Source: Nitzschia sp. DOCU1 (lineage: Eukaryota; Bacillariophyta; Bacillariophyceae; Bacillariales; Bacillariaceae). From it: a stretch of 64,000 nucleotides of DNA. The translations under genes and the position numbers were made by a program. The notes beneath the pieces were generated by a model that saw nothing but the letters and a program-made list of their open reading frames with translations, ran no database searches and was not told where the DNA came from. The DNA lies in assembly GCA_951394045.1 (NCBI GenBank), contig OX595993.1:1984001-2048000 (forward strand), in the 5' to 3' direction. This document shows, piece after piece, positions 1 through 64,000 of the stretch; positions within the stretch are counted from its first letter, which is position 1; each line of letters opens with the position of its first letter.

Positions 1-591
1 TCGATACCTCATTGTCATTCGAAATGGAATATGGGGGAGACGAACTAATGAAGCACGGGGGAGGGGAGAAAACAGGGGTGGCACCAGGGGAAACCCGCCG
101 GCCGGCCGTGCTGTCTGGTGGCGAACATGTGAGACAGATTTACATAACAACATTTCATGCAGGCGAATAATAAGAGAGGTATCCGGCCTGACGAAGGCCA
201 GGACAGAGTCTCATTCAAGACGCGGCGAGAGCCACACATGCAATCGCCGTCTTCCTCGCTCGTCGGCGGCTCATCGACCTCTTTCGCGTTTCGCTTCCCA
301 CCTCCTCCTACCGCCGCGGATGACACACCCATTGCCGCATTGGACCGGGTCGTTTGCCATTTCCATGCAACTTGTGTGCATTGACATCCATCTCCTCCCT
401 TTCACATTGCTCTGACAAGACAAGGAACTTTAGCGTTTGAAAGACGAGATTCTTCTGGCTTTTGGGTGGAAAGGTCTCGGTAGTAACTCCAAGATCGAGC
501 TGTTGCAAGTGCTGTATCGTTCGTAACGCGCCGGCCACTTGTTCTGTGCCACGTAGCACTTTCCGCTTTTATCCGAAATTTTCTGGACAAG
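1..591. other. Intergenic / 5' flank, no gene seen
   Basis: Short open frames occur on both strands but none has domain features, a convincing start or splice partners. The 3' part is presumably promoter and 5' UTR of the gene starting at 592. Confidence 0.55.
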
Positions 592-3275
592 ATGAGCGAC
601 GATGAAGACGACGTCGTTGTGAATGGTCGCAGCAAGAGATCTGCGTTGAACAAGTCAGGACGTAAACGATTGCGGACCCTGACGGATTCGTCCGACGAGG
701 AGGATGAAGATTTGTTCAATGATAGCGACGTTGACGATCTAGGATCCGATGACGGAGCAGCCGAGCAGGCGGATCATTCGTTTTCAAAGGATGCTCTGAA
801 GAAAGCGCTGGTAAGTGTGGGGTTTTGTTTCTGATTCCTTCCTTTTGTTTTTGTTGGATCTCATTGTTTTCTCACAAACTGGTTTCCCGACAGACCCGCC
901 TGACGGGGTGTTTGGATCCATCGATTTCCTATGAGGAAGACAAAATGAGCTCCTGGGCGGAAGTCGACGCAATTATCGTCGAGAAGAAAGTGAAGCTTAG
1001 GGATCTACTGCAGCTAGTCGAAATTTCAAATTCGAGAAGGTTGTCATTGGAGACCAAATGCGTTATATCCACGGTGGCCGCTCAGACTTGCAGACTATAC
1101 GAGGAAGCAGGCAAGCCGAAAGAGTGCAACCAGCTTTTTCTTAGACAAGACAAGAACGACAAGGATAAATCCAATCACCTTGCCAATTTCGTGTCGAATC
1201 GCTGGCTGCAAGAGTCCGCAAAGGCACTGAGCGATTCACCGAAAGTCAATGAAGCAGACAATATGCACGTTCACGTTCTGCAAGCGGGGTTGAGCTTTAT
1301 CAAAGCTGCCTACATCGTTAATGCCAAAGTCCTCAAAAATCTCAAGGAAAAGCAGGATATCGATTGGGTGGCTTTGGTGAATCGAATCAAGAAGATCAGC
1401 GTTGCCAAAAATCTTGATAAACTCCGCCAAGCGGTGGAATCTGCGAACGCGCACTTGGCTCCGATGGTTGAAGAGGCCCCTAATGCAAAAGCAGAAGGAA
1501 AAGGCGACGAGGCCAAGGCTTCGAATGATACCGAAGGGGACGACTCCGAACAGAAACCAATGTCGAAGATGCAACGATTGGCCCTGGCGAAAACAAAAGA
1601 ACGCCTGGAAGAAAACAAGCGTAGAGCCCATGCATGCAACATTCGCCGGACAAGCTCAACAGCATCAACTGGAAACCTTGCAGCAGCAGCAACGGCGCAG
1701 GCAACGTCAGGGGTGACGGCAGCTCCAGCCCACAGACTACCCCCTGCTCTGCCCGTCCCGACTCCTGCCGCAGCACCGGTAGTCCATGGCACTTGGGGCA
1801 CTTCGACGCCAAACGACCCTGCTCCAAGTTCCTTGAATGGCAACAGACTGCCTCCTGCTGCACCCGTCCCGACCCCTGCAGCGGCACCAGTAGTCCGTGG
1901 CAGTTGGGGAACTGCGACATCAAGCGATCCAAGTTCCTCGCATGGCAGAGTGCATCCAGATCCCCTTTCCAACTCTATGGCTCCTGCCTCTGCGCGACTG
2001 CAAGAATCGTCCGGTCCTGCTGCTCCTGTTGACAGGACGGCGGTCGCCCCATCAAGACAGACCGGCTATTCTAGGGCGTCACCAACGGGATTCCCGGTAG
2101 GGGCGCCCTCTGGAGCACCCCCCACTGCCGAGCCGACGTACAAAGGTGATTCGTCTAGTTGGCGCAGCACTTCTACCTATGGGACACATGCGCCTCGTCA
2201 AGCTTCGCAGGATGCGGCTCCTGTCACCGGACGAACCGGTTACAGCGATAGTGGCTACGGGCGTTCTCAACCTGACGGTGGACGTCACGATCAATATTCT
2301 GCTCAAGCTCCTCCCAAGGTGCCGCACGAAAATGTCGCTGCCGCCAACAGTTCATCCTACAACGGCAATTACCCTGAACCTCGCTCTCAAGTGTCTGTAC
2401 CGGTAGCGCCGGCTACTGGTGAATCCTCCAACTACAACCACGGCAGCGCTTGGAGCGGTGGTGCTGGATGGAATGGAAATGACGCGAGAAATGAGTCCTC
2501 TTGGAATGCCTCGTCCTCAAAGGCATCATCCCAGAATGGCGTCGGTGGTGCTATTGGCAACGGAGCTTGGGGGAGCAACTCTTCCAAGAACGTTACAACA
2601 TCACACGACAATCAAACGGGTGGAGGAGGAAGCTACTCCAACTATGGTGCCGAACAGGATGACTATCAGCGGAAACGGCGTCCGCCGAGGGACAACAACC
2701 AAAACAATAAACGTCCTCGTAACGATCGCAACGTTGCTCCGCGGGATGCAAATCCTCCGGTAGCCCCTGTCACTGGTGCTGGTCGCGGGCGTGGCCTTGG
2801 TCAGACCTTGCCAGCTTGGATGACCCAAGGCAACGCCAGTGTCGATGCTCCCGCGGGCATGAACAACTCGTCTGCGATGGGGGCTCCTCCGCCTGCGGTT
2901 GGATATAATGATGGCCCTTCCGGTGTGCCGCCAAACTCTCGAGGCTTCGACAATAGTGCTCGTCCGCCGCCTCGAAATCGCGATAGCAACTTTTCGCGCC
3001 AATCTGGCCAACCTGGGCGTGGTGGTCGGGGCCGGGGTCGAGGTCGAGGCGCTGATTTGAATCTTCCAGCCTGGATGACAGATGGAGGTAGGAACGAAGG
3101 TCCACAAGCTGCTGTGGGTCCGCCGGGTGTACCCCCAACAGGCAGTCGACAAGACAGAGGCCCTTCGCCGGGGCCTAGTGGCTTCCCTGATCCAGGCGCT
3201 TCCGGAGGCGGTAGAGGCCGGGGAATGACCCTCCCGGCATGGATGACACAGTCAGGTGGCGGCGCGAATGGATAA
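592..3275 (+). CDS. Acidic/helical N-terminus, RGG-box protein with LPAWMT repeats
   Basis: Two exons, 592..810 and 894..3275, give 866 aa. The intron is 83 nt, GTAAGT to CAG, phase 0. Exon 1 is acidic and Ser/Asp-rich with a basic patch (KRSALNKSGRKR), like nuclear proteins. Residues about 75-265 are predicted helical by eye. Next comes a Pro/Ala/Ser/Asn-rich disordered region with a 37-residue tandem duplication (VPTPAAAPVV core, about nt 1735-1957). The C-terminus has GRGRG/RGRGRG boxes, each followed by LPAWMT (residues near 711, 796 and 852). RGG boxes usually bind RNA, so a role in RNA metabolism is inferred. I do not recognise the family and assign no function. Confidence 0.8.
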
Positions 3276-3865
3276 GACAAGGACCTGCGCGCAAGGAGAG
3301 TTGCTTGTTCACAGGTAGCATCATCGATACCACACGCTGCGGTAGATTGGCGAACGGCGGCTTTCCAATTTCTGGTTTTGTTGTGTTGGCATCGGACGCA
3401 GAAAACCTCCTAGCTGCAATGACTCCACATAGCACTGCACGCAATTAAACAACTAGGTAGATGATTACTGAAAGTAACGTGCCACCAATGCCAAAGTACA
3501 GAGCAACAACACCTCGTGACCTAAAGCAGAGTTCGATGGATCGATACCGTCCTAGAGACAAAAACACACCCCTACGCAATAATGGTACGATAGTCGATAT
3601 TTATATTCGGAGTAAGTATCTACTCTACTCGAACAAAACAACCCAAATAAGCGAGGCCTTCGACCCTACAACTAGCGGGGACAAAGCATTTCGAACTAGC
3701 ACTGTAGGACACAATGAAAAGATTTCTAGACAGCGTAGATCATCAAGTCACCAAGGATTTCAGAGCAGCAAATAAACGATCATACTGAATACCAGATACG
3801 TCAAGGCTAATAGTACCAAACATTATCCCTAACTGATGGTCTACCTACATCCTCTTTCGATCCCT
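3276..3865. other. Convergent intergenic spacer
   Basis: This lies between the 3' ends of the RGG-box gene and the clathrin light chain gene. A 104-codon open frame at 3461..3775 (+) has no recognisable features and is not called. It presumably holds both 3' UTRs. Confidence 0.5.
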
Positions 3866-4528
3866 CTAGGCTCCCACAGCGGCAGCTCGAGCAGGTTCGT
3901 TCTTGAGCAGAATGAGTACATCACGCATTCGCTTGACATCTTCACCTTCATGGGCACCATCATGCTGAAGTTCGATCATTTTGCAGACCCGTTGCCAGCT
4001 GTTGTCGTTCTCCAAATCAGCTTCAATGGCTTCCAACTTGGCTTGCTCGTCCTCTCGGTTCTTGGCCATTTTGGCTTCTCGCTTGGCCTCCTTATCAGCC
4101 TGGAACTTTTCTAGTGTCACACGAGCAGACTCTACCAGTTCGGCCCTAGCGGCGTTCTCTTCGTCCTTGCGCTTGGCGAGAGTGACTTGCCACTCTTCGT
4201 TCCACTTTTGCATAATGGACGGTTCCATCGTCGCCGGAGGAATGGGCTCCTCGTCGAGGACAGTTTCCGCCATGTCTTCCGCGGCAGGAGGAGCGCCTAG
4301 AATGATGGGAGTTTCTTCGGCAGGCGGAGCGGCGAAAGCATCCATCTCATCGGCTTCCGGAGCACCGCCGGCAAATCCCATATCGGAAGGCATCTCATTC
4401 ACATCACCGAGCATTTCAGGGGCCGGTTCATCTTGCGGAGAGTCATCACCGATCATGGTAAAGTCGCCCATTTCCGCGGCAGGCGGGGCATCTGAGGGAG
4501 GCATTGCGAAAAAGTTATCTTCGTCCAT
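3866..4528 (-). CDS. CLC: Clathrin light chain
   Basis: Single exon, 220 aa, the usual length for the family. The light chain binds the clathrin heavy-chain hub and regulates coat assembly on coated vesicles. The N-terminal half (1-110) is acidic and Pro/Ala-rich with repeated APPA and Met residues. Residues about 115-190 form a charged helix (MQKWNEEWQ, then Lys/Glu/Ala-rich) as in the heavy-chain binding region. The C-terminus has the conserved WQRVCKMIEL and KRMRDVLILLKN segments. The start is the first Met (MDEDNFF). The gene is divergent from the cytochrome oxidase gene about 430 bp away. Confidence 0.92.
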   Translation of the reverse strand: MDEDNFFAMPPSDAPPAAEMGDFTMIGDDSPQDEPAPEMLGDVNEMPSDMGFAGGAPEADEMDAFAAPPAEETPIILGAPPAAEDMAETVLDEEPIPPATMEPSIMQKWNEEWQVTLAKRKDEENAARAELVESARVTLEKFQADKEAKREAKMAKNREDEQAKLEAIEADLENDNSWQRVCKMIELQHDGAHEGEDVKRMRDVLILLKNEPARAAAVGA

Positions 4529-4962
4529 TGTTTCTAATGTCAGGGATTTACTTTGGATGTAACTGTTGCACTACAAAAGTCCAAGGGTGTTATTATGAAA
4601 GACCTTTGACTTGCCTTGCCTTTTGGCATTGTCGCGCTGCTGCCGCCATGGTGGCGAGCACGCCAAGGATCGGCTCCGAAGCCAATCGTGACTGTCCATC
4701 GCGATCGAATTCAACGGATGCTTTCTAGAGCGCGCCGGCCGTGCCTTGCTTGGGCCAATCAAAGGCAAGCATCATCAGTAGGAAGAAGGAACGATGGAGG
4801 CTCATATGGCGATTCCGAATTCCGTCAAAATTGGAGTCGAAGATGTCAAAAGAGGTGCGAACGCGAACGCATGTCGCGAGATCTTCGCCCAAAAGAAGGC
4901 CTCAACACCGATTGGCACGCGCAACATCGCCATTTCCGACGGATAACTCAAAGTATCTCAAG
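4529..4962. promoter_or_regulatory. Divergent promoter region, CLC / COX6A
   Basis: 434 bp between two outward-facing genes, presumably carrying both promoters and 5' UTRs. No TATA box or other motif stands out. An open frame (4741..4965) runs in frame into the COX6A start codon and could add an N-terminal extension. I regard it as 5' UTR because the downstream Met begins a good mitochondrial presequence. Confidence 0.5.
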
Positions 4963-5602
4963 ATGGTACGTTGGTGAGGTTCCGAGACAGCAATGGCATT
5001 ACGATTCATGCAGATGTGTTATTTGTGTTGTTGTTGAAATGAAACGAGGGTTTTGTCATGGCCAGTCTTTGTGATTTGTCTTGTTGGAATTGCAACTTCG
5101 TTATATTCGCCTGGATCGGAATTTTCGTATTCTTACGCCATTTTTCCTGTTCGTAATTTATTCTATTTAGTCGTTTGTCGCACGCGTTGTTTCTCAAGGA
5201 TTGGCTCGCCGAGCAACCGCCGCCGTGACCATGGGCGGTCGACGATCGGTCCGAACAGTTCCCCGCCTAGGAACAGAGGCCGAGATGGAACAAGAAGCCA
5301 TTGCTCAGATCCGAGCTCGCTTGGCCTACCAAAAGGAGTTGATGGCTGCCAACCCGCACAAGTCGCACGCGGAAGAATGGTCGGAATTGTGGAACTGGAT
5401 CAAGATTTCCATTTTCGTGTGCGGCCCTGTGGTTGTCTTTTCCCTTTTTAAGGACTTGGTGATGGAGGAGCACCTGCACCGTCCCCATGGAGCGCTGCCA
5501 GAATACATGGGTATCCGTAACAAGGAATTCCCTTGGGAGTGTGGTCAGTGCGATCTCTTCGACTTGGACTGCTGGAAGAAGTGCCGTGCCGCCAAGGCCT
5601 GA
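4963..5602 (+). CDS. COX6A: Cytochrome c oxidase subunit 6a, mitochondrial
   Basis: Two exons, 4963..4965 (the ATG alone) and 5171..5602, give 144 aa. The intron 4966..5170 is GTACGT to TTTAG, phase 0. The join gives MSFVARVVSQGLARRA, a basic, hydroxylated, acid-free mitochondrial presequence. Without the intron the open frame starts at a TTG. The mature part has WSELWNWIKISIFV, a single membrane segment (IFVCGPVVVFSLF), and the family C-terminal YMGIRNKEFPW block. An extra Cys-rich tail (CGQCDLFDLDCWKKC) follows and is not in animal subunits as I recall. The subunit sits in the inner membrane in complex IV. Confidence 0.85.
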
Positions 5603-6067
5603 GCAGTTGGATGATCTAGATCTTTGAAAGATTCAAGGACGTGGACGAAAATAAATGATAACAGTTACTCTTTAGATAGCTGCGTAAATGTTCAGATAGG
5701 TAACTATTCCCTGGTGATTCAGCAGTCTTCGCTAGCTAGAGTAGTTAATAGAATCTATGTGGTCCTACTAGAAGCAAAAAAACTCTAGCAGCTCGTTTCT
5801 ACCCGGATCCTTTTGAACTCTCCTCTTCTACCCGGATGTCTCCCCGAAACTAGCTACCCGGATCCTATTCCGCGCCTCTACTTCCCCACCCCAGCTGATG
5901 GTGTTACTTCTAGCGAAGGAAGCTCAGCATGGCTGGCTCACGACACCACGAGATGAATTTGGATTTTAAAAATTAGAGCTCTGATCACGGGGCTGTGTTG
6001 TTCTAATATCCCTCTATTTATCTCTAGAGAAGTAAGGGGAGAGAGAGAGGTGTCCCCATCACATTCT
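5603..6067. other. Convergent spacer with CTACCCGGAT direct repeats
   Basis: No gene seen. Three direct copies of CTACCCGGAT occur at 5799, 5828 and 5854; the first and third continue CC. They are spaced 29 and 26 bp. The rest is presumably 3' UTR of the two converging genes. Confidence 0.6.
5799..5865. repeat. Three direct copies of CTACCCGGAT
   Basis: Copies start at 5799, 5828 and 5854, roughly 27 bp apart, in an otherwise unique 3' flank. Function unknown. Confidence 0.8.
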
Positions 6068-8599
6068 CTATATATCAATCTCAATAGTTTCTCTTCCCAA
6101 GTGTTTGGCCAATCGGGATCGCAAGTCTGGAGGTTCGCCACTGGCCGACGAATTTTGGGAAGATTGCAACAACGCCGTCGCAGCTGAGGATGGCGCCTTG
6201 GCAACAGCAATACCACAGTTTTCTTCGTCGTCTGACGAGTCGATCACCACTATAGATTGGTCGGCCTGCTGCTGCCGCTGATTGGTAGTGTTTTTCAATG
6301 CTCGCGCCGCCTTGGCGCCTTTCTTTTCGCTGCTAGTACTATCTTGCGACAGAGCCAGCCCAGAATTCGTAGTTGATGGTGATGAAAAACAAAAAGTGGT
6401 GTCGCTTTCCGAATCTCGTCGGGGCTTTCTAGACGCGACATTCCGGGGCGGTCCAGACTCGGCCAACGTGCCATTGGTGGTTGCGGTCGACGACAACATG
6501 GTAGCAAATAATGGCATTCGCGCCACGTTTGAAGTTGCGAGATTAGTAGCCATGTCCAATGTAATGTCCTCCCTGCTGTCGTCGTCGTCATCGTCGCTGT
6601 CAATATCAATCGCCAATGTTACTTGACCCTTGTCTCGATGACTAACGTTTGTCAACTTGTTGTTCTTTCCATTACCTCCGCCATCGCCGGACGAGGAAAA
6701 AGTAGGAGCTCGGCTAGCAAGGGCTTCATCTTCCGAAGACGAATCATGTTCTTCAGACCAAATTGGTTCGTAGGCAGAAGCAAAGGTCGTAGTTCGTCCA
6801 GTGGCAGCTTGTTCTTTGGGTGCCGGGGAGTCCATGGTCAAATCCAAACAACTAGATGCAGCCGCCCCTTGGCTATGGGCCGCAGCAGCAGCAATCCGAG
6901 TAGACGTTGAGGAATGCGTCGGTGCTCCAGTACTACTCGAGCCGGCGCTTGTACCACGGTAAGCAGTACCAGTAGAAGAGTTGGAACTGTCTGATACCGT
7001 CCTTGCGGCTGTTGTAGCTACTGCTGCCGCCGTCGTTCTCGTTGACTCAAGAGCTGTTGCGGCTTTTTTGGTGGGTGGTGGACCAATCGCGCCGCCTTCT
7101 CGGAGTTTCATCAACGTCCCATCACGTTCCACACAACAGACTATATCCAACTCCACCGCACTCTTGGGTCCCACTTTTTGCTGTCCACTGAGCACGTCCT
7201 TGACCAGCAACGCCGTCGGGGGTTGCTTTACCGAATCGTCTCCCCCAACAAGAGCAGCAGCAGAAGACGAAGCCTGAGATGATTCGCAAACACCATCATA
7301 GGCCGTTAGTAGGTGACTCCAAGTCGGATACTCAGTGGCAATAGCTTGGCATTTCTTTTGAGACAAGGACGTTACTTGCTTGAGCATGGCCATGTATATA
7401 GCACCCACTGTCTTGGTTCCGGCTTCTCGATCTCGTTCGACCTTTGCCTTGAGTTCAGCATAGGTTGTGAATCTGGACCTTCCAAAGGGTGGGACGGGTG
7501 GCGTATCAAAGACTAGCTCAAGCAACGAGGACGGTCGTCGGCGCTTTTTGCGTCTGTCTTGAGGTCCACTACCTCGACCTGCAAATATGGGTAGCTCATC
7601 AAAGGCATCCGGAAAGGTCCGTTGGACAAGTCGACGATGGAGTCCCTTGAGAGTTTGGACTGTATCTTGCAAGTGTTTGGTTTGAAGTACGGAAAATCCT
7701 AACTGAACCCGTGTCTCCATCATGGCCATGCGCAAGGTTTCTGCTGGACAGTTCTGCACCGTGTTCAAGTCGCCTTCGACCAAGTACAAGATTTGTGGCA
7801 GGCCACAATGATACAATCGCAACCGTTGTTCCAAAAAGCGGGTTCCATGAATAGAACTAGCTAGATCATTGACTTCTTTCCGTTCCAGGATGGTTCCCAA
7901 TAAGACTTCTACTACGGTAGTAGGAGTTTGACACTGTGCAATCCAAGCCATGTCTCCAATCGGTAGCGATCGTTCTTCGCAAGGAATTCCCGACTGCTGG
8001 CACTTGGCGACGACATTCTTGGATCTGTGTTCTCGAATATCCACTAGCAAAATGACCTTCCAGGGCCCCGATGGCAAGACTAGCTCTTCTGCTTGCTTTT
8101 TGGCAGTTTCAAACGCCTTTTCTTTGGCAGATGGCTTGACACTTGTTTCCTCTGAGGCTGCCGCTGTTTCGCTACTAGGGACGACAATGGATCCTGATGA
8201 GGTCAAAGTAGTCTGTTTGGACTTGCGCTTTCTACTTGGCTCTGTCGTGGTGCTCAATGTTGCTACCGATGCTGGTGGCGGTGGAGGAGGCTTTTTCTTG
8301 GCAGCTGCCGGCAGTGGAGCCGATCTAGCGGCATTAGGTACAATGATTCTCGACAGCCGATCCCCCACATATTTGAGTTCCATTGCTTGTTCAATGGTAA
8401 CAATAGGATGCTTGCAGTCGCGGACAGCGTTGATTGCTCGCTTGAGAGTAAACTTGAAATTGGATTGTGCCGCACGTTCCAGCATTTCTTGCAGACGATC
8501 CAAGGCGCCTTGATTGTCGGCATGTTTTGCCTTTACGCTTGTTGAGGTGTTGCCGAGCGGCGGTGCCGTCATTGTTCTTGCCGGGCGTGTCACCGTCAT
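6068..8599 (-). CDS. MUS81: MUS81-type structure-specific endonuclease (XPF/ERCC4 family)
   Basis: Single exon, 843 aa from the chosen Met (8599). The frame is open further upstream to 8821, but that part has no family similarity. MUS81 with an EME1-type partner cuts branched DNA at stalled forks and recombination intermediates. Residues about 30-85 match the N-terminal helix-hairpin-helix. Residues about 180-345 are the ERCC4 nuclease: ILLVDIREH, GD at 215-216, and the catalytic ERKEVNDL at 239-246. A second HhH region follows at about 395-490. Beyond this is a long Ser/Thr-rich disordered tail (about 350 aa) not usual in MUS81, with acidic SUMO-interaction-like motifs (IVVIDSSDDEE). XPF is less likely because the helicase-like half is absent. 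Confidence 0.87.
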   Translation of the reverse strand: MTVTRPARTMTAPPLGNTSTSVKAKHADNQGALDRLQEMLERAAQSNFKFTLKRAINAVRDCKHPIVTIEQAMELKYVGDRLSRIIVPNAARSAPLPAAAKKKPPPPPPASVATLSTTTEPSRKRKSKQTTLTSSGSIVVPSSETAAASEETSVKPSAKEKAFETAKKQAEELVLPSGPWKVILLVDIREHRSKNVVAKCQQSGIPCEERSLPIGDMAWIAQCQTPTTVVEVLLGTILERKEVNDLASSIHGTRFLEQRLRLYHCGLPQILYLVEGDLNTVQNCPAETLRMAMMETRVQLGFSVLQTKHLQDTVQTLKGLHRRLVQRTFPDAFDELPIFAGRGSGPQDRRKKRRRPSSLLELVFDTPPVPPFGRSRFTTYAELKAKVERDREAGTKTVGAIYMAMLKQVTSLSQKKCQAIATEYPTWSHLLTAYDGVCESSQASSSAAALVGGDDSVKQPPTALLVKDVLSGQQKVGPKSAVELDIVCCVERDGTLMKLREGGAIGPPPTKKAATALESTRTTAAAVATTAARTVSDSSNSSTGTAYRGTSAGSSSTGAPTHSSTSTRIAAAAAHSQGAAASSCLDLTMDSPAPKEQAATGRTTTFASAYEPIWSEEHDSSSEDEALASRAPTFSSSGDGGGNGKNNKLTNVSHRDKGQVTLAIDIDSDDDDDDSREDITLDMATNLATSNVARMPLFATMLSSTATTNGTLAESGPPRNVASRKPRRDSESDTTFCFSSPSTTNSGLALSQDSTSSEKKGAKAARALKNTTNQRQQQADQSIVVIDSSDDEENCGIAVAKAPSSAATALLQSSQNSSASGEPPDLRSRLAKHLGRETIEIDI

Positions 8600-9107
8600 T
8601 GTATCGAGACCCCCCCGACAAAGTATCGTCGGGGTTTCAAACAATAGCAAGATCACACTCTCCACGACGGACGCAGATGTCCATTGGAACAAATGCAACA
8701 AGGCAATGACGGCAGAATGATGGTCGTCGTTTTCGCCATTGCCAGTTTTCAAGGGAAGAAAAGGCGACAAAGGAGGGTTTCGAACCCGGAGGAAAGGCTG
8801 CGGCCAACTCCCCTCCCCCACTTCTTTTCGGGGCGCCCGCCAGGCTTGGAGAGATGCCAGCGCGCGATGTCACATGGGCGCGCCGGCGATGCCTCTGGCT
8901 GCATCCATGCCGCAACACCAATATCGCGACAATGGCGGCATGACCCAGGGTGCGGCCTCTCAACGGATCGAACTTGTTGATTTTCTGCCCAGTCCTAGTA
9001 AGAGTAGTGGATAATCGGCAATTGCATCTACAGTAGCTCATTGTAACATCCTACTCTACAGCTCTCACTTTTGTAACGCCACTGTGCGACAATAACGGAC
9101 CGCAAAA
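8600..9107. promoter_or_regulatory. Divergent promoter region, MUS81 / SEC5
   Basis: About 508 bp between outward-facing genes. No clear core promoter motif. A GGGTTTCGAACCC box near 8776 resembles a tRNA T-arm but no cloverleaf can be built around it. Confidence 0.5.
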
Positions 9108-12100
9108 ATGGCAGAAGAGGATCCGGCCGATATGGCCTCCAAGGAAATCAAGTCATTGATCCACAAACTCGATCCCGATAAAAGCAGTCACAAAGATCGT
9201 ATCCGTAAATTCAACAAATTTCGAAACTTTGTGCATCCAGAAGGCGTAAGTGCTTGTTTGTCTGTCGTCTAGATACAGCATGACAAAAGAGATCCACTGA
9301 CTAGAACGTTTTTGCATTGCCTCGTTTTTGGCGGGTTTCACTTTCATTAACCGATGCTAACAGAAAGGACCGACTCCAGAATTCTATGATGACGATATTC
9401 CTCTGCTATTGTTAGGAAGTGCGGCTCCCGCTGCCGCCTTGGGGGAACACCCGGAGATCTTTAGCGAAAAAGCCATTGGCCTCTTGCAGGCGTGTGGGTC
9501 TCCTTCGGTAGAGCACGACCAAATGCTCAAGCGTTCGGCCCGTCATGCCATGAACTTGCTCAAATTTCTAGTTTGTGATTTTAAAGAAGACGGGGGAAAC
9601 TCGGGTCAAAACAATCTCAACTTGTTTGCTCAAGCCTTTTGCAGTTTGCCCGTCGACAAGTACTCGTTTATGAATCTGGATTTGCACGTCATTGGAGATC
9701 AACGCGGTGGTGCCAAGGAAGATGCCTGTTACGTCATGGTACTGCTACTCTGTCATCACTTGGCAGAAGACGGAGAGACGCCTAGTCCTTTGGCGATTTC
9801 GGATTTACTATTGACCCCGCAAGCCCAGCAAGCCTTCGAACTGTGGTGCACACAGCGTACCACAAAGGAACAGCAGAACACAATCAAAGAGAATGCCACC
9901 AAGCGTTTGGAAATTTTGCAGCAACAACGAGAAGATGACTTGGAGAATGCAGAATTTGACGATGAAGAACTAGACAGTGACGAAGAAGGAGCCGAAGATG
10001 CCTTGGATGAAGATGGGGCATTGGCTGGCTTACGTCGGAAGCGACGCGCTGCCAAGAAGGACGTTATGGACGCGACACAATCAGGAGATTTAGAGAAACA
10101 ACGCAAAGGACCAGCGTTGCGTTGGGAAGATTCACAACTGTATCGAGAACAACGCGCTCGTTTTGCGGCTCACCAGCGTATGCAGGAAGGAGGCGAGTTT
10201 CACGACACGGTTCGCGACTCTCAGGAGGCCGCAGCGGAAATGGCGGAGCGTGAGGAAGAAAAGAGCAAAATTCTAAGAAAGGATCCTCTGGGTCTCAAGG
10301 GCACCGACTTTGATTTGCGAACGGTGGAAAAGGCGCAAGTTGAGGTACTGGAGCAAGCATTGTTGGAGTTCCAAGAAGAATTGCGTAAGGGCGAAGCTGG
10401 TGGTGAGGACGACAAGGCTCTGCGGGCCAAGAAGGAATCATTGGAATCCATTTTGGATGGCATTGTCGGTGTGGCGGGAGCCGAGGCTGGCATCCGGGAT
10501 ACTGGACGAAGCATTCTTCCGACAGAGCCCAACTTTGACCCTATTCTGTTCTTAACTCTGGTTCATCGAAAAGCCACCTATGAAGAACTCGTTGGCAGTA
10601 TGAACCGTCTGAGCAGTAAGTATCATGTGCACGGGGCGTCTCTTGTGATTTCATTCTTTCGGTCGCTCAAGGTGTTTTGCCTCTTCACCCTGTAGCCGAT
10701 ACACAGAATCAAGTCAAGCAACTTCAGGATATGGTTCGAGAGAATTTTGCGCTCTTTCTGCGGTGTGCTGATGGTATTGATGTTTTCAATGAAAAGACTT
10801 TGGCGCAATCAGGCCCCAGTGTTGTTGATCGACTCAACCGTCTCGATGCCTTGGCAGAGTCTTGCACGCACCAAGCCAAGAAGTCGTTCAAACCCTTGTT
10901 GGACAATGCCAATGAAGTGCGTAAAGTCCAATCCGCTCTGACTGTCTTGCAACGTGTCGCTCCCATGCTACAAGCTCCCTACTTGATGCGTCAGCATGTC
11001 GAGAATGGGCGTTTTTCTGCCGCGCTCAAGGCCTATCGTCGCGTTCTTGTTATCGATGAACACTGCAACATCGAACTATTGAACCATGTAAAGGAACAGG
11101 CCGCCGAGTGCGCCCGTGAAGCACGACGGGAATTGGAGGGTCGCCTGGCCCAAGACAAAGTCACTGTCAATACGCTTTTGGATGCCATTCGCGACTTGAG
11201 TGAGCTGTTGGAGCTTGATATTCCTCATGATCCGAAGGAAGCTGAGAAAGTCGCTGGGTCAAGATATAAAGCAGCGTCGGTCAAGGCCGTGGGCACCTTC
11301 ACCATAGGCAGCACTTCCATCAATGTGCGGGAGCATCCTCCTGCACTGTCTTGTCTGCTTTTACAAGCAGCTCATTTCAGCTTTTTGGTTTCGGCTACCA
11401 TCGACGAAGCGGACGCTACAACATCCAAGATTTTCGAGGGCGAATCGTTGTCTGTGCAGACTTCTAAGGACGCAAAAGGCGACGAAGGTGATGGCACGGT
11501 GGATGGCCCCAAGAAGACGGCGTCGAGCAACCAGTGGAAGTATGACATTCTCGAGGCAAGAAGTGTGGCCACCATCAAGGCGGTGGAAGTGGTATCGAAG
11601 TGGCTCCCAAGACTCTTGCTCGTCGCCAAAGCTGCCAGAGAGGAAGAAAAGCGTCGAGCTGCTCGGGTCGTCAAGAAGCGCAGTGAAAGCGCAGACAATC
11701 AAATGTCACCATTAGAAGTCGTGATGACAAATATAGCTCCATCGGTCACCCGAGTGGTGGAACATGCCGCTTTCTGTGGTCTCGGATCTGCTCCTCGGGG
11801 TTCGGGTATGGAAATCAAGATGACTTTTGGCAAGAAGGCACAGGAAAAGCTTCGGGCTCTTTTGAAGTCACCTCTCCCTCCGTCCCAAAGCTCTCGAGTG
11901 GGCAAGGAGCTTGCAGATATGGTTGAAGTTCTCTCTCAGAGCAGCACTTCGGTGAACGAGCTTCGCCCGGAGGGCGAAGTCGAATCGAGTGTTAAGTCAT
12001 CTCCGCTAGATGCGTGCAAGACGCTTGGTGAGCAGTCCGTCATGACGATCGAGCGCCGACGGTGCATTTATGCGTTTGATATCTGTGCCCGTGGATGCTC

Positions 12101-13044
12101 AAGTCGCGCCACTGGATCTGGAAAGTTTGATGCAGAAGCACTCCTGACCTGCCTCAAGACTTTGTCGGAGGAATTATCTCGGCCCGACCAGTGCGCTAGT
12201 GAAGTCGAAAAGGGCTGCGAGCTAGTCATTCGAAAGTGCTGCGACGGACTGGCCAGTTACGTCAGAGATAGAGGCGACGCTGCTCGACTTAGTGCGGTGG
12301 CGGAATGCGCCGACGTCTTGTTGGAACGAATGCCCGCAGTTGTTCGCGAAGTAGGGCTTCTTACCAACAATGTTGGGGCCGTCGAGGAAGTGATGATGGA
12401 AGATATTATGGGCTTGGAAGGTGCGATGTTTGACGAGGTAAGTTCGGGGTAAGGAAAGCTTTGTCCGCAGAAGTTATCTTGGGTCTCACAGTTTGGATTA
12501 TTGCTGACCGCCGCGAATCTAGTTTTTGGAGAGCATACGAGCTAACGTCGGCTCGTGCTGCCGAATGGGTTGGTTGGATATCAAGACCGATATTACAAAA
12601 GGCACGGCCGCGGAAAGTCCTGCTATGGCGTTCCCGCCCTATCTGTCAGCCTCTCTTCTAGCTATTGTCCGCACTCGCGCACAAGTTGAGCAGGCGTTGA
12701 GCAACAAGCTTCGAAGGTCGGAGGGAGTGTCGTATCAACACATCGCAATGGCAACCGTGGCAGATGCCGTGGCGGAAGGCATCTGCGAACAAGTACAACA
12801 ACGTAAAATGACGCTGAAGGTTCGTCAAGCAGACCGCTTGGCCAACGAACTTCAATTTTTGATGAATACGTTGAAAAGGTACTTGAAGCCGGACATGATG
12901 CAGTTGGTTGACAACACGCGACGAATGCTCTGCAGCAAGGCTGGAAGAGGGGGAGGTATCCAAGGTGACGGCCCAGATGGGCTGGCTGCGTTGGAAGAAT
13001 TGGAGCGGTTAGGACGTGTCTACGTTCTGTGCCTGGGAGACTAG
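9108..13044 (+). CDS. SEC5: Exocyst complex component 2 (SEC5)
   Basis: Four exons, 9108..9245, 9364..10615, 10696..12437 and 12523..13044, give 1217 aa. All introns are GTAAG to AG and all joins keep frame. SEC5 is an exocyst subunit that tethers secretory vesicles at the plasma membrane. The diagnostic block starts near residue 440 (FDPILFLTLVHRKATYEEL) and crosses intron 2 into a VRENFALFLRCADGIDVFNE segment, matching the SEC5 N-terminal helical signature. The remainder is helical as in exocyst rods. The first about 430 residues are acidic/charged, with a DPLGLKG motif like that of plant SEC5. The start codon has no upstream competitor in frame. Confidence 0.83.
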
Positions 13045-13106
13045 AGTCAAGATAACAATGAGCCCTCGGAGACTAGAAGTTTCGAAGTACACGGAATTAA
13101 ATAAAA

Positions 13107-15449
13107 TTACTTCTCATTATCGTCCATGGAGCTCCTCAGGTAGGACGGGCTTGCATCTTCCGCCGCACGGATCCGGGAGGACGCAACGCCACTATCGGTC
13201 TCTTGTCTTGGAACCACCACGCCTCGCATCTGCCACGAAGCCATTTCGCCTGTGTGTGGCAAAGTGCTGTTGTTTCGCTTGATGGCCAACAACGTAGTGT
13301 TGAGCGGCAAGAAAACTGGTTCCTGGAGCCCCTCGGCCGTACTTCCCCACAGGCACGGTGGTATCGCCAAATAGCCCCTCTCATCGAAAACATCGTTTGA
13401 TTCACCGATAATCGGTTCTACGTGGCACAGCAACTCCCCCGTGTCTGCATTGTAGAGCTCCATCGATATGCAAGATGGAGCATGGCAGTGTGGGCCTGCA
13501 TAAATGATTTGGATGCCCGCAGTTTTCTCTTCGTCCCGGCTTCCCTCGCCAGTACAGTACGAAGCATCGATCGTACTGCAGTCATTGAGAAGGTCGATCA
13601 CCTTCAATCGAGAAGAAATGGTATGGACGCACTGCGATGGCGGCGTGCCCTCGACGCATTGCGGGACATCGTACTCTCCACAAAAGGCTTCGGTCTGCGT
13701 ATAAAAGCGGACAAGATTCTTGTGGCTCTTGAATTCCTCAAAATAGAAACGAAACTTGAGCCGATATTCAAGAGTTTGATCCGACCAAGGAATTTCCTGG
13801 TCCTTGTCAAGAAGGAAGTGCTCATGACGGCAGCAACTGAGTCCTCCTTGATACGTCTCCACCCAGCAAGAGGGATTTTTCTGATCCAACAGTTCAGATC
13901 GTGGATATGGGGCGCACTCCTTTATGAACTTTTCGCCTCCGATGGTCCCCTTGATTCCGGCTTGACACAATTTGACTGATTGCTTCACCGACAAGAAAGT
14001 GACATGTGCAGCCCCATGGCCACAATGCTGAGCAAAGACCATGCTACAGCCCGTCGCCAAGATAACGTCCATTGATGGTTGCGACGGGTCGAAGGTGTAG
14101 TGGCTGTCGCTATCGCCTTGGAGTTTGCGAGTCAAATGGATGGTACGTATACCGTTTTCCACCGTATTTGACGCAATAAGTATACTAGGACTCAGCACGG
14201 TTCCTGGTCCATGAAATCCAAGCTTGCGTTCCTCTACATGGTCGTCGTAGACCACAATCGCATATGGTCCTCCCAAAGGACATTCATCAGCTTCCCTATG
14301 AATGCACATACCAGCTGCACCAAAGCCTACCCCAAACCAAGTATCCGCTGGTCCAGTCAACGTGACCTTTACAGCGTCCACGGCATCTGTTGAATCCAAG
14401 GTCATCGTCATATTAATGACCCCGATCGCAACGCCCACCTTGCTCAGGGGATCTTCAGAAGAATCCAACGAGGAGTCTACCGTATTCCAAGTCACGAACA
14501 AGGTTCCATCGCCATCTAGGCTAGCGCTGCATCCAGCAGGGACAGATTCGTCCTTTGCAGTTTGTTGCTTAACCTGAGTGGAGGGAATCACGGCCTGTGC
14601 TGCCTCGAAGCACTCGGACGCATTGTGGATCGGTCCAAAGCACTGATTGCTGTCGTTTTCAATTTGATAGGTCATATTCCATTCTTTTGGCATACGATCC
14701 GTGCAAGGACATTCAATTAATCCGTTGTAACCAGCAGAGGTGGGGATCTTGGATTCTCTAGGCATTGGTCCAGGAAGATAGGATGAGTTCTTCATATTTC
14801 GGTTCCAAGTATCAATCTGCATTGGAACGACGTGAAAGACATCCGGAGACTGAACGACTTGTGCGTATCCTTGTGGGTATCCGTGGTAACTCATACGCAT
14901 TTCTCCCCCATTTCCTTCCGAGAAAAAGTGAACCTGAGGAAAGTCATAGTGGGCATTTTCGTCCAAAACTTGAGCCATCCAAAGAGTACTGGCTCCGTGA
15001 TTCATCCCCATTCGCTCCATGGACTCGTCAACGTCGGCCATGACCATTTTGGTAGACTTTGAGTTGAGAATATAAGCCCCGTAGTGATGATTGTAGGCCC
15101 AGGTGATGGGAACCGAGACTTCAATTCCCCCTGAACTGACCCTCACCTGGTCCACCTCATATCCCGTGATAGCCATGGCCTTACCACCCGCAAATCGATC
15201 AACAATATCAGAAGGAAGAGGGATATCTCCATGTGCAATCCAATGAACCTGGCTGTACAGTGAACGGATCGGCTTGGAATACACATCAAAGAATTCGCGT
15301 TCGTTCGAATAATCTGCTTCAAAGGCATCACTGTTCGCAATTCGATAATGCGGGCCGTTCATGTTCTCACCAAGCACACCATGATGATGACAAATGACTG
15401 CTACTAGCACTGCTAGGGCTACAACGAACGACGCGGCGGGTGGCTTCAT
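13107..15449 (-). CDS. Secreted DOMON / SURNod19-domain protein
   Basis: Single exon, 780 aa from the Met at 15449. The open frame extends 17 codons upstream, but this Met starts a clean signal peptide (MKPPAASFVVALAVLVAVI). The N-terminal region has YNHHYGAYIL and several His/Met pairs. Residues about 315-500 resemble a DOMON domain (FGVGFGAAGMC, YAIVVYDD, TGCSMVFAQHCGHGAAHVTF), which in known families binds heme or sugar. From about 520 onward is a SURNod19-like domain (GGLSCCRHEHFLLD, HAPSCISMELYNADTG, GEMASWQMRGVV), known from nematode/nodulation-responsive plant genes. It has many Cys, consistent with secretion. An extracellular redox or copper/heme role is inference. Confidence 0.72.
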   Translation of the reverse strand: MKPPAASFVVALAVLVAVICHHHGVLGENMNGPHYRIANSDAFEADYSNEREFFDVYSKPIRSLYSQVHWIAHGDIPLPSDIVDRFAGGKAMAITGYEVDQVRVSSGGIEVSVPITWAYNHHYGAYILNSKSTKMVMADVDESMERMGMNHGASTLWMAQVLDENAHYDFPQVHFFSEGNGGEMRMSYHGYPQGYAQVVQSPDVFHVVPMQIDTWNRNMKNSSYLPGPMPRESKIPTSAGYNGLIECPCTDRMPKEWNMTYQIENDSNQCFGPIHNASECFEAAQAVIPSTQVKQQTAKDESVPAGCSASLDGDGTLFVTWNTVDSSLDSSEDPLSKVGVAIGVINMTMTLDSTDAVDAVKVTLTGPADTWFGVGFGAAGMCIHREADECPLGGPYAIVVYDDHVEERKLGFHGPGTVLSPSILIASNTVENGIRTIHLTRKLQGDSDSHYTFDPSQPSMDVILATGCSMVFAQHCGHGAAHVTFLSVKQSVKLCQAGIKGTIGGEKFIKECAPYPRSELLDQKNPSCWVETYQGGLSCCRHEHFLLDKDQEIPWSDQTLEYRLKFRFYFEEFKSHKNLVRFYTQTEAFCGEYDVPQCVEGTPPSQCVHTISSRLKVIDLLNDCSTIDASYCTGEGSRDEEKTAGIQIIYAGPHCHAPSCISMELYNADTGELLCHVEPIIGESNDVFDERGYLAIPPCLWGSTAEGLQEPVFLPLNTTLLAIKRNNSTLPHTGEMASWQMRGVVVPRQETDSGVASSRIRAAEDASPSYLRSSMDDNEK

Positions 15450-15888
15450 TGTCGACTGTAGTCTTCGTCGGAAAGGAAGAAAGAATATGACAGGATCCAA
15501 ACTGCTATTGTAAAGAAGAAATGGCGTAAAAAAAGGAACGTGACACGCGCCGCTACGGGAAGCGAACGGACCGCTGCTGCCGCGCGGGGAGAGTTTCGAA
15601 GTTGAGTGAGGAGAGTCAGCAGAGTTATAGATTACTCTGGTCGAGCGAGTCAGTCACCTGATGATTTGATCATCACGGAAAGTAGCAACGTTGGTGAGAC
15701 TGTCCACTTCACTAGACTGAACTTTCTGGTCCTACAGAAGATGCAATGCAACGATCGCCTTTAGTGTTTATAGAACGACGATTGAGATCTTAGATTCGAA
15801 AGATACAATCAGATTGCCACTCTAGTAATTCTCAATCTGTACGTCGTGCAACTACTGTACACTCGAAGTCACGCCGTGATTGACACTA
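15450..15888. other. Intergenic, no gene seen
   Basis: Spacer between two minus-strand genes. It holds the promoter of the DOMON gene and the 3' flank of the GST gene. Nothing else is visible. Confidence 0.55.
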
Positions 15889-17004
15889 CTATGGATTTGA
15901 TTTCGCTGTTGTGTACACTGCATCCAGATACTTGACAATCTCGGCTCCTTCAAATAGCTCTAGGCCCGTGTTGGGGTCCACCAAAAACGGAACTTGAAAT
16001 CGCCCCGTTTTGGCCACCATGCGGTCTCGATTTGCAGATCCTCGCGAACAACTTATCATGACATGACGCAAGCACAAAGCATCCAATTTCTCTCGCACCG
16101 GTCGAACAAAGGGAGACGATTCATAGCCCCACAATTCAAGTGGCTCCATTTGCTCATTGTCGGGCCGTGCATTGTCTTGACGTTTACTACCTGGGAACCC
16201 TCTCAAAATGGCCACAATTGTCGAGGTAGTGACGGAGAATGCTTCAAACGTAATTGGCCACAAGGCCTTGCGGTCAAATGTTTCCGCTGGGGGTCCGTAC
16301 GTTTGCAAGAGATATTCAATTTGGTCTCCACTTTCAAACAATTCTTGGTTGGTGTTGGGATCAATCAGGTAGGGCACTGTTCGACGTCCCGTTCGCTCAT
16401 ACAATTCTTCCGAGAACTTTCCTTGTCGAGCGCCCGGGCATGGCCGATACTCCACTGTCAAGTCCAGCAAGTTGATGGTTTCTCGGACTCGCTTGCAAAA
16501 GGGAGAGCCGTCGTATTGATACAAAATGAGAGGCTTTTTCGGTCGCGGAGCCTGATCCAACACAGAACTGGAATCACGAATCGCAAATGGACCCAACTTG
16601 AGACTATATGTCTCTTGATCACCATAAAATATCGAATCAATTTTCCATCCCAAAGTGAAGGCTCCCGTTCCGAGTCTGGCTGCGAACGACAAGGTGGACT
16701 TGACAAAGTCCCCCAAGTCCGTCCCTTCAGAAATTGCAAGAGGCCTTGGCTCAGGAACGACGAAGTCGCTGGGTACTTGGACCTTGGGCCGAGTCGGTGT
16801 CGACTTTTTAGCAAGTAAATCTTCAAAGAAGCCGACTTGCAGCCGCGTGCTCGAGCTGGAGGGTTGGACCAAGGCATTGGAGAACGGAACACTTGGGGAA
16901 AAGGCATGCAACGATCCTATGCCATCTAGCCGCCAAATGCCACTACCAAGAGTGGCTAGTAGGAGAATCCGCTCCGATCGAACCATCTTTTCAATCTGAG
17001 CCAA
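15889..17004 (-). CDS. Plastid-targeted protein with two GST-N (thioredoxin-fold) domains
   Basis: Single exon, 371 aa from the first Met; a second Met at residue 7 gives the same targeting. The N-terminus has a signal-peptide-like core (ILLLATLGSGIW) and then SLHA/FSPSVP. A Phe after the presumed cleavage site is the diatom ASAFAP-type plastid signal. Domain 1 (about 160-240) has YQYDGSPFCKRVRE and TVPYLIDPNT. Domain 2 (about 290-365) has GYESSPFVRPVREKL and QVPFLVDPNT. Both match the GST N-terminal (GST_N_3) fold. The redox CxxC is SPFC in domain 1 and SPFV in domain 2, so dithiol chemistry is unlikely. Plant chloroplast proteins with this tandem layout are known. The substrate is unknown. 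Confidence 0.78.
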   Translation of the reverse strand: MAQIEKMVRSERILLLATLGSGIWRLDGIGSLHAFSPSVPFSNALVQPSSSSTRLQVGFFEDLLAKKSTPTRPKVQVPSDFVVPEPRPLAISEGTDLGDFVKSTLSFAARLGTGAFTLGWKIDSIFYGDQETYSLKLGPFAIRDSSSVLDQAPRPKKPLILYQYDGSPFCKRVRETINLLDLTVEYRPCPGARQGKFSEELYERTGRRTVPYLIDPNTNQELFESGDQIEYLLQTYGPPAETFDRKALWPITFEAFSVTTSTIVAILRGFPGSKRQDNARPDNEQMEPLELWGYESSPFVRPVREKLDALCLRHVMISCSRGSANRDRMVAKTGRFQVPFLVDPNTGLELFEGAEIVKYLDAVYTTAKSNP

Positions 17005-17692
17005 TGATAGTAGTATTTTGTACCTTAGCAGGTACCAGGCAATGGGACGGGAAGGATTGTCCTATGAATACTTCCCGATGTATCACATGGTCGGTGCAAA
17101 CATGAAAATGACGTTGCCAGGTTGCTTGGGTTCTATTTTCATTTTTTTGATTGACGTCATCGAAGAGTCAATAACCAGCATGACAGCATGCACCGGCGCG
17201 CTGAGACCATTTTACATCGGCCGCGCTACTACATTCCACTCCGGAGGAATTATTCCATGACTGTTATTAAGTGCACCGGATTGATAGGCTTATACATAAA
17301 ATGTCAAGACTGTTCTAATGAGTTGGGAGGGTAACCATACATAATTGACTTACTTTTCAGCACTTAACCAATTTTTCGAGCCTATTGCGCTGGAGAGATA
17401 TTCTCCCGGGCAATAAACAATTTGCAGACATCAATGTTGGGGATATTTAATTCAAGGTTGCCTTCGGTACAATTCTGCACTGAAGTTGCTACGGTACTTA
17501 CCTTGGGAATTTTCTCCTCGGTCACCGAAAAACAAGTGCAGCAGAGAGGTGCGAGGATTCCCCGCGAATGCACATGTGAGCATCACACTCAACGCAACCA
17601 CCTGTCCGCGACGATGGGCTTCAGCGGCTGGTTCGAAAAGTGAAGTAACTTCATTCCTCCAAAAGGCGTGCGTTCATCAAAAGGAATCGAAA
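17005..17692. promoter_or_regulatory. Divergent promoter region with CRE-like sites
   Basis: 688 bp between the plastid GST-N gene (-) and the CRAL-TRIO gene (+). It contains TGACGT at 17109-17114 and a full palindrome TGACGTCA at 17152-17159, about 105-155 bp upstream of the GST-N start. In Phaeodactylum tricornutum TGACGT/ACGTCA elements mediate CO2/cAMP-responsive control of a plastid carbonic anhydrase. Function here is inferred only. Confidence 0.45.
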
Positions 17693-20600
17693 ATGGACCA
17701 GCAAGATGACGGAGACCGAGGACAGCCACAAACGTCGTTGGACGCTCAAATTTCGGGTGAATCTGGAGCGCTTAAACGACCAAACAGCTTTTATATGCAA
17801 CAAGTGTCAAGTTACTGGCAAGCTCAATTCGATGAAGAGAGTCTGGACACTTCTGGGCGTCGGTCGCTCTCTAGCCCTTCTCTGGCCAGCAGGGGCACTC
17901 TTCAACACCAAAATATTTCTCAACAATATCATCCACCACCGCCCCCGCCGATATCAGAATACGCGACAACCCCGAGAAATGGCATTTCCCACGATTATAC
18001 AGAATCCTTCCCATCACCAACAAAGAATCTCTCTCAGACTTGTTCAAGTTCTGGATCTTCTATATGGTCAAAGCTGAGCGAGGACGAAGAACGCAAAGCG
18101 AGGCTTAGAAATCGATTGAATCAGATGCGAGAGGGAACTGGTGGGTCGTCGCTGACATCCGGGAGTGGCGAAGGCAACCGAACAGGTGGAAGCAGCATTA
18201 AAAGTGACGCATCTACCGATGGAAGTAATTCGACGTCAGGCACTCCTCGCAGTCTCAAGCCGTCCCATCAATCGGCCTCGTTAATGTCAATGCCCACACA
18301 GGAAGAAGCCCGCCGGTTGGCGCATCAAGTTGCTCCTCGACGGAACCATTTTTCTACTCTCGCACTCTCTGGATCAGAGCACGATATCCCACTCTTGGGA
18401 AGTGGAAAAGTTTCTCCAAATCAACAGACGGAAATTTCTCAGAATGGTCACGCCTCTTCCCATGTCCCTGTCCACATTCCGTCTAGTCGTCGAGATCCTC
18501 TGCGCTCATCAAATCCGCATACGGCAGACTCCAGTACCACAATCATGGCCGAGAGGAGTGGAAATCAATCCAAGCCGCCATCTTCTCAATTGGAGGCACA
18601 TTCGACCAATACCATGACGTCTAGACATTCCTCATCGCCAAGTAGGGACGGGCGATCCGAAAAGGCCGCTCTGATTCCCTCAGCTATGGGTCCGTCACAA
18701 AGGATAATTCAGAGACGGCCCCGAGAAAATCCCCGCAATGCTGCAACATCAAATCAGTTGGCTGCTTCGGATCATACGGATCTACTACCGGCAAGGCGGA
18801 GACCCAATTCATTGGCGGATCTAGAACAGCGTAAGGTGGAAGAAGATAACGCGTTACGGCTCCCACGGCACAGCGACAGCTCTGTTCCCAATAACATTGC
18901 CAGGAATGAAACGAATAGTACACCAATGCGAGGGATGTCTCGGCATAGCTCGCGAAGTTTCTCAGAACAACGGAAAAACCGAGAAGAGGATGCACTACGA
19001 CAACGATCGCATCAAACAAGGACGGATTCTTCTAGTGACCATTTGCAGAATGAGAGCTCGTTTCATGAAGAACGTCATGTACCAGCCAGAGAAGCACCAC
19101 AACGCCAGGTAGTTCGACAAAGATCGATGGCGGAGAGACAAAAGCTTGAAGAAAATGGTCTGCAGCCGCGACGAAATTCCATGGATCGGATTGGCCACGA
19201 CGCTTCGCAGCACATGCCATCGTCGCGTCCGCAACGACGTAGCTCAGACGATTTGATGAATAACGTACCGGGGGCTTTTTCTGTGGAAGGCCCCGAGGCC
19301 AATCGTCGGGGACGTAGCGTCAGCCCCTCTGGTCGACTGGAAACGACCTCGCCGACAGATTCCCCGCGAAGTCTTCGTGGTCGATTTTCGCCAACATCGT
19401 CTACGTACGACAACAGCCTGAGGCAACCTGGCCGATCCCTGTCAAGCAAACCTGTCATGGCAGTTGCCGCCGTAGTTGTAGAAGATTACGAGCACCAGGA
19501 ATTGTCGGAAAAGGAACGCCAGCTGAAAGAACAAGAAGAAGAATTGACGGCGCGAATGGCCCAACTTCAAGCTTGGGAAGAAGAACTAAAACGACAGAAA
19601 CAAGAGCTGGAAATGCAACAGAATGGTGGGGGTAGGGCGGGCGGCGTTACAAATGCCTTTGCCTCTGCCGAAGTAGTACACGCAGCAGTTCTAGATGAGT
19701 ACTATGCGCCACTCTCTCAGCGCATTCCGCCGACCGAGCTCCAGCGGCCTACGAGTGGTTCTTGGAGCGTTTTCGCTTCCAGTAAAAAGAAGCCAGCGGA
19801 GCCAAAAGAGGAAGCACCAGTCAAGGTAGACCCCGGCTCGATGCGAAGAGGCCAGTCGTCAGCCGCCGGACCGCTTGATATCGAAGTGAATTTGCATCAA
19901 GCAGAAGCAGAGCTTGGCCCAGGGCCCCTACGGTTCTCCCTTCGTGGAGAGCGATCCATAGAAGTGCAGCTGATGGAACTACCGAAGCCGGACAAAATGG
20001 CATACAAGAATCTCAAGCAGCGTTGGGAAGATCATACGACCAAGCAACTCAGCATTGGTTCTACAAAAGGATCCTTCGAGATTCCAATATCCTGGCATTT
20101 GCGCTATTTGCGCACGTACGCCAAAAAGGATGGTTCGTTTATGGAAGATCGAGCATTTGTAGCCGAAAAGAAGTTGCGCAAACGTTTCCTTGTGCTGAAT
20201 GCGTTTGCACTTACCAAGCAGCTTCAGTCCAAGACGCTCTTCCCTGTCCCTGGTCTCAAGACCGCCGGTGGCCACGACATGTTCTATATGCGTCCGTCTC
20301 GCTATTTTCCAGGAAAGACGACCACCAAGGCCATCATCGACAATCTCTGCTATGTCATGAATACCATGCTGGAAAAGGAACACGCGCAGCAAGAGGGAAT
20401 CGGTTTCATCGCCTGCATGGACGATTGGAAGATGAAAAATTTTGAAATCAATTATTGCTATCAGTTCATGATGGCCCTCCAGGGCTTCATGGTGCCAGTA
20501 AAAACTCAGCTCTTTTTGATTGTGAATCCTCCGGCTTGGTTTGGTGTTATTTGGCGCCTCATGAAGCCCATGCTTGCCCCTTCCTTTCGAAAGCGCGTCA

Positions 20601-21157
20601 AGATTTGCAACGAGGTCAAGATTGCAAAGTATTTGGCACCCGGCTTTGAGAAATATCTGCCAGATGACATGTCGTCCGGCATGGCTAACACAGACGTCCT
20701 TGTTTCGGACTTTATTGCCTTTCGACGATATGCAGAGAGGATTGTCTACGGCCACCATTCTGTCGCCGGGTCGTCGGCTGATTCCGATTGCCATTCCGCC
20801 ACTAGTGTGTCAGGCAAAGGATTGTCGGAAGATGGGAATATCTTTCATGATAGCCACCTTGCCCATTGGTCCGATGCCCCGGAGGCGGCAGTCTCCTCAG
20901 TGGGCGTAGCAGCCTTGGCACGAGCCCCCCCGTCTGGCGCTTCCACTAGCAATTCCTCCGCCGGGCGGGATCATTCCTTTGATGCCTATGATGATGATTC
21001 CGACTTGGCGTCGATCGAGGCGGATATTGATAACGAGGACGACTTGAGCGAACACGACGACATGAAGCCATCGGCGTCAGCGGAATTTTCAAATCTTCCC
21101 GACGATAGTATTATGCCTGGTCGAAATGGCCGCCGGCGCAATGGCAGCCGTTGGTAA
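17693..21157 (+). CDS. CRAL-TRIO (Sec14-like) lipid-binding protein with long disordered N-terminus
   Basis: Single exon, 1154 aa from the Met at 17693 (MDQQDDGDRG). The upstream open frame lacks features. Residues 1-590 are Ser/Arg/Gln-rich and disordered with many RRxS-type phosphosite patterns. Residues about 600-645 form a Glu/Lys/Gln coiled coil (ELSEKERQLKEQEEELTAR). Residues about 770-1015 are a CRAL-TRIO fold: the HLRYLRTYAKKDG helix, MFYMRPSRYFPG, GIGFIACMDDWKM, YQFMMALQGFMVPVK, and the LFLIVNPPAWF/KPMLAPSFRKRV segment. The tail is acidic. Sec14-like proteins carry phosphoinositides or other hydrophobic ligands between membranes. The ligand is unknown. Confidence 0.82.
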   Translation: MDQQDDGDRGQPQTSLDAQISGESGALKRPNSFYMQQVSSYWQAQFDEESLDTSGRRSLSSPSLASRGTLQHQNISQQYHPPPPPPISEYATTPRNGISHDYTESFPSPTKNLSQTCSSSGSSIWSKLSEDEERKARLRNRLNQMREGTGGSSLTSGSGEGNRTGGSSIKSDASTDGSNSTSGTPRSLKPSHQSASLMSMPTQEEARRLAHQVAPRRNHFSTLALSGSEHDIPLLGSGKVSPNQQTEISQNGHASSHVPVHIPSSRRDPLRSSNPHTADSSTTIMAERSGNQSKPPSSQLEAHSTNTMTSRHSSSPSRDGRSEKAALIPSAMGPSQRIIQRRPRENPRNAATSNQLAASDHTDLLPARRRPNSLADLEQRKVEEDNALRLPRHSDSSVPNNIARNETNSTPMRGMSRHSSRSFSEQRKNREEDALRQRSHQTRTDSSSDHLQNESSFHEERHVPAREAPQRQVVRQRSMAERQKLEENGLQPRRNSMDRIGHDASQHMPSSRPQRRSSDDLMNNVPGAFSVEGPEANRRGRSVSPSGRLETTSPTDSPRSLRGRFSPTSSTYDNSLRQPGRSLSSKPVMAVAAVVVEDYEHQELSEKERQLKEQEEELTARMAQLQAWEEELKRQKQELEMQQNGGGRAGGVTNAFASAEVVHAAVLDEYYAPLSQRIPPTELQRPTSGSWSVFASSKKKPAEPKEEAPVKVDPGSMRRGQSSAAGPLDIEVNLHQAEAELGPGPLRFSLRGERSIEVQLMELPKPDKMAYKNLKQRWEDHTTKQLSIGSTKGSFEIPISWHLRYLRTYAKKDGSFMEDRAFVAEKKLRKRFLVLNAFALTKQLQSKTLFPVPGLKTAGGHDMFYMRPSRYFPGKTTTKAIIDNLCYVMNTMLEKEHAQQEGIGFIACMDDWKMKNFEINYCYQFMMALQGFMVPVKTQLFLIVNPPAWFGVIWRLMKPMLAPSFRKRVKICNEVKIAKYLAPGFEKYLPDDMSSGMANTDVLVSDFIAFRRYAERIVYGHHSVAGSSADSDCHSATSVSGKGLSEDGNIFHDSHLAHWSDAPEAAVSSVGVAALARAPPSGASTSNSSAGRDHSFDAYDDDSDLASIEADIDNEDDLSEHDDMKPSASAEFSNLPDDSIMPGRNGRRRNGSRW

Positions 21158-22690
21158 CTCTGGTGCTTTTGATGGCCTCATCCGGTCTGGAGCCAGTTTT
21201 TCCATAATCAAACGCATTATTATTACTGACAACAAGAATAAGACGAATTGGAGGATTTACAAGAAGCTTCACTCGAGAGGGGGGCGACGAATAGGTGGTA
21301 TTGTTGAGCCCTTGCCGACGACGACGGTTCCTCGGTGTTGGGGTGCGGTGGATCCGTCGCGGCAGCATCTGGTGCGACCCTTTGGTTCTCGCTGGACTAC
21401 TACTGTACGGCTGTTACAAGAATCCAATATCTGAGATGGGGACGATTCACTTTCGCAACCATACGACGTCAACTTCTGAAGATGCAAACAACGAATATGG
21501 CCACTTTTAGAGACAGCATATCCGAATTGTATCTTTTCGGCAGCCTGCAGTCGCATTTTGCAAAGTTGGCGTCGATCGGAGGTTGCCTGCCAAACGAAAA
21601 CAAAAGCCCTAGTGGGGCCAAAACGGCGAGCCTCTTGGCGTCGACCCTGGGAGTTGCACTACCATTTGTGAATGCGGTGGTGTCTCATTGGCCCGGAGTT
21701 GGGGTTCAAATCCCACGTCGACTATACCACTCCTGGCCCAGGGCGGAGACATCAGGCAACAACTACTATATTCGCCACCTGCGACTGAAAATGAATCATC
21801 ACTTGGCTCAAAGTTTTCAACGACATGGAATTGGTTCATTATGGATTGGCAGGTTCCACGCCGTGCACGATTGCGAAATTCAAGGAACGCATCGGGAACC
21901 CAAAGACTACCATGCCAAATTAGCCGCGTCCAATACAGTGAATATTGATGTATGGGATTGTCATAAAGCAGCTAATGGGCGGTTAGTTCCGCCCAACAGG
22001 AAGGAGGCGACATTGTCGTCGGAGACGAAGGACACCCATGGACCCCTGCGGTTAGATCCTAAAATACGCAAGTCGACAGAGTTTCCAGAAGGAAAATGGC
22101 GAGGGCATTGCCAAGGGCAAGTACAAGGCTTATCAAAGGATAGGTATTGGCGCAAACGACGTTGCCCTACTTGCGGCGTGCCGAGTTTGATTTGCTGCGA
22201 CCGTTTCTTGACCGACAAGGAAGGATGAAAGAAGTTGGTTAAACAGTCCGGCGCGACTACGTGGCGGAAAATTCGACCATGCTTTATCATGCCGCCACGT
22301 CCGACAGCTACGGCTTATTCTCGGGTCAGCAGGCCTCGATTGAAGCTAATTGTCTGCATGGAACGCTGTTGGACAAGCCGTCAATGTCCAAAACAAAGCC
22401 ACATGGCAACGACGCATTTTGTTTTAGGGAAGCTTTGCCAAGACGATTCAATCAGGTAGCAACAATGCGGCGCCGGGTACATCGTCGTGATGACAATAAC
22501 GTCGAGGATTGACGAAACCAACATTTTCGATGTGCATGAAGTCAAGCTCGAAGATATTTTGCGACGGGTAGAAATGCTGAAACGGAATCCTAGGGCATAC
22601 CGACGGCTGCTTTCGTCACCACAACAAGCGCCGCAGCAAACTAATCAATTTATCTCAGATGGTACAGAAAATAAAAACATCAACTAGTCA
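21158..22690 (+). other. Unresolved gene-like fragments (possible multi-exon or decaying gene)
   Basis: A 298-codon open frame at 21335..22228 begins at GTG, lacks family features and shows uneven codon use. Two more coding-looking pieces follow. About 22249..22455 is preceded by TTAAACAG and followed by GTAGCA. About 22460..22687 encodes DVHEVKLEDILRRVEMLKR and ends in TAG. These could be exons of one small gene or remains of one. No start, order or function can be supported. A tRNA B-box-like sequence (GGTTCAAATCC) is at 21703-21713. Confidence 0.25.
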
Positions 22691-23570
22691 AAAGGATTCC
22701 TTGTGCAATTGTTTCTAGTAGAGCACGATTGATGACGCAACTGTTCTGGCCGTTCCAATCTTTACTGCTTTAATATGATGATCTATGCTGATTCTTAATC
22801 ATCGAGCCTTTAGCGTCAACTGCTGGAATGGCAACGAATGACTATTAGCAAACAAATTGTCATGTGGCGATGCGAAATCTACCCGAAGGCGAGCGATTGA
22901 ACACGGAATATTCCATTACAACGTAACTAGATTTATCATCTATCTATTCATCGAACTTTTGGCTTCGTTTTTGTGCTCTCACACAAAAAGTTACTGAGCC
23001 CCACCGCTACGTCAAAGCAGTTCGATTTCGGAGGGGGTGGGCCACAGCTGCTCCGCCCGGTAGAGACAACAATCCGCTTCACTCGACGGCGTAGAGCCGA
23101 TTCCAATCCTCCACGCACCAGCACAGGTTACACTTAAACTCTCCGCAACGAGACACGTACGCGAGTGGAGGACGTTTTAAAACCGGAACCACAAACCGGT
23201 TGCGTTGATCAGGCTGTTTGTGTGCGGGGAGAATCGGAATCGGGGTCGAGATCACGGATCAGGATCGTTGCTCTGGAAAATGTTGGTATTGTAGAACAAC
23301 ACCAGACGCCTGCAAAAGGGGAATGAACAGGGGAATAAGGAGCACCGAGGGGAAGGAAGGAAAAATACGACACCATAAAATGCGCACTTACCATGAAGAC
23401 ACAGGAAACTTGCAAAATCAGACCCCTTCCCACACCACAACCAACCTGAAAAACAAAGAGAGGACTCAACTTTCCAAAAACAGATCCGGCCAACAAAGTT
23501 GCTTTGATTGCAAAGTGAAAAACCTCACCTGGAATCAAAGCGCCTCCTCCGTCAACAATCAACCGATCTT

Positions 23571-23810
23571 TCCCGGCGTGCTACCGCCCCATGCCACGAA
23601 ACCGTGGGAGGATGATACAATAGCTTTTAGGGTCCCACCCACGGGGACCCCAGGAACGATCGACACGACCTGGACTGCCGCCACCACAGCAATCCACAGA
23701 TCTGTTGAAAAGAAAGAGAGAAGAACAAAAGACAGAACACGAGCAAGGATCGATCCCGGCGTGCTGCCAACGGAAGCTTTTAGGGTCCTACCCGTGAGGA
23801 CCCCAGGACG
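23571..23810 (+). repeat. Duplicated hairpin element with one compensatory pair
   Basis: Two copies, 23571..23658 and 23754..23810, share TCCCGGCGTGCT, then AGCTTTTAGGGTCC, then GGACCCCAGGA; the spacer between the first two blocks is longer in copy 1. Each copy forms a 7-bp stem with a 7-nt loop: GGGTCCC/GGGACCC (23630-36 with 23644-50) in copy 1, and GGGTCCT/AGGACCC (23783-89 with 23797-803) in copy 2. The inner C-G pair becomes T-A, so pairing is kept. The strand of action is unknown; plus is shown for convenience. Confidence 0.65.
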
Positions 23811-24391
23811 TCATCTCCACCACTCATGCAATGCTGACTTTCCTGCGAGACAAACAGCAGCCGGTGGCGCTGCCGAAGAACTGTCATCGTCATCATCATC
23901 ATGAAGTTCACGACGACGATGAAGAAAGGAGCGACGCAGAGTGCTCCTTTCGCAGAAAAGTGACCTCGATTGAGTGAAAAAGTGATTTTTTTCTTGGGCT
24001 TTCCTTCCTCCAAGGCAAGGAGTTCCCACGATGAGGCCCCACGGTCGCTGAAAAGTCATCCACATTCATCCATCGTGAAACACTCCGCGGTTTTTATGGT
24101 CGCCGATTGTATGTGCCTCCATCCAAGTCCACGCTAGCTATCTTTTTCATCATCATCATCGTTCTCTCAAACATGTTGATTGCTGTGTCCCTTTTTACTA
24201 TCCCACCATTGTCATTGTGCAAGCATTGAGCTGAAGAGGCATTTTTGCATGGGTCATTGGTTTTGGAGGCGTTGCCTCGTCGTCAACGTCGTGACGTCTT
24301 GAGTGAGTGAGCTTCTTTCATTTTTTTGATGACGTAGAAACGCTCCTTCGCCAAGCAAGGATGCCTCATTTTTCTTTTATTTGTAGACGAA

Positions 24392-24509
24392 TAATACGTG
24401 TATGAACTTGCGCACGCAGGCCCATCTTTTTATTTCACATGACCATAATGCCTTCCATTCTCTTTTGTGTACACAGTAATACGTGTATTTGCGTGCGCGC
24501 GCATGCCCG
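24392..24509. repeat. Repeated TAATACGTGTAT element in SOD upstream region
   Basis: TAATACGTGTAT occurs at 24392-24403 and again at 24477-24488. Each is followed by a TTGCG...CGC...GCCC stretch, so about 33 bp are imperfectly repeated 85 bp apart. They lie 270-385 bp upstream of the SOD start and could be a regulatory pair. Confidence 0.6.
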
Positions 24510-24775
24510 TCAAATGATGACGACGACAACAGTAGTGTACACCTTTATTTGACTTCTTTGATCAAATAGGTTATGAGCCAAAAGCCACAGCGCCTCATCT
24601 CGTGCAAAAAGCGAGAAAAAGATATGCACCGAAGATCTTTTCCGTTGTTCTCGAAGACGGCGACAGAGGCTAAAGAGAACATGGCACTACTATTTCTCCA
24701 TCGCCCGGTATTTGTCTCTCTTGTCAGTGACTTTTGCAACACGTCCCCCTCGCCCATTGCTTGATTACTATCACT

Positions 24776-25622
24776 ATGTCTGGAAAGATCATTATTGATT
24801 CCGCCCTCCGTGCCGCGGTGAACTTGCAGTCTTCCAAGCTCCCCAGCGCAGTCGCCAAGAACAGCGCGGCTCTATTGAGTTCCCTCGTGGGGGGAAAGCC
24901 CGCTTCGCTCCCCGATTTGCCATATGACTACAACGCTCTGGAGCCCGCCATCTCGGCCGAAACCATGGAGATCCACCACTCCAAGCACCACAACACCTAT
25001 GTCACCAACTTGAACGCAACTGTGGAAAAGATCGACGCGGCCATGGCCTCGGGAGATGTATCTGCCACCATTGCCCTCCAAGGTGCACTCAAATTCAACG
25101 GCGGAGGACACATCAACCACTGCTTGTTCTGGGAAAACTGTAAGTAAAGTATCATTGTTGGTGATTATTGTCGAGAGTAATTGTGCTCCAGAGGAATACA
25201 AAAAGTTGCAGTTCTCATATCCTTTGCCTTCGCCTGCTTCTGTCGACCATTCTCACTTGTTCATGTCAGTGGGTCCCAGCTCGTCGGGCCCCAGTGCTGC
25301 TTTGGAGGCTAAGATTAAGGAACGCTTTGGTAGTATCGACGCCATGAAGGATCAAATGAGTGCCACGACGGTCGCCATTCAAGGTAGTGGGTGGGGTTGG
25401 CTCGGATACAAAACCAAAACTGGCACTCTCGAAGTTGCCACTTGCGCCAACCAGGATCCTTTGGAAGCCACTACTGGATTGAAACCCCTATTGGGAATTG
25501 ACGTCTGGGAACACGCCTACTATGTTGATTACAGGAATCTGCGTCCCAAATACGTCAGCGCTGTGTGGGACATTGTCAATTGGGACGTTGTTGAAGCTCG
25601 TTTGAAGGCTGCCTCGAAGTAA
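24776..25622 (+). CDS. SOD2: Manganese-type superoxide dismutase
   Basis: Two exons, 24776..25139 and 25270..25622, give 238 aa. The 130-nt intron is GTAAGT to TGTCAG. The join restores [12 protein letters not shown]; reading on through the intron instead gives non-family sequence. The enzyme converts superoxide to oxygen and hydrogen peroxide. Metal ligands are visible in [11 protein letters not shown] (His67), GGHINH and [20 protein letters not shown] and the NQDPL segment favour the Mn over the Fe type. The first about 45 residues precede the family start ([13 protein letters not shown]) and may be an organelle presequence, though it is not strongly basic. Location is therefore open, with mitochondrion most likely. 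Confidence 0.9.
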
Positions 25623-26563
25623 AGTCCATTCGCAGATCCTGAGTGATTTATTACTTCTAATTTTGCAAATATGATTATCCGGTTGTTTGCAGTCTTACTC
25701 TAGAGTGCAGCTACTCTTTCGTTTGGTCAAAGAAAAAGCTTACCATGCAACTCTACTTTTCCTGCTTGCTAGCAACTAAATTGAAATGTTTCGCCTTGTC
25801 GTCGGATGCCTAGCACCACCGGACTACGACACCCCCCGTACACGTCGTCGTCTCATCGTCGATATGCAGAATATGCCGAGATTCGAAGTCTCGATCCCAA
25901 ACTGAGATGAGTGATCATTTCCAAAGTTGTCGTCCTCGTCCAGCCAAAAATGATTTTGCGCCATACAAAACAGAACAAGTTATGTCGATTACCGGACTAG
26001 CTAATACACAGGTTCTTGCCAGGGTTGAATTGCGGAGTGAATCCATGTTTTAGTGCTACTAGTAGATCTCATTGTCTACTATACCTTCGATTCCACTCGT
26101 GGTCGGCTGCAATTTAACTACAGTGGATACTGGTGCGCATCCGTCAATAGTTAGAATTTTTATTTGACATAACGTTGTCAAAGGATGCAACACAATAAGC
26201 TTGGTGCGAATGAAGAATAAGAGCTGCAAGTGGACCATCCTCACCTTCTTCTCGTTGATAGTAAGGCAGTCATGGTATAGTCGACAGCTTGGGGGATGAT
26301 CGATGCTGGGGAGTACGAGGAGATTTGGGGGATTTGAACAGTCCGAATGAACATCCAACCAGCGCATCATGGAGAAACGATGGTAGCAACATGATGAGTC
26401 CCTCTTCTTCCATTCTTCCATTTTCTCTTTTGTCGTAATACACAAATTGGACATACAAGAGTGGTACGGAACGCGGGTTATATTCAGCCGCATGACAAAA
26501 GTCGGCGAGAACGAATGATAATCTGATTCACTGTTGGGTGTACCTCGCCCCCCAAAGTGTTGG
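25623..26563. other. Intergenic, no supported gene
   Basis: 941 bp. A 144-codon open frame on the minus strand (26059..26493) has no domain features and is not called. A perfect CGAGA-TTCGAAG-TCTCG hairpin near 25879 looks like a tRNA T-arm, but no other tRNA arms are present. Confidence 0.5.
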
Positions 26564-27379
26564 ATGACGCGAAGTATGGCTGGTGGTGCCCTTTTGGAAG
26601 AATTGATTCCCGACGACTTGATCGTTCAAGTGTTGTCGTTTGTGGCAACCCCTCATGAGTTGGGAAAGATCGAATCCATCAATCGTCGATTCCGCCGCCT
26701 TCCAACTTTTCTTTTGTGGCACAATCTTTGCCGCTTGACCTTTCCACACCAGTGCTGCTCTCAAGACGACGACTCTCTATTGCACTTTGACTGGAAGGTC
26801 AGGTTTCGATTCCTCGAACAAGATCTTCGACGCACCGAATTGACTTGCTCTGATCTAGAAGGTCTGGAGTGGCAGTTTCATTTCATCCAGCCACATGATA
26901 GGATCTCTGGGAATGATTCTGCTACTACACAGACGAGGTTGCCCCAAGAATCGCCCGCCTATTTTGTGAATGGACGACTCTACATATTAAAGTATCTTTG
27001 GCGATTTGCCTTGTTGGAAATTGAATTATTGCAATACACGGACGATGGAGTGAATGAAAACGATGAAGCTCAAATCGTATCCAACCATCTGTGGGAGAAT
27101 CGGCAATATCCGCACCTCGTGCGGGCCCTGGAACTGGCCGGTTTGGCGTCTTTGTCGTCAATGGAGAATCATTCGGATGACACTATTCGTTGTTCCTATC
27201 GACAATGTCTGAGGATTGCGGATTTTGCGCTCCACTCGATTGCTCGAACAACACAAGGAGGCTGGATCATATGGAACAAGCATGTCGTCTTGGTGAGTAC
27301 CGGCAAGCGACGTGGTAAGGCTCCGTTACCCGAGGAGCTACAAAAGCATATAGCATTGCTTCAGAGTTTTGATTGGTAG
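26564..27379 (+). CDS. F-box protein
   Basis: Single exon, 271 aa from the first ATG of the frame (a second Met lies 4 codons later). The N-terminus matches an F-box: ELIPDDLIVQVLSFV, then INRRFRRLP and LWHNLCRLTFP. F-box proteins bring substrates to SCF (SKP1-cullin-F-box) ubiquitin ligases. The rest (about 75-271) has no recognised repeat such as LRR, Kelch or WD40. It contains Trp/Leu-rich helices and ends with a basic segment (TGKRRGKAPLP). The substrate is unknown. Confidence 0.68.
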   Translation: MTRSMAGGALLEELIPDDLIVQVLSFVATPHELGKIESINRRFRRLPTFLLWHNLCRLTFPHQCCSQDDDSLLHFDWKVRFRFLEQDLRRTELTCSDLEGLEWQFHFIQPHDRISGNDSATTQTRLPQESPAYFVNGRLYILKYLWRFALLEIELLQYTDDGVNENDEAQIVSNHLWENRQYPHLVRALELAGLASLSSMENHSDDTIRCSYRQCLRIADFALHSIARTTQGGWIIWNKHVVLVSTGKRRGKAPLPEELQKHIALLQSFDW

Positions 27380-27883
27380 CCACGGCCGAATCGATGGCAT
27401 GCATGGTGTGCCCTATGTCTTGGTATCTCGGTTGTCAGATTGCTGGTGGGACTAGGTGCCAGGAGTTCGAGACGACGCGATAGCACCAATCTTACGACTA
27501 CCAAAAGCCATCGAAGCTTCTACCGCGACACAATCGACTAGCAGATGACAATCGTTGCACGGACGGAAGCAATACGCTCCACTAGATTCAGAAAGTGCGG
27601 AGAAGCCAAGGCTGCTGCCGCCAGCATGGGCGATTCATTTATCTTGCGCCGTGATGATTGTTGCAGGGCGCCCTCTCACTTCTGTCGACCAACATTGGTA
27701 AAAGAGACTATATATTCAAGTGGGTGGCGTCGGTCTTACATCTTCAACATTGTATTTGTAACTTCTATCCAAATCATCAGCAATTTCTTCTAGCCATGTT
27801 ACTCACTACAAGACCGCCGTCACGTTAACTTGTTTTGTTTCACCCCCAAGAAGTAAAGAACAAGTTCTGCTACGAACGATCGC
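27380..27883. other. Convergent spacer, no gene seen
   Basis: About 500 bp between the F-box gene and the TPR-methyltransferase gene. Only short open frames without features. Confidence 0.5.
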
Positions 27884-29260
27884 TTACACATCCGTCAATC
27901 TCACAACAACTTGCTTTGTTGCAAGTGAAAAGGCAAGATACTCGTATTTCCACCCAAATCGTTTGCAACTTTCACGAAAGGCCCGGAATTCGTCCTGGCG
28001 CCAAGTAGGATGACAAATATATTCATCAAATATCAGAATGGACCCACGAACGAGTCGTCCATGGAGGTTCTCGAGAATATCCATGGTCGACGTGTATAAA
28101 TCGCAATCAATATTGGCATACGCCACATATGTGTCCGGCCCCATGGCCTCAAAGAACGGTTGTAAAGTATCACTAAAGAGGCCCTTGTGGAAGTGTACCT
28201 CTCCTTCCATAACGGGAACGATACCACCTGTCGAATACGAACCAATAGGTTCGGCACCCCAAGCTTGTGGAAGCCCGGTAAAGGTGTCAAACCCATTAAT
28301 ACTGATATCCAAGGGCAACACCTCTTGCGTCATGCGGATCGATCGTCCCGAGCCGACGCCGAATTCACAAACCAAACCATGTGATTTCTTTTCACGTTGT
28401 TGTTCAATCAATGGCATGGCAGCTTCCAAGGCAATCTGTAGCATGGCTCGAGTTCCTCGATGCAAATTCAATTCCGTCGAAGGAATCTTTCTAGAATGCC
28501 ATCGGACGTAGCCCCAACTGTCGACTAGGCACGAAGTCGGAGCCTCGGTACGTTGCAATTTGTCTAGAATTTCCTCCGCTTCTTGCGTCTCGCCCAACCG
28601 TTCCAGTGCTACTGCCATGGTAAAGGCCGTAAAATATTTTTGGTTGGATCGATCCAACGCTTGTCGATAGGCTTTTACGGCTTCTTGCAAATGCTCGAGA
28701 TCCTCCCCATTTCCTCCTGCCGCTTCCAAGGAAGTTCCCAAGCCCTTGTAGGCCACAGCCGATGGATCCGGATCAATTTCCGTCGCCATGGTGTACAGCC
28801 GAACGGCAGCTTTGGGGTCACCCAAGGCATCGTTATTGAGAAAGGCCAGTCGCACCAACGTATAGGACAGAATGGCAGGTACCATGTCACGGCCCATACT
28901 TGTCACGTGTCCAAAGCAGCTCTCGAGATCCAAAAAGCACTGAAACAACGTCGCCGCCTCATGAAAGGCTCCTGTGGCCGCTCGTGGCTGCCCCGACTTG
29001 TCCAGTAAATTGCCACGTCGAAAGGCGCGATCTGCTTCTCCAATGACAGAATTCCAACTGATGGGATTAGTGCTGAAAAGATCCGTCGTATCGATATTAC
29101 TGGGAACGGGGGGAGCGGTTGTAGAATATAAAAAAGTCGTCTGTCGTTTGGAGGGAAAAGTCTCCATGAGCAAGCTTTGGGCACAGGCCGCCATTGCGCC
29201 AAGAATCACGACATGTCGCAGCTCCAGAGTTCCCTTGTGTTTGTGCTGCTGGGGAGGCAT
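27884..29260 (-). CDS. TPR protein with TylF/MycF-like SAM methyltransferase domain
   Basis: Single exon, 458 aa, starting at the first Met (MPPQQHKHKG). Residues about 75-240 are TPR-like helical pairs (AAVRLYTMATEIDPDPSAVAYKG; the next pair includes AVKAYRQALDRSNQKYFTA). Residues about 265-458 resemble the macrocin O-methyltransferase (TylF) family: CEFGVGSGRSIRM is the SAM-binding loop, NGFDTFTGLP follows, YANIDCDLYTST holds the metal/base residues, and the DEYICHPTWRQDE segment is typical. Bacterial relatives O-methylate sugars of macrolides. The acceptor here is unknown. The N-terminus has a short hydrophobic stretch (VVILGAMAACAQSLL) that might be a signal sequence. Confidence 0.78.
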   Translation of the reverse strand: MPPQQHKHKGTLELRHVVILGAMAACAQSLLMETFPSKRQTTFLYSTTAPPVPSNIDTTDLFSTNPISWNSVIGEADRAFRRGNLLDKSGQPRAATGAFHEAATLFQCFLDLESCFGHVTSMGRDMVPAILSYTLVRLAFLNNDALGDPKAAVRLYTMATEIDPDPSAVAYKGLGTSLEAAGGNGEDLEHLQEAVKAYRQALDRSNQKYFTAFTMAVALERLGETQEAEEILDKLQRTEAPTSCLVDSWGYVRWHSRKIPSTELNLHRGTRAMLQIALEAAMPLIEQQREKKSHGLVCEFGVGSGRSIRMTQEVLPLDISINGFDTFTGLPQAWGAEPIGSYSTGGIVPVMEGEVHFHKGLFSDTLQPFFEAMGPDTYVAYANIDCDLYTSTMDILENLHGRLVRGSILIFDEYICHPTWRQDEFRAFRESCKRFGWKYEYLAFSLATKQVVVRLTDV

Positions 29261-29758
29261 CGTGTGGAACGAATAAAGTTACACCGCTTAGAAAAAGCCT
29301 CGAACGATGATTTGCGTGTTAAAGTTGTGATCTATGTACTGCAAGAGAGAATCTGACACCGAGAGATCATGGTCGATGGCATTTTGATGGATACCGTTTG
29401 AGGCTGTCGTGAGGGGATGGGTGTCGGATGCATGTGTCATCGATCGGTCATCTCGTTTCTTCGTCTCTTGATATTTCAAATTGATGCGATGCGCGGCGGG
29501 CGGCTCCCTCGAGAGACAGTCAGTGACGCACGAGGAGCTCTTGGCGGCAAGCAAGTTGCGGAATTCTGACTTATTCGATTGGTTTGATGCCGACAGACGG
29601 AGAGTAGAACGAAATGGTGTACAATGCTTCCTTTACATTAGGGCTACAACAGAAAGTATTGTAGAGTTGATGGGCATTTTCAACAACTGTAACGAAAGAA
29701 CAAAATAAGAATGGTAGCAACGTAGTATTTCCGTAGTGCTCTAGAGTACTGTATTGTA
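29261..29758. other. Intergenic, no gene seen
   Basis: Short unremarkable frames only. It presumably holds the promoter of the methyltransferase gene and the 3' flank of the sulfotransferase gene. Confidence 0.5.
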
Positions 29759-30940
29759 TTACCTAGACGCTTGGGGGCAAACCTCTTCCAGGTCCGCATA
29801 GTACCCCAAATCGTGGCATAGCGAAAGAAACTTTTGAGTGAGTGCCACACTCACATGACAAAGTTCCTCCCATGTCAATAATGGTCGATGGTTTCGGCTG
29901 TTGGTGTGCTCCGCCAGACGTCTACTGCGACGCAACCCAGAAATCAGGGCCGCCACGCGATCGGGACTGGGTATTGGTAGCCCAAGCGCCCGGAAAATGT
30001 CATTCAATCCTTCCAAATCTTGATAAACCGTCAAATCTTCTAGCGAAATTCGGGGAAGATGTAAATCCAAAAGAAACGTGTGCCACTGAATGTAGAATTC
30101 CATGCCACGATACATTAGAAATTTCGAGTCGCGTTGCCACTCTGTCTCATTTTGGTTGCTGCTAGTACTGGATGCGTGCTGTAATTCTTGCTCAATAACG
30201 TCCCGGTCTGTCAAATGAACATGACGCCGCAAATAGGTCAAATAGCTGCGGGTGCCCTCTGAGTTATAAGGCGTATCCTTGAGTGGTTCGGTAAAGGCAA
30301 TGCTCGTGAGGCTTTTCATGGGATCTCGTACAAAATGCCAAACATGCTCAAAGTTACTTCCATAGATTCTAGCATTGCCGAAATAGTGCTGGTCCTTGCG
30401 AATATGGATCCACGATACCATGGCTTTGGTGGTTGGCGTCGGAGAACGCATATCATTGACCGTGCTGACGCCCAATTTTTGCAAGAGCGTTTGGAGAAAG
30501 ACGGTACCACTGCGTGGCGTTGCCGTCACTAGGATGGGAATAGTTCTTGTCAATTCATAAATCTGGTGGCCAGTCTTGATCTCAGCAATGGCTTGGTCGG
30601 CCATGGTGCCATTGAAAAATGGGAGATTCTGACAACACGACGAAAACATGGTCGACCGTCGCACCAAACGACAATGGTAATTCGAACAGCAACGTGCATC
30701 CAATGAATTGTTGGTACATGTATAGAGAGTGGGACGCCCTTGATGGGCAATGAGCTTTTGTTGTTTCGTTTTGACAGTGTCGGCGTTTACGTCATTTCGA
30801 ACGGGAATGGCGAGCCGAGAAATTCCGACGCAAAGAAGAATGGTCAGAAAGGCGGACTTGGAGGGCCACGATTTCCTCGTTCGACCCATAACGATGGGAA
30901 CGATTGTTGTAGTACCATCAGGTACCATCAGGGCGTACAT
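29759..30940 (-). CDS. Type II membrane sulfotransferase
   Basis: Single exon, 393 aa from the first Met (an alternative Met at residue 18, MGRTRK, precedes the membrane segment). It has a cytosolic basic N-terminus, a membrane anchor at about 28-46 (SAFLTILLCVGISRLAIPV), a Cys-rich stem (CTNNSLDARCCSNYHC) and a sulfotransferase domain. The PAPS 5'-phosphosulfate loop is VTATPRSGTVFLQTLL and the 3'-phosphate site is HFVRDPMKSLTS. Such Golgi enzymes move sulfate from PAPS to carbohydrate or protein hydroxyls. The acceptor is not predictable. The coding start contains a direct GGTACCATCA-type repeat near 30910. Confidence 0.78.
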   Translation of the reverse strand: MYALMVPDGTTTIVPIVMGRTRKSWPSKSAFLTILLCVGISRLAIPVRNDVNADTVKTKQQKLIAHQGRPTLYTCTNNSLDARCCSNYHCRLVRRSTMFSSCCQNLPFFNGTMADQAIAEIKTGHQIYELTRTIPILVTATPRSGTVFLQTLLQKLGVSTVNDMRSPTPTTKAMVSWIHIRKDQHYFGNARIYGSNFEHVWHFVRDPMKSLTSIAFTEPLKDTPYNSEGTRSYLTYLRRHVHLTDRDVIEQELQHASSTSSNQNETEWQRDSKFLMYRGMEFYIQWHTFLLDLHLPRISLEDLTVYQDLEGLNDIFRALGLPIPSPDRVAALISGLRRSRRLAEHTNSRNHRPLLTWEELCHVSVALTQKFLSLCHDLGYYADLEEVCPQASR

Positions 30941-32715
30941 GAAACATGGCTATCTTACACAAAAATCATTCACAAAGTAGTGGGCGAAGAAGATCAAGGG
31001 GGTTGTGGTCGTTGATCATATGTCGGCACGACACTATGTCGATATGCACCCGTCATCACACGTTACTTGAGTCACTCATCACGACCGTACGTGCATACGG
31101 ACGGTCTGTCTGTAGCTTCTAAATAGTACAAATAGTCTATTTTCATTGGTTCGATTGATTGGTCTGTTCGCCATCGCACTTTATGGACTGACTCGACCAC
31201 TTTGACACATGGTCGACCTCGACTGTTGACCACTTTTACGTCTTTAGCAGTAATAGGTATTACGGACGCTCATCATCACTGCTATTGCTCATTACTACTA
31301 GAGTACTGTGATCTTAGTCATGTTGGCAATGGTGCAAAAGGAACGACAACTGCCTTGCGAATTTCTAATTTCTCGCTACTCCACACCAGGAGCGTCGACG
31401 ACGAAGAATCAATCATCCTGCTCCGCGTCATGTTTCTTAGGCTCCATCGTCTCTATGATCGACCCGAATTGGATGACTCCATAGCCAACTAAAAGGTGGC
31501 TCCTGCTGCTGCTTCCCGTGGCGCCGCACCGGCCTTCTGCCCTCCTACGATACGATGGCTAATCTCAATAGAAATGACTTGAAACAAGTGTGATCATGGA
31601 AATGATGGAAGTACGACCACCTTTTTAGCCGGCGTAAACAGAAACTGGGTAACGCAACTCTTCTTCACCTGCGATCAAAACTGGAATTCGTTTGTCATTT
31701 ATTTCACGTCCCTACGCCCTGCCCTCTTCTTGTACAAATGTCCATTTAGCTTCCGTTACTCATTTAACACCGCTAGTTTTGTCCTCAAATTCAGTGATGG
31801 AATGCACCAGCGTAATGTTGGCAACTAGCGGTAGACGAAGCTTCAACGTGCCGAATCGGAACCTCTACTAGAACACAGCATACTTAACAAATAGATTGTC
31901 GTCCGGTGACAGCGTATCCAACTTCACATTCGGTATCGCACCAAGCATACCGAAATAATCAAAACGAGATCAATATGGTATCTCGGAAAGACATGAAGAA
32001 TGATTTACGGTCACGAACCCCCAATTGATCTTATGCGTACGCACGATTCGATAAATGAATGCCTATTACTCTACCTCTTCTATGTTGTGCATTGGGAACC
32101 GAAGGCACCGCGGCGAAGCCCAATAACTTCTCCACACTCCGAATGGCAGCATCCGCTCAATGATAAACTCTCTATGAAGTGCACCGTCTGGACAATTACG
32201 TCACCATGTTATCTGTACAACATTAAGTAAAACGAAATCTATTGTCGATAAACGTTAGACGGCGGAATAAGGAAAAGCTCATTTTGCCAGAGATGCAAAA
32301 TCGGCTTCTCCGTATGCAACATCATCTCTGTTTCGCAATTAGCGGCTCAGCGATGCAAAAGTCTATTCCTCAAGACAGTAGTTGCACATTTTGGGTATTC
32401 TCATCAAGGCGACAACAGCAGACAGTTGCCTTCCGCCGTTATTTGTTGTGCGAGGTCAGATCCTCGTCCTACTACCGCGGCCCTCCTGGGCCATCACGAT
32501 GATCATTCCTCGCTTGGTTATTCTTGGTGGTGCTGCTCCTCTGACGACTAGATCGCGCCGTTTCTCAGGTGGTACAACGTAAGAGGAACTTAATTTGTTT
32601 TCTCTGCTGGGGTAAATTGCGAAAGGGGACGAGGAAAAGAATTCATATCACCACTAGTAGTATTAGGAGGCACCACCAGCACCCCCACTCCCCCCACAGC
32701 AGAGTACGTATAATC
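30941..32715. other. Long intergenic region, no gene recognised
   Basis: 1.8 kb between divergent genes. Open frames are short (up to 96 codons at 31202..31492) and lack features. It should include both promoters. The stretch 32640-32715 just before the next start is purine/CA-rich and is probably 5' UTR. Confidence 0.5.
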
Positions 32716-35016
32716 ATGCTGATGGCCGGGGTTCAAGAAGAGGACCAGGAGGATTCTACCAGCAGTGGTCGGGAGTCCAGAAACGTCGCAATGTTGTCTC
32801 CTCCTGCCACTGAACAAGAAGGCGCACCAACAACGACTAGAAAGAGAAATCGTGATCTGTTGCTAGATACCGAGGATCCACCATTAGAGGAGCAGCAGAA
32901 GAAGAACAACAAAGGAGAAGGAATTTCGCCCACCAACAAAAACGCCGGAAATCCCTACAACAGCCATGGAACGATGATAGCCCACGAGCTTAATATGCTT
33001 ACTCCCCATGAACGAGAGCGTATCCTCCATGATCTCCATGGAGTCTCTGACGATATCATTTCCGGGGCCCTTTTTCCTAGTGAAGACAAAGAAGAAGCGA
33101 TAGACAATGCTCTGGACGAACTCCAAAAGCTTTGCGACCATGAGCGTCTACGGGCGAATAACGGATTACTTCGTTTAGCCGAGGAGCAATATCCCGAGCG
33201 TATGAAAAGTCGAGATTTCCTTCTGATGTTTCTTCGAGCGAACGAGTACAATCCCAGATTAGCCTTTGGCCGAATTCTTCTTCATTTGGAACATCACCAG
33301 CAACTATTCGGGGAAGCCAAAGTAGGAAAGCGAATAACGATGGACGATTTGAGTGCATCTGACAGACTAACTTTGGAGACAGGGCACCTTCAACTTTTGC
33401 CAGAAAGCGATCGTTCGGGCCGCCTCGTCGTCTTTGTTGATGCTGTGGCCAGTGGGAGGACCACCGCCGGCGACAGCAACCACAGGGACATTTCTGTGGA
33501 CAGTATGGTGAGTGTAAAGAACAGTGGTAGCGTGAGAAGCTTTTGATGGCTCCTAGTAGTTGTGTGCGCGTTGGTCATTGCGTGATCTGACTCCTTCTTC
33601 CCCCTAATCTTCTAACTCGCTTCTTGTCTTCCGGGCGGACGACAACGATGATGTTGTTTTCTTACGTGTTTGCTACTACTCTGAAAGCTCCGCGTGGCTT
33701 ACTATGTCCTGATGGCTGGTCTAGAGGACAATGAGCAAGCCCAAGAGTGTGGGGTTGTCATTGTCCTCTCTTACCTTATGGAAGAAGATAGTATGGGGTT
33801 ACGCAGTCCGGGGCGAGTAGACAACCTTCTTGCTGGGGAATTAGCATTGTTGATGGAAGGGGCAGCTCGTCTATTCCAAGGACTTCCCCTCAAGCTTCGC
33901 GCCCTACATGCCTGCCTTAACCCCCAAAACTCGTTTGATGAAGGCTTCTATGCATTGCAGCGATTCTTGACAAGAGATTGCCGAGTTCGAAGTCGCATCC
34001 ATCGTGGAAGCCTGGCTGAATGCCGATCGGCGCTAAACGCATTCGGAATTCCTTCCATTAAAGTCCCGTTGAGCGCCAGTTTGTCCATTGAGAGACAGCA
34101 CCACAACGATTGGATACGCTATCGTGAAAATATCGAGGCGCTAGTTGAACCGGCTCGGGAGTCCTCAGAAACAAATTCATTGATCCTGGTTCCTTCTCGG
34201 GGGGTACCTACATGTTCCTCTGGTGGTTGTGAGCAGGAAGAACAAGGTGCCCCACCAGCATCTAGGCCTACTGCTGCTAGAACATGTCCTCAGAATGCTC
34301 TGATAGTAGGTGCTGCTATTGCCGGCGACCACGACAACACGTGCGCGGTGGTGCACTCCTTGGACACCCAAGAAGAAATGGGCACTAGTAGCAGGCACGA
34401 GTCCGCTGCTGCTGCTATTTCCTTTTCTCTATCTCCGCATGATCCGCTCTCTTTGTTCGCAAGCTGCTCCTCGAGGGAGACTAGAACTGCGTTGGTGACA
34501 TCAAATCATCTTCACCAACAACAGCTCAGCTCCTCACCTGCTCTCGTCGTTTCTGGTAAGTCGCCATACGACGAGGAACATGATACTGGTGCTGCAGGTC
34601 CTCGGCAGTCGGTTGATGCGCCTTCTATGATGATCGAAACGCCGTCGCGGCAAGATGTTCTTTTCGGACGTGGTCGGCGAATCCAAGAGCATCATGGCAA
34701 CATCTTGCTAAACTCTTTAGTCGAAGCAGTTAGAGAACGGAGAGATGGCTTGGCGAGACGAAGTGATAAAACCGTAATTTCCCAAACGATTGTGACGAAA
34801 GTAAAACAGGCCGGTGGGCGGTTTTTGAAGCAATCTTCCAGAAATCCCAACATGTGGGAAGAAGCCGACGACGAGGCCGCAAGCCGCAAAGTCAGCCACG
34901 CTTTTCGGTCACTACGACAGTCTCAGAGGCTAAGGGAAGTATCGGAGGCTAGCGAAAAAGGGACGATGAAGAAATGCGAAACGCAAGACGAGCCCCTCAC
35001 CAACTATGATGATTAG
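32716..35016 (+). CDS. CRAL-TRIO-like protein fused to a C-terminal DUF6824 domain
   Basis: Two exons, 32716..33507 and 33688..35016, give 706 aa. The intron is GTGAGT to CTGAAAG, phase 0. The start is the first ATG of the frame; a second Met lies two codons on. The N-terminal 90 residues are Glu/Gln-rich. Residues about 130-400 look Sec14/CRAL-TRIO-like: PERMKSRDFLLMFLRANEYN, then GRLVVFVDA, LRVAYYVLMAGLEDNEQAQ and LPLKLRALHACLNP. After a variable Ser-rich linker, residues about 585-680 match DUF6824, a domain expanded in diatoms: QDVLFGRGRRIQEHHGN, VKQAGGRFLKQ, VSHAFRSLRQ. DUF6824 is suspected to be a nuclear or regulatory domain. The combined function is unknown. Confidence 0.72.
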
Positions 35017-35360
35017 AACCAGTATACGACCATGAGAAAGAAGACGAAGAGCAGTCCTCAAGAAGACTCAAGCGGCTGCTGCTGCTATGCGTACACTGTT
35101 TGTTCAGCGGCCTTAAGGAGAGAAGAACAAAGAAGAAGTCCTGCTCGTCGTACTTCCAGTCCGACCACAGACGAAGACTACTAGTTTGCATCTACCGGTA
35201 GAAACGGGTTTGCTTTCACGCCGAGGAGTAGTAATTGCACATCATGTTTGTTCTTCTCTACTACAACGCAAGATTACTACATAGAAGTTCTGATTCAGTA
35301 CTTACTAATGCAGCAGTTCTCGAACCATCTTTGTTCCATTTTATATTGATCTACGTTTTG
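35017..35360. other. Convergent spacer, no gene seen
   Basis: 3' flanks of the DUF6824 and GNAT genes. Nothing else is visible. Confidence 0.55.
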
Positions 35361-36056
35361 CTACTTATTCAGTTTTTTCCAGAACACAATTTTGTCTTCT
35401 CCATCTTGGTAGTAGTCGGCGATACGAGCCACTTGTTCAAAACCACTCTTGTCATAAAAGTTTCGCGCCTGCGCATATTCGTCGCTTCCAGCAGTTTCGA
35501 CTAGGAGCAACCGAGCTCTGTTTCGTTGCAAATATTCTTCCAAGTGCTTCATTAGTTTTGAGCCAACCCCTTGACGATGAAAGTCTGTATCAACAGCAAG
35601 TAGAAGTGCATTGAAAGTTCCCTCAGTTAGCTTTTCCGGCGCACAATAGACAACACCATTGATCAATTCTTCTTCTTCGTCATCATCATCCAGGTTGTTA
35701 GCAGCATTGCGACGTGCTGCTGCTGATAAAGAAACAAACCATGATTCTCCGAGAGTGCTGCCCACCACTTGACTTATGGGCTCTTCATGATGGTGATCAT
35801 CATTCGTCCTCCCACTGTCAGCAGTAAGCAAGAAGTAAGGTTCGGTCATCTCGTCCAACATTTCCGAGGGAAACAGTCCGCACTTGTCAATTACTTTCTT
35901 AACTTTTGGTACATCGTCTTGGGTCAGAGGTCGAATTCTGTTCATGGGTGCTGTTTGTACTAGTAGTAGGGAGAGATTATATCCGAATCCCAAACGAATA
36001 GTACGAAAAGCAAGGTACAAGACGACGTGGTGCGTTGACAGTTGTTTCATTACCAC
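35361..36056 (-). CDS. GNAT-family N-acetyltransferase
   Basis: Single exon, 231 aa from the first Met. A later Met (35945, MNRIRPLTQDD) starts exactly at the GNAT domain and could be the true start. The 37 residues before it are hydrophobic/basic and could be an organelle or signal presequence. The acetyl-CoA loop is DFHRQGVGSKLMKHLEEYL. The C-terminal Y-x-x-x-G pattern is ARNFYDKSGFEQVARIADYY. An acidic insert (NNLDDDDEEEEL) interrupts the central beta strands. Substrate unknown. Confidence 0.8.
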   Translation of the reverse strand: MVMKQLSTHHVVLYLAFRTIRLGFGYNLSLLLVQTAPMNRIRPLTQDDVPKVKKVIDKCGLFPSEMLDEMTEPYFLLTADSGRTNDDHHHEEPISQVVGSTLGESWFVSLSAAARRNAANNLDDDDEEEELINGVVYCAPEKLTEGTFNALLLAVDTDFHRQGVGSKLMKHLEEYLQRNRARLLLVETAGSDEYAQARNFYDKSGFEQVARIADYYQDGEDKIVFWKKLNK

Positions 36057-37782
36057 AACAAGATTAGTAATTTATGTGAAATGCAAATACTAAATCGACA
36101 TAGAGTATGGCTCCGCGGGAATGGGGCTACTAGGAGACATGTACTTTTAGCTTTGTGTCGACTGGCGAAGAGGATGAGGACAAGACCAAAGTATATAGGT
36201 ACCAGGAGACCTACCCTTAGTTTGCAGCACTGATGGTTGGAGGCGGAAACAATTTCTAGAGTGCGAGCGGGGCCATGCATACATTTTAAAAGTATCTACT
36301 AGATTCTGGGGGGAGTCCCACACATGACTCGAAATGATCAATATCCCCCCGCATCCAGCTGCCCCCAAGTCTAAAAGCTTTCAGTGCCAGACTGCATTAG
36401 TACGTGCTCTGTATAAGAACCTGTTCTGTCTTCGTAAATTGCCCCTATCAAGAGTCCACTTATAACACTGCTGAAAAAAGAAGGGAAATGTCTTATATTC
36501 TAAATAGGAGCAGCATATAAAATACGTCGCAAGTGCATATGTAATATGTCAATACTACTTATGTAATACGTAAATACATCATATGTAAAACGTAAATACT
36601 GCACATGTAATATGTAAATACTTCACAAAAATATGACAATACTTCACATTACATATTTTTAAGTAGATACGACACATTTTTGTGTCGTATTGACTTAAAA
36701 TTAAGTAGATGCAGCATATAAAATATGTCAATACAGCATATGTAATATGTCAATACTGCATATGTAATACGTAAATACATCATATGTAAAACGTAAATAC
36801 TGCACATGTAATATGTAAATACTTCACAAAAATTTGTCAGCAATAAGTAGATTCTACTTATGAATGTGTTCCACTCATCACCCGTCATTGCCTTTGAAAT
36901 CTGTTCCTTGTTCGCCAGGTGCTCGAAATCTATTGCCTTGTTCGCAAGATGCCTTCTTCATCAAGGCTCTCTTCTTCGGGGAACAAACTGCCCCCAAAGC
37001 AAAATCTTTTGAGAGGCGCCTGCCAAATGACAAGGCGGGCGGGTCGATCGTCTCATCAGCCACATGCCAGGAGGTTGCAAACCCCACAAGGCATATGTTG
37101 GGATGACGACTGATAATAATTGCTGGATTAAATTTAAGCCCCTGTTGGCAGACTACGGTAGCTAGAGGTAGAGACCTTCGGTCATTTCGCCTTTTTTCTT
37201 TCCTCTGCGTCAGTCCTCGCCCACCACAAAGCGAAAAGGGAATGTTGACTTTTAGCACGTATTCCCGCAGCGCCTATCTTGGAACGTCTTGGAACACTTG
37301 GCGAAACCACGACACCAAAAAATCTGCTGTCGCAGGTTTGGGAGGAATTCGTTCTCGGGCAGGATGCAGTTGGTTCCTCAACTCTATATTAAAGATTTCA
37401 GTGGGGTCGGCACCACGAACCTATCATGATCGGAGGGTGGTAGCAGCGTACTGTAATTATTGGATCCTTGTCACCGACTACAAAAACTATGCTAGTTACA
37501 GTAGTTGCTACCGAACAAATGGATACTTCGACTAGCTCGAGCCTGTTGGACTAACGCGAGTCAAATGTTATTGGGCTATGGGTCCTACAATCCTCCCAGA
37601 ACGCCAAAAGATCCATCCAACGGCGCCAGCACACACAACCGACCAAGACACATGTCGGCGTCAAAGCATCACTATTCCAGCTATATCCATCATCAAACAC
37701 CCATCCCCTTAGTCCCCTCATTGTGTTCTTTGTAGTCGGACTTCGGGTAGTAACAGGGGAGATCTCAATTGACGTTGCTGAC
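36057..37782. other. Intergenic region containing an AT-rich repeat block
   Basis: 1.7 kb without a convincing gene. Open frames on both strands at 36864..37258 overlap each other and have no features. The centre (36481-36840) is 27% GC by my count (97 of 360) and carries the 22-bp repeats listed separately. TGACGT occurs at 37770-37775, just upstream of the next start codon. Confidence 0.55.
36534..36840. repeat. Two arrays of a 22-bp AT-rich repeat around a palindrome
   Basis: Array 1 (36534-36642) has four 22-mers and a 21-mer; array 2 (36713-36822) has five 22-mers followed by a partial unit. The unit is of the type GCATATGTAATATGTCAATAC. Units 2-4 of array 1 nearly match units 3-5 of array 2, so a block was duplicated. 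Between them is a perfect inverted repeat, ATACGACACA-TTTT-TGTGTCGTAT (36667-36690), and a second short palindrome (ACTTAAAATTAAGT). TAAGTAGAT recurs at the edges. Confidence 0.9.
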
Positions 37783-39293
37783 ATGAAGTTCGCCAGCGTC
37801 GCCGTTGGCGCCGTCGTTGGAATTGGAGGATTTCTGTTGCAAGGTCCGTTGGCGGCTGCGTGGACTCCTTCCTCGCTTTTATTGCCACCGGGCAGAGGAT
37901 CCACACGAGCGACTCGTGTTGCCGTGACTAGCAGTGAGGAGGACGTGGAGTATTCGGATCTTCCCGATTTCGGCAAAACAACGGTGGAAGTCGACTTGAT
38001 CAAATTGAAAGATCCGGTTCGAGATCAAGCCGCGAAACCATGGCGTCGTCACGATTTGTTTGGACAATCGATCGTTGATCAAACGCTCCAAGAACTGGAA
38101 TCGGACCAAGGCTTTCAGGCGACGAGACGGCAGATTGAGGCCATTGGGCTGGAGGGAATGACCAAAGAAGAACGGACCAAGAGGCGACGTGCGTTGACGA
38201 ATTTGGGAATTCCGACGTTTGCGCAATTTCTTTCCGAAAAGATGAATGCGGTGGATTCTGCTACAGCTTCCACCAAGAAGAAACCCTATCATTTGAATCG
38301 ACGTCCCACAAAAATCCTTCAAATCAACATTGGCTTGTACTGCAATCAAGCTTGCAACCACTGCCACGTCGAGTCCTCACCTCTGCGCAAGGACGAAAAC
38401 ATGTCGGCCGAAACGGCAGCGCGATGTTTGGAGATCTTGAAACAGTCACCTTCCATAACGACACTGGATATAACGGGGGGAGCGCCGGAACTCAATGCCA
38501 ACTTTCGTTATCTCGTTCGGATGGCAAGGGAACTCAGGCCTGATTTGGAGATTATCGACCGATGCAACCTTACCGTCTTGCAGGAACCCGGCCAGGAAGA
38601 TCTCGTCACGTTTCTTAAAGAAAACAAAGTTCATATTATTGCATCTCTTCCATGTTACTCGGAGGAGAATGTGGATACCCAGCGGGGCAACGGCGTCTTT
38701 GAACGGAGTATCGCTGCGTTGTTGGCGTTAAACGACGCGGGGTACGGTCAAGATCCGACGCTCCAATTGGATCTAGTCTACAATCCGTTGGGCGCTTTCT
38801 TGCCCCCACCCCAATCCAAGCTCCAAGATCAGTACAAGATGCGACTAGCCGACAACTTTGGAATCTTATTCAACAGCCTATTCACAATCACCAATATGCC
38901 GATCAAGCGATTCGCAGACTTTCTGCACCGTCGAGGGGAACTCGAAGAGTACATGAGCCTGCTAGTGCGGAATTTCAACAAAGATACGGTCGAGAATCTC
39001 ATGTGTTTGGATACTGTAAGCGTTGGATGGGACGGGCAGGTGAGTCCCAAGCATCTTGCTTGCTTGTGGGGGGACATGGGCTGGAATGACTTACACTGTC
39101 GACGATTTTCGCACAGATCTACGACTGCGACTTTAACCAACAGCTTGGCATGGGGCTTGGTGTTACGGGTGGCCGAACTGTGTTTGATATCGGATCTTTG
39201 GATGATCTGTTGAATGTTCGAGTACGAACGGACAATCACTGCTTTGGATGCACGGCAGGAATGGGGTCCAGCTGACAGGGTGCCACGGCCTAA
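37783..39293 (+). CDS. arsS: ArsS-like radical SAM protein, probable selenoprotein (TGA at 39273 read as Sec)
   Basis: Exons 37783..39039 and 39117..39293. The intron is GTGAGT to CGCACAG, phase 0. This gives 477 aa if TGA 39273-39275 is selenocysteine, 471 if it is a stop. The first ATG of the frame starts a signal peptide (MKFASVAVGAVVGIGGFLL) followed by LAAA/WTPSS, possibly plastid-directed. The radical SAM cluster motif is CNQACNHCHVESS (Cx3Cx2C), with ITGGAPEL downstream. The C-terminal DUF3641 part ends HCFGCTAGMGSS, then TGA, then QGATA and TAA. The bacterial family makes arsenosugars with ArsM and includes Cys and Sec forms. A SECIS-like fold lies 3' (39362..39416). The alternative is a truncated protein lacking the last Cys equivalent. 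Confidence 0.8.
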
Positions 39294-39361
39294 ACATCGT
39301 TTGGGTTGTGGAGTAGTACTTTAGTTTTTATGTTTGTTGTGGGCTTGGTGCAGGATTATCT

Positions 39362-39416
39362 AATGAATGACTTCTTGCTGTCGCCAGGTGTAGCCTGGGG
39401 ACTGGAAGAATGAAAA
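39362..39416 (+). promoter_or_regulatory. Candidate eukaryotic SECIS element in the 3' UTR
   Basis: ATGA (39367-39370) faces TGA (39411-39413), so A70 pairs G412 and G69 pairs A413 as the tandem sheared G-A pairs of a SECIS core. Above it, 39372-39382 pairs with 39400-39410: 9 Watson-Crick pairs and two mismatches, TTCTT/AAGAA being the lower five. An apical CCAGG-TGTAG-CCTGG hairpin caps it. Thirteen nt separate ATGA from a CC (39384-39385), the spacing and CC variant known for SelM/SelO-type elements; most have AA. It starts 91 nt after the TGA. Found by eye, not by a covariance model. Confidence 0.55.
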
Positions 39417-39573
39417 TTGGATGAAGATCTCCTTCATGCCTATTTGCAATCTCAATGTGATGTGCAACGTGTAATACTAATTTTAGATGAATACGGCTTG
39501 GTAGCTTCCAATTGCGAATTGTGTGTTTCCAGCCCATAAAACGACAGCAGTTCTTTCGAATGGTGTTGTCTGC

Positions 39574-42037
39574 TTAGCAAGTATAGATTTGTTCAGATTC
39601 CGTGGAGGAGACTACCATTGAACGTTGGCCTGATACTTTGGGATCCGCCGCCTCACTTTCTTCGGGCAGATCGACGGAAACGTCTGGCATTTTGTCGAGG
39701 ACCTCGACGTCAGACGAAATTGACATCACAGATGATTGTGTCGCCTTTGACGTCTCCGGGGTTTGCGATGCTGCAGCGGAATTTTGCACCTCCTCACCAC
39801 GAGTACCAGCAGGAAGGGAGTCGCTACCTTCTACAACCGCCTCAGCCTCAGGTCGCCATTCGGGAGCTTTTTTACTCATCGTTTCTTCAGGTTCCTTCGC
39901 CCGGAATATTTTGCTGGTCGAAGTTGAGGATTGGTGCTTTGTAGTCGAGCGATATATTTGCTCTGACATTGCTTTCCGTTGCTCTGCTTCGGTCATGCCG
40001 GAGTACTTGTAAGCCATGTAGATTTTTGGAACAAATATCAAGAGCAAAATGCCCTCAGAGAGAACGAACAGCATGAGGGTCAGGACTAGATAGAAGGCCC
40101 GGGGCACTTCTTTTACAAGAACCAAAATTGGAAAACCAGTCAGGAACGCCTGAAACAAAGACGCAACACAAAGTCCAATGTACTTTGACTCAGAGAAAGC
40201 CGACTCGATTTTCCGTCCCTCGAAAGCCTGCCAACATGCAATGCCCAACACCATAAAGTTGATAATGGCCAGCGGCATGAGAAAGGCAAGAGCTGTATCG
40301 CTTCGACACGCCCCGTATGTCTCAATTTCTCGATTCCAAAAGTCGGTGCCCTCGCCCGAGAGGCGAGTGTAAGTCAACGGGTCGAGAACCGTCCAGCAGG
40401 TCAGCACGATGACGTTGCAAGTGAAAATGACTGCAAACGGTGTCAGAACGTCCCTAAGAGAAACCGTTATTCGAAGCAGCTGCCTTTTCTGTGCGTGAAA
40501 GAGCATATTGACCCTCCAAGTTTTGCTGAAGAGGGCAGCAAAGACTACTGTGAAGCCTGTGAAGGCCAGCCACGGCTGTGACATGCACACACCCACTGCA
40601 AACTTGTCGCTCATTGAGTCAGGATTACCGCCATCGTCGAACGACAGTGGGATGATAGTACTCGCTAGAATGACAACGCCAGATACCACGATCAGGAGAA
40701 AAAATGGCTGAGCTGCCCGTACAACCATGGCGGATCGGTTGTATACAGTCCAGACTGCGCAGAAGATAGAAGTGGCAAGTATGACACCTAAGAAGGTGTA
40801 GCCAACATAAATCAGGCCGCCCAAGAAGTTCTGATCCAAGCTTGGTGGGTGCACCTTGTCGAGGTCAGGAGGAATGACATTATATGCGATCACCTGGGTC
40901 TCGAAAAAGTTATTCTTCAAGGGAAGGCGAAGTTCCCCACTTTCAAGTTTGGTTTTCGTGTCCAGCATCACTTGCACTGACAAGGTGCCCATCTCGTAGG
41001 TCATCTGGCCCACTATTCCATCCAGATAACCCGTGCTCAGGTAGTGGAGAAAGGTCAACGAATCAATCGAGATGTGAGTCAGGTTTCGAAAGCGATTGGC
41101 GTCTACCCAGGTGGTCTAGTTGGGGTTCATGACCGGGGTTTGGAACAGGTAGATCAGGGCATCGATCGTTCTATTCATTACCAAGCCCTCCATCTGACAG
41201 GTCATATGATGACAATCGACCGAAAGGTTGTAAGGTCGCTCGTACGGGTATCTGGAGACTTCTTGCCATGTCGCGACCTCACGATTATCTGTATTCTTCC
41301 CAATCATCTCATCGTTGAAGGCAGAACGAATGCGGTTAGGGGTTGGGCTTTCTCACGCCATGATAAAGCCATACGTGGCACCTGCGGGACGAAGCTGCTT
41401 AAGCAGCCTAGCCAATGTCCTGCCAAAGAATTCAGCGTCGGTGCCAATGTATCCATCGGGCTCCGGCAATCCATATTCGGGTTCTCCGGGCATTGGTGCA
41501 TTGAAATTCACGAGGAAGACTGGAACACCCAGTTCCCGAGCTTCGTTGTATATTTCTGGGTTTTTAAAACTGCACTTGGCGGTAATACCCCAGCTTAATG
41601 ACACCACGTCGATGTTCATCGAGAACCCTTCTAATTTCCCAAGAACAATGGTGGATCCCCTGATAAATTCCATCTTCATCTCCTAAGGGCATCGCTACAT
41701 TCCATTCATCAGACGAAATGATTGGTCGACACTGGCACTTTATGTCCAACTTTTCGCAGGCATCCCAGAAGCCCCCCGTGCTAGCATCTTGGTAAAAGTC
41801 ACTCCCATTTTGATCAAGTGGCAAACAACCACCAGTCATCATCACATAAGTCGTCTTGTTGGGGTTTCCGCCGGAATATTGCGGCATCCATAGATTGTAA
41901 CCCACCGTAAGGTTGGTTTCCGTAATATTGAGATCTTCGGGATCTGGAAGATAGAAGTCCGGAATTGTGGTCGATTCTTCTTCCGAGGACGCACATCTCA
42001 ACAACGCCAGGAACGACACCACGCAAAGACTCTTCAT
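39574..42037 (-). pseudogene. Class C GPCR (GABA-B-like) with frameshift and two in-frame stops
   Basis: One gene read from 42037 down to 39574. It begins with a signal peptide (MKSLCVVSFLALLRCASS) and a ligand-binding domain resembling periplasmic binding proteins (GGCLPLDQNGSDFY; later GVPVFLVNFNAPMPG). It ends with seven membrane segments (LGGLIYVGYTFLGVILATS onward; the region about 39900-40830 is intact) and a Ser/Glu-rich cytosolic tail. Three lesions are seen: a frame change near 41640-41690, TGA at 41353-41355 and TAG at 41116-41118. Sequence on both sides of each stop stays coding-like in the same frame. Short introns could remove the stops in theory (GTGAGA..CAG; GTAATG..TAG, 66-68 nt), and assembly errors are possible. 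The 7TM part alone (39574..41058) is open. Confidence 0.7.
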
Positions 42038-42441
42038 TCTTCCAGTTCAAGCAAAAAGCTAGTACGACCATGGCATCAACGACCTTTCTTTACCTTCTTA
42101 CCAACAGGTGAATAGTTTTCAGGCGGAAAAGCAGTATCGCCACAGCAGGTTTCCTTCGTGGAGCTTGTGATGGACGTGCATGCGTCACTGGTCTTGGTAC
42201 GACTAACTGGACCGTATTTGACGTCGAACTGTTATACTGGTATGATGATAGAGCCAAACCGAGCCTAGCATAATACTAACAGTACCCGATGATTCATTCG
42301 ATTTCTTCGAGCAGATCCTTTTCGGACGTCGGCCCTCACGCTGAACGACCATGGCACTAGTAGTAGGCAGTAAAGAAGTGAATGCCGTTCAGGCACCCTA
42401 TCTCGTCTGCCTCAAGACAACCAAGGCTTCATAGTGTGCTC
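42038..42441. other. Intergenic, no gene seen
   Basis: Spacer between the GPCR pseudogene's 5' end and the 3' end of the PDZ gene. No motif stands out. Confidence 0.55.
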
Positions 42442-44178
42442 TTACCATGTCCTTTCGGAATAGCCATCATCTTGTGATATTGGAAGAAGAAACTCTAACA
42501 CCACAGTACCCACAATGCTCCGCAATAGATTGCTGATGAACGCCATGTCCAAGCCAGCCAGTTGTACGCCGTTGATACTCATAATTTCGGCCCCCACTTG
42601 GAGGTTCGTAGCTTGAAACGGGCTATCGGGTGACATTTGAGATACAAAGAAGGATCCCAACGAATCTTCCTTCAAAGCAACTCCTAGGAAATGATCCGGT
42701 GAAAGTTTGACTGCCGACGCGGTGTAGATTCTTGGATTGCTGTTTGCAGTAGAAGATTCAGCCGAGACATCGTCACTGGACGAGTAACGTCGCTCGTCGT
42801 GCATCTCTATTGACGGCGAGGTATCATTTGGGTGGCTTTCTCCCTGTTGGCTACACCCCCCTTGAGGCGGAGGTAGGAAGTTCTGGTTCCCCAAGGGCTG
42901 TATCATGGCAGGACTCGACGATGTTGACCTAGCTGCAACAACGCCTGGGGCTGCCTCTGCAGCTTCATCACTGTCCACGTCGTGTCGAGACGCCGCGGCT
43001 TCAGTTTTGCATTGATCGGGATGATGCAACCACGGCGATGATGTGGCCTCCTCCGAGTACAGCGATTCCGTTATTAATGTCCCTTCTACAGGGACATCCA
43101 TCTCTGCCAAGACAACAATCTTTCCCCAGCATTCTTGCAAGAAATGCACCATTGCCCGCGCGTCACTTTTGGAAACATCCATTCCATTGATACTTGTTAT
43201 TTCCATTCCAACATCCAGATCCGTGTCCCGGAATGGACAGGACGGTGCAATGCGGCCAACGACAGTTGTGAATTTTTTCTTTTTGTGATGACTGTTTGGC
43301 ACTTTTGACGCGCCCTGAGGTATCTGAATCAACGAGAGGCCTAGTGGTTCGCTGGGAGAGCGCTTGCAGACTGTAGCAACGATCCGCTTCCGAATCATGG
43401 GGGGCTCTTCCATGCTGCGTGGAATGTCCGCGGCGAGAACGACACTTCCGGGGGCATCTCGAATGGCAGACATTGCCACCTCCATGTCCATTCCTGTTAT
43501 TAATAAGCCGTTGATGGAGGTCACGATCATACCTTCCCTTAGAAGAGATGTTTCATGAGGATAAAAGGGACTCGTCGGATCAATCTTATCAACAGTAAAG
43601 GTGCCTGAGTTGGATCGCTTCAAGGAAAAACCCAAAGTCTCGTCGACTTTCTCCTTATGCGCCACTGCCAATATCGTTCTGCCCTCAAAATTCATTTTTG
43701 AACTTGCTGAATGTGCGCGTTCTTGACAGCCTGGATGGCTAGCTGCCTGGTCGTGGTTTCCATTGCTGCAAGCTTCATGGCGAGAAGGAATTTGTGCAAT
43801 CAAACGTAATGGTAACTCGGAGTTCTGCAAGATGTGCTTGACTTGTGCCAGGCTCTGATTCTCAATGTCGGCGTTGTTGATTTGAACGAGTCGCATCCCC
43901 CCACGAAGCGGCGTTTGCTGAAATGGGCTGTCGGGGCGGATCGATTCCACAAGAATAACATGGCGAATCTTGGGATGCCGCTGACGTTCACGGTCGTTAA
44001 GGGGACCTTCCTTAAAAACAAGCCCAAAAGGTTCGTCTGGATTACCAGTTTCATTACTGCTTCGTGGCGACAAGGCCTCGACGGTGGCAATCACCTCACT
44101 CCCCTGTCCTTCATCGAGCGGTCGATGGCAGGAAGGGTCAACTGCTGTTTGTGCGGACTGGCAACATAGAAAAGGCAT
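42442..44178 (-). CDS. Protein with four PDZ-like domains
   Basis: Single exon. It is 578 aa from the Met at 44178 (MPFLCCQSAQ), or 589 aa from an in-frame Met at 44211. Four PDZ-like repeats are visible at about residues 45-145, 170-265, 268-370 and 485-570. Each has a G-L/F-S/V loop (EPFGLVFKEG, ETLGFSLKRS, EPLGLSLIQI, HFLGVALKED) and a GM-x-x-x-x-IN segment (GGMRLVQIN, EGMIVTSING, VGMEITSING, VGAEIMSING). A Ser/Pro-rich linker separates repeats 3 and 4. PDZ domains bind protein C-termini, so this is a likely scaffold. The CC near the N-terminus could be palmitoylated (inference). Confidence 0.75.
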   Translation of the reverse strand: MPFLCCQSAQTAVDPSCHRPLDEGQGSEVIATVEALSPRSSNETGNPDEPFGLVFKEGPLNDRERQRHPKIRHVILVESIRPDSPFQQTPLRGGMRLVQINNADIENQSLAQVKHILQNSELPLRLIAQIPSRHEACSNGNHDQAASHPGCQERAHSASSKMNFEGRTILAVAHKEKVDETLGFSLKRSNSGTFTVDKIDPTSPFYPHETSLLREGMIVTSINGLLITGMDMEVAMSAIRDAPGSVVLAADIPRSMEEPPMIRKRIVATVCKRSPSEPLGLSLIQIPQGASKVPNSHHKKKKFTTVVGRIAPSCPFRDTDLDVGMEITSINGMDVSKSDARAMVHFLQECWGKIVVLAEMDVPVEGTLITESLYSEEATSSPWLHHPDQCKTEAAASRHDVDSDEAAEAAPGVVAARSTSSSPAMIQPLGNQNFLPPPQGGCSQQGESHPNDTSPSIEMHDERRYSSSDDVSAESSTANSNPRIYTASAVKLSPDHFLGVALKEDSLGSFFVSQMSPDSPFQATNLQVGAEIMSINGVQLAGLDMAFISNLLRSIVGTVVLEFLLPISQDDGYSERTW

Positions 44179-44682
44179 TGTTTCGTTGCGGCTCCCTATT
44201 AATAATGGCAAAGTGGAATTGTTTTAACCCCTTTGAACTTTCGGTCGGTTGAAAGCAGAGATGATGTGGGACTTTCTCAACGTTGTAATTGTATTCTGGA
44301 AAGAAGAATGAGGCGACTCACTCGAAGAGAAGCCACATTTGCGAACATGAACACAATGGAAGCATTGCAGCATCATCGACGTCATGGGGATGCCATATCT
44401 TCGTTGAACTTTCGCCACAGACGGCGCGGGAGAAGGCGAAGGAGCTCGTGTGCGAACCGATAAAAAGAGTTCGCGGAGACCGATTTCGCGCCAAAATGAG
44501 GACTCCTTCGACCTCAAATCGACACTAGCCCAGGCGGGCGCTGGACATGGGCCGGCCAGCGCGGCGCGCCACAATGACAGCGACCATGGTCATGGTTTGT
44601 TCTTTCGTCGCTGTCGGTGTCAGTCTACTCCGTGTTAGCATCCAAAACCATCTTGAAGGATCATTTCAACGTTGTTTCTCCC
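44179..44682. promoter_or_regulatory. Divergent promoter region, PDZ / MaoC-like genes
   Basis: 504 bp between outward-facing starts. GC-rich GGCGCGCC near 44563 and Glu/Arg-coding-like fragments in several frames, but no supported gene. Presumed two promoters. Confidence 0.45.
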
Positions 44683-46355
44683 ATGGCTCTCACCAGTATC
44701 CCTAATCGACTGTTTCGTGGGTCGAATGTAGCGGCAACATTTGCCAGTCGGCTTTTGTCAAGGCAACGATTGTTCTGTCGGTTTAGATCGTCGCGTGTCA
44801 ATGGATACGCGGCACAAGCTGCCAATGGCGCCGCATCCATAGCACCCCCGCATACGGCAGCAGATGACAAAGTGGAAATCACTCCCGAGACTACTTTTAT
44901 TCAAGGAGAAACCCTGAATTTGGCGGCTGATTTGCGGACGTTTCGGCCCGGAGACAAACTCGAAATTCCTTATGAAATGACAGTGTCCGAATCCATATAT
45001 GACTTCTGGCAGTCGGTACGATGAAACACCGCGGAAGGACCATGATCGTGCAAGAATTCCGAATTCTCACCAGTGAACTTTGTTTGTAGGCCTTTCATGC
45101 GCAAGATCGGATTCATACATCGCGTCCCTTTTGCCGAAAAATGGGATTGCAAGATCGCGTGCTTCCGTTTTCTTTGGCTTTGTTTTTGTGCTCGAGCATG
45201 ACTCATGAGGATGCGGCTCGGATCCATGTGGGACTAGGCCCCGTCAAATATATCTGGCCATGTTTCAGTGGTGACACATACACAAAGGTAGGTAGGATCC
45301 ATGTGTCAAGCGATGTTTTTTCTTCCATTTCTGCTCACGTCGTGCTGCTTTGTTTGCTCTGGATCTCAAAGACATTCACGGTAGAATCCATTCGAAATAC
45401 CTCAGATGGAAATCATTCGGTACGGATGTTGTCATTGCTACTCGTCTCTCTGTTCTTTCATCTCTCGTGCTCATGACGTTTGCTTCCCTATACGTAGCTG
45501 ATTCAATTCCAATGTGACCTGATCAATCAACGTGGACGTTTGTGCATGCGAGCGGACAAGCGGATGCTATTTGAATTCTCCGTCCCCGAGTCTACCTCAA
45601 CTTCGAAACCAAATCTTCAGCCGACTGCGGATCTACCCAATGGAAATCTGTTTCGCGATCATTTGCTGAGCAAATCCCATGTGCTTCAGGGCCTTCAATC
45701 TCATTCTCTAGCGGACTTACGACCTGGACAGTTGATTTTGCACTCTCTCAAACGAAGCTTGACGTTCACACAATCGCAACAGCTAGCTAGTTTGGCCCGA
45801 TTGACCCACGAAAAGCATTTCGATAGTCGTAAATACGATGCCACGGAGTTATTGGTACCGGGAGGTTTGGTATTGGGCATTACTATGAGCGCGTCCGCCC
45901 GTGATTTCCATGAGCTGCTACACGAAGAAATCCTCAGCGTCAACTATGTCAATGCCTTGCACCCGGGGAATATGGTAGGGGCGATTTCCTATATTCAGGG
46001 AGTCGAAGAAGTGGTTGGAGATTTGCAACTGGTGACGGTGCGCACATTTGGTATCAAGAATGTAGACGTGGTGAAGGACTTAGATCGGGTTGACTTGCCT
46101 TTGGAATTGTTTGAGTTGGGATCTAACATGCGGGGTGGCGGAGGGGGTGGCATCAAGGCCAAGAGAATACAACAAATCTGCAAAAGCAAGTGCCCACAGT
46201 TGTACAATCAGGTACGTTGCGATGATACGATGTGTGTTTTATTATTCAACACGGGACGTTCTCCTAACTCCCGTTTTTGTTTGGCTCAGATTGTCGTGCA
46301 GGTAGATAGACGGATTTTGCGACAGGCACCTCATCAGGCAGTCTTTCTATTATAA
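44683..46355 (+). CDS. MaoC-like (double hot-dog) acyl-CoA dehydratase, mitochondrial
   Basis: Five exons, 44683..45015, 45090..45287, 45372..45419, 45498..46211 and 46290..46355, give 452 aa. The four introns are 74-84 nt, all phase 0 with GTA.. to AG. The start begins a basic, acid-free mitochondrial presequence (MALTSIPNRLFRGSNV). The first hot-dog half holds GPVKYIWPCFSGDTYTKT and VESIRNTSDGNHS. The second holds DLRPGQLILHSL, ARLTHEKHFDSRKYD, LVPGGLVLGITMSASARDF and VNALHPGNMVG. The layout resembles mesaconyl/methylmalyl-CoA hydratases. The substrate is not certain. Confidence 0.75.
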
Positions 46356-46648
46356 CTCCACTAACGATTCTAAAGCGATTGTCTCCCAACGCGACGAGTA
46401 CCTCTTTGATAACAGTCAGTTGCTACCGGTAGTTAGGAAGGGAAATGTGTGACAACCTCGCCGCCCATCCTCCACACCACGTTCTTCGCAAGAGTTAAGG
46501 CGCCTCGTGAGTCCCAGGCTTGAAGGGTAGCACCAAAGATCTATAATGGACAAAGTGCCTAAGTTTTTAATATATTGCTTAGATGAAAGATTACTGTACA
46601 CATCGGCATTACGACGATATCTATTTCAAAATGTATTGTTGAGACATT

Positions 46649-48093
46649 TTAAATGACATCGGGAACTTCAATAGGAGCATCGGCATCCGGTTCGTCCTTG
46701 TAGGAGGAGGATGAAATATTCCTGCGTTCCGTCTCCTTGCCTGTTCGGTATTTCTGCACAAAGTAGGCGGCTCCCAAGACACCACCGACAACCAACAACA
46801 CAACAAAAAAAATGGCTCCGCCACTGGCTTTAGTCGTGCTTTCGGTAGATGCAGCTTCTGACTTGGTTAGAGAGGCCTTGCCCTGCTCGACCTTTTGATA
46901 GGCAGCTGCCACCATATCGTCCGTCTCGTCCGCTGAGTAAAGTTCAATGCTGTCATCTGACCATCGGATAGTGTACTCTCCATCGCTGTAGGCAATAATT
47001 TCGCCAAAGAACGGGCCTTCGCCAGGGAACACTTTGAAAACCGCAATGCCATTTTCCCAGGTATCATCTTTACCACCTTCCTTGTTGGCAGCATCTACCA
47101 TGGCATCCACTTTGTCCAGGTCATTATACTTTTCATAGGTGTTGTCCTCCCAGCTGATCGTGTAGACACCATTCTCGTACCAGGTGATTTGTCCCCAGTA
47201 CCAGCCATCGCCTGGGAAAAATTTGTACACGTCTAAAAATTGCAAGAAGTTAGTGTCAGATAGTCTTGTCCTTCTGACATTCTTCAGGATAGAATGACGG
47301 ACTTACCTGTTCCAAGTTCCCAGGGAACATAAGCAGTGCCCCCGTCGGTGGGAGCCTCCGTGGAGTCAGCATCGGTGGGCACCAAGGTATCTGCGTCTGT
47401 TGGATTCGCCGTCGTGCCTGCAAGGTTAGGAGCGACAGTTGCGTGAGCAGTTGTTGCAGCGGCAGTCGTGGCCTTACTAGTGGCCTTGGCAGTGGGGGCA
47501 GCCGTAGCAGCAGCAGCAGCAGTGGCCTTGGCAGTGGGAGCAGCCGTAGGATCAGCTGCAGTACTTGTCACCACCATGCCATCAATCAAAGGCCCCGGCG
47601 CATACACGTCGACGGATCCATCGTTCCATTGGACACGATAGGTTCCATCTTTAAAGTCGGCAATGACTCCCTCGAGCCATTTATTGCCATCCGTTGTGAA
47701 CATGCGCACAGGAGTTCCAATGTCGTACAAGTCGGGATTGTCCCTTGTTTGAGCATTGGTTACCATCTTGTCAATGACATCCGGGTCGTCAAAGTACTCG
47801 ACTTCGCCGTCTTCGATCCAAGTGATCGTGTAGACGCCGTCAAAGTAGTTTGTGATCTCGCCCGAGTACCACTCGCCTTGGTACTCATAGTAGACAGGCG
47901 TGCCATTGGGCCACGGATCGTCATCTTCAAACTCGTTTTGGAGTTTGCGCGTTGACGAGGCTGATTCGGGGGCTGCTGCTGTTGCTACTTCTGCATGTGA
48001 CGCACCTAAGGCTTGTCGTTGCCCGGCGGGCAAAAACCCTGAAAGGGCTTCCCCGCAAAGCAATGCCAAGGAAAAGAGAGTCAAGTACTTCAT
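46649..48093 (-). CDS. Signal-peptide membrane protein with four Tudor-like repeats (copy A)
   Basis: Two exons, 47307..48093 and 46649..47232, give 456 aa. The 74-nt intron is GTAAGT to TTTTAG, phase 1, and the join gives WELGTDVYKFFPG. It has a signal peptide (MKYLTLFSLALLCGEALSG), then four about 50-residue repeats of the type W-x-x-G-x-x-V-(15)-G-x-I-x-x-(Y/F)-x-x-G-x-Y-x-I-x-W-x-D, each ending D-x-M-V. A Thr/Ala-rich linker (APTAKATAA) separates repeats 2 and 3. A single membrane segment (AIFFVVLLVVGGVLGAAYF) and a short acidic tail follow. Tudor/Agenet domains usually read methylated ligands inside cells; here the repeats would face the lumen or outside. Function unknown. Confidence 0.75.
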
Positions 48094-48891
48094 GGTCTTT
48101 GCAAATAGGAAAGGATCAACAAGAAATGTTTGTTGATGTTGTTGTCGATTGCAAACGAAACAACTCCTATTTCAAAGAAGAGTTGCAACAGCAGCGCAGC
48201 CGGGTAAAAAATTTGGATGCTGTATGGAGATTTTTGGCAGCAATGCGGCGAGTTCAAAGTTACACTTTCTAGATGGGAGTCGTGTGGTGGTGGGGTCGGT
48301 GGACGGATACTCGGAGTTTTGGCGGCCGGCGCGGTATTTAGAGACCTATGACACTACAGTCGTGTAAGATATCTACAGCCATGTTTATGATACAAAATTT
48401 TGCCGCCATTTCCGAGCATGGCGGGCTGAAGTTGGCGGGAGGAGTCAACGTGTTGGAGTGCTACCCGCTGCGGTAGATCGCAATCCCCCGCGGAGAGACT
48501 TTTTTGAAAATCCAAAGCGGAGGATCCATATGTATCCATGATAGCTGTTGTATGATGCAGCGTTTTTGCATACCCAAAGACTACTAAAATACATACCGAC
48601 CTCCCACTACGAGTGTTCTAATGCTACTTTGTTCGTTCGTACTCCGAAGTATTAAACTACTTACTCCGAGCTACAATAGAGTATTTATGTTTGGCAAGAG
48701 TTGCATGTAGATAGATAGTAACAGCCTCAAAGTATTTGCTGCTGAAACGGAGTGGGAGATATCCAAACGGGTTCCAATACGAGGATAGTCCCCGTAGGAA
48801 AAAGTTAATCAGTGTAAAGCATCGTCCTTCTCCACAATGGAGCTTTTTCCTTCCTGGAATAGAATATTTTCCCATTCTGTTGTTGATTGGG
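48094..48891. other. Intergenic, no gene seen
   Basis: 798 bp: promoter of copy A and 3' flank of copy B. The frame opposite copy B is a shadow. Confidence 0.5.
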
Positions 48892-49593
48892 TTAAGCGAC
48901 CCGCGGCAATTCCAAGCTGTCCTTGTATTGTTCTGCAATAACCTCTGCCTGGTGCTTTCGAAACCTAGCATTCCGTGCGCTACGATTTCGAAGAAGTACG
49001 AGCGCCAAAGCTGCAATAAATATCCCAACCACAATTCCGAAGCGGCCGCCAGCCCCACGTTTGTCTTTTGTAGCCGATGATGGGGATTTCGAAGTAACAG
49101 CCTCTGATGCGACTTCTTCCGTATCGCCATAGCCATCGTCGTCATATGCATCATCGCCAGTGCCGACTTCCGAACCTTCAGTAGTAACGTCTGGAGTATC
49201 CTCAGGAGTATCCTCGTCGGTGGGGGCATCCGTGGCCATAATATCATCTGGGGTCGGTGCAACCGTCTCAACACCCAAGGCGGGCTCATCCGTTCCACCA
49301 CCAGATGTGTCAAACGCGGCATCCGGAGCGGTGTCTGCATCCGTAGCGTCCAATGTATCAGCATCGGTCGCATCCTCCGTCGGGGCATCAGTTCCCTCAT
49401 CCAATATGCGTTTCTTCAGATCCAGGTTCGCGTTGAATTCATCCGAACGGTCGGAGGAGCCCCGCAAAGCGACGGTAGAAAAAGGGGAAGCTGCTCGTTT
49501 TGCAGCAAACAACGATGTCCCATCTTGTGCCACTTCTGAAACCACCGATGCGATCGATGATGATACCAGCAAACTGAATATAATCAACTTCAT
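48892..49593 (-). CDS. Signal-peptide membrane protein, repeat-less paralogue (copy B)
   Basis: Single exon, 233 aa. It has a signal peptide (MKLIIFSLLVSSSIASVVS), then FAAKRAASPFSTVALRG as in copy C, then an Asp/Thr/Ala-rich acidic region (DAPTEDATDADTLDATDAD), a membrane segment (GIVVGIFIAALALVLL) and a basic tail (RNRSARNARFRKH, then AEVIAEQYKDSLEL). Both ends are clearly paralogous to copy C at 50237..51733. The Tudor-like repeats are absent; the acidic linker joins the ends directly. Whether the repeats were lost, or gained by the relatives, cannot be told. Function unknown. Confidence 0.72.
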   Translation of the reverse strand: MKLIIFSLLVSSSIASVVSEVAQDGTSLFAAKRAASPFSTVALRGSSDRSDEFNANLDLKKRILDEGTDAPTEDATDADTLDATDADTAPDAAFDTSGGGTDEPALGVETVAPTPDDIMATDAPTDEDTPEDTPDVTTEGSEVGTGDDAYDDDGYGDTEEVASEAVTSKSPSSATKDKRGAGGRFGIVVGIFIAALALVLLRNRSARNARFRKHQAEVIAEQYKDSLELPRVA

Positions 49594-50236
49594 GGTTTAC
49601 GTAATGATGCACCGTACGGAACAGGAAACGCTGTTGTAGTTGTATGATAGTAGTAGCGTGGGGTGCCAAAACTCCAACAATGACCGCTCGTTCGTCGCGG
49701 TTCAAAAACTGCCTGATGGCACGTGGGGGAGCTGCGCGCTGGCCGAGGTCATTGACGGACAGAAAAGGGGGAAACAACAACAAAGAACAACGACGATCTT
49801 GTTTGACTCGTTCGACCTCTAATAGCAAAGGATAGTAGAGTAGGAGAATGATGAAGGGTTGTAGTTAATCTTTATCCTCCCCATGTTCTTCTGCAATGAA
49901 TTCTGCATAGTCCTATCGAATTGTAGTTTTCAAGGTACTTTGTTTTCGAAGGGATACGAGCGCCAAAGCAACTACAAATACTCTAGGCACCACAAGTGGG
50001 GGCGCACAGTGAAGACCACACCACCAGTGGTGCTGCCGCGTTGCTTAACCGTAGACTCCTTCCTCCGTCTTCGCTACCTCTACAGGCTATGCTATTAATC
50101 GTCTGCGGACACAAACTCACGAATATACCGCTTGCAATTTGATAAGTTGTGATTCAAAAATTTCAAGGTTTTTGTTGTGGTCGAATTATATGACTCCTAG
50201 GTCGCCAGGGTGAACAACAGGGTAGCAGGTGAGCAG
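49594..50236. other. Spacer holding a decayed paralogue fragment
   Basis: 643 bp between copies B and C. It contains the relic listed at 49874..49993 and the presumed promoter of copy B. No intact gene. Confidence 0.6.
49874..49993 (-). pseudogene. Relic of the membrane segment and tail of the copy B/C family
   Basis: Forty codons align without gaps to the C-terminal membrane segment of copies B and C. FVVALALVSLRKQST matches FVAALALVFLRKRSA, and AEFIAEEHGED matches AELMAEEYKD. An in-frame TAG (49913-49915) stands at a Lys position of copy C. Nothing complete lies 5', so this is a truncated, mutated duplicate. Confidence 0.8.
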
Positions 50237-51733
50237 TTAATCTATCGTCCCCATCTCCAGCGTGTCCTTGTATTCTTCTGCCATGAGTTCTGCACGATGC
50301 TTTCGAAGCCTAGCATTCCTGGCACTACGTTTTCGAAGGAATACGAGCGCCAAAGCTGCTACGAATACCCCGGCAACAATTCCGTAGGGACGACCACTGT
50401 TGCCCCCCTGTTGTGTGTCCAATTCCTTGTCCTTTTCAAATCCGGATTCCATCCCTGTCATGTCCTCACCAGAAGTATCTGTATTCAAATCCTGATCGGC
50501 TGGGGCATCCGTAGCTGGTGCATCCGTGGCGATATCCTCGGTGGTCGGTTCTTCCGTCGCCGTCGCGTCACCGGTGGGCGGAAATGTTCCACTGTCAGCG
50601 ACGGCAACCATAACCTCAACTTCATGAATCGCTGTGTATTCCTCTGTAGTACCATCTTCCCACGTAATGTAATATACCCAGTTCTGAGCAAGGACAACGA
50701 AGGCCGCAGCTTGAGTCCACTATTTCTGTCTACGACCAATAATGATCCCCCTTCCAAATTCTCACCTCGAATTTCATTATGATTCCAGAGAGGCCATATG
50801 TCTTAACGGCTTGACCAGGCAGGTAGGGTTCATAGTTGTTGGCATTTTCGACTATACTATCCAATTCATCCGAGTCGGCGGAAAAAGTTTCAGTCTCTCC
50901 GTCCTCGTAAACGACCGTGTAATTGCTCGTTCCTGAATCGTACGTTGCAATTACCCCAGAGTACCAGCCATCTGCGTATTCCTTGTAAACATATGTGCCA
51001 ACCTCCCAGAGATCATCACCAGTTGCGTCGCCGGTGTTCGCGGCCGCCGCTTGGACCATAGCATCAACTTCGGAAACGTTATCAAAAACCTCGACCGTAC
51101 CATCATCCCAAGTAATGGTATAACTCAAATTCTTTCAAAGAAAGTAATAGTGAGCGCGGGGTACCATGGCAAATGTGATCCTCCGAACCTTGTCTGGCGT
51201 ACCTGAAAAATGGTGATTTGCCCAATGGCAAAGCCACCATCGACTTCTTTCTGGACTTTAGTTCCAGCGTCGTAGGTCACGTAGTTTTCCGCGTTGTCAA
51301 CTAGAACATCAAATTCAGGATCATCGAAGGAGAATGTTGCAGTCTCTCCGTTTTTGTAGGCCACATTGTAAATTTGCGATACATCGTCCCGTGTCGTGAT
51401 GACTCCAAAGTACCACCCATCGCTGAATTCTTTATAAATGTTGCTTCCTGGTTCCCAGTATGGGTCCGTAGCATCCAATGTATCCGCATCGGTTCCATCC
51501 TCCGTACCCGCATCGGTTCCATCCTCCGTCGGTGCATCAGTTACCAGATCCATCATATTCAAACCACGTTTCTTCAAACCCAGGCTCTTCTCATAGCCCC
51601 GCAAAGCCGCGGCAGAAAACGGGGAGGCTGCTGATTGTGCATTAGATGCAGAAAACGAAGCCCCCACTTGTGCCACTTCAGAAACCACCGATCCTATCAA
51701 TGATACCAGCAAACTGAATCGAAACAACTGCAT
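50237..51733 (-). CDS. Signal-peptide membrane protein with four Tudor-like repeats (copy C)
   Basis: Three exons, 51203..51733, 50766..51131 and 50237..50683, give 447 aa. Introns are GTACGC to TGAAAG and GTGAGA to GCTCAG, both phase 0. It starts at the Met opening a signal peptide (MQLFRFSLLVSLIGSVVS); the frame is open upstream but featureless. An acidic DAPTEDGTDAG linker leads to four repeats (YWEPGSNIYKEFSDGWYFG; YDAGTKVQKEVDGGFAIG; WEVGTYVYKEYADGWYSG; YLPGQAVKTYGLSG), then a second acidic linker, a membrane segment (GIVAGVFVAALALVFL) and a basic tail. Each intron cuts an even-numbered repeat just before the Y-x-I-T-W strand. Function unknown. Confidence 0.72.
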
Positions 51734-52193
51734 GGTTGATGTTACGATGTACTTTATAGGAAACTGGGTTGCCCAGTCAAGCGTATGCAGTTGGTAGGTA
51801 ACCAAAAATTTGGCAATGACCTTCACGACGGCGAGGTCATCGTCGGTTCTAAGAATCTTTGTCGACGGGCGCGCCAATTTTGGAGACTTGCTTGTGGGAA
51901 GGACAGGCGAACGGCGAGAGGTCTTGCCTTTCTTCCGACCTCTCGAATGGTACGAGGTCGGACGTAACTTTGGAACTCCATCGCTCTTTCCCCACCGACC
52001 CACAATCCATGCGCGTATTTTTCAAAGGGCAAGCGTCAAAGGGCGTGAGGGCAAAAGGCGACGGGAAGTTTTCAAAAGCACCACCTCTCTCTCCTTCGCG
52101 AGCTCGCTAGTTCGAGCTTTGGCATTCATTCATCTCACAAGAGCTCCACTGTTCTGTTGCATAACAACAATAATAATCCACAAAAACTCCACC
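51734..52193. promoter_or_regulatory. Divergent promoter region, copy C / Cys-His protein
   Basis: 460 bp between outward-facing genes. Bases just upstream of copy C (51734 on) and of copy B (49594 on) look alike over about 40 nt, suggesting a shared ancestral promoter. A GAGGTC-type word recurs near 51830-51960. Confidence 0.45.
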
Positions 52194-53347
52194 ATGGCGG
52201 AAGAAGAAGAAGATACAATGCTGGAACAAAGGGACGACGAAACGGGTATTGGGTCGGAAGATCCCGCTGATGCTGCAGGCAATCTCAGCAAGAAAAAGCG
52301 TCTTTGTCGCCATCCGGTAAGTTAAGATGGAATGCCATACCCCACTTTATCCTCTCATCGGAAGAGGTGGCAAGTTTCAGCTGTATCGGACGATTCCCGT
52401 GTGATAAACGTTGTGTCTTATCGTGTTATTCTTTGTTTTGTCTCGCGTCGCCAACAGGGCTGCACCAAGGTAATTAAATCGCAGGGCCACTGCCAACGCC
52501 ACGGCGCCAAGGCCAAGCGATGCAAGGTGGACGGTTGTGACAAACAAGCCCAAGGAACGCACGATGGAATGTGTAAACGCCATTGGAAGTCCTTACATTG
52601 CCCCGAGTCTGCCAAGGCTGGCGCTGGTACGGAAGAAGTGTTGCCGCCAGCCCCCGAAGGAGACTCCATCTATGACAGCATCCTCCCACAATCCATCAGC
52701 TATCGACCGACCGTGTTGAACAAGGCCAGTCTACCAGACTTGAAGCCCGGTGAGGATCCTCCTCCGCCTCCTTCTGGAGCTAGTGTCATGCCTCTAGTGG
52801 AATTCTTGAGGGAAGGGGTCGGCAAGAAGGAGCCAGGGTGGCATCGGAATGCGGAACGTCGGGCGCGGGGGTTATTTCCCATTAGCAACCTTTCGATGCA
52901 GTTAGAGCCATGGGAACGGCAATTGGTGCGTACTCAGTGCGATGGAGCGGGGTTTAGTCCGTTGGATTCGTATTGATGTCTCATCTGACTCGTGTTCTCC
53001 ACTTGTTATTCGTTCAGGCATTGGTGGAGATATTGCTGCTGAGCGGTGGCACTCCCTATGCCAACTTTAAGGACTTGGCCCATGCTTGGGGACGTGAAAA
53101 GGGATTTCATCATGTCCTAGCGAGCAATGTCTGCGAGCGTCGTGGGGAAGTGGAACGCAAACGTCGGAGCGATGCAGGCCGGGCCTTGTCCGAAGAACAA
53201 AAGGAAGGGTTTCGGAACAAGTTGAAACGCGCTCGTCTTGCTGTTGCTGCCATGGAAACAACGACGACAACAACAATGCCCGAGCCTACCATCAACAACA
53301 ACAACATGGCGCCTCCTCCAAATCTTCCTGTTACTGCAGAAATATGA
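52194..53347 (+). CDS. Cys/His-repeat (WRKY19-like zinc motif) protein
   Basis: Three exons, 52194..52316, 52458..52925 and 53018..53347, give 306 aa. Introns are GTAAGT to CAACAG and GTGCGT to GTTCAG, both phase 0. It starts at the Met after CCACC (MAEEEEDTML). The zinc-binding-like block spans exon 1 and 2: KKKRLCRHP, then GCTKVIKSQGHCQRH, then CKVDGCDKQAQGTHDGMCKRH. This spacing resembles the small Cys/His repeats of plant WRKY19-type proteins and is common in stramenopiles. The rest has a Pro-rich linker, a helical segment (WERQLALVEILLLSGG), a basic region and an Asn/Thr-rich tail. A nuclear or regulatory role is inferred. Confidence 0.7.
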
Positions 53348-53677
53348 GTTGGATCCCATGATGGTGTACAATTTGGATTTTTTGTGGTTACTGGGGCGGA
53401 CAATGACGACGGAAACGTTGTAGAACTGTTTGCGCACCATCTACTCTTAGCTATTTTATGTTATTTAAAGTATGATCTATGATTCTTTCTTGCTGCATGT
53501 ATATAATGTGTAGTCTGCATTCAAGAATTGATAATCTCTAAGTCGACGATGAAGTGTAGATTTGTCTGGCATGGATGGCATCAAAGCCCCAAACGAGACA
53601 TATTAGACGTTGGGGTTCCATTTCAACGAGACGCGTGTCGTCATCAATGAAATGAAATGCCCCATACAGCCATGCTC
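53348..53677. other. Convergent spacer, no gene seen
   Basis: 3' flanks of the Cys/His protein and histidine phosphatase genes. Confidence 0.55.
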
Positions 53678-54904
53678 TTAGTCAAAAAGTTCTTGGCTCG
53701 ATGAGACCCAGTTGCCGCCGTGGTTTGTCCCTCCTCGAGGATAGTCACCCACGCTCTTGGAGAATGCCAAGGGATCAAATTTCTCGTACTGGACACTTCC
53801 AAAGATGTCCCAGTGTTTGTGCGTGCTCTCAGCTTTGGGTCCATGATGGAAGCTTCGGTACACGTATTTGATCTGCCAAATTTGGTCAAACTCCTTGCCC
53901 CTGTATTCCATTGGGCAACCTTCAAACGGCCCGCAACCTGGTATAGTAATCAGCAGGAATGGTAGAGTTAGTGCTGGTCCCGTCACCTTATGAGTCGTAT
54001 TGTCAAGCCCCACGCATTACTTACCAAGAAGCTGCGCTAGTCGAGGCAGATCACTGTGTTTCCACGAAACCACTGTCAACTTGCCGCATTGTTCACCGTT
54101 CAAGATGCTAGTTAAGAGTTCTCGGGCGAGAATCTTATCGCTCGATGTCTTGTAGTTTTGATTGACAGTCAAATCATGCTTCTCGGCAATATATTGAACC
54201 GTCTCCACCTCCCGATAGTTCAGCTTTCGTTCTTTCATTCCGCGTCCGCCAGCCTTCAGAGCATAAATCTTGCTGGGGGCAGGCCACCTCTCATCCTTGT
54301 CACCAAAAAGAGTGGCGAGGTAGGCCGATCGCTCAAAGCCATTGTAGTTACAATGACTTTTCAAGTTTCCCTTTTCGCAATGACGAATCAACATGATGGT
54401 GGTCTCGCACCCACTGGGGGGCGTCGAAGAAAGTGATAATGTCTCTTTTGACTTTGACGATCCAAGAACGATAGCGTTGCCGTCGCTGGCGATGCTGGTA
54501 GTCTTGATCAAAGAAGCATCAGCTAGTCCTTGTGCCATGACTCCTTTCACGCCCATATCCCATATGTTTTCAATCCACTCTGAGTCAAGGACGCCCGAAG
54601 TTAACAAAACCACGGTGCAGACGGCCAGCATAACAGAAAGTGCAAAGCACATACGGATTCGGGGTTGATGAAACCATTCGTCTCGTGCTTCCCTAAGGGT
54701 TGGTGGTCGAACAAAGCGATCCCTCTGCCCCTGAAGAGTATAACCATTAAGCCTCATTGACTCGGCCGAGAAAGCTGTAATCAGGGTCCCAGCCTCTCCA
54801 GTTACGTCAGAGTACGCCAATGAATCATAGGAAACCCTGGTGCGATTATCCTCCTCAGGGTATTGGTAACGAACGCTATTGGAATCCTGGTAACTCCGAA
54901 TCAT
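53678..54904 (-). CDS. Membrane-anchored histidine phosphatase superfamily protein
   Basis: Two exons, 54025..54904 and 53678..53937, give 379 aa. The intron is GTAAGT to TACCAG, phase 1; the join gives LAQLLGCGPFEG. The N-terminal about 80 residues are hydrophilic, followed by a membrane anchor (MCFALSVMLAVCTVVLLTSGVL, about residues 85-106). The phosphatase domain has TTIMLIRHCEKG (RHxxK-type start, catalytic His), the NGFERSAYLATLFGD helix, and VVSWKHSDLPRLAQLL with the second His. Members remove or move phosphate through a phospho-His. The Arg-His core is present but RHG is RHC. The substrate is unknown. Confidence 0.72.
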
Positions 54905-56053
54905 GGTGACTTATTAGTAATTGCCTTTGTAAAGGTTGCCAATGCAACGACGTTGTTCAAAATTAAATGATTCCTTCAAGCAACAATGGAGATTCGTTGT
55001 ATCGATTGGTTCCCCAATCAACGCGCCAGGATGGTGTGGTGTCGGAGTTGCGTCCATTGGCATCCTCTCGTTGGACCACGTGTTTTGGTGGTTGTCGTTG
55101 TTTTATTACGTGGTCTCGACAAGTCGAAAAATTTAGAGTGAACCGGAGGGCAGTGTTGTGACAAAGATGTGACATCCAATCGCTGAACTTGCAGGGATTT
55201 CGAAATTTCTAGTTGATGGCAGCCGGTGATGTCGGCGTCAAAAAAAGATCCGTTTCCTTTTTTGGCCCTTCCAGGAAGCCACAAGATCGACCTATTTAGC
55301 TTCACCCCAACATCTTCGGCAGTGTTCCAATCACTCCCTCTCTCTCTTCATGTCGTTCATGAATGCTCCGATAGAGCATTAGCTAGTAGAATCAAAGTCC
55401 TCGTTGAACAAGTATTACCTGTTTTACTGCAGTCCTCAATCTGTGCTTCTAATGTGATAGTCTCTCTCTTGTAAAATAACACACGAGGTAGTAGTAGAGC
55501 AGCAAACTACCGACCGTACTGTCGAAGTAGCTTTTACTTTGGACATATCTACCGGTACTATGACTTCACTCGAGGCATGTCAGAGTGGAAGCAAGTCGTT
55601 TCGAATGGGGAGAGAGATGGATCCCTTTTTGGATTTTTAAAAACGATCGAGTCGTATCAGTCGCATTCTGACAAGTCGAGTCGAGTCGAGTCGAGTCGAC
55701 TTTTGACTTCATCGACCTGCCTGGCCTTCGCTCCTTCATGAAACCACGATACAGGCTCCTACGGTATTTCAGTACCACATTCTACGACAAGGTATCCAAC
55801 CGCGGTTTGATCGAGGTGTGACCATGGACCATGGAACGGACACGAGCCAATGCAGCAAGCAACGGTCTGCATGTGAAGCATTTTCTGAAGAAACGCTAGT
55901 TTGTGGATGAAAGCATTTCTATCCAAGCTAGTTGTCCCCTTTCAATCATTGTAGTTGTGTCGCTGGAGACAATAGTTGCTTCGTTTGTGCTCCAGACGAC
56001 AGATTATTGCATAGACAACCGTCTCGTCTGCAATCTTAAAGTCATCGTCCACA
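54905..56053. other. Intergenic region with a GTCGA microsatellite
   Basis: 1.15 kb between divergent genes, no supported gene. It contains five tandem GTCGA units (55675-55699). The last part is presumably the 5' UTR of the ARF-GEF gene. Confidence 0.5.
55675..55699. repeat. (GTCGA)5 microsatellite
   Basis: Five perfect tandem 5-mers in the upstream region of the ARF-GEF gene. Confidence 0.9.
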
Positions 56054-59000
56054 ATGGCGTCGTTGCTTGGCTTTGGAAAGAGCCCCGCTCCAGCGCCGGA
56101 GCCTCCTCCTCCTTTTTCGGGATCAGAACGAAATGATAACTCCCCGCATTATCACTTTATTCATTCAATGCTCCTTCCCTCGAGTATTAAGATTCAAAAG
56201 GAATTAAGAGGACGGAGATTCAAGGTACGAAAGTCATTGGTGGCGAACGACCGACAGTTACACACTACTACTAGGAAAAAGCGTCGGTCGAGTGAATGCC
56301 TCACACACCTTGTTATCTTTTATATACAGGAGGTACAAGCGAAACTGGGAGAAGCAGTCATGGGCATGCACGTCTTTCAATTCGAAAGCTGGCCACCGGA
56401 GGCACCATCGGCTGCACCAGTCTCAGGAAAGGCTCCCAAGCCTGTCACTACTAAAAAACAGATTTCCTTGGACGAGCATTTACGCAGTAATCGTAGTACG
56501 GAGGAAGTATCGGATGAAGGCGTGGAGCAAGAGTCAGTGGTTGGGGACTTTTCCAAAGCTCCACTAAATGACGATTTGAGACCGTTTGACGATGTCAGCG
56601 CCGCTACGGCGACCACAATGACAACCGCTACCACCGGGGTATCGACAATAGATAGTATGAATGGACACGCAGGTGCTACTGCCAATGGTACCTCCAATAG
56701 CGTGCCGTATCTAGAAGATGATCCTCGAACTCGAATGAAAATGCACAAGAGTGTTATGGATGCTTTGGAGGCCTACATCATGGTCATGATGCATCCGCAA
56801 AAGACAAACAAGGCTTGTGAGGAAGCATTAAGCTGTGTAAAACAGCTGGTGGTCCGTGATTACGTTAGCGGTCGAGCGGGAGGACGCGATGATTCCAGTG
56901 GTAGTGGCCCTGCTTTGAGAGATCAACAGGGAGGTGGCGCCAAGCCCCCACCATCACTTATGCATCGTCTCATGTTGGGCATTCAAAAGTGCAGCGAATC
57001 CAATACGGATTCGGTTCAGAGCCAAGTCGTTGAGTGCTACAAAGAGATCCTGACGAACCGGCAGTGCAGCGTCCACGAAGCTAGCATGCTTTTGGCAATT
57101 CGAAGTATCTTTCATATTTATCTCGTTACGCAGTCAAAGGCGGTCAAGGACGCTGCCAAAGCAGCTCTAGTCGATATGGCATCCAACATTGTCCTACGGA
57201 TGGAAGAGATCGGCCAACAACAGCAAGTGGCGAATTCTCTTTTCCATACAGACAGTTATTATTTGATGCGGTCGTTGGTCAAATTGTCATCGAAGGAACT
57301 GCCTGGAATTGACGACAAGTCAACGACGACCACCAATTTCTTGGCCCAACAATTCTTTACGACCACTACTGTCGATCCCTTGGCTCTCAACAACAAGGTT
57401 CTTAGCTTGGAACTCATTTTGACGGTCATGGAGTGCGCCGGAGACGCTCTTTGCTACGGCGAGCGTTTCGTTCATTTGGTGCAGGCTCAACTCTGCGTGG
57501 CTCTTCTCAAGAATTGCATGTCCAACAATAGTCAAGTGGCGTTTATATCCCAAAAGATATTTCTGATTCTGGTGTACAAGTTCAAGAATCATCTTCGCGA
57601 CGAGATTCAATTGTTCATGTCAAATATTTTCTTGCGCGTCTTGGATTCAGATAATTCTTCGTTTCCTCAAAAGGCCCTGGTATTGGAATCCTTACGAAGC
57701 ATGTGCAATGACCCCCAACTCTTGACGCAAATCTTTCTGAATTACGATTGTGACTTTGATTCCATGAATCTTTACAAGGACATTGTTTTCCATTTGACCA
57801 AGCTCAGTGCCAGGTCGACGGCGACGTCTACAGCCAACATGACAAAAAAGGAAGCAGAGGAGCACACGGAACTCAGTCTGGCTTCTGTTGAAGTCTTGGT
57901 GACAATCCTACAAGCCTTTTTGGATGCACTAGGAATGGAAGTCACTGATGCTGAGACCAATGATACGGCAGGAGAAAAGATCCGGAGCTTGCTACATCTT
58001 GAAAGTGTAGGAAGCACGTCCCCTTCCAAGGTGCTTGCGATGAAGCTGAATGGGGCACTGCCATCGGCTGCGAAGGCAGTAGCGGCACCACCTTCTGTCA
58101 GAACCTCCGAAAGTGACCTGACAGTGGAAGATTTGGAACGAATGGAGCGATCGGATCGAAGCTCCATCCTCCGACATGCCGAATCAAGCTCCGACGTCGC
58201 TGGAAGAATTGCTGACGCTTTTGACCGCAAGCGCAACGCTGAGCATAATTTTGAGCTGGGAGCCGTGAAATTCACCTTGAACCTAAAGTCGGGACTGAAT
58301 TTCTTCATCGACAACGGGTTCGTGCAACTCGACGCCAACGAAATTGCTAAATTCTTCTTGGAGCACAAGGACAAATTGGACAAGACACAAATGGGGGAAG
58401 TCCTTGGAAGAGAACCCGATGCAGCCTTTATCAAGAAGGAAGGTGTCGAACCGGACAAGGGCGGCCCTGGATTTTTTATTCGCATTCTTCATTACTACAT
58501 TGAGGCCCAGGACTACACCGGTCTTATGTTTGATGATGCTATTCGATTGTTCCTAAGTGGTTTTCGGTTGCCCGGCGAAGCCCAGAAGATTGACCGCATC
58601 ATGGAGAAATTTGCCGAACGTTTTACTCGTCAAAATGGGGACGTCTTTCCCAACGCCGATACTGCGTTTATCCTAGCATTCTCCGTGATTATGTTGAATA
58701 CTGATCTTCACAACCCTTCAATCAAACCAGAACGCCGAATGACTGTCGAGTCTTTTATTAAGAATAATCGAGGAATCGGAGAAAATGGCAGCGACCTGCC
58801 GGAAGAGTTTCTTCGAGGGATCTTTGACCGAATCAAGGAACGACCATTTTCGCTGAAGGAGGATGATGCAGCCCGAGAAAAGGCAAATGCTGATTCAATG
58901 CATGATTCAATATTTGGGGGTGAGGGGGGCCTGCTTGGCTTTGGACTCGTGGGCGCACCGACGACTGGAGAGCGCAAGCGGGAAAAGTTTCAAAAAGAAA

Positions 59001-62000
59001 GGGAGGAAATGCTATCCGCTACCCAAGAACTTATTCGTCGCCGGAAGCGAAGGTCTTCTACCGGCACAGGCCCGAGTATGGCCCAGGCTGTTGCCCCTGC
59101 CGATGTGATTAAGCCCATGTTTGATGTCACATGGGGTCCCGTTCTCGGAATACTTTCTCAAGTCATCGAGATGTCGAGCGACGAACGAAGTATAGCTGTT
59201 TGCCTTAATGGCTTCGTGTATGCAATCCGTATTGCGTCTCACAGCCAAATGTCCTTGGCTCGGGAGACGTTCATCAATTCCTTGACGAAGTTTACCTTAT
59301 TGGGCTCCCTGAAAGAAATGAAGTACAAGAACATCCAGGCGATCCGCACCTTGATGAATATTGCTGCAGCTGACGGCGAATATCTTGGTGAAAGTTGGGG
59401 GCCGGTTCTTCAATGTATATCCCAGTTGGCGAAAATGAGAACTGCGGCATCGGGGCTGGCATCTGATGAGTCTTTCTTTGAAGACGCCAACAACAAAGCA
59501 CCCGCAAAGTCTACTCCATCCAAGTCTTATTTTGGTTCGCAGACAAAGCCCACCAAAGCAGAAGATACTGCGAAAGAGACGGAAGGCATGAATCAACGTG
59601 CCGTTCTTGAAGCCGTGAGCGAACAAATTATCGATAAAGTCTTCTCTTCGACTGTCAATTTATCAGCGCAAAGCTTGGCAGACTTCATGAGACAGCTGGT
59701 GCTGGTATCTACCGCCGAGATTGCCGGGGACACCAAGCGGAATATCACTGGTGTGGCCGCTTCGACTAGTGGATCAACTCATGGCGGTGAGGATGGACCA
59801 AGTATTTTCTCCCTTCAGCGACTTGTTGAGGTGGCTGACTACAACATGGATGTCCGCCCCCGTCTCGTATGGACACAAGTGTGGGAAATTCTTGGCGACT
59901 TCTTCGCCAAGGTCGGGTGCAACAAGAACTCGATGGTTAGCATCTTTGCCATCGACTCGCTGAAGCAATTGAGCTCGAAGTTCCTTGAGAAGCCCGAGCT
60001 GTCTGAATTTCATTTCCAGCGGATATTTCTTCGTCCTTTCCTGCTGATCATGCAGAATCCAGAAACGAGGCTTGACATTCGAGAGCTCATTCTGGAATGC
60101 GTTGGCCAGATTGTAGATCGCAAGGCCCACAATCTTCAGAGTGGATGGAAGATTTTCTTTGATATCGTTATGGCCGCAACCGTGGACGGGGACGATAGGG
60201 TCACTCTCCTCGCCCTCAACATCCTTCAGAAAATGCTTGATGAGCACCTGGACAAGTTGACACGGTTAGCGAAAGTCGACCCAGAGCTCGACGACCCTGC
60301 AGAGATGTCGGTCGTTGAGAAGCGAAATCGAAATTCCAATGCCGAAGATTTTATTGGAATGTGTCGGACGTCATTGTCCTTTATAATGACGAAGGACAAC
60401 GATTCTCCGATACCTCTTGGTGTTTCCATGAGAGCGTTGTCTCATATGGCAATTTACGCTGACCTCATAGCCGACGGCAGAATCTTGCCACCGGTCTCAG
60501 GCACTCAAACAACCGATCCGAAAGTTTTTGGATTCACGTACGACGGCCTCGATAGCAGGGAGGCCCTTGAAATGGCTCTTTGGCGGCCAATCTTGGAAGG
60601 GCTCGCAGGGGGAATCCGCAGCCCCGCTCGCGACCGCACCGGAGGTATTGGGTGTCTGGTGCAACGTGGCAGCGTGCTAGCTCTCCGATCCATCCTTCTT
60701 CGGCATGGGGCCTTGTTCTCGTGGAAGCAGATTGGTGCGATACTAGCTCAAACCGTCGCGCCTGCTATCCAGGACGCAGTGGAAAACGATCATTCACCAG
60801 TCGTGGCGATCACTTCCGAGTCACCTGCTATAACCAGCCTCGATTTCCTGGTCGAACCGATGCCGTTGCCTCCCCCTCGGTACGATCGCGGCCTTTTGAA
60901 ATTCGAGGAGGTCGCACGCAGTGTTGAAAGTGCTCCCTCTAGACCACTGGGACCAGCTGAACTATTGCTTGAGGCTTGCTTTACCGATATGCGGCACGGG
61001 GGCGATGGAGATCTGACACAGGCGTACAAGTTTGCGAAGAAAGATATGGAAAAGAGTTCTGAGAGCGAACAGCCTTTCCCCGACAGTTGGATTGCTACTA
61101 CCGCCCCCATGGCCCTCGGCTGTTTGACAGACGTTGCTAGTGAAATAATTCTTCCGCATGGAGCAGAGGGAGCTGTCTTCCTCTGGCCTTGCATCAGTTC
61201 CATCATCAGACGATGGTGTAACGGAGAAGTCGAAGTCGTAGATGGACGGCACGTTCGTGGGAACTGGTCGCCTTGTGAGGCCCTTGTGAGGATTGCCTCT
61301 CGAGAAATCATCCGTTTTTCGAAACGTCTAGCTGAGAGATTGCCAAAAATGGGACGGTCGGATGCTGAGGTTTGGTCCAACGCTTTCGTAACTTTCTTGA
61401 CCGACACTCTCAATCAATCGCTTGATGTGCAAGAAGAGATTAAGAAGCAGCTGCTGGTCCAAAAGATTCAAGCGTACAAGCATGCTAGAAGGGCGCAGGG
61501 CTTGGTCGATTCCGAAGGATCACATTGGGACGAACTGATTGGTTTGGACGAGAAGATTGATGTGATAACACCGTATGGACGCGGTACACTAGTCGATCGA
61601 CGAATCAACAACTTTGGCAGTGGCCAGGGCGTCAAGATCGATGTTATCAAGCTCAATTTTGGAACACTTTACACTCCTTCCAAGGAGGGGGTAAAGCCAA
61701 GTCCTTCCAAAGAGGTGGAGCCCCCCACCTCAGACGCTCCAACTGACTCATTTGGTTGGGTCAAGCTGGTCCCTGTATTGAAGATCCGTTGTGTCGCTGC
61801 CTACTTTCTCCATCACGCCTTGGCGCCCTTTGAAGACGAAGGCTTCGTTTATTTCTTGGCCGAGGAGATGGCAACTGGTCTCCTTCGAGCTCTAGATCGA
61901 TCTCGCAAACTTGCGGAGCTTGCTGTGAAGAACGAAGACCTAGCGCATGCTTTCCAAGAGGCGATACTGAGTGAATGGGGCGACGATGAGGAGATGGGCG

Positions 62001-62536
62001 AAGAGGCTCTTGTCAATATTGCTCGTCTATCACAGACCCAGGGTAGTGCCATGTTCTTTTTGACACAGACGGCGGGAGCTACTCAAGCAACGATTTGGCT
62101 GCTGGGTGCACTTTACGAGTTCAAGACAGATGATCCGGAAGACAAGGCATGGGATCGTGAGACCTTTGCTGCCGCTCGCTTGCTGGAGATTATCAAGGAT
62201 GTTCTCGCCAAGTTTGTTGAATCTGAACTCAGAGAAGGACATCGAATCGACCCGAACGTATGGAGAAATGCTGCAGAGAGCGGCGTCAAATTTGCCGTGT
62301 ATTGTACTTCGTTTGCATCCGTGGTTGTTGGCTTGCTGAATACTTTGCTTTCGTTTGATGAAGAGCACATGAAGCTGCATGGCGCGGCTTTCTTCCCGAT
62401 GATTTGCCAGTTAGTTTCAGTTCAGAGCGACGAGATTCGAAAGCTGGTGCAGCGGATTCTTCTTGAGAAATTTGGGCCTGTCATCGCGGCGGCCGGTAGC
62501 GCCTCGGAAACCCAGATACATGTTGTCGACGAATGA
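56054..62536 (+). CDS. Sec7-domain ARF guanine-nucleotide exchange factor, BIG type
   Basis: Exons 56054..56224 and 56330..62536 give 2125 aa. The intron is 105 nt (GTACGA to ATACAG) and has no in-frame stop, so retention would add 35 residues. These large GEFs activate ARF GTPases at the Golgi/TGN for coat recruitment. A DCB-like region follows an acidic N-terminus. The HUS box is NYDCDFDSMN, near residue 540. The Sec7 domain is about 700-900, with the catalytic Glu in RLPGEAQKIDR and FSVIMLNTDLHNP. Long helical HDS regions follow (LRPFLLIMQN, IRELILECVGQIVDRKAHN). Residues about 1799-1840 hold an unusual beta-rich segment (ITPYGRGTLVDRR, VIKLNFGTLYTP). The length is at the upper end of the family. 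Confidence 0.9.
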   Translation: MASLLGFGKSPAPAPEPPPPFSGSERNDNSPHYHFIHSMLLPSSIKIQKELRGRRFKVRKSLVANDRQLHTTTRKKRRSSECLTHLVIFYIQEVQAKLGEAVMGMHVFQFESWPPEAPSAAPVSGKAPKPVTTKKQISLDEHLRSNRSTEEVSDEGVEQESVVGDFSKAPLNDDLRPFDDVSAATATTMTTATTGVSTIDSMNGHAGATANGTSNSVPYLEDDPRTRMKMHKSVMDALEAYIMVMMHPQKTNKACEEALSCVKQLVVRDYVSGRAGGRDDSSGSGPALRDQQGGGAKPPPSLMHRLMLGIQKCSESNTDSVQSQVVECYKEILTNRQCSVHEASMLLAIRSIFHIYLVTQSKAVKDAAKAALVDMASNIVLRMEEIGQQQQVANSLFHTDSYYLMRSLVKLSSKELPGIDDKSTTTTNFLAQQFFTTTTVDPLALNNKVLSLELILTVMECAGDALCYGERFVHLVQAQLCVALLKNCMSNNSQVAFISQKIFLILVYKFKNHLRDEIQLFMSNIFLRVLDSDNSSFPQKALVLESLRSMCNDPQLLTQIFLNYDCDFDSMNLYKDIVFHLTKLSARSTATSTANMTKKEAEEHTELSLASVEVLVTILQAFLDALGMEVTDAETNDTAGEKIRSLLHLESVGSTSPSKVLAMKLNGALPSAAKAVAAPPSVRTSESDLTVEDLERMERSDRSSILRHAESSSDVAGRIADAFDRKRNAEHNFELGAVKFTLNLKSGLNFFIDNGFVQLDANEIAKFFLEHKDKLDKTQMGEVLGREPDAAFIKKEGVEPDKGGPGFFIRILHYYIEAQDYTGLMFDDAIRLFLSGFRLPGEAQKIDRIMEKFAERFTRQNGDVFPNADTAFILAFSVIMLNTDLHNPSIKPERRMTVESFIKNNRGIGENGSDLPEEFLRGIFDRIKERPFSLKEDDAAREKANADSMHDSIFGGEGGLLGFGLVGAPTTGERKREKFQKEREEMLSATQELIRRRKRRSSTGTGPSMAQAVAPADVIKPMFDVTWGPVLGILSQVIEMSSDERSIAVCLNGFVYAIRIASHSQMSLARETFINSLTKFTLLGSLKEMKYKNIQAIRTLMNIAAADGEYLGESWGPVLQCISQLAKMRTAASGLASDESFFEDANNKAPAKSTPSKSYFGSQTKPTKAEDTAKETEGMNQRAVLEAVSEQIIDKVFSSTVNLSAQSLADFMRQLVLVSTAEIAGDTKRNITGVAASTSGSTHGGEDGPSIFSLQRLVEVADYNMDVRPRLVWTQVWEILGDFFAKVGCNKNSMVSIFAIDSLKQLSSKFLEKPELSEFHFQRIFLRPFLLIMQNPETRLDIRELILECVGQIVDRKAHNLQSGWKIFFDIVMAATVDGDDRVTLLALNILQKMLDEHLDKLTRLAKVDPELDDPAEMSVVEKRNRNSNAEDFIGMCRTSLSFIMTKDNDSPIPLGVSMRALSHMAIYADLIADGRILPPVSGTQTTDPKVFGFTYDGLDSREALEMALWRPILEGLAGGIRSPARDRTGGIGCLVQRGSVLALRSILLRHGALFSWKQIGAILAQTVAPAIQDAVENDHSPVVAITSESPAITSLDFLVEPMPLPPPRYDRGLLKFEEVARSVESAPSRPLGPAELLLEACFTDMRHGGDGDLTQAYKFAKKDMEKSSESEQPFPDSWIATTAPMALGCLTDVASEIILPHGAEGAVFLWPCISSIIRRWCNGEVEVVDGRHVRGNWSPCEALVRIASREIIRFSKRLAERLPKMGRSDAEVWSNAFVTFLTDTLNQSLDVQEEIKKQLLVQKIQAYKHARRAQGLVDSEGSHWDELIGLDEKIDVITPYGRGTLVDRRINNFGSGQGVKIDVIKLNFGTLYTPSKEGVKPSPSKEVEPPTSDAPTDSFGWVKLVPVLKIRCVAAYFLHHALAPFEDEGFVYFLAEEMATGLLRALDRSRKLAELAVKNEDLAHAFQEAILSEWGDDEEMGEEALVNIARLSQTQGSAMFFLTQTAGATQATIWLLGALYEFKTDDPEDKAWDRETFAAARLLEIIKDVLAKFVESELREGHRIDPNVWRNAAESGVKFAVYCTSFASVVVGLLNTLLSFDEEHMKLHGAAFFPMICQLVSVQSDEIRKLVQRILLEKFGPVIAAAGSASETQIHVVDE

Positions 62537-63441
62537 GCGACTCCGTAGCAGGTTTCGACCATTCCCTTGCAAGCCAAACGCTACGCCGATCGCTCAACGT
62601 TGCAGACAAAAATGCAACAAGAATCCTATGATCATCGATGCTGGTGATGGGTGGAACGAAAGAAGGCCTGTCGGGCGGAACGACTTGTGATTTCACACAT
62701 TTCGCGACGTCATGGCCGAACTAGCGATTTCGGTGCACCCACACGAAAGCCGATTTTCGGTGCAACTAATTTAAACAACCTAGACTATTGTTTATAGTTT
62801 TGAAACTACAACCTCTACGCCCCTTTGGGAATGCAAAAGGAATGCAATGTGTTTCTGACAGCACCTGTTGACCCGACAATTCACTCTTTTTCTGCGTAGT
62901 TTTCATGGTAGGAAATAGCTTCTTTTTGCAATAGTACTAGACTCGAGATCAAATCGGCACCAGTCCGAAGGAGGTTCATTCCGGCTTTAGTACTAGCTAC
63001 GACGTCCTTGTAGGACTGTCGAGGGGTTGTGAGCTACTCTAGAATAAAGTATAGATGATCGTCGCCATCGAATGATGTCACGTTCTCAGCAGCATTCGAC
63101 AGCTATGGCGTCTTTGTGTCCGCCACTGCCTGCCTCATATTGTGAGGCGACTGAGTCGACTGATATGACTTTTCAGACGTCAGCGTCCGTGACGTCAACA
63201 GGTACTGGGCTTACCAGAATTGTTCGACTGCGTCATTTTGGAGTCGAGTCAGTCGACGTCATCTAATCGGACGAGTCGTTTTGCGATGCACATCAAGATG
63301 CGATGACCATGGGGATGGGGTGGAGGGAGCGATAATATGTCCATGCGATTGCGCCTTTGTCGTCATATGACACATCGATTACCCTAACCCTGACTGCAAT
63401 ATAGTCCGTATCAATGAAGAAGCAGTGACAACGACAGTAGG
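62537..63441. other. Intergenic with CRE-like cluster
   Basis: 905 bp between two plus-strand genes. The open frame 63072..63266 has no features. Three CRE half or full sites lie at 63177-63261. ACCCTAACCCT near 63380 is only two telomere-like units. Confidence 0.55.
63177..63261. promoter_or_regulatory. Cluster of three CRE-like sites
   Basis: ACGTCA at 63177-63182, full TGACGTCA at 63190-63197 and ACGTCA at 63256-63261, about 180-265 bp upstream of the start at 63442. Similar clusters control CO2/cAMP-responsive carbonic anhydrase in Phaeodactylum tricornutum. Function here is inferred. Confidence 0.45.
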
Positions 63442-64000
63442 ATGGGGCTGGGCCGCGTGTGGTCGATCGTCGTCCTTGTGTCGCTTCTGGTGACACTGTT
63501 CCATGTCGGCATTCGACCGCTCGTCATCCATTCCGTCGCAAAGGACTCCATAGAGTCTCCGCACTACCGCTCGCTTTCTTCTACTGGAATACTACGAGAG
63601 AACGATACTGTTCATGTATCGTCATTGTTTGGGCATGACCATCATCCGGTTTGTGCAGAGATTCCAGACAGGTCTCCAAGTTTTCTTTGGAATAACTTTG
63701 TTCAGAACACCAAGCAATTGCACGCCTACGAGTTGCGTCGAGGCATCCGATCCCGTCCACGATTGTGGTACTGGCGCCAGTTTTTGGATTTGCTAGTCAA
63801 ACGACGAAAGGCCGGAGAAGATTTACATTTCCTATGGCTGACTTCCGACGAAACTGCCAACCACGAAACCATGAGAGAGGACGTGGACAAGCGTTTGCTG
63901 TTAGATGCGCTGGAACAATGGGCGAAAATGTTTACTGTCGAAACGAGTCGGGATTCTACTGCTATTCGGTTCAAGGTTTCCACTTTTACAGTCAGCAACA
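63442..64000 (+). CDS. Type II membrane protein, 5' part (runs off window)
   Basis: Open from the ATG at 63442 to the window end, at least 186 codons, with no stop. A short basic N-terminus is followed by a membrane anchor (WSIVVLVSLLVTLFHVGI). A lumenal-side segment follows with Trp-rich SPSFLWNNFVQ, RPRLWYWRQFLDLLVKRR and LHFLWLTSDET. The topology fits a Golgi or ER type II protein such as a glycosyl- or sulfotransferase. No catalytic motif is reached, so no function is assigned. CRE-like sites lie upstream. Confidence 0.65.
   Translation, partial: MGLGRVWSIVVLVSLLVTLFHVGIRPLVIHSVAKDSIESPHYRSLSSTGILRENDTVHVSSLFGHDHHPVCAEIPDRSPSFLWNNFVQNTKQLHAYELRRGIRSRPRLWYWRQFLDLLVKRRKAGEDLHFLWLTSDETANHETMREDVDKRLLLDALEQWAKMFTVETSRDSTAIRFKVSTFTVSN

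Follow-up and report, generated by a model that had tools for sequence, protein, structure and literature searches.

Does a diatom gene of the ArsS type end at its in-frame TGA, or is that codon read as selenocysteine (Sec)? The question is posed by a two-exon gene of the ArsS/TIGR04167 radical SAM family, which begins with the ATG at 37783 and extends to 39293 on the forward strand of the window (the whole stretch of DNA analysed, 64,000 nucleotides). A sequence-only reading of the window had proposed that the TGA encodes Sec and that ordinary annotation truncates the protein. This proposal is supported by a Cys column in relatives, a tail kept behind the codon, a hairpin of the type found in the same genome and most of the Sec machinery. 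On this comparative evidence, the TGA is very probably translated as Sec (probability about 0.92). Ribosomes would reach the TGA, where SECIS-binding factors on a hairpin in the 3' untranslated region (UTR) would deliver Sec-tRNA. Five residues would follow the Sec before translation stops at TAA. Reading the TGA as Sec means that ordinary annotation cuts off a residue, probably an important one.

Gene structure and family identity

The features of the gene are collected in table 1. The frame closes with CFGCTAGMGSS-TGA-QGATA-TAA; re-reading confirms the earlier observation that HCFGCTAGMGSS-TGA is followed by QGATA and then TAA. Splice sites were chosen by eye and agree with homologues. The intron position is probably common to homologues: thirty of the matches listed lack the C-terminal motif, and 26 of these depart from the family sequence at the GWDG(Q/K)V point where the intron lies here. 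The pattern QG[AST]TA follows one of the 2174 TGA triplets on the two strands of the window, and that one is the gene's own TGA. The convergent neighbour (39574-41058, reverse strand) encodes a membrane protein of the 7tm_3 family (class C GPCR-like; 118.6 bits).

Table 1. Features of the ArsS-type gene and its 3' flank, in window coordinates.
Feature	Position	Strand	Content or basis
Exon 1	37783..39039	+	Targeting-like N-terminal peptide, extension, radical SAM core (CxxxCxxC), first part of DUF3641
Intron, 77 nt, GT-AG, within DUF3641	39040..39116	+	Reading of the frame and comparison with homologues
Exon 2	39117..39293	+	IYDCDFNQQ...HCFGCTAGMGSS-TGA-QGATA-TAA
In-frame TGA, proposed Sec codon	39273..39275	+	Cys codon in bacterial relatives, homologue column, tree
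Tail of five codons (QGATA) plus stop TAA (39291-39293)	39276..39293	+	Frame and homologues
SECIS-like element	39356..39424	+	Folding, window scan, descriptor

Family membership is clear from the profiles. The TIGR04167 match scores 422.4 bits against a cut-off of 300 and covers positions 2-302 of 303; Radical_SAM (PF04055) and the C-terminal domain DUF3641 (PF12345) also exceed their Pfam cut-offs, and the radical SAM motif CxxxCxxC is present as CNQACNHC. TIGR04167 is named rSAM_SeCys, arsenosugar biosynthesis radical SAM (seleno)protein ArsS, and the diatom gene shares with the bacterial family both the profile match and the GxxU placement of the residue. The diatom gene differs in having an intron, an N-terminal extension and a SECIS-like element in the 3' UTR rather than in the coding region. 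Sec in the ArsS family is already known from bacteria: PMC13188914 lists the GxxU family as a selenoprotein, with AAR34688.1 as an example. The sequence-only reading had placed the Cys or Sec of the ArsS/DUF3641 family in a GSSC/GSSU context. The residue after GSS is Cys in relatives and is encoded by TGA here.

A protein FeSoxR, 'FeS oxidoreductase', is named among algal selenoproteins (PMC7539508), and 'Fe-S oxr' appears among those of Aureococcus (PMC5917014). DUF3641 proteins of Seminavis and Triparma carry the UniRef name 'Fe-S oxidoreductase', and the algal FeSoxR and diatom ArsS may be the same family; section 5 and related passages of PMC7539508 give for FeSoxR neither sequence nor Pfam family nor a link to arsenic. 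A passage listing Thalassiosira pseudonana selenoproteins names no radical SAM protein (PMC2375036). Among the open-licence papers listed, no title or abstract opening describes a Sec-containing ArsS from a eukaryote. In viral contigs, 10 stretches matched a pattern and none encodes a relative.

The TGA column in homologues

Two protein searches, each retaining the best 120 of about 8000 scored candidates, yielded 172 different records. Each record represents a cluster at 90% identity; most are nameless, and the named ones are diatoms and a Triparma. Among these listed matches, the C-terminal motif is present in 142 of the 172. Of these, 130 have GSS as their very last residues, 11 read GSSC-QG and one reads GSSW-QG. 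The simplest rival account takes the TGA as an ordinary stop, the diatom enzyme having lost its last six residues and the hairpin being incidental. It draws on the 130 of 142 listed relatives recorded as ending at this point, which are protein records in which the stop codon itself is not visible. Against it stands the tail. All 11 Cys forms among the listed matches retain QG after the Cys, and the QGATA behind the gene's TGA equals the tail of the Cys-form P0007 of Cylindrotheca fusiformis, down to the same end point.

The bacterial relatives argue in the same direction. The best 80 of at least 587 were examined, the query alignment of the scan having been started from a Cys form. Directly behind GSS, or GSG in a few loci, stands TGC in 52 and TGT in 27, so that Cys is encoded in 79 of the 80; in the remaining locus the motif was not found by pattern and the codon was not parsed. 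No Sec form occurs among the 79 loci read. The sequence-only reading had looked to homologues for Cys or Sec at the TGA column, and Cys stands there in these loci and in the 11 motif-bearing records. An in-frame TGA, continuity of coding beyond it and Cys homologues at its column, the usual marks of a selenoprotein gene, are all found here.

The two forms were mapped on a rapidly built tree with 155 rows: 131 'stop' including the present gene, 11 Cys, 1 Trp and 12 bacterial, all cut after GSS. At least eight changes between stop and Cys are needed among the 142 non-bacterial rows, and nine when bacteria are included, the Trp row not being counted; well-supported branches force at least seven of the eight changes in the Cys label. 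The present gene groups with P0024 (stop), adjoining P0001 and P0002 (both Cys). Because the bacterial branches are long, the tree leaves the root state unfixed. Behind a genuine stop codon such a tail should decay over time; it is intact wherever Cys appears, which argues against an ordinary stop.

A SECIS-like hairpin in the probable 3' untranslated region

An ATGA...TGA arrangement 91 nt after the TGA had been noted from the sequence and is present as described, with the core ATGA at 39367-39370 opposite TGA at 39411-39413. The lower helix pairs 39356-39364 with 39416-39424 (nine pairs, two of them G-U), and the upper stem occupies 39372-39410. The segment 39355-39425 folds at -28.4 kcal/mol (z -6.55), a value equalled by none of 200 shuffles. 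A scan of both strands of the 64 kb gave 18 SECIS-like folds, of which this one has the greatest stability. When the 298-nt downstream stretch is shuffled 5000 times, 342 shuffles contain some SECIS-like fold and none is as stable. Shuffling the whole window 10 times produced one sequence with a SECIS-like fold of equal or greater stability; over 64 kb, the hairpin would therefore not stand out by its stability alone.

In common with eukaryotic SECIS elements, it has an AUGA...GA core that is flanked by two helices and lies beyond the stop codon. When the 298 nt are folded as a whole, the upper stem is kept and the lower helix is replaced by other pairings. The element departs from the usual eukaryotic form in two respects, the CC in place of an unpaired AA and the lack of an Rfam match. 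A CC variant of the unpaired AA exists. The CC was correctly placed by the sequence-only reading, 13 nt above the core, but it is paired in the minimum-energy fold of 39355-39425. The SECIS score above threshold that the same reading had looked for was not obtained from Rfam, whose SECIS models match neither the 441 bases around the gene end (E-value mode) nor the window (gathering threshold). This silence is the second point in favour of an ordinary stop. SECIS_1 (RF00031), however, has no hit anywhere in the genome even with an E-value limit of 10, so the absence of an Rfam match does not discriminate here; such a match is an aid to detection and not a defining feature of SECIS elements.

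A strict descriptor was drawn up with sight of the window element and requires an AATGA core with its TGA partner, the two helices and at most -16 kcal/mol. It finds eight distinct places in 536,410 bases taken from the genome itself (both strands, overlapping loci counted repeatedly). These are the window element and seven places downstream, on the sense strand, of loci for GPX (1), SelT (1), SelU (1) and MsrA (4). The strict descriptor matches three times in the 1,023,602 bases of the 80 bacterial loci, and has no match at two SelU loci that contain both TGA and TAA (L029 and L031). A looser descriptor was tried on nine loci whose domain match, or a neighbouring exon match, contains a TGA, and on 16 loci lacking one; it matches four of the nine and three of the 16. 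On the antisense strand, over a longer stretch, it matches three of the nine and none of the 16; its sensitivity and specificity are therefore limited. The three matching 'negatives' are not clean ones: upstream of one, a SelU on C14, there is a TGA of the Sec type, and the other two are partial MsrA loci in which no first exon was seen. The window hairpin resembles those behind other selenoprotein-family genes of the same genome. With a genome-type element 91 nt beyond the TGA, a Cys codon in the bacterial relatives, a tail like that of the Cys forms and repeated changes on the tree, the ordinary stop is very unlikely.

Three MsrA loci (L047, L048 and L050) have a SECIS-like hairpin downstream and no Sec codon in the match itself, and in L050 a TGA lies in an adjoining upstream exon match. 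These three are probably further selenoproteins.

Selenocysteine machinery of the genome

The presence of Sec machinery, assumed in the sequence-only reading, is largely established by tRNA-Sec, SepSecS and selD; for EFSec, the search with the selB profile gave 32 matches, all below the cut-off. Five tRNA-Sec genes with a TCA anticodon exceed the cut-off, four of them in tandem (genome G000, C5:639526-640069) and the fifth on C6. Five is an unusual number of tRNA-Sec genes. A SepSecS-family gene is also over its cut-off, and selD is found twice, once with an in-frame TGA. In 14 control genomes, which need not all be Sec users, the SepSecS profile exceeds the cut-off in three and the tRNA-Sec profile in five. 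Eight other genes carry a TGA at a Sec-type site: three GPX, SelT, two MsrA, Sep15/SelM and SelU. The site was recognised in these genes by motifs that mark Sec in their families.

These findings bear on a second alternative, that the TGA is read through at a low level or is decoded as Trp or Cys without selenium. The record P0120, the single Trp form among the 142 listed motif-bearing matches, can be cited for it, having Trp at the column and the tail QGTTA behind. The Trp may stem from a gene caller that reads TGA as Trp (code 4), or from a genuine TGG. Set against the five tRNA-Sec (TCA) genes, the Sec-type TGA in eight other genes and the SECIS-like element at this locus, decoding without selenium is slightly less probable even than the ordinary stop.

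Broken copies of the gene

The genome contains many fragments of the gene. There are 84 protein-level matches, including the gene's own two exons, and the DNA pieces are about 79-90% identical. Broken fragments lie at C1:112-148 kb, C9:2.25-2.51 Mb and C11:37-184 kb, and further ones at C6:33-68 kb, C7:3.43-3.47 Mb and C13:1.957 Mb (loci L004-L008, L011 and L013). Some are arranged in blocks 11-13 kb apart, several lie within 0.3 Mb of a contig end, and the copy in L004 runs on into the convergent neighbour gene. Seven broken fragments align to the hairpin region. In five of them, which are nearly identical, deletions of 12 nt in the 3' arm and 3 nt in the 5' arm abolish the fold; the remaining two break off before or within it. 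Such part-copies might point to a pseudogene, or to a TGA created by faulty assembly. Either is hardly credible: the window copy is open throughout, with a clean intron, the same GSS-TGA-CAGGGTGCCACGGCC-TAA recurs in an independent fragment of about 90% identity on C2, and 130 other records, among the matches listed, end at the same residue.

Proposed function of the enzyme

The product probably works as ArsS, attaching arsenic to a sugar precursor. Microalgae convert arsenic into arsenosugars (PMC6629621); radical SAM adenosylation of arsenic, and Synechocystis ArsS with ArsM, are reported, from other work, in PMC12159101 and PMC8552651. In the diatom enzyme, the radical SAM cluster (CxxxCxxC) would make a 5'-deoxyadenosyl radical, to be added to dimethylated arsenic supplied by ArsM. 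An ArsM-family match is found elsewhere in the genome (296.9 bits against a cut-off of 263); the one TAA inside it is probably part of an intron. Across 58 aligned rows (P0007 numbering), the Cys residues at 160, 164 and 167 (radical SAM) and at 381, 396, 438 and 441 are invariant, and those at 234 (56 of 58 rows) and 264 (55 of 58) nearly so; every one of the 43 rows long enough to include position 449 has Cys there. The four further invariant Cys residues may hold an auxiliary cluster. Sec, on a flexible tail eight residues after the CxxC, could bind or re-reduce arsenic, or act as a redox partner of a nearby Cys. Such a role of Sec in handling arsenic or electrons is proposed with less assurance than the ArsS function itself.

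The solved structures closest in sequence are those of YydG and other radical SAM enzymes (seven matches). The predicted model of P0007, a Cys form, has a mean pLDDT of 83.8, with residues 450-454 below 50. It adopts a predicted radical SAM fold whose best match is the maturase SkfB (E 2.4e-10, TM 0.43/0.50).

The N-terminus (37783-37870) leads to ...LAAAWTPSS. At the aligned place, F or W occurs in 23 of 24 aligned homologues, in 18 of them after A. The diatom plastid-entry motif is of the ASAFAP type. The N-terminus looks like a signal peptide followed by a plastid-entry presequence, and the enzyme would accordingly be placed in the plastid.

Implications for selenium and arsenic metabolism

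Was Sec the original state? Of the 142 motif-bearing records among the matches listed, 130 come to their end at the Sec column, including one from Triparma. From this it can be argued, at about even odds, that Sec is ancestral in the ArsS of diatoms and close kin and that Cys replaced it several times later on. Diatoms would then depend on the supply of selenium to make arsenosugars, a synthesis probably located in the plastid. Should the records that end at GSS be Sec proteins, most such diatom ArsS sequences are missing a residue that is likely to contact arsenic or pass electrons, and experiments designed from the annotated proteins would be done on a truncated enzyme. Closely related Sec and Cys forms are natural material for finding out what selenium adds to a radical SAM enzyme. 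Selenium and arsenic metabolism would be joined in an ecologically major group of algae.
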